Below are positions 1-33,399 of a DNA stretch of 33,399 nucleotides, piece after piece (within the stretch, counting starts at the first letter, position 1; each line of letters begins with the position of its first letter). This DNA comes from Micavibrio sp. Its GTDB lineage: Bacteria > Pseudomonadota > Alphaproteobacteria > Micavibrionales > Micavibrionaceae. Under the pieces are notes generated by a model. The model ran no database searches, was not told the origin of the DNA, and saw only the letters and a list, made by a program, of their open reading frames with translations. The stretch lies in assembly GCA_002695035.1 (NCBI GenBank), contig NZNU01000034.1, forward strand, positions 1 to 33,399, in the 5' to 3' direction. Made by a program: the position numbers and the translations under genes.

Positions 1-640
1 TAATCCCAAATTTGTAATTATCTGGCAGGCTTCCAAAGATTGGAGGAAGGGTGGCGATGATGCTTTTCCCCTGAAACTCTTTAATATCGTTTTGTAATGA
101 AAATTCGAGAGCTTTCGCCACGTAATAACAGAATTTTCTATAAGATTCTGAGCTTACAGAATACGATATATTTCGTTTTTTTAAATATCTCTGTGCTGAG
201 GGGTAGACTATTTCATAATTGTTGCACTTGAGTGCACTTATATAATTTTGGTGCTCCAATCGGGCTTCGTTTAACAAATGCTCCACTTCTACGTCAGTGT
301 GCTGAGTGTTTAAGGATTTTAATTTAGCCTTCTCCCATTTGTCTTCCTTTTCCTGAAACCACTCCAAAGCAAGACCAAGGAGGGCAACATCACTAAATTT
401 AGAGAGCTGATCAGCTTCCTTCTGGTTTATTTTTAATATTCTTTTTTGCTCAAAGTCATTTTCGAAAATGAGCATTTGCTTATGATATAGCTTTTTAGCG
501 TGTTCCAGAGTTTCAGTGCCCAAGGATTTTGAAACCGTTTCTGAATTGTACATATCGGAGACGTCTTGTGGTACACGTTTTCGAACATACCAAGTGTTGT
601 TTCGGCGTTTTAATCCAGGGTAATTAGACAAGTCTTCCAT
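1..640 (-). CDS. Tyrosine-type site-specific integrase, N-terminal part (cut by window edge)
   Basis: Reading leftwards from the ATG at 640, an uninterrupted frame runs off the window edge, giving about 213 residues. Residues 9-55 have the signature of the DUF6538 domain that begins many phage and island integrases: a basic LKRRNNTWYVRKRVPQDV stretch followed by SLGTETLEHAKK. The middle part is Lys/Glu-rich and probably the SAM-like core-binding domain. The catalytic domain with its Arg-His-Arg-Tyr residues would lie beyond base 1, so activity cannot be judged. GGAG touches the ATG directly, which is poor spacing, but the domain begins within ten residues of it, so the start is likely right. 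The gene sits 92 bases downstream of the 3' end of tRNA-Met in the same orientation, the usual layout of an element integrated into a tRNA gene. The family call is made from recognised sequence pattern; identity of the element is unknown. Confidence 0.72.
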   Translation of the reverse strand, partial: MEDLSNYPGLKRRNNTWYVRKRVPQDVSDMYNSETVSKSLGTETLEHAKKLYHKQMLIFENDFEQKRILKINQKEADQLSKFSDVALLGLALEWFQEKEDKWEKAKLKSLNTQHTDVEVEHLLNEARLEHQNYISALKCNNYEIVYPSAQRYLKKRNISYSVSSESYRKFCYYVAKALEFSLQNDIKEFQGKSIIATLPPIFGSLPDNYKFGI

Positions 641-644
641 CTCC

Positions 645-668
645 AATGTGTAACATAAATGTGTAACA
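645..668. repeat. Two tandem 13-bp-spaced copies of AATGTGTAACA
   Basis: The 11-mer AATGTGTAACA occurs at 645-655 and again at 658-668, just upstream of the integrase start codon and between it and tRNA-Met. Short direct repeats here are typical of integrase arm-type or excisionase binding sites, but that role is inferred from position only. Confidence 0.5.
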
Positions 669-731
669 AATTGGAAAATTTTATTATTTATTATCAGGAA
701 GTTGTTTGGTTTCAAGCCCTTAAATAGGGAT

Positions 732-808
732 TGGTAGCGAGGGAGGGACTTGAACCCCCGACACAAGGATTATGATTCCTCTGCTCTAACCACCTGAGCT
801 ACCCCGCC
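732..808 (-). tRNA. tRNA-Met (CAT), elongator type
   Basis: Read on the minus strand, 77 bases fold into a complete cloverleaf with an encoded CCA (732-734). The acceptor stem is GGCGGGG pairing with CCTCGCT (two G-U pairs), the D stem is GCTC/GAGC, the anticodon stem is GAGGA/TCCTT with loop ATCATAA, and the T loop is TTCAAGT. The anticodon is CAT. The body matches the elongator tRNA-Met pattern of alphaproteobacteria; tRNA-Ile2 (CAT with lysidine) is the alternative and usually has a different acceptor stem. A partial integrase gene follows its 3' end, so this gene is the probable attachment site. Confidence 0.93.
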
Positions 809-828
809 GAACCAAGTATCGAAACGAT

Positions 829-858
829 GTTATGTCCTAAAATGCACCTGCCTGTCAA
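829..858 (-). promoter_or_regulatory. Sigma-70 type promoter for tRNA-Met
   Basis: On the minus strand a perfect -35 box TTGACA (853-858) is followed after 18 bases by CATAAC (829-834). The predicted start lies about 14 bases before the mature tRNA 5' end at 808. Confidence 0.5.
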
Positions 859-931
859 GTTGAATATAGGTACCTTTTCCGACTTTTTTTGGCTTTTGTA
901 AGAATTGTAACATAAGGCAACAAAGCGTGAT

Positions 932-960
932 TTGTTCTTTACGCGCCCGCAACATATTAT
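932..960 (+). promoter_or_regulatory. Candidate promoter of lpxC
   Basis: TTGTTC (932-937), 17-base spacer, TATTAT (955-960). The predicted start near 967 gives a leader of about 54 bases before the lpxC ATG. This would make lpxC independent of any upstream cell-division operon, which fits the tRNA-Met and element interrupting that side. Confidence 0.4.
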
Positions 961-1020
961 AAAAACTGTAACAAACCCCCGCGCACCTTAAGAGGCGCAC
1001 CCAACAGAAAGCTTAAGATT

Positions 1021-1959
1021 ATGTTGCAGAAAACACTCGCAAAAGAAGTTGCCCTCACAGGTGTAGGTGTGCATAGCGGTGTAGAAACTTTTCTTAAAAT
1101 TCTCCCGGCGCCGGCCAATAGCGGCATTACATTTGTCCGCACCGATGTAACTGACCGTGAAAACACGATCAAGGGTCTTTATTCCAACGTCAAGGAAACA
1201 ACGCTTTGTACTGTTATCCGTAATGATGCAGGTGTGTCCGTTGGCACAATCGAACACATCATGGCGGCCCTTCGCGCCTGTGACATTGATAACGCAGTTG
1301 TTGAGCTGGACGGGCCGGAAATTCCTATTATGGATGGTTCGAGCCGCCCCTTCATCCGCGCGATTGACTCAGTCGGCACACAGAAACTTGACCAGCCACG
1401 CAAAGCCATCAAAATTTTGAAAACTGTCGAATTTAAAGACGGTGACAAGGTGGTTACATTGATGCCGGGGCAGGGATGTTCATTTGATGTCACAATTGAC
1501 TTTGACAGCAAGGCAATCGGCAAGCAGCGCTCTGTTCTTGATTTAACCTTACAGGACTTTGAGACAGAAGCCTCTGATGCGCGCACCTTCGGCTTTTTAC
1601 ATGAGGTCGAATATCTGCGCTCACAAGGTCTGGCACTTGGCGGATCCTTGGATAATGCGGTTGTGATTGACGGTGACCGTGTGCTGAATTCCAACGGAAC
1701 ACGTTTCGACAATGAATTTTCACGTCACAAATTACTGGATGCTGTTGGTGATATCTATCTTGCAGGACTTCCTATTATTGGTCGTTATGAAAGCTATAAG
1801 GCAGGCCACGCCCTGAATAACCAGATTTTGCATACGCTTTTTGCTGATCCCACAGCCTATGAGATTGTTGATTTTGAAACTAAAGAAGCGGCTGATTCTG
1901 TAACGCATTTGATTGTTGCCGGGCGCTCGCAATCTGTTTCCAGTTTCGCAGAAGCCTAA
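1021..1959 (+). CDS. lpxC: UDP-3-O-acyl-N-acetylglucosamine deacetylase LpxC
   Basis: Zinc-dependent deacetylase that carries out the first committed step of lipid A synthesis in the cytoplasm. The 312 residues match the usual family length of about 305. Visible motifs are GVGVHSG near residue 16, the zinc histidine in GTIEHIMAALRACDIDNAVV (about residue 79), EIPIMDGSS, the second zinc site RHKLLDAVGDIYLAG (His and Asp, about residues 238-242) and the catalytic His in GHALNNQILH. The ATG at 1021 has no strong Shine-Dalgarno, but the family N-terminus (LQKTLAKEVALTGVGVHSG) begins there. In many alphaproteobacteria lpxC follows ftsZ at the end of the dcw cluster; here a tRNA and an integrase lie upstream, so a local promoter at 932-960 is likely. 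Confidence 0.98.
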   Translation: MLQKTLAKEVALTGVGVHSGVETFLKILPAPANSGITFVRTDVTDRENTIKGLYSNVKETTLCTVIRNDAGVSVGTIEHIMAALRACDIDNAVVELDGPEIPIMDGSSRPFIRAIDSVGTQKLDQPRKAIKILKTVEFKDGDKVVTLMPGQGCSFDVTIDFDSKAIGKQRSVLDLTLQDFETEASDARTFGFLHEVEYLRSQGLALGGSLDNAVVIDGDRVLNSNGTRFDNEFSRHKLLDAVGDIYLAGLPIIGRYESYKAGHALNNQILHTLFADPTAYEIVDFETKEAADSVTHLIVAGRSQSVSSFAEA

Positions 1960-1992
1960 GAGCATAAAACCTTCCTGATTTAATGTATTGTT

Positions 1993-2027
1993 AATCAACG
2001 CGGCTAACTTTAAGTAAGGCGTTGATT
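1993..2027. terminator. Hairpin between lpxC and bamD
   Basis: AATCAACGC (1993-2001) and GCGTTGATT (2019-2027) are perfect reverse complements, and the loop can pair further (CTAACTT with AAGTAAG, one mismatch). Only a short T-rich tail follows, so it could be a weak or rho-independent-like terminator of lpxC or an mRNA-processing or stabilising structure. Confidence 0.45.
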
Positions 2028-2082
2028 TAATCTTGCCTGTCTTTAAAATGCAGCGCATGGACAAGTATAAGAATCAGATTAC

Positions 2083-2925
2083 ATGAAGCGGTATCTTATG
2101 AAGCATTATTTTTTATTATTGAGTGGACTGGCAATTATAACTCTCACGGCGTGTGGCGGGGACAATAAGGACGTTAATGCCCAGCTGGAGCCAGAACAGC
2201 CGGCCCAACAGCTTTATAATAAAGCACAAGCTGCCTATGACCGCGAAGAATATGTTGAAGCCGCCCGTTTATTTGATGAGGTGGAACGCCAACACCCTTA
2301 TTCGCAGCTTGCCGTTCAGTCGCAATTAAATGCCGCATTATCCGCCTATAAAAACCTGCGTTATGATGAGGCGATTATCGGATTTGATCGTTTTGTAGAG
2401 TTACATCCGGGTCACGAACAAGTGCCTTACGCCCTCTATATGAAAGGGCTTTGCTATTATGAGCAGATATCTGATGTAAAGCGTGATCAGGAAATGACAA
2501 AGCGCGCTTTGGACTCTTTTTCGACTGTTATTTCCCGCTTTCCCGACAGTGCATGGGCACGCGAAGCACAGTACAAACGTGACCTGACATTTGACCATCT
2601 GGCTGGTAAAGAGATGGAGATTGGCCGTTATTACCTGACAAGAGGCCATGTTAATGCCGCTATTAACCGTTTTCTTGCCGTTGTGAAAAACTTTGATACC
2701 ACAACCCACACCCCCGAAGCTTTGCACAGGCTTGTAGAGTCTTATATGACATTGGGTCTTCAGGCGCAGGCCCTTCAGGTGGCTGCTGTCCTTGGTTACA
2801 ATTATCCGGGGAGTGAATGGTATGAAAGGTCTTATTCTCTACTTAATCCCGAACAGCGCAAAGCCTTGATGGAAGATAGAGGTTGGTTTGACAAAACGGT
2901 GGATTCTCTGCTTGGCCCGCAGTAA
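2083..2925 (+). CDS. bamD: Outer membrane assembly lipoprotein BamD
   Basis: TPR-containing lipoprotein of the BAM complex, which inserts beta-barrel proteins into the outer membrane. The 280-residue product starts with a lipoprotein signal peptide and lipobox LTAC with Cys24. Helical TPR repeats follow, for example LYNKAQAAYDREEYVEAARL and FDRFVELHPGH, with the family pattern YALYMKGLCYYEQI and QYKRDL near the middle. The second ATG at 2098 would still leave a full signal peptide; neither ATG has a clear ribosome site. Lying between lpxC and recN is the usual alphaproteobacterial position. recN starts 15 bases downstream, so the two are probably cotranscribed. Confidence 0.95.
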   Translation: MKRYLMKHYFLLLSGLAIITLTACGGDNKDVNAQLEPEQPAQQLYNKAQAAYDREEYVEAARLFDEVERQHPYSQLAVQSQLNAALSAYKNLRYDEAIIGFDRFVELHPGHEQVPYALYMKGLCYYEQISDVKRDQEMTKRALDSFSTVISRFPDSAWAREAQYKRDLTFDHLAGKEMEIGRYYLTRGHVNAAINRFLAVVKNFDTTTHTPEALHRLVESYMTLGLQAQALQVAAVLGYNYPGSEWYERSYSLLNPEQRKALMEDRGWFDKTVDSLLGPQ

Positions 2926-2940
2926 GAGGAAATTCGCCTG

Positions 2941-7656
<4,716 letters not shown>

Positions 7657-7698
7657 GATAAAACTCCTTGCTTATGGATTATGTCTATATAAACATAA

Positions 7699-8388
7699 TC
7701 AGCTTATATTGTCCAGTATGCCTTTAAACAAGTTTACCCCGGACTTATCTGGCTGATGTAAAAGGGTTGCATTTTCAGGATGCGGCATCATACCGAGAAT
7801 GGTTTTTCTTTTGTTGAAAATACCCGCAATATTGTATACCGAGCCGTTAAAGTTAGAAACGTTATCACTTTCACCACTTTCGGAACAATACCGAAAAGCG
7901 ATCTGGCTATGGTCTTTTAAATCCTGAAGAATGTCATCATTTGCAAAATAGTTTCCATCGCCGTGTGCTACTGGAACACGGAGGACATCATCGGGTTTTA
8001 GCTTACCCGTAAAACCATTTTCAGTGTTTTCCGGCCTAATGTAAGTTTGTTTACAAATAAATTTCAGAGATTTGTTTTTTAAAAGTGCTCCGGGGAGAAT
8101 GCGCGTTTCGACAAGCATCTGAAATCCGTTGCATACGCCAAATATGCGTGTGCCACGCTCAGCCTGTCGAATAACCTCTTTCATAATCGGGGAGTGCGCA
8201 GCCATGGCTCCGCATCTTAAATAATCACCATACGAAAAACCGCCGGGGAGAATTAGCAAGTCATAATTTTTTAGTTCTGTTTCCTTATGCCAGATCATAC
8301 CCGGCCTTTTGCCGGTAATTTCTTCCACAGCATCAGCCATGTCATGCTCTCTGTTTGTGCCTGGAAAAATCAGAATTGCGGTTTTCAT
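7699..8388 (-). CDS. purQ: Phosphoribosylformylglycinamidine synthase subunit PurQ (glutaminase)
   Basis: Class I glutamine amidotransferase subunit that supplies ammonia to PurL in step four of purine synthesis, bridged by PurS. The 229 residues show the GGFSYGDYLRCGA motif (about 49-61), the nucleophile Cys86 in GVCNGFQML and the His203/Glu205 pair in MMPHPE. GGAG precedes the ATG with seven-base spacing. In most alphaproteobacteria purQ directly follows purS; here it is on the opposite strand beyond the DUF1476 gene, while purC-purS end in their own terminator. purL is not in the window. Confidence 0.97.
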   Translation of the reverse strand: MKTAILIFPGTNREHDMADAVEEITGKRPGMIWHKETELKNYDLLILPGGFSYGDYLRCGAMAAHSPIMKEVIRQAERGTRIFGVCNGFQMLVETRILPGALLKNKSLKFICKQTYIRPENTENGFTGKLKPDDVLRVPVAHGDGNYFANDDILQDLKDHSQIAFRYCSESGESDNVSNFNGSVYNIAGIFNKRKTILGMMPHPENATLLHQPDKSGVNLFKGILDNIS

Positions 8389-8399
8389 GGGTGCTCCTT

Positions 8400-8628
8400 T
8401 TGACAGATAAGTGATTCTTTTATAAAGGGATTCTGGCGAAAAAATAAGAGAAACTTTTCTAAAAAAGAAGAATCAAAAAAAGTTCCACAATTTTTTAAAA
8501 AAACTATTGATAATGTTTTTAGTTTATGTCTTACTTCTAATATTCCAAGCGAAAAAACAAAGTGGCTTAAGAAGTTACACGGGTAACCAAAAGAATAAAA
8601 ATACCGGCGACTTGAACAGGAAAAATAA
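8400..8628. other. AT-rich non-coding stretch upstream of purQ
   Basis: This stretch between purQ and the zeta-subunit terminator is strongly A/T-rich with long A and T runs on both strands. A possible purQ promoter on the minus strand is TTGGAA, 16 bases, TAAACT (within about 8525-8555). A plus-strand frame of about 60 codons without a start codon ends at 8585 and reads like low-complexity Lys/Phe/Ser sequence. I see no supported gene. Confidence 0.4.
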
Positions 8629-8629
8629 A

Positions 8630-8662
8630 AAAAAGCTCCGTAGTTTCGGGGCTTTTTTCTAG
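8630..8662. terminator. Bidirectional rho-independent terminator
   Basis: AAAAAAGCTCCG, six-base loop, CGGGGCTTTTTT. The stem GCTCCG/CGGGGC (one G-U pair) is flanked by A and T tracts on both sides, so it works in either direction. On the minus strand it comes 19 bases after the zeta-subunit stop codon and is followed by a T-rich tract. Confidence 0.85.
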
Positions 8663-8680
8663 TGGAAGACATATAAATCT

Positions 8681-9007
8681 TTATCCTTCTTCGGAATGAA
8701 TTTCCTGTTGAGCGCGGGCAAACGCCTCTTCGATCTTACGATCAATGCTGTGCTCCGAAACCTCAACATCAGCATCCCTGAAATCAGCAATAAGTTTTCT
8801 TTTTATGTCGTCAAAACCAGGTTCTTGCAGGTTTGCGCTGACAACTTCTTTTGCATATAAGTTGGCGGCATCGCCTTCCATGTCCATCTGATCTGCAGCC
8901 CAGAGACCAACTATTTTGCATGTTCTTGCTTCCGCTTTGAACATAAGACTGGCATCGAGCGCGAATTTATTTTCATACGCATCGCGTCTGTCGTCAAAAT
9001 CTGCCAT
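8681..9007 (-). CDS. DUF1476 protein, F1FO-ATPase inhibitor zeta subunit
   Basis: This 108-residue helical protein belongs to DUF1476, an alphaproteobacterial family whose Paracoccus member is the zeta inhibitor of the F1FO-ATPase, blocking ATP hydrolysis through its N-terminus. The family N-terminus is clear: FDDRRDAYENKFALDASLMF, followed by KAEARTCKIVGLWAADQM and AKEVVSANLQEPGFDD. Full length matches the family. It stands divergent from purC, a conserved arrangement in this class, with a terminator directly downstream. Inhibitor function in this organism is inferred from the family; no relation to purine synthesis is implied by the neighbourhood. Confidence 0.92.
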   Translation of the reverse strand: MADFDDRRDAYENKFALDASLMFKAEARTCKIVGLWAADQMDMEGDAANLYAKEVVSANLQEPGFDDIKRKLIADFRDADVEVSEHSIDRKIEEAFARAQQEIHSEEG

Positions 9008-9138
9008 TACATGATACTCCGTTTTTTGAGGATTGGCTTAGTTAAAAGCTTTCGTGCATTTACTTATTAGGATATAGCATGTTAGATAAATAAAGCCAAT
9101 ATTTGGATACGAAAAAAGCCGTTGTTTTGGAGTGTTAA

Positions 9139-10002
9139 ATGGTAACGAAACGTAAAAAATTATATGAAGGTAAGGCCAAGATAATTTATGAGGGCCCTGA
9201 ACCCGGCACAGTAGTGCAATACTTCAAGGATGATGCAACGGCCTTTAATGCTCAAAAAAAGGATGAGATATCCGGTAAAGGGGTTTTAACGAACCGCATC
9301 TCGGCACATTTAATGACAAAACTGGAAGCCATTGGCATCCCGACCCATTTCCTGAAGTCTTTGAATATGCGCGAACAGCTTGTGCGGCAGGTGGATATCA
9401 TTCCTCTAGAAGTCGTGGTGCGCAATATTGCGGCCGGGTCACTATGTAAACGCCTTGGTGTCAAAGAAGGAACCTATCTGGCCAAACCGTTGATTGAGTT
9501 TTATTACAAGGATGACGCGCTGGGAGATCCTTTGGTTAGTGAAGACCACGTTATAACCTTTGGCTGGGCTGATCCTTACGAGCTGGAAGAAATTGTCGGC
9601 ATGGCCTGGCGTATTAATGATTACATGAACGGCTTTTTCGGAGGGCTTGGCATTAAGCTGGTTGATTTCAAGCTGGAATTTGGACGGCTTTGGGGCGAGT
9701 TTGATGAGCTTTATATTCTTCTTGCTGATGAGATATCCCCTGATAATTGTAGGCTTTGGGATGCAAAATCAGATAAGAAACTGGATAAAGACCGTTTTCG
9801 TCAGGATTTAGGTGAAGTTGTAGAGGGCTATCAGGAAATAGCACGTCGCTTAGGGTTAATACCAGAGGGGCTAATAGGGGAAGGCGGCCAGATTAATGAA
9901 GCTATCGCCTCGCAGCTGGAGGAGATTGAAAATGATCTTGCGCGCGAGAGAAAATTGAGAAGCGTAAAAAAGACTCCTCCGCAAAAGCCTTGGAAATCCT
10001 GA
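9139..10002 (+). CDS. purC: Phosphoribosylaminoimidazole-succinocarboxamide synthase PurC
   Basis: Ligates aspartate to CAIR with ATP to make SAICAR in purine synthesis. Family motifs are [14 protein letters not shown] at the N-terminus, the [19 protein letters not shown] nucleotide/substrate loop, [13 protein letters not shown], and LVDFKLEFG with [14 protein letters not shown]. The protein has 287 residues against the usual 240-255; the extra part is a charged C-terminal tail (from about residue 255) ending in a Lys/Pro-rich segment. GGAG lies about 8 bases before the ATG. purS follows after 23 bases. Confidence 0.97.
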
Positions 10003-10025
10003 TATATAAGAGGAAAGGAAATAAG

Positions 10026-10256
10026 ATGAAAGTTACAGTCAAAATCATGCTTAAAAACGGGGTGCTTGACCCTCAAGGTAAGGCCATTGAACATGCCCTT
10101 GATACGCTTGGCTTTGAAGGTGTTGAAAGTGTTAGGCAAGGCAAAATTATCGAACTGGATGTCAGTGATAACACATCACAAAATGATATAGAGAAAATGT
10201 GTGAACAGCTTCTTGCCAACCCTGTGATAGAAGATTACGAAATCCAGACAGCCTGA
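10026..10256 (+). CDS. purS: Phosphoribosylformylglycinamidine synthase subunit PurS
   Basis: Small bridging subunit (76 residues) of the PurLQS complex that couples PurQ to PurL. The sequence KVTVKIMLKNGVLDPQGKAI and the C-terminal LLANPVIEDYEI are typical. I chose the ATG at 10026 because it is preceded by AGGAAAGG and starts directly at the family N-terminus; an upstream in-frame ATG at 9990 would overlap purC and add a non-family extension. It follows purC and ends just before a terminator, so purC-purS form a two-gene unit without purQ. Confidence 0.95.
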   Translation: MKVTVKIMLKNGVLDPQGKAIEHALDTLGFEGVESVRQGKIIELDVSDNTSQNDIEKMCEQLLANPVIEDYEIQTA

Positions 10257-10275
10257 TATCGATATATTATAAAAG

Positions 10276-10309
10276 CAGGGGAGAATTTTTCTTTTTCCCC
10301 TTATTTTTT
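10276..10309 (+). terminator. Terminator of purC-purS
   Basis: AGGGGAGAA (10277-10285) pairs with the T-rich TTTTTCCCCTT arm ending near 10302, followed by ATTTTTT. It separates the purine genes from gcvT. No glycine riboswitch fits in the remaining 26 bases before gcvT. Confidence 0.75.
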
Positions 10310-10335
10310 GATCCTGATTTTGCTATGAATTAACC

Positions 10336-11421
10336 ATGCAAAAAACAGCTCTACATCAGTCCCATATAGATGCAGGCGCCAAAATGGGCGAATTTGCCGG
10401 TTATGATATGCCGCTTTATTACGAGGCGGGCGTTATGGATGAACATTTGTGGACGCGTGCACATGCCGGGGTTTTTGATGTATCCCATATGGGTCAGATA
10501 ATGTTAGAGGGCGCGGAAGCAATGGCTCTTCTGCACACCATTACCCCTTCAACCTTTGTGGGTACTCCAGTGGGTATGGCTAAATACACCGTTCTGACGA
10601 ACAAAGATGGTGGTATTATCGATGATCTGATTGTGACTAAAATTTCTGAGACGAAATTTTTTGCCGTTATAAATGCGGGGTGCAAGGATAAGGATATTGA
10701 GTGGATTGAAAGTCAATGTCCTGAGACTGTGACGATGACTGTTTTGAAGGACCGTTCCCTGATAGCTTTGCAGGGGCCTTCGGCGGAAAAAGTTCTCCAT
10801 GAAACACTCTATCTGGATATTTTAGGGCTGAAATATATGCGTATGGTCCAGATTGATGAACTTTATATTTCAAGGCTTGGGTATACTGGTGAAGACGGGT
10901 TTGAAGTTAGCCTGCCTTCAGAACATGCCCCGACATTCTGGGAGAGGCTTAATGAACATGAAGAGGTCAAGCCTATCGGTTTGGCCGCACGTGATTCTCT
11001 CAGGCTTGAGATGGGGTACTGCCTGTACGGGCATGATATTGATGAAAAAACTTCTCCTATTGAGGCCGATCTCAGTTGGCTCGTAGGTAAGGACGCAGAT
11101 GTGTTTCTTGGCTCAAAACGTATTCTGGCAGAAAAAGAGGCCGGATCAGACAGAAAGCGTGTGGGGATAAAAATTCTTGATAAAGGTGTAGCGCGCGAGG
11201 GGGCGGTCATTTTAAATGAAAATGACGACCCTATAGGCCAACTGACGAGCGGTGGTTTTTCTCCAACCTTGCAGACCTCAATAGGGCAGGGCTATGTTGA
11301 AAGTAATTATAGTTCGCCTGGAAGTCAGGTAAAAGTTGAGGTACGTGGACGCAAACTGGCAGCGGAAATTGTCAAAATGCCATTTATAACCCCGAATGTT
11401 AAAACGGCAAAGAAAGCCTAA
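10336..11421 (+). CDS. gcvT: Glycine cleavage system T protein (aminomethyltransferase)
   Basis: Transfers the methylene group from the aminomethyl-lipoyl H protein to tetrahydrofolate and releases ammonia. The 361-residue protein shows the family N-terminus (TALHQSHIDAGAKMGEFAGY), the folate-binding DVSHMGQI, GLAARDSLRLEMGYCLYGHD, and the C-terminal barrel with GQLTSGGFSPTL and IGQGYV. The start has no clear Shine-Dalgarno sequence. gcvH follows after 22 bases, opening the gcvT-gcvH-x-gcvPA cluster. Confidence 0.97.
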   Translation: MQKTALHQSHIDAGAKMGEFAGYDMPLYYEAGVMDEHLWTRAHAGVFDVSHMGQIMLEGAEAMALLHTITPSTFVGTPVGMAKYTVLTNKDGGIIDDLIVTKISETKFFAVINAGCKDKDIEWIESQCPETVTMTVLKDRSLIALQGPSAEKVLHETLYLDILGLKYMRMVQIDELYISRLGYTGEDGFEVSLPSEHAPTFWERLNEHEEVKPIGLAARDSLRLEMGYCLYGHDIDEKTSPIEADLSWLVGKDADVFLGSKRILAEKEAGSDRKRVGIKILDKGVAREGAVILNENDDPIGQLTSGGFSPTLQTSIGQGYVESNYSSPGSQVKVEVRGRKLAAEIVKMPFITPNVKTAKKA

Positions 11422-11443
11422 AATAAAAACGGAGCAAAATGAT

Positions 11444-11815
11444 ATGTCAGGCATAAAATACACAAAGGACCATGAATGGGTGATGATGGACGGCGATGTT
11501 GCCGTTATTGGTATCACTGATTACGCGAAAGAAGCTCTGGGTGACCTTGTTTATCTGGAACTGCCTGACGAAGGAAAAGAGATAGAAAAAGGCAGGGATT
11601 TTGCCGTTGTGGAATCAGTGAAAGCCGCCAGCGAAATTTATGCGCCTGTGTCAGGTGAAATTACAGAAGTTAATGCGCAGTTAGTCGATATGCTGGATGA
11701 TTTGGGTAGCGACCCGGAAAAAGGCTGGATTGTGAAGATGAACCTGTCGAATAAGTCCGAGCTGGAAATGCTGATGGACGAGGAAGCCTATCAAACCTAT
11801 ATTAAAGACTTATAA
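11444..11815 (+). CDS. gcvH: Glycine cleavage system H protein (lipoyl carrier)
   Basis: Carries the aminomethyl intermediate on a lipoyl lysine between the P, T and L proteins. The product has 123 residues, usual for the family. The lipoylation site is Lys60 in VVESVKAASEIYAP. I chose the ATG at 11444 because GGAG lies 10 bases upstream and MSGIKYTKDHEW is the family N-terminus; an in-frame ATG at 11396 would overlap gcvT. Confidence 0.97.
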   Translation: MSGIKYTKDHEWVMMDGDVAVIGITDYAKEALGDLVYLELPDEGKEIEKGRDFAVVESVKAASEIYAPVSGEITEVNAQLVDMLDDLGSDPEKGWIVKMNLSNKSELEMLMDEEAYQTYIKDL

Positions 11816-11832
11816 GGACAAGGAGTAAATTT

Positions 11833-12051
11833 ATGAACCAATCAGTTAGAAATCCGGCCAAGTTAAAGAAGATAGGGGCACTTATCTTAATTATAGATTT
11901 CATTGTTGCTACACTTTTCTTTATTTTTGGACCATCTTTGTTCGGTTTGTCACCCATGTTATCTCTTGGCGTAGCGATTGTGCTGATAGGTAGTGGCATC
12001 GTTTCCTTTTTCTATTTCAGGGCAGTGGCCTCACGCGACCAGCGTGTCTGA
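11833..12051 (+). CDS. Small two-helix membrane protein of unknown function
   Basis: The 72-residue product has a basic N-terminus (MNQSVRNPAKLKK), a hydrophobic helix at about 14-33, a short Pro/Gly turn and a second helix at about 41-62, ending in a charged tail ASRDQRV. AGGAG seven bases before the ATG makes translation likely. It lies 17 bases after gcvH and 16 before gcvPA, so it should be expressed with the glycine cleavage enzymes. I do not recognise the family. An integral inner-membrane hairpin is the only supported statement; a role tied to glycine metabolism is unproven. Confidence 0.7.
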   Translation: MNQSVRNPAKLKKIGALILIIDFIVATLFFIFGPSLFGLSPMLSLGVAIVLIGSGIVSFFYFRAVASRDQRV

Positions 12052-12067
12052 CCATATAGTTTGAGAT

Positions 12068-13354
12068 ATGCGCTACCTTCCCCAGACAAAAAAAGCACAT
12101 CAGGAAATGCTCGATGCTATTGGCATTGGGACTGTGGATGAACTCTATAAAGATGTGCCTCAATCCGCATTGAAGACGGCAAAGATTGATTTACCGGATC
12201 ATGCTTCTGAGCTTGAGGTTGAGCGTCACATGTCGGTTATGGCTTCTAAAAACCATGCAGCCACTCAAGGTCCTTTTTTTCTGGGTGCGGGGTCGTATTA
12301 TCACCATGTGCCGGCAACGGTTGATTACATTATTCAGCGGTCGGAATTTCTGACGGCCTATACGCCCTATCAGCCTGAAATCGCACAAGGCACATTGCAG
12401 ATGATATTTGAATATCAGACAATGATTGCCCAATTAACGGGGCAGGATGTGGCTAATGCCTCTCTCTATGATGGTGCGACTTCTTTAGCCGAAGCTGCGC
12501 TTATGGCTATGCGTGTAACAAAAAAAGACCGTGTTTTGGTTGCTAACGATTTACATCCGCATTATGAGCAGGTGTTAAAAACATATGTTCCTCATCTGGA
12601 GGTTGAGGCCGATCACACATCAATTTCTGATGAAAGTCTGGCTTGCGTGATTATCCAGTCTCCCAGTTTCACAGGTAAGCCGGAAGACTACCAAAAATGG
12701 CGTGATTTTTGTGACGAGACAGATGCGTTACTCATTGTCGTTATCAATGAAATCATTTCGCTTGGGCTTTTACCTGCGCCAGAATTGGCGGACATAGTAT
12801 GCGGGGAGGCGCAAAGCATCGGTCTTCCAATGTCATTTGGCGGGCCGCATCTCGGCTTTTTTGCATCAAGAGAAAAATATCTGAGACAGCTACCGGGGCG
12901 GCTATGCGGGGAAACTACAGATGCGGATGGTAAAAGGTCTTTCGTATTAACGCTTTCCACTCGTGAACAACATATCAGGCGCGAAAAGGCGACGTCGAAT
13001 ATTTGTACCAATCAGGGGTTGTGTGCGCTGGCTTTCACTGTTCATATGGCTTTGCTAGGCGAAGACGGTTTTAAATCTCTTGCCAAGATTAATCATGAGC
13101 GAGCTTGTAAACTTGCGGATTCATTGTCTGAAATTGAAAACGTTAACGTTTTGAATGACCACTTTTTTAACGAATTCGTTATTAAACTGCCAAAACCTGC
13201 TAAAGAGGTCGTAAAAGAAATGACAAAAAAAGGGATTATTGCAGGATATGCTCTTGAAAACTCCCATCACCTTCTGGTAACAGCAACAGAGATGACCTCA
13301 GATGAGGATATAAATAATTTTTGTACTGTACTGGAAGAGTTGATTAATGACTGA
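12068..13354 (+). CDS. gcvPA: Glycine dehydrogenase (decarboxylating) subunit 1
   Basis: N-terminal half of the PLP-dependent P protein, which decarboxylates glycine and loads the H protein. The 428 residues begin with the family pattern MRYLPQTKKAHQEMLDAIGI and contain FLGAGSYYHHVPA, FLTAYTPYQPEIAQGTLQ and MSFGGPHLGFFA. It lacks the PLP lysine, which is in GcvPB, as expected for the two-subunit form. Its stop overlaps the downstream hydrolase start by eight bases, so gcvPA and gcvPB are separated by an unrelated coupled gene. Confidence 0.96.
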   Translation: MRYLPQTKKAHQEMLDAIGIGTVDELYKDVPQSALKTAKIDLPDHASELEVERHMSVMASKNHAATQGPFFLGAGSYYHHVPATVDYIIQRSEFLTAYTPYQPEIAQGTLQMIFEYQTMIAQLTGQDVANASLYDGATSLAEAALMAMRVTKKDRVLVANDLHPHYEQVLKTYVPHLEVEADHTSISDESLACVIIQSPSFTGKPEDYQKWRDFCDETDALLIVVINEIISLGLLPAPELADIVCGEAQSIGLPMSFGGPHLGFFASREKYLRQLPGRLCGETTDADGKRSFVLTLSTREQHIRREKATSNICTNQGLCALAFTVHMALLGEDGFKSLAKINHERACKLADSLSEIENVNVLNDHFFNEFVIKLPKPAKEVVKEMTKKGIIAGYALENSHHLLVTATEMTSDEDINNFCTVLEELIND

Positions 13355-14084
13355 GACCGAATTTGAAATAGATACAACCGCTCCTTATAAAATTGATGGT
13401 CTATTTAATAAGAACAGAGAAGGTGAGACGGATAAATTAATCATTATTGCACACGGTCTAACTGGATATTTAAACGAATTTTTATACCTTATGGCGGCAC
13501 GTTATTTCAGTGATAACGGCTTTGATGTGGTGCGTATTTCTTTTTACAGCGGTAACGAACACGCCAGAAAATTTAAAGATGTGACATTAAAAGATCACGT
13601 AGTGGATCTTCAAAAAACAATTGACCATTTTAAAGGGTCTTATAAAAAAATATTTGTTTGCGGTCATTCATATGGGGGTATGACAGCGGTTATGCTTAAT
13701 CCCGACATTACGGCCGTTTCTTTATGGGACAGTTCGCTTTATCCTTATACTGAGTATTGGGAACGAGAGACTGAGTGGTCAGATGAGTTTCAAACACGTA
13801 TCTATGATTACGGATATCCTGTAATTATTGGAAAAGAAATGTATGAAGATGCAAAAAACCTTACTTTTGAAGTCGTTTCAGAAGCTGCAGCAAAAATGAA
13901 AGCACCTACTCAGCTTGTTGTGGCTGGAAAGCATGCTGTTAGACCGGGCCAGCAAAAGATATTCGAACATTTTCCTGAGCCCAAGAAACATACATATATT
14001 CAAAACGCAGACCATTGCTTCACTTCAGGTAATTCCGTAGAACTCCTGTTTGATGAAACCCATCTCTGGTTTGATGAATTTTGA
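13347..14084 (+). CDS. Alpha/beta hydrolase embedded in the gcv cluster
   Basis: The 245-residue serine hydrolase fold shows IIIAHGLTG (oxyanion region, about 33-40), nucleophile elbow GHSYGG with Ser108, and catalytic His223 in NADHCF. There is no signal peptide, so it is predicted cytoplasmic. The ATG lies inside the last codons of gcvPA (eight-base overlap), showing translational coupling. The substrate is unknown; esterase or acyl-hydrolase activity is the family-level inference. Codons are more AT-rich than those of gcvPA or gcvPB, which could mean a later insertion into the operon. Confidence 0.82.
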   Translation: MTETEFEIDTTAPYKIDGLFNKNREGETDKLIIIAHGLTGYLNEFLYLMAARYFSDNGFDVVRISFYSGNEHARKFKDVTLKDHVVDLQKTIDHFKGSYKKIFVCGHSYGGMTAVMLNPDITAVSLWDSSLYPYTEYWERETEWSDEFQTRIYDYGYPVIIGKEMYEDAKNLTFEVVSEAAAKMKAPTQLVVAGKHAVRPGQQKIFEHFPEPKKHTYIQNADHCFTSGNSVELLFDETHLWFDEF

Positions 14085-14091
14085 CGTTCTA

Positions 14092-14202
14092 TTAATGTCT
14101 TACAGGTTCTGAAGTTTGTTGCACGCCTTTTGGTAACCACTCGTATTTTTCGGGTTGTGGTTTTGGGTCAGCCTTAAAAAGTTTCAATGTTCCTTTTGTC
14201 AT
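14092..14202 (-). CDS. 36-residue microprotein
   Basis: A short minus-strand frame starts at ATG 14202, with AGGAG at 14209-14213, and ends at TAA 14092. The product has 36 residues and begins MTKGTLKLFKADPKPQPEKY. It is Lys/Pro-rich with one Trp and no hydrophobic helix or signal. A promoter match, TTGCTT-17-TTATAA, lies immediately upstream (14222-14250). The gene is convergent with the hydrolase, leaving seven bases between the stops. The family is not recognised. The coherent promoter, ribosome site and frame argue that it is real. Confidence 0.55.
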   Translation of the reverse strand: MTKGTLKLFKADPKPQPEKYEWLPKGVQQTSEPVRH

Positions 14203-14221
14203 ATTTTCTCCTGCTTTAGTT

Positions 14222-14250
14222 TTATAATTATTGTTGTCCCCTCAAAGCAA
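14222..14250 (-). promoter_or_regulatory. Candidate promoter of the 36-residue microprotein
   Basis: On the minus strand TTGCTT (14245-14250), 17 bases, TTATAA (14222-14227). The predicted start near 14215 leaves a very short leader that just includes the AGGAG ribosome site. Confidence 0.4.
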
Positions 14251-14294
14251 CGCAGCAAAGGCCCTGCCTTGGGAACCAGCAAAGCCTTTGCGCG
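14251..14294. repeat. Stable inverted repeat between the microprotein genes
   Basis: GCAAAGGC (14255-14262) pairs with GCCTTTGC (14284-14291), extended by CGC/GCG across one bulged base; the 21-base loop can form a small inner stem. No U tract follows on either strand, so it is not a classical terminator. It could be a structured RNA leader or a small repeat element. Confidence 0.45.
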
Positions 14295-14334
14295 AATGCG
14301 GCGTTATGGAGTATTAACAAAACTTACCGCATCT

Positions 14335-14382
14335 AAAGTCAAAGGATGTCTTTATTGCAGGACATCCTTTTAATTTGACTTT
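14335..14382. terminator. Long hairpin after the 41-residue microprotein gene
   Basis: AAAGGATGTC (14341-14350) and GACATCCTTT (14361-14370) are perfect complements around a ten-base loop. AAAGTC (14335-14340) and GACTTT (14377-14382) extend the stem across an internal loop. It begins at the stop codon of the minus-strand microprotein, so a terminator or 3' stabiliser is the likely role. It is near-symmetrical and could act both ways. Confidence 0.65.
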
Positions 14383-14507
14383 TATTTCTGGCGTTGCTGG
14401 CTCGAGCGATCACGTGAGCCTTCACGAGCTGGATTTTTGCTCGGCGATTTTTGGCGCTGTTGTTGATCCTGTTTATTTTCTCTTGGATTTTGGGGTTGGT
14501 TTTTCAT
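14382..14507 (-). CDS. 41-residue hydrophilic microprotein
   Basis: A short minus-strand frame runs from ATG 14507, behind a perfect AGGAGG at 14514-14519, to TAA 14382. The 41-residue product begins MKNQPQNPRENKQDQQQRQK and consists almost only of Gln, Lys, Arg, Asn, Ser and Pro, so it is predicted to be disordered, basic and soluble. An EcfG-type promoter match lies about 42 bases upstream, and a long hairpin starts at the stop codon, giving a complete small transcription unit. The composition recalls small stress-induced hydrophilic proteins, but I do not recognise a family. Confidence 0.65.
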   Translation of the reverse strand: MKNQPQNPRENKQDQQQRQKSPSKNPAREGSRDRSSQQRQK

Positions 14508-14548
14508 GATAGTCCTCCTAGACATATCTTGGTTGGTGATGCACTATA

Positions 14549-14574
14549 AACGCTCTTAATGCCGGGCTTGTTCC
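14549..14574 (-). promoter_or_regulatory. EcfG (general stress sigma factor) promoter match
   Basis: On the minus strand GGAAC (14570-14574), exactly 17 bases, CGTT (14549-14552). This matches the GGAAC-N16/17-CGTT consensus used by EcfG/RpoE2/SigT sigma factors in the alphaproteobacterial general stress response. The predicted start lies about 30-35 bases before the ATG of the 41-residue microprotein. The rest of 14508-14684 holds no gene that I can support. Confidence 0.55.
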
Positions 14575-14684
14575 CTGCTAAAGATGATAAAAAGACGGCA
14601 GGGTAAATTCCTGTTAGAAATCAAAAGCATGTCTTCAAAAAAATAATTCTTATTACACGGGGGTGTGCAATTACAGGCGGTTTT

Positions 14685-15212
14685 ATGACATTTTCGACAA
14701 TAGATATTTTGCTTCTTGTTTCGGCAATGTTCGGAGTTTACGGACTTTCCGCAAATGGCCGTCGGCGCATTCTCAGTTGCAAGTTTTTCTGCGATGTCTT
14801 TTTTGCGCTCTACTTGTATTTTTTAGGGGGATATACCGGTACAATGAGTGCTGGGATAGCAGCATTAGGCGCTTTGATACAGCTTGCATCGCCTGACAAA
14901 TATCTTGGTAAAACCTTAAAAATCAGAATTATTTTGGCTGTGGTACTTAGTATTGCGGGTATTGCTGTATTGGCGCGCAACCTGACGGATATATATCCTT
15001 TCATATCCGTGGTGGTATCCAGATTTGGTGAGCTGTCTTCCCGGACTCTTATAATAAGGGCGGGTTTTTTAACGGCTTGCATACCTTGGATGATTTATAA
15101 CTACAGTAATGAATTTTATTTGGCATTAGGCTTTAATTTTCTTATGGTGATTGCGCTTCTAACCGGAATCGTGCGTAATGAGAGAAACGTGAAAAAGGAT
15201 CAGGTATTATGA
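14685..15212 (+). CDS. YgjV-like inner membrane protein
   Basis: The 175-residue product is largely hydrophobic, with about five predicted membrane segments, starting TIDILLLVSAMFGVYGLSAN. The pattern of a first helix, a basic RRRILSCKF turn, YFLGGYTGTMSAG and then further helices resembles the YgjV family (Imp-YgjV), whose function is unknown. The ribosome site is weak (AGGCGG). Its stop codon overlaps the gcvPB start (ATGA), so gcvPB translation is probably coupled to it. This makes it part of the gcv transcription unit, although the relation to glycine cleavage is unknown. Confidence 0.6.
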   Translation: MTFSTIDILLLVSAMFGVYGLSANGRRRILSCKFFCDVFFALYLYFLGGYTGTMSAGIAALGALIQLASPDKYLGKTLKIRIILAVVLSIAGIAVLARNLTDIYPFISVVVSRFGELSSRTLIIRAGFLTACIPWMIYNYSNEFYLALGFNFLMVIALLTGIVRNERNVKKDQVL

Positions 15213-16777
15213 GTGGAGCCGCTTTAAAAGACCCGCGAAATTCAAATGTTCATAGCGCATCGGATGCGCGCATTGAAGATACGACCCATGCCCTTTACCA
15301 AGCCGAGCCATTGCTTTGGGAAAAAGAGCAATGCGATCATTCAGGAGCGGATTGGAAAGCTCCTGAGGATTTCAAAAGCAGGACGGGGGCAAAGGCACGC
15401 GCCGAGATAGGTTTGCCACAAGTCAGCGAGCCCGAAGTGATGAGACATTTTGTACGCTTGTCTACGTGGAATTACTCAATTGACAGCGGCTTTTTTCCTC
15501 TTGGATCCTGCACGATGAAGCATAACCCGCGGTTAAATGAAAAATTGGCAAGACTGCCCGGCTTTGCACATATTCACCCCCTGCAGCCCGAAGAAACAGT
15601 CCAAGGCGCGCTGGAATTGATGTATGAGCTTCAAAACTGGATTGCAGAACTGACAGGCCTGCCCGGTGTATGTCTTACACCTGCTGCCGGTGCCCATGGC
15701 GAGCTTGCAGGTATGATGACCATTAAACGCGCACATGAGCTAAAGGGCGAGACACAACGTAAATATGTCCTAGTCCCGGATAGTGCCCACGGCACCAACC
15801 CGGCAACGGCCGTGATGTGTGGTTATGAAACACGTATTATTGATACGAAAGAAACAGGGCGCGTTTCAGTGGAGGCTTTCAAAGAAGCCCTTTATAAAAC
15901 AGATGAAACAGGCGCGGATATTGCGGGTATGATGGTGACTAATCCGAATACTTGCGGTTTGTTTGAGCGCGATATTCAAGAGCTTTCAAAATTGCTGCAT
16001 GAGGCCGGCGGGTATTTTTATTGTGACGGTGCTAACTTTAATGCGCTGGTTGGGAAAATAAGACCCTCTGATTTCGGCGTTGATGTCATGCACCTCAATC
16101 TGCATAAAACCTTTTCAACGCCCCATGGCGGAGGTGGGCCTGGTTCCGGGCCAATTTGTGTGACTGAAGAATTATTGCCTTACGTTCCGCGTCCTTTGGT
16201 TGTAAAGGATGGTGGTACATTCAGGCTTGAGGAGGACAATGAACGCGAAACATCTCTTGGCAGGTTGAAAGGGTTTCAAGGCCAGTTTGGTATGCATGTG
16301 CGCGCTCTGTCTTATATGATGAGCCACGGTAAGGACGGGCTTCGCAAAGTTTCAGAAGATGCGGTTTTGCATGCAAACTATATCTTAAGCCAGTTAAAAG
16401 ACGACTATCATGTGCCTTTTGAAGGGCCTTGTATGCATGAATGTCTTCTAACAGATAAGCGTCAGAAAGATGGCGAGGTAACAACCATGGATATTGCAAA
16501 AACGCTTGTCGAAAATGGTATGCATCCAATGACGGTTTACTTCCCATTGGTTGTTTCCGGCGCGATGTTGATTGAGCCGACTGAAACAGAATCAAAGGAA
16601 AATATCGATCGGTTTATTACTGTAATGAAACAAATTGCAGAAGATACCAAAGCAGGGGATACGGATAAATTTCATAACTTCCCTGTCAGCGCACCCCGCA
16701 GGCGTCTTGATGAGGTCAAGGCTGCCCGCCAGCCAAAATTAAGGTGGACAGAAGATAATACAACAAAGAATCACTGA
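15209..16777 (+). CDS. gcvPB: Glycine dehydrogenase (decarboxylating) subunit 2
   Basis: C-terminal, PLP-binding half of the P protein; it pairs with GcvPA. The 522 residues contain SGFFPLGSCTMKHNPR (about 96-111), LTPAAGAHGELAGM, DSAHGTNPATA, and the PLP lysine Lys300 in HLNLHKTFSTPHGGGGPGSG. AGGATCAGG lies upstream of the ATG at 15209, which overlaps the YgjV-like stop. A terminator hairpin begins at the stop codon, ending the glycine cleavage cluster. The lipoamide dehydrogenase (L protein) is not in this window. Confidence 0.97.
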   Translation: MSGAALKDPRNSNVHSASDARIEDTTHALYQAEPLLWEKEQCDHSGADWKAPEDFKSRTGAKARAEIGLPQVSEPEVMRHFVRLSTWNYSIDSGFFPLGSCTMKHNPRLNEKLARLPGFAHIHPLQPEETVQGALELMYELQNWIAELTGLPGVCLTPAAGAHGELAGMMTIKRAHELKGETQRKYVLVPDSAHGTNPATAVMCGYETRIIDTKETGRVSVEAFKEALYKTDETGADIAGMMVTNPNTCGLFERDIQELSKLLHEAGGYFYCDGANFNALVGKIRPSDFGVDVMHLNLHKTFSTPHGGGGPGSGPICVTEELLPYVPRPLVVKDGGTFRLEEDNERETSLGRLKGFQGQFGMHVRALSYMMSHGKDGLRKVSEDAVLHANYILSQLKDDYHVPFEGPCMHECLLTDKRQKDGEVTTMDIAKTLVENGMHPMTVYFPLVVSGAMLIEPTETESKENIDRFITVMKQIAEDTKAGDTDKFHNFPVSAPRRRLDEVKAARQPKLRWTEDNTTKNH

Positions 16778-16818
16778 AATAAGAGTTTTTTGGCAATAAC
16801 TTTTCGTGATTCTCTTTT
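16767..16818 (+). terminator. Terminator of gcvPB
   Basis: AGAATCAC (16767-16774) pairs with GTGATTCT (16806-16813), extended inwards by GAAA/TTTC, and followed by CTTTTT. The stem overlaps the gcvPB stop codon. Confidence 0.7.
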
Positions 16819-16843
16819 TAAAAACAATTGGTTAATAATTATA

Positions 16844-16873
16844 TTGGACATTTATTAGCGGGAAACATATAGT
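16844..16873 (+). promoter_or_regulatory. Strong sigma-70 promoter match at the start of the 81-residue gene
   Basis: TTGGAC (16844-16849), 18 bases, TATAGT (16868-16873). The predicted transcription start, about seven bases later, coincides with the ATG at 16880. Confidence 0.5.
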
Positions 16874-16879
16874 ATAAGT

Positions 16880-17125
16880 ATGAAAAATACATCAAACAGA
16901 TCTTCTTTTGCATCCAGCTTACAACAGCCAATTAAGCATGTAAGCAGAAGTGCGATGGCAGCCGCCAGCCGAGCTTTTAGTAAATTGACCGCGCCAGCAA
17001 AGAAAGCATCAGCAGCGCTGGCTCCCCGAGCTTCTTTCGCAAGATCAGCATTTGCTCCTAAGCCTGCAATGGCATCTGCAAGAGCGTCGTCACCGTCGCC
17101 TTTCCAAAGGCAAGGGCCTAAATAA
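16880..17125 (+). CDS. Basic Ala/Ser-rich small protein, possibly leaderless
   Basis: The 81-residue product is rich in Ala, Ser, Lys, Arg and Pro, with loosely repeated motifs of the form A-x-R-A-S/F (ASRAFSKL, PRASFARSAF, SARASS). It is strongly basic and low in complexity, in the style of histone H1-like or DNA/RNA-binding tails, but no family is recognised. No Shine-Dalgarno precedes the ATG. The -10 box TATAGT ends seven bases before it, which predicts transcription starting on or next to the start codon, that is, a leaderless mRNA. It lies between the gcvPB terminator and the convergent DUF155 gene. A chance frame cannot be excluded. Confidence 0.5.
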   Translation: MKNTSNRSSFASSLQQPIKHVSRSAMAAASRAFSKLTAPAKKASAALAPRASFARSAFAPKPAMASARASSPSPFQRQGPK

Positions 17126-17166
17126 GCCTCATAAGTTTTATTATAAAACCGCTTTTTATGTCTGGA

Positions 17167-17976
17167 TTAAATTCCGAAATATTTTTCACTTAAATGCAGG
17201 ACAATATCAAAAACGATGAGAAGGGTGATATACCACTCCACACGCAAAGATTGCTTCGAATGCAATAATCCCATCAATGTTTCGGCAGTGTGAAAAACCA
17301 GATCAAGTTTTTGCTTTAAGGCATCATGCCGTTCCTTGATTTCGTAATCATCTTCCAGCCGCGCATAGAAACGCTCCAAATCCGGATTATCCCAGACAAG
17401 GTCAGGTTTGTCGTGAATTTCGACATGACCGACAATTGTCCGCTGAACGCGCAAATTTGTGCCTATGTGCTGTAGCAATTCACGGGTTTTCTTGCGGGAG
17501 AGTGTGCCCTTGGCCTCAATGTCTATCGCAAGAGGTTCGATTTTATCGAAGGTCGCCGCGATAGAGTTTTCGTATTTAGAAAGAACAATATTTTTGGACA
17601 ATATATCTGCAATCAATTGAAACTTCTCGATACTCCACTCACAAAGTGTGATGTTATCAGGGTTGATACTGTCTTTTTTGGCTGTTTTTGAAAGGTGAAT
17701 AGGCTCTGTTTCTTCTTCACGTGTTTCATAAATGTCAGGAACATGTGACAGAACCTCTTTGAGAAATTCTTCTTCCTCAGCCTGTGATAAACCAAACATA
17801 ACAATGGCACCATACCTGAATAAAACGGCAAAACCGGTTTCACTCACCTTTAGTGTAAGCGGATAAGCCGCAATCTCGTTTTCGCGAGGAACGGACTTTA
17901 AAGATATGCGTGGTCCCAGAAGGACAGCTTTTGCGCTAATGCGACTTTCTTTCAAAGTAATCGGTGTATTTATCAT
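17167..17976 (-). CDS. RMD1/DUF155 family protein with C-terminal membrane anchor
   Basis: The 269-residue protein matches the DUF155 (Rmd1/YagE) family: an N-terminal part with GFAVLFRYGAIVMFGLS (about 48-64), a central helical region including SKNIVLSKYENSIAATFDKI, and a C-terminal RVEWYITLLIVFDIVLHL membrane segment near 245-262. Eukaryotic relatives are mitochondrial (RMND1, Rmd1) and support mitochondrial translation; the bacterial function is not established. The protein is probably anchored in the inner membrane by its C-terminal helix. It converges with the basic 81-residue gene and is divergent from xthA. The ribosome site is weak. Confidence 0.85.
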   Translation of the reverse strand: MINTPITLKESRISAKAVLLGPRISLKSVPRENEIAAYPLTLKVSETGFAVLFRYGAIVMFGLSQAEEEEFLKEVLSHVPDIYETREEETEPIHLSKTAKKDSINPDNITLCEWSIEKFQLIADILSKNIVLSKYENSIAATFDKIEPLAIDIEAKGTLSRKKTRELLQHIGTNLRVQRTIVGHVEIHDKPDLVWDNPDLERFYARLEDDYEIKERHDALKQKLDLVFHTAETLMGLLHSKQSLRVEWYITLLIVFDIVLHLSEKYFGI

Positions 17977-18083
17977 ATGTGGTTATCTTTAAGTAAATTC
18001 TGAAATAATTCAACAAAGATAATTGGCGCTTTTATGCCCCTTGTCTTGTGAGTTGGCAGAATCTGTGCGATTAAATAGTCATT

Positions 18084-18863
18084 ATGAAATGTGCAATCTG
18101 GAACGTAAATTCTATAAAAGCCCGCAAAGACCATGTCCGGAAATGGTTGGAAGAAGAATCTCCTGATATCTTAATGATACAGGAACTAAAGGGTACGGAA
18201 TTTCCTGAGAAGGATTTCGAGGCCATTGGATATAAGGCACATGTAAAAGGGCAAAAGGCCTATAACGGGGTAGCGACGCTATTTAAAGATAAGCTGGATG
18301 TCGTCAAACACAGTGACGTTTTAGAGGGTGATGCTGCTGATGAGCAGGCCCGCTTTTTAGAGACCGAACTTAATGGTGTGACTTTCATTAATATTTATCT
18401 GCCTAACGGTAACCCTGCCGGAACCGAAAAATATGAATACAAGCTCTCATGGATAAATCGTCTTTATGAGAGAGCCAAGACATTACGTGAAAAGCGGGCC
18501 AGTTTCCTGATAGGCGGTGATTTTAATGTCATACCTGAAAATCGTGATTGTTATAATCCGAAAGCATGGGAAGGGGATGCGTTATTTTTACCCCGGACAC
18601 GTGAGAAGTTTGAAAAAATAAAAAATCTGGGGCTTTATGATGCATTTCGTATGCTCAATGATGAAGCTGGCCAATATTCATTCTGGGATTATCAGGCAGG
18701 ATGCTGGCCCCAAAATAAAGGCATTAGAATCGACCATTTCCTCGTGTCGCCAGCGATAGCCGATAAGGTCACAGCCTGCAGAATTGATGCGGGCCCGCGT
18801 GCTTGGGAAAAACCTTCAGATCACACTCCGGTGCTATTGGAATTCGAGGACGTGATTTTGTAA
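18084..18863 (+). CDS. xthA: Exodeoxyribonuclease III / AP endonuclease
   Basis: Mg-dependent endonuclease-exonuclease-phosphatase fold enzyme of base excision repair. It cleaves abasic sites and removes 3' blocks. The 259 residues contain WNVNS (Asn7), the metal ligand Glu34 in MIQELKG, GGDFNVIPENRDCYNP (Asp/Asn pair), RIDHFLVS and the catalytic His in SDHTPVLLEF. There is no obvious Shine-Dalgarno before the ATG at 18084, but the family N-terminus starts exactly there. The lipoprotein gene follows after 54 bases with its own ribosome site. Confidence 0.96.
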   Translation: MKCAIWNVNSIKARKDHVRKWLEEESPDILMIQELKGTEFPEKDFEAIGYKAHVKGQKAYNGVATLFKDKLDVVKHSDVLEGDAADEQARFLETELNGVTFINIYLPNGNPAGTEKYEYKLSWINRLYERAKTLREKRASFLIGGDFNVIPENRDCYNPKAWEGDALFLPRTREKFEKIKNLGLYDAFRMLNDEAGQYSFWDYQAGCWPQNKGIRIDHFLVSPAIADKVTACRIDAGPRAWEKPSDHTPVLLEFEDVIL

Positions 18864-18917
18864 AAATTACGTGCTAGATTGATAGCCTAATTTTTAAATC
18901 TTAAAGGCAGGACAAAA

Positions 18918-19835
18918 ATGAAATCATGGCAAGGCTTAAAACTGGTAATTTGCTCAACGCTTATGCTGGCGGGACTGGCCGCCTGTAGTTCTTCCGAATA
19001 TTACAGGGAAAAATCGGTCAAGCGCATAGCAGCCCCCGTATTTCTACTGCCCAGAAAGATTGAAGTTGCTCCATTCACTGTTCAGGCATATGAGAGGGTC
19101 TATGAGCAAGGTGCGCCAACCATGCTTTATATAGAAGGTGATGGAAATGATTTCCATACACTTGAATCAGATCCGGGCCCGACAAATCCTGTCGGGCTTC
19201 GACTGGCAACCATGGATGGTAAAACAAATGTTGTTTATTTAGCTCGTCCTTGTCAGTTGGTCGGTGAGGCAGATGAATGCCCGGAAAAATTCTGGGAAGA
19301 GGCAAGATATTCCGGTGAAGTGTTGGATGCGATGAGCCGTGCTTTGGACAACATCAAGGCAGCACACGGCGTTACAGGCTTCCACATCGTTGGCTATGAT
19401 GGTGGGGCAGCAGTCGGTGCCGGGCTTGCCGCGGTCAGGAATGACGTTTTGTCTTTAAGAACAGTTGCCGGTATTCTGGATACACGTTTTTACGCAAATA
19501 TAAACAATCGCCCGTCTGTAGATAACTCTTTTAATCCAATAGAGCTTGCCTCTGATCTGGCAGATTTGCCACAACGCCATTTTGTTGGTCAACTTGACCA
19601 AGAGGTACCTCCCGCATTGTTCCATAGCTATGATCAGGCTATGGGCGAACCGAATTGTTCCGAGATGAGTTTAGTTGATAACGCGACACATGAGGATGGC
19701 TGGGTTGAGCAGTGGAAAGTGCTTCTTAGCATGCCTTTGACATGTTCTGTGGAGGTAAACCGCGAGGTCGAAGTTTATGATCCTGCTGTTACTATTGATT
19801 ATGATGGGAATAAAGGGATAGGATACTCAAAATAA
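18918..19835 (+). CDS. Lipoprotein with alpha/beta hydrolase fold; Asp at nucleophile position
   Basis: The 305-residue product has a lipoprotein signal peptide with Cys23 in LAACS, so it is membrane-anchored in the envelope. The body resembles alphaproteobacterial alpha/beta hydrolase lipoproteins: YIEGDG (about 71-76), PTNPVGLRLA, VVYLARPCQL, the elbow, then LRTVAGILD and HFVGQLDQEVPP with a likely acid Asp227, and a His259 near THEDGW. The elbow reads GYDGGA, with Asp161 (codon GAT) where relatives have Ser (GYSGG). Asp can be a nucleophile in haloalkane dehalogenase-type enzymes, so this may be changed chemistry or loss of catalysis. The closest relatives remember as uncharacterised; substrate unknown. 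Confidence 0.78.
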   Translation: MKSWQGLKLVICSTLMLAGLAACSSSEYYREKSVKRIAAPVFLLPRKIEVAPFTVQAYERVYEQGAPTMLYIEGDGNDFHTLESDPGPTNPVGLRLATMDGKTNVVYLARPCQLVGEADECPEKFWEEARYSGEVLDAMSRALDNIKAAHGVTGFHIVGYDGGAAVGAGLAAVRNDVLSLRTVAGILDTRFYANINNRPSVDNSFNPIELASDLADLPQRHFVGQLDQEVPPALFHSYDQAMGEPNCSEMSLVDNATHEDGWVEQWKVLLSMPLTCSVEVNREVEVYDPAVTIDYDGNKGIGYSK

Positions 19836-19850
19836 TATTTTAACAGGTAG

Positions 19851-20138
19851 GTGAAATTGTCTTTAACAGAGGCAGATAAAAAAAGGATACAGGCGGCGTT
19901 TCAGGTTGCTATTGAAAAGCATGAAAACGCAGACAAGCCAATTGAAGGCTTGCGAATTCGTTACAAATTTGATGATGCTGTTTTGCCTTGCACATTACGG
20001 CGTTTCTGGACGGCCCAAAGCATATATCCTGGATTTTTATCTCGAATAGAAAAAGGCATAGATTCTGGTCGCTATACCTTGGATGAATATGTGAACATGG
20101 TCCGCAACTTTGACTTAACAATAAAAATAGCAGCCTGA
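19851..20138 (+). CDS. Hypothetical 95-residue protein
   Basis: The product has a mostly helical, charged sequence (SLTEADKKRIQAAFQVAIEK at the start) with one central Cys and aromatic residues in RFWTAQSIYPGF. There is no signal peptide or membrane helix. The frame can start at GTG 19851 or TTG 19857; AGGTAGGTG just upstream suits the latter spacing slightly better. It lies 15 bases after the lipoprotein gene and 29 before the ABC exporter, so the three may be cotranscribed. I do not recognise a family. Confidence 0.6.
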   Translation: MKLSLTEADKKRIQAAFQVAIEKHENADKPIEGLRIRYKFDDAVLPCTLRRFWTAQSIYPGFLSRIEKGIDSGRYTLDEYVNMVRNFDLTIKIAA

Positions 20139-20167
20139 AAATAAAGTTCTCACTGCAGGTAAGGTAA

Positions 20168-21946
20168 ATGACCAGCCCCCAGATACAAACACCGTTTCAG
20201 TTTTTTAAACGCAGTTTGAGGGATCATAAATACAAAGTTACGGGGCTTTTCCTGTGCGAAACCCTGCAAGCAGCTTTTCTGCTTCTCCTCCCTTTTGTTA
20301 TCCGTGATCTTATCGATGCTGTGCAGGCTTACCGTCAGGGAACGGGGACGTCTATCTGGGCTGTCATTAACGAGCCATTCTGGCGTTTTGTATGCGTCAA
20401 TATCGGACTTGTATTCTTTTCACGTGCGACAGGTATTATACTGTTGTTTCTGGCGCCTGTTTATGGTGTCGAGCCACGCAGAAGGCTGATTGAGCATATG
20501 CAGGCCCATGCCTTTAACTTTTTCCAAAACAGGCAAAGCGGGGCGCTTGGTAATAAGATTCATCAAGCGGTGATAGGCCTTCGATTAGGCCTTTGGACAT
20601 TTGTTTTCCTGATCTGGCCTATCGCCATTAAATTTATTGTCGCCAGCATTCTTATCTTTATGGCCGATAAGGAAATGGGATTGGTACTAGGAGCCTGGTG
20701 TCTTGTCTATTTCGCGGTGGTTGCTAAGATAGCCTCCATCAAATACAAAATTGTCACCCGCATGTCGAATGAACGCTCGCGCATCACCGGCCTTGTCGTT
20801 GATATGGCCAGCAACATCCACTCGGTCAAAAGCTTTGCCAATGAGACATGGGAACAAGACAAAATAAACACCGCAATGACCCGTGAAATCCGTGAGGCAA
20901 AATTCTTTCAGTTTGCGCGCGAGGGCATGAGCTGGTTTTATTCGGCCATGAGTTTTGGCCTGATGATGGGCCTGTTATACATGGCGCTCAATGATTATGC
21001 TTCCGGTGACATCACAGTCGGGGACATCGCCTTTATTTTCTCGCTTGTCCTGCTGCTCATTGAACAGTGCCGGGGACTGAGCTTTACCTTTTCCGACTTC
21101 CTGGAATATATGGGACAGCTCCGTGACGGGGTGGACACCATTATGAAACAGCACACTCTGGAAGACAGTAAGCATGCGAAAGATATAAAGGTAGGCAAAG
21201 GACATATAGAATTTAAAGATTTACATTTTACTTATGGGAAAGATGCTGTCGAGCCTGTCTTTCGAGGTTTGAGTCTGGATATACCGGCAGGCCAGCGCAT
21301 TGGCCTTGTTGGCACAAGCGGGGCTGGTAAATCCACACTGGTCAACCTTCTAATGCGTTTTTATGACCTGGACAGCGGGGAAATCAAGATTGACGGTCAG
21401 GCTATTGCGACCCACACGCAAAGTTCACTCAGGAACCAGATAGCGGTTATCCCGCAAGACACGTCACTATTCCACCGCTCTTTACTTGAAAATATCAGAT
21501 ACGGGAAACTTGAGGCGAGTGACGAGGAGGTCATCGAGGCCGCCCGTGCCGCCCATATGCACGATTTTATCAAGCTCCTGCCCGACGGCTATGACACGAT
21601 GGTGGGGGAGCGGGGTTTAAAACTCTCAGGCGGGCAACGTCAGCGTATCGCGATTGCGCGCGCCATATTAAAGGATGCGCCAATCCTTATCCTGGATGAG
21701 GCGACCTCCGCACTGGACAGTGAATCCGAGGCTTTAATTCAGGATTCTCTGGAAGGCTTAATGAAGGGCAAAACGGTTATAGCAATTGCCCACCGCTTGT
21801 CCACAATTGCCAGCCTCGACCGCTTGATAGTTATGGAGAAGGGGCAGATCATTGAAGATGGCACGCATAATGCACTCCTCAAACAAAATGGCACTTATGC
21901 CCGGCTTTGGGCAATGCAATCGGGCGGTTTTTTGAAAGAGGAGTGA
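20168..21946 (+). CDS. ABC exporter, fused permease and ATPase
   Basis: The 592-residue half-transporter has an N-terminal six-helix type IV (ABCB-like) membrane domain (about 20-320) and a C-terminal ATPase: Walker A GTSGAGKST (about 381-389), Q-loop VIPQDTSLFHRS, signature LSGGQRQRIAIARA (about 486), Walker B ILILDEATSALD (about 507) and the H-loop AIAHRLSTIA. It should act as a homodimer, or with a partner, in the inner membrane. The substrate cannot be told; lipid, drug and peptide exporters share this layout. AGGTAAGG precedes the ATG. Its end converges with the orphan 270-residue gene. Codon usage is more GC-rich than in the upstream small genes. Confidence 0.93.
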   Translation: MTSPQIQTPFQFFKRSLRDHKYKVTGLFLCETLQAAFLLLLPFVIRDLIDAVQAYRQGTGTSIWAVINEPFWRFVCVNIGLVFFSRATGIILLFLAPVYGVEPRRRLIEHMQAHAFNFFQNRQSGALGNKIHQAVIGLRLGLWTFVFLIWPIAIKFIVASILIFMADKEMGLVLGAWCLVYFAVVAKIASIKYKIVTRMSNERSRITGLVVDMASNIHSVKSFANETWEQDKINTAMTREIREAKFFQFAREGMSWFYSAMSFGLMMGLLYMALNDYASGDITVGDIAFIFSLVLLLIEQCRGLSFTFSDFLEYMGQLRDGVDTIMKQHTLEDSKHAKDIKVGKGHIEFKDLHFTYGKDAVEPVFRGLSLDIPAGQRIGLVGTSGAGKSTLVNLLMRFYDLDSGEIKIDGQAIATHTQSSLRNQIAVIPQDTSLFHRSLLENIRYGKLEASDEEVIEAARAAHMHDFIKLLPDGYDTMVGERGLKLSGGQRQRIAIARAILKDAPILILDEATSALDSESEALIQDSLEGLMKGKTVIAIAHRLSTIASLDRLIVMEKGQIIEDGTHNALLKQNGTYARLWAMQSGGFLKEE

Positions 21947-21985
21947 TGTACTGACCTGGAGTTATCTGAAAATGCTGGGTCTATC

Positions 21986-22798
21986 TTACCCCGCCGCTTC
22001 GTCCAAGCGCTTTAAGAGGGCAATTTGCCTGTCCCAATGTTCCTTTGGGCTACTGGTTATCTTGCGCTGATATTCCGAGAGGCCGAGAAGGTCTATTTTT
22101 TCAGAAAGGCGGGCTTGCGAATAAAATTCCCCTGGCATATGAGACAGGAAGTCCTCTCCGTGCGTCATCAGCATCAACGCATCCTTGGAGGAAAGAAGGT
22201 TGTTATCCTGTAACTCTTTGACAAGCTTGTCGACCTCCTGTGGAGAGATATCGCGTATATTATATTTTGCGGCTATTTCGTTAAAAGAAAGATGGGGGCT
22301 GGAGGTGGTTTTCTCTACAGACACGTTTTCAGAGGCTGCGGCTATCTCCTGATCAGGTTGTACCTTTTCTGCATTCTGTGCTTCCTCCATAATCTCAACC
22401 ATGGCGGCGTGGAAATTGTTCAGATTTTCCATTTGCTGGTTATAAAAATCGTTCTGCTGACCATCATTGACCCGGGAGAGCATTAAACCTGTTTCAGCGT
22501 GCTTGGCAAAATCAAATAGGGATGCGCCATGCTGTTGCATATCCAGCCACTTATCAAAGCTTGGGATGGCTTTTTCCATGTCCAGGAGGTGAACTGGTGA
22601 GGCTGTTTTCCCATCTTTTGTTTGTATGGTTTCCGGGAAGTCCCCATTCTCCTGAGCCTCTTTCCTAGCGGCAATATTTTCCCTGAGGGCATCATAAGTT
22701 TCATTGTAATATGCCTCAAGGTGGGGGCGCATTGAGGGGTCGGAAAACATGTTTTTGTCGAAAGCAAAATTGAGGGTGGCTCCAGATATGGCGGTCAT
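21986..22798 (-). CDS. Orphan protein behind a sigma-54 promoter
   Basis: The 270-residue product starts MTAISGATLNFAFDKNMFSD. I chose this ATG because GGAAAGG lies seven bases upstream; the frame stays open further 5' (to 22966), but that part overlaps the promoter. The protein is acidic, mostly helical and soluble, with a Gln/Asn/Glu-rich middle and a C-terminal helical module containing DISPQEVDKLVKELQDNNLL. No signal peptide or catalytic motif is seen and I do not recognise the family. A near-perfect -24/-12 promoter lies about 52 bases upstream. Sigma-54 control in alphaproteobacteria is common for flagellar, nitrogen and envelope genes, but no such gene is adjacent. Confidence 0.7.
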   Translation of the reverse strand: MTAISGATLNFAFDKNMFSDPSMRPHLEAYYNETYDALRENIAARKEAQENGDFPETIQTKDGKTASPVHLLDMEKAIPSFDKWLDMQQHGASLFDFAKHAETGLMLSRVNDGQQNDFYNQQMENLNNFHAAMVEIMEEAQNAEKVQPDQEIAAASENVSVEKTTSSPHLSFNEIAAKYNIRDISPQEVDKLVKELQDNNLLSSKDALMLMTHGEDFLSHMPGEFYSQARLSEKIDLLGLSEYQRKITSSPKEHWDRQIALLKRLDEAAG

Positions 22799-22849
22799 GG
22801 GATGTCCTTTCCTGCGGTCATTACGTTTTAAAATCCAATAAATCATACG

Positions 22850-22865
22850 TGCAAAAATTGTGCCA
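22850..22865 (-). promoter_or_regulatory. Sigma-54 (RpoN) promoter
   Basis: On the minus strand TGGCAC, five bases, TTGCA, with the required GG-N10-GC spacing. It lies 52 bases before the chosen ATG of the orphan gene, leaving a leader of about 40 bases. By simple counting, such an 11-base match is expected about 0.02 times by chance in both strands of this window. Confidence 0.65.
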
Positions 22866-23216
22866 AAACGGAAGGCCTCGAGTTTTAATGGAAAGTTTAG
22901 GTAGTTAGTCCAGCACATGCCTACTAAAACAACTTGCAACGCCGTAGCAGGAAGTATGAATTGCACAACATGGTGATAATAAGCCTTGTACCTCTAATAT
23001 CATGAGCGATCATAGCTGCTTTTATCTTTGCAATATCTTAGACATACAGTTGTAGTTTATTATTAGGCCTTTATGGATTAGGGGTTATTAAAAAATTAGA
23101 CTCGATGGTTCTAAAAGTTTAAAGGTCAACCATTCAATTTTTGGTTTTTTAATTACGCCAATCGCTTTGCTGATAACTGCTCTATTTGGAAATTCTGAAG
23201 AAGCAAAAGAAGAAAA
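22866..23216. other. AT-rich gap between the orphan gene and tRNA-Thr
   Basis: No complete gene is visible here. The minus-strand frame continuing upstream of the orphan gene encodes a short hydrophobic segment (FILPATALQVVLVGMCW) but has no ribosome site. The right part contains a possible decayed plus-strand membrane gene, listed separately. An enhancer for the sigma-54 promoter could lie here, but I cannot name a site. Confidence 0.4.
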
Positions 23217-23238
23217 TGGTGCTGCCGAGAAGGATTGA
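23042..23238 (+). pseudogene. Possible remnant of a small membrane protein gene
   Basis: After a TAG at 23039, one frame encodes SLLLGLYGLGVIKK up to an A6 run at 23090-23095. With one extra A, the reading would continue into LDGSKSLKVNHSIFGFLITP and a hydrophobic helix ending in an acidic tail. The stop at 23236 falls inside tRNA-Thr on the other strand. There is no start codon. This could be a decayed gene or a chance frame in AT-rich DNA. Confidence 0.22.
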
Positions 23239-23291
23239 ACTTCCGACCTCACCCTTACCAAGGGTGTGCTCTACCACTGAGCTACGGCAGC
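23217..23291 (-). tRNA. tRNA-Thr (GGT)
   Basis: On the minus strand, 75 bases form a full cloverleaf with encoded CCA (23217-23219): acceptor GCTGCCG/CGGCAGC, D stem GCTC/GAGC, anticodon stem CACCC/GGGTG with loop TTGGTAA (anticodon GGT), and T loop TTCAATC. It is isolated and not in an rRNA or tRNA cluster. Confidence 0.96.
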
Positions 23292-23445
23292 ATGTTCCTT
23301 TAGATAAACGAACGGCGCTACGCTACAACAAAATGATTTTCAAGTCATCCCCTTTTTGCAGAGCAGGGCACAAAATCCTTTAAATTGGCGGTCATAAACG
23401 CTATGTTTTTATTTAACGTATAAAGATATGAACAGGGGCAAAAAC

Positions 23446-25203
23446 ATGGCCAAAAGTGCGAAAATTGATTTTCCAAAAACCTCGAGAATGGTCAACCCAT
23501 TTACACATGACGCCAATCTGGCGCGCTATCTGGAGGCTGTTTACCCCGGATTTTTAAAAGACAATCAAGACAGGCTGGAAAGTTATGGTGATTATGTCCG
23601 CACCGAGCTGGAGGCACAGGCCGAATACAGTGACCGTTATGCCCAGCCGGAAATAAAAGCCGTTCTGGACGACCCGTCAAACCCGACAGGCCGACGCAAC
23701 GAGATCATCCTTAATGACCGCTATAAGTCCTGTGAGCAAGAAATATACAGCCGTGGCTTTGTGGCAGATACTCTGAAAAATGATAAACCATCACCGCATA
23801 TGCTGGGGTTTCTGGCGCAATATATGACATCTTACAGCGATATCTCAGTCGGTTGCCCGCTGGCCATGACTCACCCGATTGCCCTGCTTCTGGCTTCCGG
23901 CAAAGTGCCGCAAGACATATCCCAAAAATTCCTGCCGCAATTTACGCGCATTGATGGAAAAACCGCAATTGGCGGAACATGGGCTACCGAAAAGCACGGG
24001 GGGAGCGATATTCCCGCCACGACCACAACGGCCACCGTGCAACAAGATGGGGCTTACCGTCTTGACGGGCATCAGTGGTTTGCCAGTGCGGCCGGTTTCG
24101 ACCGCTGGATCACCATTAAAACCGCGCGCACGGAAGATGGCGGCATCGGCCTGTTCCTTGTTCCCAAATACTTAAATGAGGACTGGGACGATGAGACGGC
24201 ACAGGAATTAAACCCGGTTTATATTTCCCAACTTAAAGACAAGATGGGAACAAAAGGGTTGCCCACCGCCGAGATTGAGCTGAGCGGCACAACGGCCTAT
24301 CAGCTGGCTGACGGGCAGGGTGGCTTGCGAATGATGATGGAGGGCCTAGGGTGTTCGCGTGTCCATAACGCAATGGCTGCGGCCGGTGTGATGCACAGGT
24401 CTTATGTGGAGGCGGTGTGCTGGACGTCCACGCGGGAAACATTCGGCAAGAACTTGATTGAGCGCGAAGGCATTCAGGAAGATATACTGAAACTTAAAAC
24501 GGAATGGCTTGCAGGGTCGGCACTGGCCTTTGAATCTGCGCGTACCTTTGACGCGTCCCTGAGCGATAAGGGCGACAAAAATGAACGCGCCTGGTTGCGT
24601 GTTGTGACAGCCTTGGCCAAATTTGCAACGGCTGAACGCGCGGTGGAAAGTTCGGCTCTTGCGCTGGAGCTTGTGGGGGGCTTGGGCTACACCAAAGATC
24701 ATGCCTTAGAGCGCATTTACAGAGATTCAATGGTGCTTCGCGTCTGGGAAGGACCAACTCATATTCAGGCGCGCGAACTGGCCGGTGTTCTGGCACATGG
24801 CGGGGCAGATGCCTTTATGTCGCGGATCGACACCGTTCTGGACGGATTAAGGGATAGGGCGGGCATGAAGCTGGAAACCACTCGCCTGACTGATTTAGCG
24901 ATTGAAATGGATACTTCGCTGAAAGCCTTTGCTGCCGCACCGGAAAAAAGCGAATTGGTCGCGCATCGATTTCTAAAAGCCATGTCAGATGTTCTGACCT
25001 ATGCCTTGCTGTGTGAGGAAGCGGCGCGGGAGCTGGACAGCGACAAAACGAAACAGCTTATCGCGCGCAATTATCATGACATTCATTACGGCGATAAAAT
25101 GCCTGTATCATTAGAAAAATCCGCACTTCATGAACATTTCACTGATGTCGTGAACGGCAAGCCTATCATTACAATTAACGCGCCAGACGCCACGCCAAAA
25201 TAA
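23446..25203 (+). CDS. AidB-like acyl-CoA dehydrogenase family protein
   Basis: FAD-dependent acyl-CoA dehydrogenase-fold protein of about 585 residues, longer than the 380-400 of classical members and similar in layout to the AidB/FadE-like group. Motifs include GGTWATEKHGGSDIPATTT, in the usual FAD/substrate position, LDGHQWFASAAGFDRW, GLGCSRVHNAMAAAGVMHRS and the C-terminal VGGLGYTKDHALERIYRDSM with VLRVWEGPTHIQ. I chose the ATG at 23446 because AGGGG lies eight bases upstream; the in-frame ATG at 23428 has no ribosome site. In E. coli, AidB is linked to alkylation resistance; whether this protein oxidises acyl-CoA or has such a role is open. It is followed by hairpins. Confidence 0.9.
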   Translation: MAKSAKIDFPKTSRMVNPFTHDANLARYLEAVYPGFLKDNQDRLESYGDYVRTELEAQAEYSDRYAQPEIKAVLDDPSNPTGRRNEIILNDRYKSCEQEIYSRGFVADTLKNDKPSPHMLGFLAQYMTSYSDISVGCPLAMTHPIALLLASGKVPQDISQKFLPQFTRIDGKTAIGGTWATEKHGGSDIPATTTTATVQQDGAYRLDGHQWFASAAGFDRWITIKTARTEDGGIGLFLVPKYLNEDWDDETAQELNPVYISQLKDKMGTKGLPTAEIELSGTTAYQLADGQGGLRMMMEGLGCSRVHNAMAAAGVMHRSYVEAVCWTSTRETFGKNLIEREGIQEDILKLKTEWLAGSALAFESARTFDASLSDKGDKNERAWLRVVTALAKFATAERAVESSALALELVGGLGYTKDHALERIYRDSMVLRVWEGPTHIQARELAGVLAHGGADAFMSRIDTVLDGLRDRAGMKLETTRLTDLAIEMDTSLKAFAAAPEKSELVAHRFLKAMSDVLTYALLCEEAARELDSDKTKQLIARNYHDIHYGDKMPVSLEKSALHEHFTDVVNGKPIITINAPDATPK

Positions 25204-25214
25204 AACTTGATTTA

Positions 25215-25240
25215 TTAGGATTTATTTCCTAATATATTTT
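25215..25240 (+). terminator. Small hairpin after the acyl-CoA dehydrogenase gene
   Basis: TTAGGA (25215-25220) pairs with TCCTAA (25227-25232), followed by TATATTTTT. The stem is AT-rich and weak; the stronger terminator is at 25270. Confidence 0.4.
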
Positions 25241-25269
25241 TCATCAACACCACGACTCCACGTATTTGA

Positions 25270-25310
25270 AGCCGCGAAGGGCACATGTCCCTCGTGGCTT
25301 TTTTGTTTTT
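25270..25310 (+). terminator. Strong rho-independent terminator
   Basis: AGCCGCGA, a bulged A, GGG, loop, CCC, TCGTGGCT, then TTTTTTGTTTTT. It isolates the dehydrogenase gene from the esterase gene that follows. Confidence 0.85.
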
Positions 25311-25342
25311 AAACTTTTTAAAATTTAAAAGGAGGCATATTC

Positions 25343-26680
25343 ATGTCACTACTTTCACTTGGCCGCGGCCTTGGCTCTGCCGCCATGCATATCAATGCGC
25401 CCCGTCCGGTTTTTTCATATATAACCGCCAAGGGTGATACCATTCCGGCAACTGTTCCTCTATCTGCAGTCGGCAATATTACAGAAGGCACAATAGTTGT
25501 CGAATATAGAGATGATAATCCGCGCTCATCCTCTGACGGGTATCAGAATATATTCTATCTGGGAACCAGCGGATCATCCAATCAGGTTGCACTGGTCAAA
25601 TATATGGCCAATGGCGAACTGCTATTCCGTGTGACGCGCAATAATACACATTACCTAAAATTTGACTATAAGCCCGATGCCATTGTCCCCGGGCGCACTA
25701 ACCGCATTGCGCTTTCATTCAAAGCCGGCGGTGTTGCTGTGGCGCTGAACGGCATTGTTATTGCCACCCATAACACTAATCTGATGCCAGCCTCATTCGC
25801 CGATGGGTTTGATATTGGGCAGTTGGCGCAAGGAGGCAATATTTTCGCCGGAGATATATCCGAATTTTCTTTTTATGATAAAGCCTTAAGCGTGCATGAT
25901 GTCCGCCGCCTGAGCCGCAAAACCGATATTGTTGATGCCGAATTTAGCGCGGCCCGCGATATTATTGCCTTTATGGGGCAATCCAACTCTCTGGGTGATG
26001 GCAGTCTTGTTGAGGCGCCGAGCTATACCCACGCGATAAAATTGCTGTCCAAAGATTTGTCGCAAGGCATAGAAAACTATATTGATCCTTATGGCTATGC
26101 CGCCAATCCCACTTTTGCAAACCTGTTTAATAGCACTAATAATAAATTCTCTTATGGCGGTGTTGTGTGTGATGCGGTGATGGGCATAACAGGGCGCGAA
26201 ACGGTGGCCCTGCCTGTTAATATGGGTGGCACTGGCCTTGTAGACCCGGCCAATTGGGGCGTGATTAGCGAGGTAACCGGCCAGTCGGTCATGAATGAAC
26301 GCAGCTACGCTGCAATTAAAACCTTGCAAACCGCACAGCAATTCGGAAACCTGAAAGCGGTTGTCTGGCATCAGGGGGAAACGGATGCGGCATCCGGCGT
26401 TTCGGGTGCAAATTATGCAAGCGTGTTGACTGATTTTTATAATGTCATACGAAGGCATGTGGGTAATGTGCCGATTATAACAATCGCGCTGCATGACGAG
26501 CCGCCAAGCGGTTACCTGACATGGAATGACATACAGACCGCGCAAAAGGCCTTTACGTATCCTAATCATACGGTGGTATCTGCGGAAGGAAAAGAGGCCC
26601 AATCCGGTAACGAAACTCATTTATCAGCGACCGGACTGATAGATTTGGGCGGTGATATAGCAGATGCTATAACGGCTTGA
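25343..26680 (+). CDS. LamG-like plus SGNH/sialate O-acetylesterase domain protein
   Basis: The 445-residue protein has two parts. Residues about 25-190 look like a concanavalin/LamG beta-sandwich (TEGTIVVEYRDDNPR near the start and FAGDISEFSFYDKALS, the typical last strand). Residues about 200-445 look like a carbohydrate-esterase SGNH domain: FMGQSNS with the nucleophile Ser, VVWHQGETDA, and the C-terminal catalytic His in ETHLSATG. This combination occurs in phage tail fibres or tailspikes and in secreted polysaccharide esterases. There is no clear signal peptide, which favours a phage-type or intracellularly assembled protein. AAGGAGG gives a very strong ribosome site. It stands alone between a strong terminator and the dcd-murA group, consistent with a moron or acquired gene. 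Confidence 0.75.
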   Translation: MSLLSLGRGLGSAAMHINAPRPVFSYITAKGDTIPATVPLSAVGNITEGTIVVEYRDDNPRSSSDGYQNIFYLGTSGSSNQVALVKYMANGELLFRVTRNNTHYLKFDYKPDAIVPGRTNRIALSFKAGGVAVALNGIVIATHNTNLMPASFADGFDIGQLAQGGNIFAGDISEFSFYDKALSVHDVRRLSRKTDIVDAEFSAARDIIAFMGQSNSLGDGSLVEAPSYTHAIKLLSKDLSQGIENYIDPYGYAANPTFANLFNSTNNKFSYGGVVCDAVMGITGRETVALPVNMGGTGLVDPANWGVISEVTGQSVMNERSYAAIKTLQTAQQFGNLKAVVWHQGETDAASGVSGANYASVLTDFYNVIRRHVGNVPIITIALHDEPPSGYLTWNDIQTAQKAFTYPNHTVVSAEGKEAQSGNETHLSATGLIDLGGDIADAITA

Positions 26681-26762
26681 ATGCCAGTCCCGCTTTTTTG
26701 TTGAGGAATCTCATAGTTTGCCTTATAAAGCCCTTTATATAGACAAAATGTTGAAGGGCTTT

Positions 26763-26933
26763 ATGAGCAACGCAGACGACAAACCGAAAAAGAACAAAGC
26801 GGCGTGGCGAGATAAACGTGCCGATGTCATGCGCGAAAATCTGAAAAAGCGCAAAATGATGCAGCGTGCCCGTAGTGAAATGGAAAAATCAGCAGATAAT
26901 GCGACAGATGAGACTAAGGGGGAAAATACATGA
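26763..26933 (+). CDS. Small basic protein upstream of dcd
   Basis: The 56-residue product is highly charged and helical ([20 protein letters not shown] at the start, then [19 protein letters not shown]). I chose ATG 26763, preceded by GAAGGGC; ATG 26748 is possible. Its stop overlaps the dcd start (ATGA), so the two are coupled. Small Lys/Arg-rich proteins of this kind are commonly found next to murA in alphaproteobacteria, but the function is unknown. Confidence 0.7.
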
Positions 26934-27556
26934 GCGGACAAAAAGCATTAAAGGATATGCCGATGAGCGACCAGGATTTAAAACACGTACCCGGTATAAT
27001 GCCTGACCACTGGATCCGCGAACAAGCGCAAAATCACGGTATGATTGAGCCTTTTGCCGAGAAGCAAAACCGCGAAAAAAACGGGCAGAAAATCATCTCT
27101 TACGGCCTGTCTTCTTACGGATATGATGCCAAATGCGCCGATGAATTCATGATATTCACCAATGTTGATAATGCGATTGTCGACCCGAAAGCGTTTTCAC
27201 AACAAAGTTTCGTGGAACGAAAAACCGATATATGCGTTATACCCCCTAACAGCTTTGTTTTAACCCGCACTGTTGAATATTTCCGGATACCGAAAGATGT
27301 TCTGGTTGTGTGCTTGGGCAAAAGCACTTACGCGCGATGCGGACTTATTGTCAATGTCACGCCGCTTGAGCCGGGATGGGAGGGGCATGTAACGCTGGAA
27401 ATTTCAAACACAACGCCTCTACCGGCGCGTGTTTATGCGAATGAGGGGATTGCACAATTCCTCTTTTTTAAGGGATCTACACCCTGTGAGGTCAGCTATT
27501 CAGACCGCGGGGGCAAATATATGGGGCAACAAGGTGTTACATTACCAAGAACATGA
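26930..27556 (+). CDS. dcd: dCTP deaminase
   Basis: Converts dCTP to dUTP, the main source of dUMP for thymidylate in many bacteria. The 208-residue protein has the Dcd/dUTPase beta-fold with [49 protein letters not shown], and the active-site Glu in [19 protein letters not shown] followed by IAQFLFF. The length is slightly above the usual 185-193; the first 20 or so residues form a short extension. A later ATG at 26960 (MSDQDLKHV) would give family length, but the ATG at 26930 overlaps the upstream stop and GGGGGAA lies seven bases before it. murA follows 55 bases downstream. Confidence 0.95.
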
Positions 27557-27611
27557 TGCGACTGCACAAAAAACCGATAATATCATTTCAATTCCTGCTA
27601 ATGCTGATGCT

Positions 27612-28895
27612 ATGACTCAGTCATCGGGTCTTGAAAAAATCCGCGTGACAGGTGGCAAAACCATAAACGGTACAATTCGTATAAGTGGTGCAAAAAATTC
27701 AGCGCTGAAACTGATGTGCGCCACACTTCTGTCAGATGAAGCTGTGGAAATGACCAATTTGCCTGTCGCTTTACAGGATATTCAAACGCTTGCCGGAGTT
27801 TTACAGCAATTGGGTGTCGCTCTTACTTTACGTGAAGATAAAACAGGTACATTTCATGCGCGCGTGATAGACAAGCCCTTGGCGCATTATGATCTGGTGC
27901 GAAAAATGCGCGCCAGTATTCTGGTGCTTGGGCCTTTGCTTGCCAGATGTGGCTATGCCGAAGTATCTCTCCCCGGCGGTTGTGCGATAGGCACACGTCC
28001 CGTTGATCTTCACCTGATGGGAATGGAAAAAATGGGCGCAACCATTACATTGGAAGAGGGTTATGTGAAGGCAAAAGCCCCCGAAGGTGGATTGCAAGGA
28101 GCGGATATCACGTTTCCGGTTGTATCGGTTGGAGCGACTGAAAACAATATGATGGCCGCAACTTTGGCCAAAGGCACAACGCGGCTTATCAATGCGGCAC
28201 GTGAGCCGGAAATTGTTGATTTGGGCAACATGCTCAACGCAATGGGTGCAAAAATCACCGGGCTTGGCACGTCAACAATCACGATTGAAGGCGTTGAAAA
28301 GCTTCACGGCTGTACCCATGATGTTATTCCAGACCGTATTGAAACGGGAACATGGATGATTGCTGCTGCTTTAGCAGGTGGCACATTAAGACTGGAACAT
28401 ACCTCGCTTAACCTGGTTGAGGCGCTGGTCAAGCCACTTGAGAAAGCAGGTCTTGAAATTTCTGAAGAAGGCGATGCCATAATCGCGTCCCGAACAGACA
28501 AGCCCCTAAAAGGCACTGATATCATGACGGAGCCGCATCCCGGCTTTGCAACGGATTTGCAGGCGCAATTTATGACGATGCTGACTTTATGTGAGGGCGC
28601 AGGCATGGTTACAGAAACCATTTTTGAAAACCGTTTTATGCATGTGCCCGAGCTTGCAAGAATGGGCGCTGATATCACTGTTCAGGGAAATTCGGCGATT
28701 GTGCGCGGCGTAAAAAAACTGAAAGGGGCTGAAGTTATGGCGACAGACTTGCGTGCCTCGGCGTCTCTTGTGCTTGCCGGCTTGGTGGCCGAGGGAACGA
28801 CAACAGTCAACCGCATCTACCATCTTGACCGTGGGTACGAAAACCTCGTGGAAAAGCTATCGGCCTGTGGCGCGGATATTGAGCGTATTGCTTAG
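27612..28895 (+). CDS. murA: UDP-N-acetylglucosamine 1-carboxyvinyltransferase MurA
   Basis: First committed step of peptidoglycan precursor synthesis: transfer of enolpyruvate from PEP to UDP-GlcNAc. With the start at ATG 27612 the protein has 427 residues, matching the family at 418-430. The N-terminus is [20 protein letters not shown] and the catalytic Cys124 is in [13 protein letters not shown], the fosfomycin target. Asp is present in the [11 protein letters not shown] / [15 protein letters not shown]-terminal pattern. The frame remains open further 5', but that part overlaps dcd and is not family-like. No clear Shine-Dalgarno precedes the chosen ATG. Confidence 0.96.
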
Positions 28896-28942
28896 CGCCT
28901 TTGCTGCTTCGCGACACAATATTTAATTGATTACCTAATAAA

Positions 28943-28975
28943 CTTCCCGTAACTCTTATGAAAAGGAGCGGGAGG
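28943..28975 (+). promoter_or_regulatory. Hairpin that pairs with the ribosome site of the next gene
   Basis: CTTCCCG (28943-28949) can pair with CGGGAGG (28969-28975), which contains the Shine-Dalgarno sequence proximal to the ATG at 28981. A second AAGGAG at 28963-28968 stays in the loop. The stem is seven pairs with one G-U, so control of translation is possible but unproven. Confidence 0.3.
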
Positions 28976-28980
28976 TTCTT

Positions 28981-29295
28981 ATGTTATCTCAAAATTACTG
29001 GCGTTATACATTTTGTGACCCATCCATTGAGGATGAGGAAAAACTACGCCGACTTGAGTTGTTTTCAGAAGATTTGGCTGGCTTTGAGATTGATATTTCT
29101 TTAGGCAAAGCGCCGACACCCTTGCAGGAAGAATTTTATCGTCGCTGTTATGACATAGATAGGCTTCATCCTGCATATTTGCAGTTTACTCCCGAAGCCG
29201 AGCGCTATACGGAAGTGTTAAACCGTGTCGCAGATGGAATGTTTAGTCTCTTTGCCAGACAAAAAGAGATGCGAATGTGGATGCCCGTCATTTAA
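28981..29295 (+). CDS. Hypothetical 104-residue protein
   Basis: The soluble product is rich in aromatic and charged residues, starting MLSQNYWRYTFCDPSIEDEE, with PTPLQEEFYRRCYDIDRLHP in the middle. There is no signal peptide or membrane helix. AAGGAG and GGGAGG precede the ATG, so translation is strongly supported. It lies after murA and directly before UPF0262, the position where related genomes commonly carry a DUF2948 gene and hisD. I do not recognise it as either. Function unknown. Confidence 0.65.
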   Translation: MLSQNYWRYTFCDPSIEDEEKLRRLELFSEDLAGFEIDISLGKAPTPLQEEFYRRCYDIDRLHPAYLQFTPEAERYTEVLNRVADGMFSLFARQKEMRMWMPVI

Positions 29296-29346
29296 GTGGA
29301 AACCACCCCCTCGCATTCCACAGTGTTCGGATGTAGACTTGGCAAC

Positions 29347-29844
29347 ATGAATGCCGAGAAAACCCTATCAGATATATATGAGATTACGCTTTTAACGCCG
29401 CAATCTGTCAGATATGCGCCTGTCGTCCAGCATGAGCGCGAACTGGCCTTAAAAGCTCTGAAGGAAAGTGGTTGTTTCCCGTCTTTGGAAAAAAAACATA
29501 AACCTTATAACCTGTCCATAGCTCTAGAGAAGAATGCACTTTCTCTGAAATTTACTTCTGTGGACGGGGATCTGTCGAGAGCTTTCACTTTGCCTTTACG
29601 AAGTCTGAAAAGCTTTATCAAAGACTATTTCCTGATTGTCGAGAGCTATGAGCAGGCCAAATATGCCGGCGGAGCACGTCTTGAATCTATAGATATGGCA
29701 CGTCGCGGCATCCATAACGAAGCAGCTGATTTTCTGCGACAAAAACTGTCCTCGCGACTTGAGATGAACGAGGATACTGCGCGCGCGCTATTCACCCTGA
29801 TTTGTGTGTTGCATATCGGGCAGGTGAGGGGACCACGTATATGA
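29347..29844 (+). CDS. UPF0262 family protein
   Basis: Conserved alphaproteobacterial family of unknown function. The 165 residues show the family signatures VVQHERELALKALKESGCF, SFIKDYFLIVESYEQA, and the C-terminal SIDMARRGIHNEAADFLRQK with ARALFTLICVLH. I start at ATG 29347, close to the family N-terminus. A GTG at 29296 would add 17 residues and start directly at the preceding stop codon. Neither start has a strong ribosome site. The stop overlaps the phosphatase ATG (ATGA), the typical coupling in this conserved group. Confidence 0.88.
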   Translation: MNAEKTLSDIYEITLLTPQSVRYAPVVQHERELALKALKESGCFPSLEKKHKPYNLSIALEKNALSLKFTSVDGDLSRAFTLPLRSLKSFIKDYFLIVESYEQAKYAGGARLESIDMARRGIHNEAADFLRQKLSSRLEMNEDTARALFTLICVLHIGQVRGPRI

Positions 29845-30278
29845 TAGAGCATAAAACCATGCAAATTTTATGCGTATGTGATGAGAACACTACGCGCTCT
29901 GTACTGCTTGAACATCACCTTGAATCGTTAGGTTTTAACCACGTATCATCTGTGGGTATTGCACCAGCCTCATTTTCTAATCCTTTGGTTGAGGAAATAT
30001 TGGCAGCAGAAAATATAAACATAGCTGCCGAAGACCCCGAAAGCGTGGAAGACGTTGATTTAGATGCGTTTGATCTGATTATAAGTTTATCAAAAAAAGC
30101 TTATGAGTATTTGAAGCTCTTGAAGGCGCAAGGGGGTTTAGGCGACGCAGAGCTTGAATATTGGGATATAGCCTCCCCGCCACCCTTTGGAGAAATTACG
30201 CGCGCGCAACTTTTGGAGGGGTACATGCGTATATATGAAGACATAAAAGCCCATACAAAAAACCGTTTCGATGTATAG
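29841..30278 (+). CDS. Low-molecular-weight phosphotyrosine phosphatase-like protein
   Basis: The 145-residue protein has an LMWPTP/ArsC-type N-terminus with a P-loop C-x5-R at Cys13-Arg19 (VCDENTTRS). The family's usual glycine in CxGNxCR is replaced by Glu (CDEN), and the C-terminal general acid loop reads YWDIASPPP instead of the common DPxG. Dephosphorylation or arsenate reduction is therefore uncertain. I chose ATG 29841, which overlaps the UPF0262 stop and follows GAGGGG; an in-frame start at 29802 would overlap UPF0262 more deeply. UPF0262 - phosphatase - infA - maf is a conserved alphaproteobacterial order. Confidence 0.78.
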   Translation: MIEHKTMQILCVCDENTTRSVLLEHHLESLGFNHVSSVGIAPASFSNPLVEEILAAENINIAAEDPESVEDVDLDAFDLIISLSKKAYEYLKLLKAQGGLGDAELEYWDIASPPPFGEITRAQLLEGYMRIYEDIKAHTKNRFDV

Positions 30279-30302
30279 GCGGGCTTGATGTTCAAGAAGT
30301 CG

Positions 30303-30330
30303 TTGAAAAATTTGCCTGTATCCGTATATT
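30303..30330 (+). promoter_or_regulatory. Promoter of infA
   Basis: TTGAAA (30303-30308), 16 bases, TATATT (30325-30330). The predicted start near 30337 gives a 32-base leader with AAGGAG before the infA ATG. Confidence 0.55.
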
Positions 30331-30368
30331 AGGCAAGAGTCTTTACCACGAAAACACTAAGGAGATAC

Positions 30369-30587
30369 ATGGCTAAGGAAGATTTAATGGAATTCAAGGG
30401 TGTTGTGACGGAAGTCCTGCCTAATACAATGTTCCGCGTGAAGCTGGAAAATGACCACGAAATACTGGCACATACTGCCGGCAAGATGCGTCGTCACAGA
30501 ATTCGCGTTTTACAGGGTGATACCGTTGTTGTTGAGATGACCCCTTACGATTTATCAAAAGGCCGCATTATCTTCCGTGAAAAATAA
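30369..30587 (+). CDS. infA: Translation initiation factor IF-1
   Basis: The 72-residue OB-fold protein binds the ribosomal A site during initiation. The sequence is canonical: [36 protein letters not shown], and [13 protein letters not shown] near the end. AAGGAG lies seven bases before the ATG. It overlaps the maf start by 11 bases, which couples the two genes. Confidence 0.98.
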
Positions 30588-31182
30588 GCAGGCCACGCAC
30601 AGCCCCTTTATTCTTGCCTCGGCCTCTAAAGGCCGGGCAGAGCTGATTGAAATGATGGGGCTTACACCCTCCCGGATTATACCCGCTGACATTGATGAAA
30701 CTGAAAAGCCCGGCGAATTACCACGCCCACTTGCGCTGCGTCTGGCTGAAGGTAAAGCAAATGCTGTTCAAAATATGCTGGGGGCTGATCAGAATAATAA
30801 TTTTATCCTTGCCGCAGATACGGTCGTAGCATGCGGCAGACGTCTTTTGCCCAAGGCAGAAACAGAAGACCAAGCCAGATATTGCATGAAAATGATATCG
30901 GGCCGCCGCCATAAGATTTATGGCGGAATTTCGATTATTGCCCCGGACGGCAAACAGATATCACGTGTGATTGTGACCACAGTGTCTTTCAAAAGACTGA
31001 CACAAGATGAGATAGACTGGTTTATTGAAACGGGCGACTGGGAAGGGAAGGCAGGCGGGTATGCCGTGCAGGGGAAAGCCTCTGTTTTCGTGAAATTCAT
31101 TCAGGGGTCGCATTCAAATATTGTAGGACTGTCCTGCTATGATACAATTGCCATGTTAAAAGGTCTTGGCTTTAAGCTTTAA
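30577..31182 (+). CDS. Maf-like nucleoside triphosphate pyrophosphatase
   Basis: House-cleaning enzyme that hydrolyses non-canonical or excess nucleoside triphosphates. The 201-residue protein has [18 protein letters not shown] (about 11-28), [31 protein letters not shown] and [12 protein letters not shown], which fit the Maf/YhdE group; dTTP/UTP specificity is likely from GYAVQG but not certain. It starts at GTG 30577 inside the infA end, where no ribosome site is visible, so translation is presumably coupled. The RNase G gene follows after 39 bases. Confidence 0.93.
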
Positions 31183-31221
31183 TTGCGTGTCTTGCCCAAA
31201 TTCTGAATAAGGGGAAATTCT

Positions 31222-32445
31222 TTGGATATTTTAATAGATGAAATGGATGGCAGCCTGTGGGTTGCCGCCGTTGATAAAAATAAAATTCGTGGGCTTGAGG
31301 TTGACCCTGTCACGGAAGAAGTGCGCTGGGGCTCTCTCTACTGGGCACAGGTGGCGCGCATTGATGCAAAACTGGATGCAGCATTTGTATCACTGGATGG
31401 TGATAATCAGGGAATTTTGCAAAGCGGAGATTTGCGCATAAAGCAAGATGGCGAAATTTACAAAGGCGGTGACTTGCCAATAGGTAAACTATTATCGCCC
31501 GGTGATTTTATTCTTGTACAAACAAAAGATGGAAAACTGAACCATCCTGCCGAAGACAGTGCTTTTGATACTAAATTACCCAAAGTGACGATGAACATCG
31601 CCATTCAGGGGCGCTACCTGATCTATACACCCTTTGAAGAAGGAAATCGTATCTCAAAGCGTATTCGAAAGGCCGAGCTTCGTGCACAATTGCAGGAGAT
31701 GCTGGAAGATCTTGTTGGTTGCGATGCATGTATTTTAAGAGCTGCTGCAGCCAATACCCAGACTGACATAATAAAGCGTGAACATAAACTACTCGGCTCC
31801 ATGTGGGAGCAACTTGAAAAGCATGCGGAAGGCAGCAAACCTCAGTTGATTATGCTAGGCCCTGATGCGGTGCAAAGAACTTTGAGCGATATGTCGTCAC
31901 ATCATGTTGACACGATAGAGATTGTAACGATGGATGTAATGCAAGAAGTCGAGGAATGGTGCGAATTATTCGCCCCCGAATTTGTGACCAAAATCACACC
32001 CGTTGAGCTGGAGAATCCATATGATAATCTGGCCCTCTACGATTACAGGGATATCCTTGACCAGATAGACTTATTGTTTCAGCCTTATGCTATACTGGAA
32101 GGGGGGTCAAATATCGTAATACAGCAAACAGCCGCCCTTACAGCCATAGATGTAAACCGCGGTGCAGATTCTGACAGTATATTAAATATTAACCGCAAGG
32201 CTGCGGAGGAAGCAGCCCGCCAGATACGCATCCGCAATCTAGGCGGTATTATTATGGTTGATTTCCTCAAAATGAAATCAGATGCGGAGCGCAAACAGCT
32301 TTTTAAACATCTTTCTGAAATGTGCGACAATGACCCATGCACTGTACAACTTCACGGTTTTACAAAACTCGGATTAATGGAAATGACACGACATCAAAGA
32401 ACGCCATCCCTGTCTGAGAGATTTGAAAGTTCTCAGATTTCATAG
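31222..32445 (+). CDS. rng: Ribonuclease E/G family endoribonuclease (RNase G-like)
   Basis: Endoribonuclease for rRNA/mRNA processing. The 407-residue protein has an S1-like RNA-binding domain (about 35-110, with VARIDAKLDAAFVSLDGD), a 5' sensor and DNase I-like region, and catalytic metal ligands Asp310 (TAIDVNRG) and Asp347 (MVDFLKM). It ends at EMTRHQRTPSLSERF plus eight residues, just where E. coli-type enzymes continue into the zinc-link CPxC motif, so that motif is missing. Short forms without zinc link next to maf are common in alphaproteobacteria. I start at TTG 31222, with AAGGGG upstream and the family N-terminus directly following. A yacG gene, usual next, is absent. Confidence 0.9.
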   Translation: MDILIDEMDGSLWVAAVDKNKIRGLEVDPVTEEVRWGSLYWAQVARIDAKLDAAFVSLDGDNQGILQSGDLRIKQDGEIYKGGDLPIGKLLSPGDFILVQTKDGKLNHPAEDSAFDTKLPKVTMNIAIQGRYLIYTPFEEGNRISKRIRKAELRAQLQEMLEDLVGCDACILRAAAANTQTDIIKREHKLLGSMWEQLEKHAEGSKPQLIMLGPDAVQRTLSDMSSHHVDTIEIVTMDVMQEVEEWCELFAPEFVTKITPVELENPYDNLALYDYRDILDQIDLLFQPYAILEGGSNIVIQQTAALTAIDVNRGADSDSILNINRKAAEEAARQIRIRNLGGIIMVDFLKMKSDAERKQLFKHLSEMCDNDPCTVQLHGFTKLGLMEMTRHQRTPSLSERFESSQIS

Positions 32446-32458
32446 AAGTTAATAACAT

Positions 32459-32494
32459 AAGAAAACCCCGGCCTGCTAACAACCGGGGTTTCTT
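32459..32494. terminator. Bidirectional terminator after RNase G
   Basis: GAAAACCCCGG, loop CCTGCTAACAA, CCGGGGTTTC. The strong GC core and A/T flanks suit both the rightward RNase G operon and the leftward PRC-barrel gene, whose stop is 20 bases away. Confidence 0.88.
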
Positions 32495-32513
32495 ATTTGG
32501 GGGTAAGATAGAT

Positions 32514-33377
32514 TTATCTGCCGATAGTTACAATCCCATCAACATTTTGATCGCTATTTAGTGTCACATAATTTGTCTGAACATCGTTTGTCAAACGTGT
32601 GTAACTATCCATATCAGTTCCGCTCAGATTAGATACTGTAACAGCATCACCATTCATGCTTATCTGATTTGTAGGTACCAAATATTCTTTAGCACCAAAA
32701 CCAAGGATACCACCACGCTCAACTACAGCATATGTGTCACCTGATGCTGAATTAGATACAACACGATTGACGGTTCCAACTCTGCCATTGGCTGAGTTGT
32801 AAATTGTTTGACCATCTATGTCATCAACGATCACAGTTGATCCTGTTGATGTGTTGGCGGCTGTATTGATATTGGCCATGTTGTTAGCATTTGCAGAGAT
32901 ATCAGCATCGGCATTAACACCTGATGAGGCAGAATAGCTTGTTCCATTATCCATTCTGTCTTCCATGCGGTCTTCTCTTGCATCGGCACGTTCCTCCGCG
33001 CGCTCTTCAAGTCTGTCAGCGCGCTCCTCAAGACGTTGGTTACGCTCTTCCATGCGATCTTCCATCATCTCTGCACGGTCTTCAGCGCGATCTAATTGAT
33101 TTTCGATCATATTGGCCTGTGCTTCGGTACCGAAGCGCTCTTCTAGTTCTGCTACGCGCTCAAGGCATACTTCAGAATTGTTATTTGTTTGTGCGTCCAT
33201 CGCAGCATCAAGCTCTGAATTGTAATCAGCGCGATCATCAGCATTTAAAGCTGATACGTCAACACTGGCTTGAAGGCTGTTAATAGCGGATGCGCATGTT
33301 GCTGCATTTGCTGCACCTGCGGCTGACATTGTCAGGATAAGGGCAGAAGCTGCGAGTGTAAATTTAGTCGTTTTCAT
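32514..33377 (-). CDS. Secreted protein with charged coiled coil and PRC-barrel domain
   Basis: The 287-residue precursor has a Sec signal peptide with a predicted AxA cleavage after residue 25 (AANA). Next comes a helical N-terminal part with two Cys (28 and about 78) that could form a disulphide, then a long, highly charged Glu/Arg coiled coil at about 96-145, built of repeats of the form ER-x-E-R-L/M/A-EE-R (for example DRMEERNQRLEERADRLEER). A Ser/Asn/Ala-rich linker follows, and the C-terminus (about 180-262) resembles a PRC-barrel (DIDGQTIYNSANGRVGTVNR and GFGAKEYLVPTNQI). PRC-barrels are found in photosynthetic reaction centre H subunits and many stress or envelope proteins. Periplasmic location is predicted; function unknown. 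It is flanked by a shared terminator. Confidence 0.82.
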   Translation of the reverse strand: MKTTKFTLAASALILTMSAAGAANAATCASAINSLQASVDVSALNADDRADYNSELDAAMDAQTNNNSEVCLERVAELEERFGTEAQANMIENQLDRAEDRAEMMEDRMEERNQRLEERADRLEERAEERADAREDRMEDRMDNGTSYSASSGVNADADISANANNMANINTAANTSTGSTVIVDDIDGQTIYNSANGRVGTVNRVVSNSASGDTYAVVERGGILGFGAKEYLVPTNQISMNGDAVTVSNLSGTDMDSYTRLTNDVQTNYVTLNSDQNVDGIVTIGR

Positions 33378-33399
33378 TTTTAGTCTCTCTCATTTAAAA

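Follow-up and report, generated by a model that had tools for sequence, protein, structure and literature searches.

In tRNA-targeted genomic islands of the kind found in Islander (PMC4383910), the integrase gene is beside an intact tRNA 3' end and a displaced fragment of the tRNA 3' end is at the far end of the island. Arm-binding tyrosine recombinases, including IntTn916, IntBPP-1, and IntSXT, among others, have an N-terminal domain of three strands and one helix, followed by the core-binding and catalytic domains (PMC8138268). For IntS of ICEMlSymR7A, arm-type repeats with the sequence TGKTGGTATC are present across attP and repression of its own gene has been shown by experiment (PMC11963761). 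The window, the whole stretch of 33,399 bp of Micavibrio DNA analysed here, is an entire contig (C58) of a 2.14 Mb assembly (genome G000). Its first 731 bases are very probably the attL side of an island integrated at a tRNA-Met gene, the integrase of which carries the domain DUF6538 and is predicted to bind paired arm sites.

On the minus strand, a frame without a stop runs from an ATG at 640 to 2, giving 213 codons up to the contig end; the integrase ORF is cut before its catalytic domain because the contig itself stops at base 1. The frame encodes DUF6538 (PF20172) at residues 10–67 (440–613, E-value 4e-12), at 46 bits against the Pfam gathering score of 27 bits, and then a helical region. 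Codon 4 (window 629–640) is a start codon, TTG, ATG, or GTG, in all of the family homologues, which would mean that the true start may be the TTG at 631 and not the ATG at 640. A tRNA-Met(CAT) gene with its CCA encoded was identified by ARAGORN at 732–808, also on the minus strand, 92 bp from its 3' end to the start of the integrase ORF; it is assigned as tRNA-Met by its anticodon, CAT, and may alternatively be tRNA-Ile2. The original prediction had an open minus-strand frame from 640 beginning with DUF6538 and placed it directly behind the tRNA 3' end, co-oriented with the tRNA; both of these features are present as described. The GC content is 37.7% in 1–640 and 36.5% in 1–731, compared with 45.4% for the remainder of the contig, and only 1.6% of stretches of equal size have GC as low as that of 1–640.

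Genome G002, of the same genus, does not have the island at its tRNA-Met, which is identical to that of the window. Rightward from this site, in the chromosomal flank that holds lpxC (1021–1959, plus strand; PF03331, E-value 6e-103), the window and G002 share 97% identity over 2,254 bp, while leftward they are unrelated. The break is exactly at 731/732, coinciding with the final base of the tRNA CCA, and 1–731 is without a counterpart in G002. The final 18 nt of the tRNA gene, GTCCCTCCCTCGCTACCA (732–749, minus strand), are the predicted attL core, based on this end of homology and on the blocks of identity between attL and attR in complete relatives. Since this is a draft assembly of 82 contigs and one of them ends here, the first 731 bases could be imagined to be a chimeric join made by the assembler, but a random join would not be expected to fall exactly at the CCA of a tRNA, nor to carry repeats at +64 and +77, the modal geometry of the family (see below), and we regard this explanation as hardly credible.

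Beyond the tRNA in G002 there is a remnant of an RTX gene, reduced to about 27 codons (L040 6100–6246), followed by a 223-aa ORF and DedA-like, old-yellow-enzyme, and aldehyde dehydrogenase genes. This block is found on contig C25 of the window's genome, with a 258-aa ORF between the RTX and DedA-like genes. The RTX copy on C25 is the longer of the two and is cut by the contig end, which would place the island between tRNA-Met and this block and its attR beyond C25. Contig C25, which has the G002-type flank, was considered as the far side of the island, but it has no tRNA 3'-end copy in its first 9 kb. The short RTX copy in G002 against the long copy on C25 indicates a deletion at the site, perhaps from an earlier island. 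The RTX gene on C25 (L063 1000–1400) contains many N bases, suggestive of mixed strains or uneven assembly coverage.

The remainder of the island was sought in the assembly and beyond it. Five other integrases score above the cut-off in the assembly, each with its own frame, and none continues the 640–2 frame. With up to 2 mismatches allowed, the tRNA 3' end has no further copy anywhere in the assembly, nor is there a second repeat pair above chance, the reversed-pattern control having given more matches. Close relatives of the integrase fragment were not found in the genome contigs, viral contigs, plasmids, or phages, and an alignment-based search of viral contigs for relatives likewise found none. 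That neither the catalytic domain nor attR is found could indicate that the window edge is a dead fragment, left by an island that has decayed and whose integrase gene is truncated, as fragments and frameshifts do occur among the relatives of this integrase (e.g., L083). A gap in the assembly accounts equally well for both missing parts, however, and there is no stop in the frame before the contig ends, nor any mismatch in either arm repeat, so that decay is considered unlikely and an island edge at the end of a contig is preferred.

Full-length homologues of the integrase are 586–633 aa and consist of DUF6538 and Phage_integrase, with a recognised core-binding domain in two cases. Arg422, Lys464, His535, Arg538, and Tyr570 (L157 numbering) of the catalytic domain (PF00589) are invariant in 16 full-length relatives. 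DUF6538 itself was found in 92 out of 398 genomes sampled across the phylum. The homologues lie behind a same-strand tRNA 3' end at all six family loci, at 17 out of 29 loci in the class, and at 58 out of 70 loci in named genomes, where the other 12 have no detected tRNA; ten tRNA families are targeted. In 7 out of 8 DUF6538 islands there is a copy of the tRNA 3' end, 17–29 nt long, 7–54 kb downstream, although no attR was found in the 60 kb stretch that was followed in G308. The block of identity between attL and attR in the complete relatives begins 17–20 nt before the CCA end, and the 18-mers of the 70 named-genome loci gave 9 matches, compared with none for reversed controls. That 1–731 is the edge of an integrated element, as had originally been proposed, is supported by the homology break at 731/732, by the tRNA adjacency across the family, and by repeat pairs at both ends of the complete relatives.

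Some of the relatives have other features near the integrase gene. A conserved gene of approximately 360–370 aa follows the DUF6538 integrase in three of them (L084 7426–8538, L083 4758–5867, L081 12102–13187); it has no Pfam match and, from its motifs, is possibly a replication initiator or relaxase, which is a guess. In G337 (L142–L143), 45 bp of the attL region recur in inverted orientation directly past the integrase gene, the arm repeats there being inverted too. In G104 (L087 9396–9845), the end of a saccharopine-dehydrogenase-like ORF resembles integrase residues 105–191, either a fusion or an assembly error.

In the sister species genome G001, a different element of 11.9 kb is present in the same tRNA-Met (91% identical to that of the window), with a 576-aa integrase frame that starts at the tRNA end, and it is closed at attR by a 28 bp copy of the tRNA 3' end. 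A 1680-aa RTX protein is encoded beside this attR, and the element has its own repeat-like sequences near both ends (L041 6964–8738; G001:C1). It has in common with the window the target tRNA-Met, a core at the tRNA 3' end (a 28 bp repeat in G001, predicted in the window), and an integrase beside attL, but the G001 integrase is divergent, with a DUF6538 score of only 19.7 bits, under the cut-off, and its RTX cargo is different. The presence of islands at the same tRNA-Met in the window and in G001 shows that members of the genus have received insertions at this tRNA on at least two occasions. The window's own genome has a further island-like locus (L043, G000:C5, 5207–6646), with an Arm-DNA-bind_3 integrase behind another tRNA with a CAT anticodon, near rpoD- and dnaG-like genes.

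It had also been proposed that lpxC and the cell-division genes are kept apart by the island. This was a reasonable expectation, given that ftsZ is close upstream of lpxC in several family members, but it is not borne out. In the window's genome, ftsZ is on contig C15 in a run of murG-murC-murB-ddl-ftsQ-ftsA-ftsZ, then an mnmA-like gene (the names other than ftsZ having been read from the sequences), and no ftsZ was seen adjoining lpxC in G001. There is no ftsZ beyond the tRNA in the island-free G002 either, which would mean that the separation of ftsZ from lpxC is not due to the island in the window. Elsewhere in the window (12068–16777), the two glycine-decarboxylase subunit genes appear, as read from the sequence, to have two ORFs between them, one hydrolase-like and the other small and membrane-like.

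When the stretches between the tRNA and the integrase gene are aligned, the sequence TGnTACACA is seen twice in tandem just before the integrase start. In the window, TGTTACACA is present at exactly +64 (660–668) and +77 (647–655) from the tRNA end, on the minus strand, with both of these putative arm-type copies perfect and the second beside the integrase start. Across 54 non-redundant loci, 32 have the repeat, with at least 7 out of 8 positions matching, at exactly 13 bp spacing between +45 and +85, compared with 0.5 in shuffles; a spacing of 12 bp was found 4 times and other spacings 0–1 times, and the modal start is +64, the same as in the window. These statistics were designed after the repeat had already been seen in the first loci. 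The two copies have the same variable base in 39 out of 52 loci, where 16.6 would be expected.

All 7 complete islands have an equivalent pair approximately 85–116 bp inside attR, with unchanged orientation and often of the same variant, and in 7 out of 9 further cases from the named-genome loci the pair is 100–103 bp inside attR. Judged by sequence, the presence of repeat pairs at both ends of the relatives is the layout of arm-type sites flanking a core; in the window itself the attL-side pair is present, and pairs on both sides are seen only in relatives. The tandem repeats might instead act solely as an operator at which the integrase gene is repressed, be it by the integrase or by another protein, and not as recombination arms, as the second attL copy is directly beside the integrase start and as IntS of ICEMlSymR7A represses its own gene (PMC11963761). 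The same-orientation pair inside attR is, however, far from the integrase promoter, and the variable base of the repeats tracks a residue of DUF6538, which together make a role as operator alone improbable and favour arm sites.

Distances between half-sites follow distances between DUF6538 domains (r 0.24, P = 0.0005), and this remains so when the catalytic domain is controlled for (partial r 0.215, P = 0.0005), while the catalytic domain adds nothing once DUF6538 is controlled for (-0.03). One DUF6538 column stands out, with a z of 9.5, the next being 4.8. This column lies three positions N-terminal to the conserved Leu in SLxT and corresponds to residue 37 in the window, a Ser encoded by the minus-strand codon at 532–530. 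In the first set of loci, Lys and most Arg at this position are found with G at base 3 of the repeat, Trp with C, and residues that are small or polar mostly with T. The association of Lys or Arg with G was fixed in writing before fresh loci were fetched, and one of these that was already in the first set was left out. Where the fresh loci have clear repeats, G is found in 17 out of 19 cases with Lys or Arg and in 1 out of 12 with other residues (Fisher P = 1e-5; other thresholds give 1e-4 to 1e-5). A rule with three residue classes, in which Trp was grouped with Phe and Tyr once the data had been seen, fits 24 out of 32, against a permutation mean of 13.4 and maximum of 22. Exceptions are some Arg with T and one Lys with T. 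The window, with Ser37 and T at base 3, is in line with the rule and is not a test of it, serine not being clearly assigned.

Shared ancestry is a caveat to this association. A tree from which DUF6538 was left out requires at least 16 changes of the Lys/Arg state and at least 14 of base G. In the 38 nearest pairs, the residue class differs in 9, of which 5 have the base shifted in the same way and none in the opposite way, while the residue class agrees in 29, of which 1 has a changed base. A strict independent-pairs test on 8 supported pairs gave a mean of 3.6 in the same direction and 0.1 in the opposite direction, with a median P of 0.125, the pairs being too few for significance.

An AlphaFold2 model of the 213 residues from the window with 47 relatives has a pLDDT of 93. 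It predicts strands at 10–13, 16–22, and 35–39, a short helix at 25–30, and a long helix at 45–74, with residue 37 on strand 3, and so fits the three-strand, one-helix layout of arm-binding domains. In a Foldseek search, the 213-aa model had no significant match in the PDB, including any solved arm-binding domain, perhaps because its long helices dominate the model. The model of a full-length homologue, with a pLDDT of 82, matches Tn1549 Int and lambda Int.

From the repeats, the residue–base association, and the predicted fold, DUF6538 is probably an arm-binding domain. A tyrosine integrase would have recombined the tRNA-Met 3' end over a core of approximately 18 nt, which would leave the tRNA whole at attL, with a copy of its 3' end expected at attR, off the contig, and the integrase gene would read outward from attL. 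DUF6538 would recognise the two direct TGTTACACA repeats at +64 and +77, with their 13 bp spacing, and in relatives also the pair approximately 100 bp inside attR. In the manner of lambda-type integrases, a single integrase may link the core to the arm sites, DUF6538 being the part that contacts the arms, and it might also excise the island. Since the attL pair lies right against the integrase start, an integrase bound there probably represses its own gene as well. More generally, the evidence leans towards DUF6538 being a distinct class of arm-binding domain in the Alphaproteobacteria and other classes of the phylum, in which the strand 3 residue at position 37 determines base 3 of the paired TGnTACACA sites (Lys or Arg with G, Trp or Phe with C) at fixed distances from att sites in tRNA 3' ends.

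The island edge itself is ordinary, belonging to a known kind of element. What is gained is a specific and cheaply testable job for a widespread domain of unknown function, with predicted sites and a predicted specificity residue, and the fixed-distance paired repeats provide a signature for island ends in cases where only a short tRNA repeat is present or one of the ends is absent. The term DUF6538 is not mentioned in the literature searched and, as far as that search extends, an arm-binding role for it with fixed-distance paired sites and a tracking residue is undescribed; most subscription papers were outside the search, and an earlier description elsewhere is possible.

In comparison with the islands in Islander (PMC4383910), the integrase beside an intact tRNA 3' end is shared, as is, in relatives, the displaced tRNA 3' fragment at the far end, while the right end of the window's copy is absent from the assembly, which leaves only one of its two end points to be mapped. 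With the arm-binding recombinases (PMC8138268), the predicted structure shares the N-terminal three strands and one helix that precede core-binding and catalytic domains, but here the N-terminal domain is DUF6538, in which strands 2 and 3 are separated by an extra short helix, and a long helical stretch leads up to the core-binding domain. The arrangement of IntS in ICEMlSymR7A (PMC11963761), where the integrase is directly downstream of attL with repeated arm-type sites, is similar by description; there the arm sites are five in number and of another sequence, whereas the family of the window has one pair per end at 13 bp spacing.
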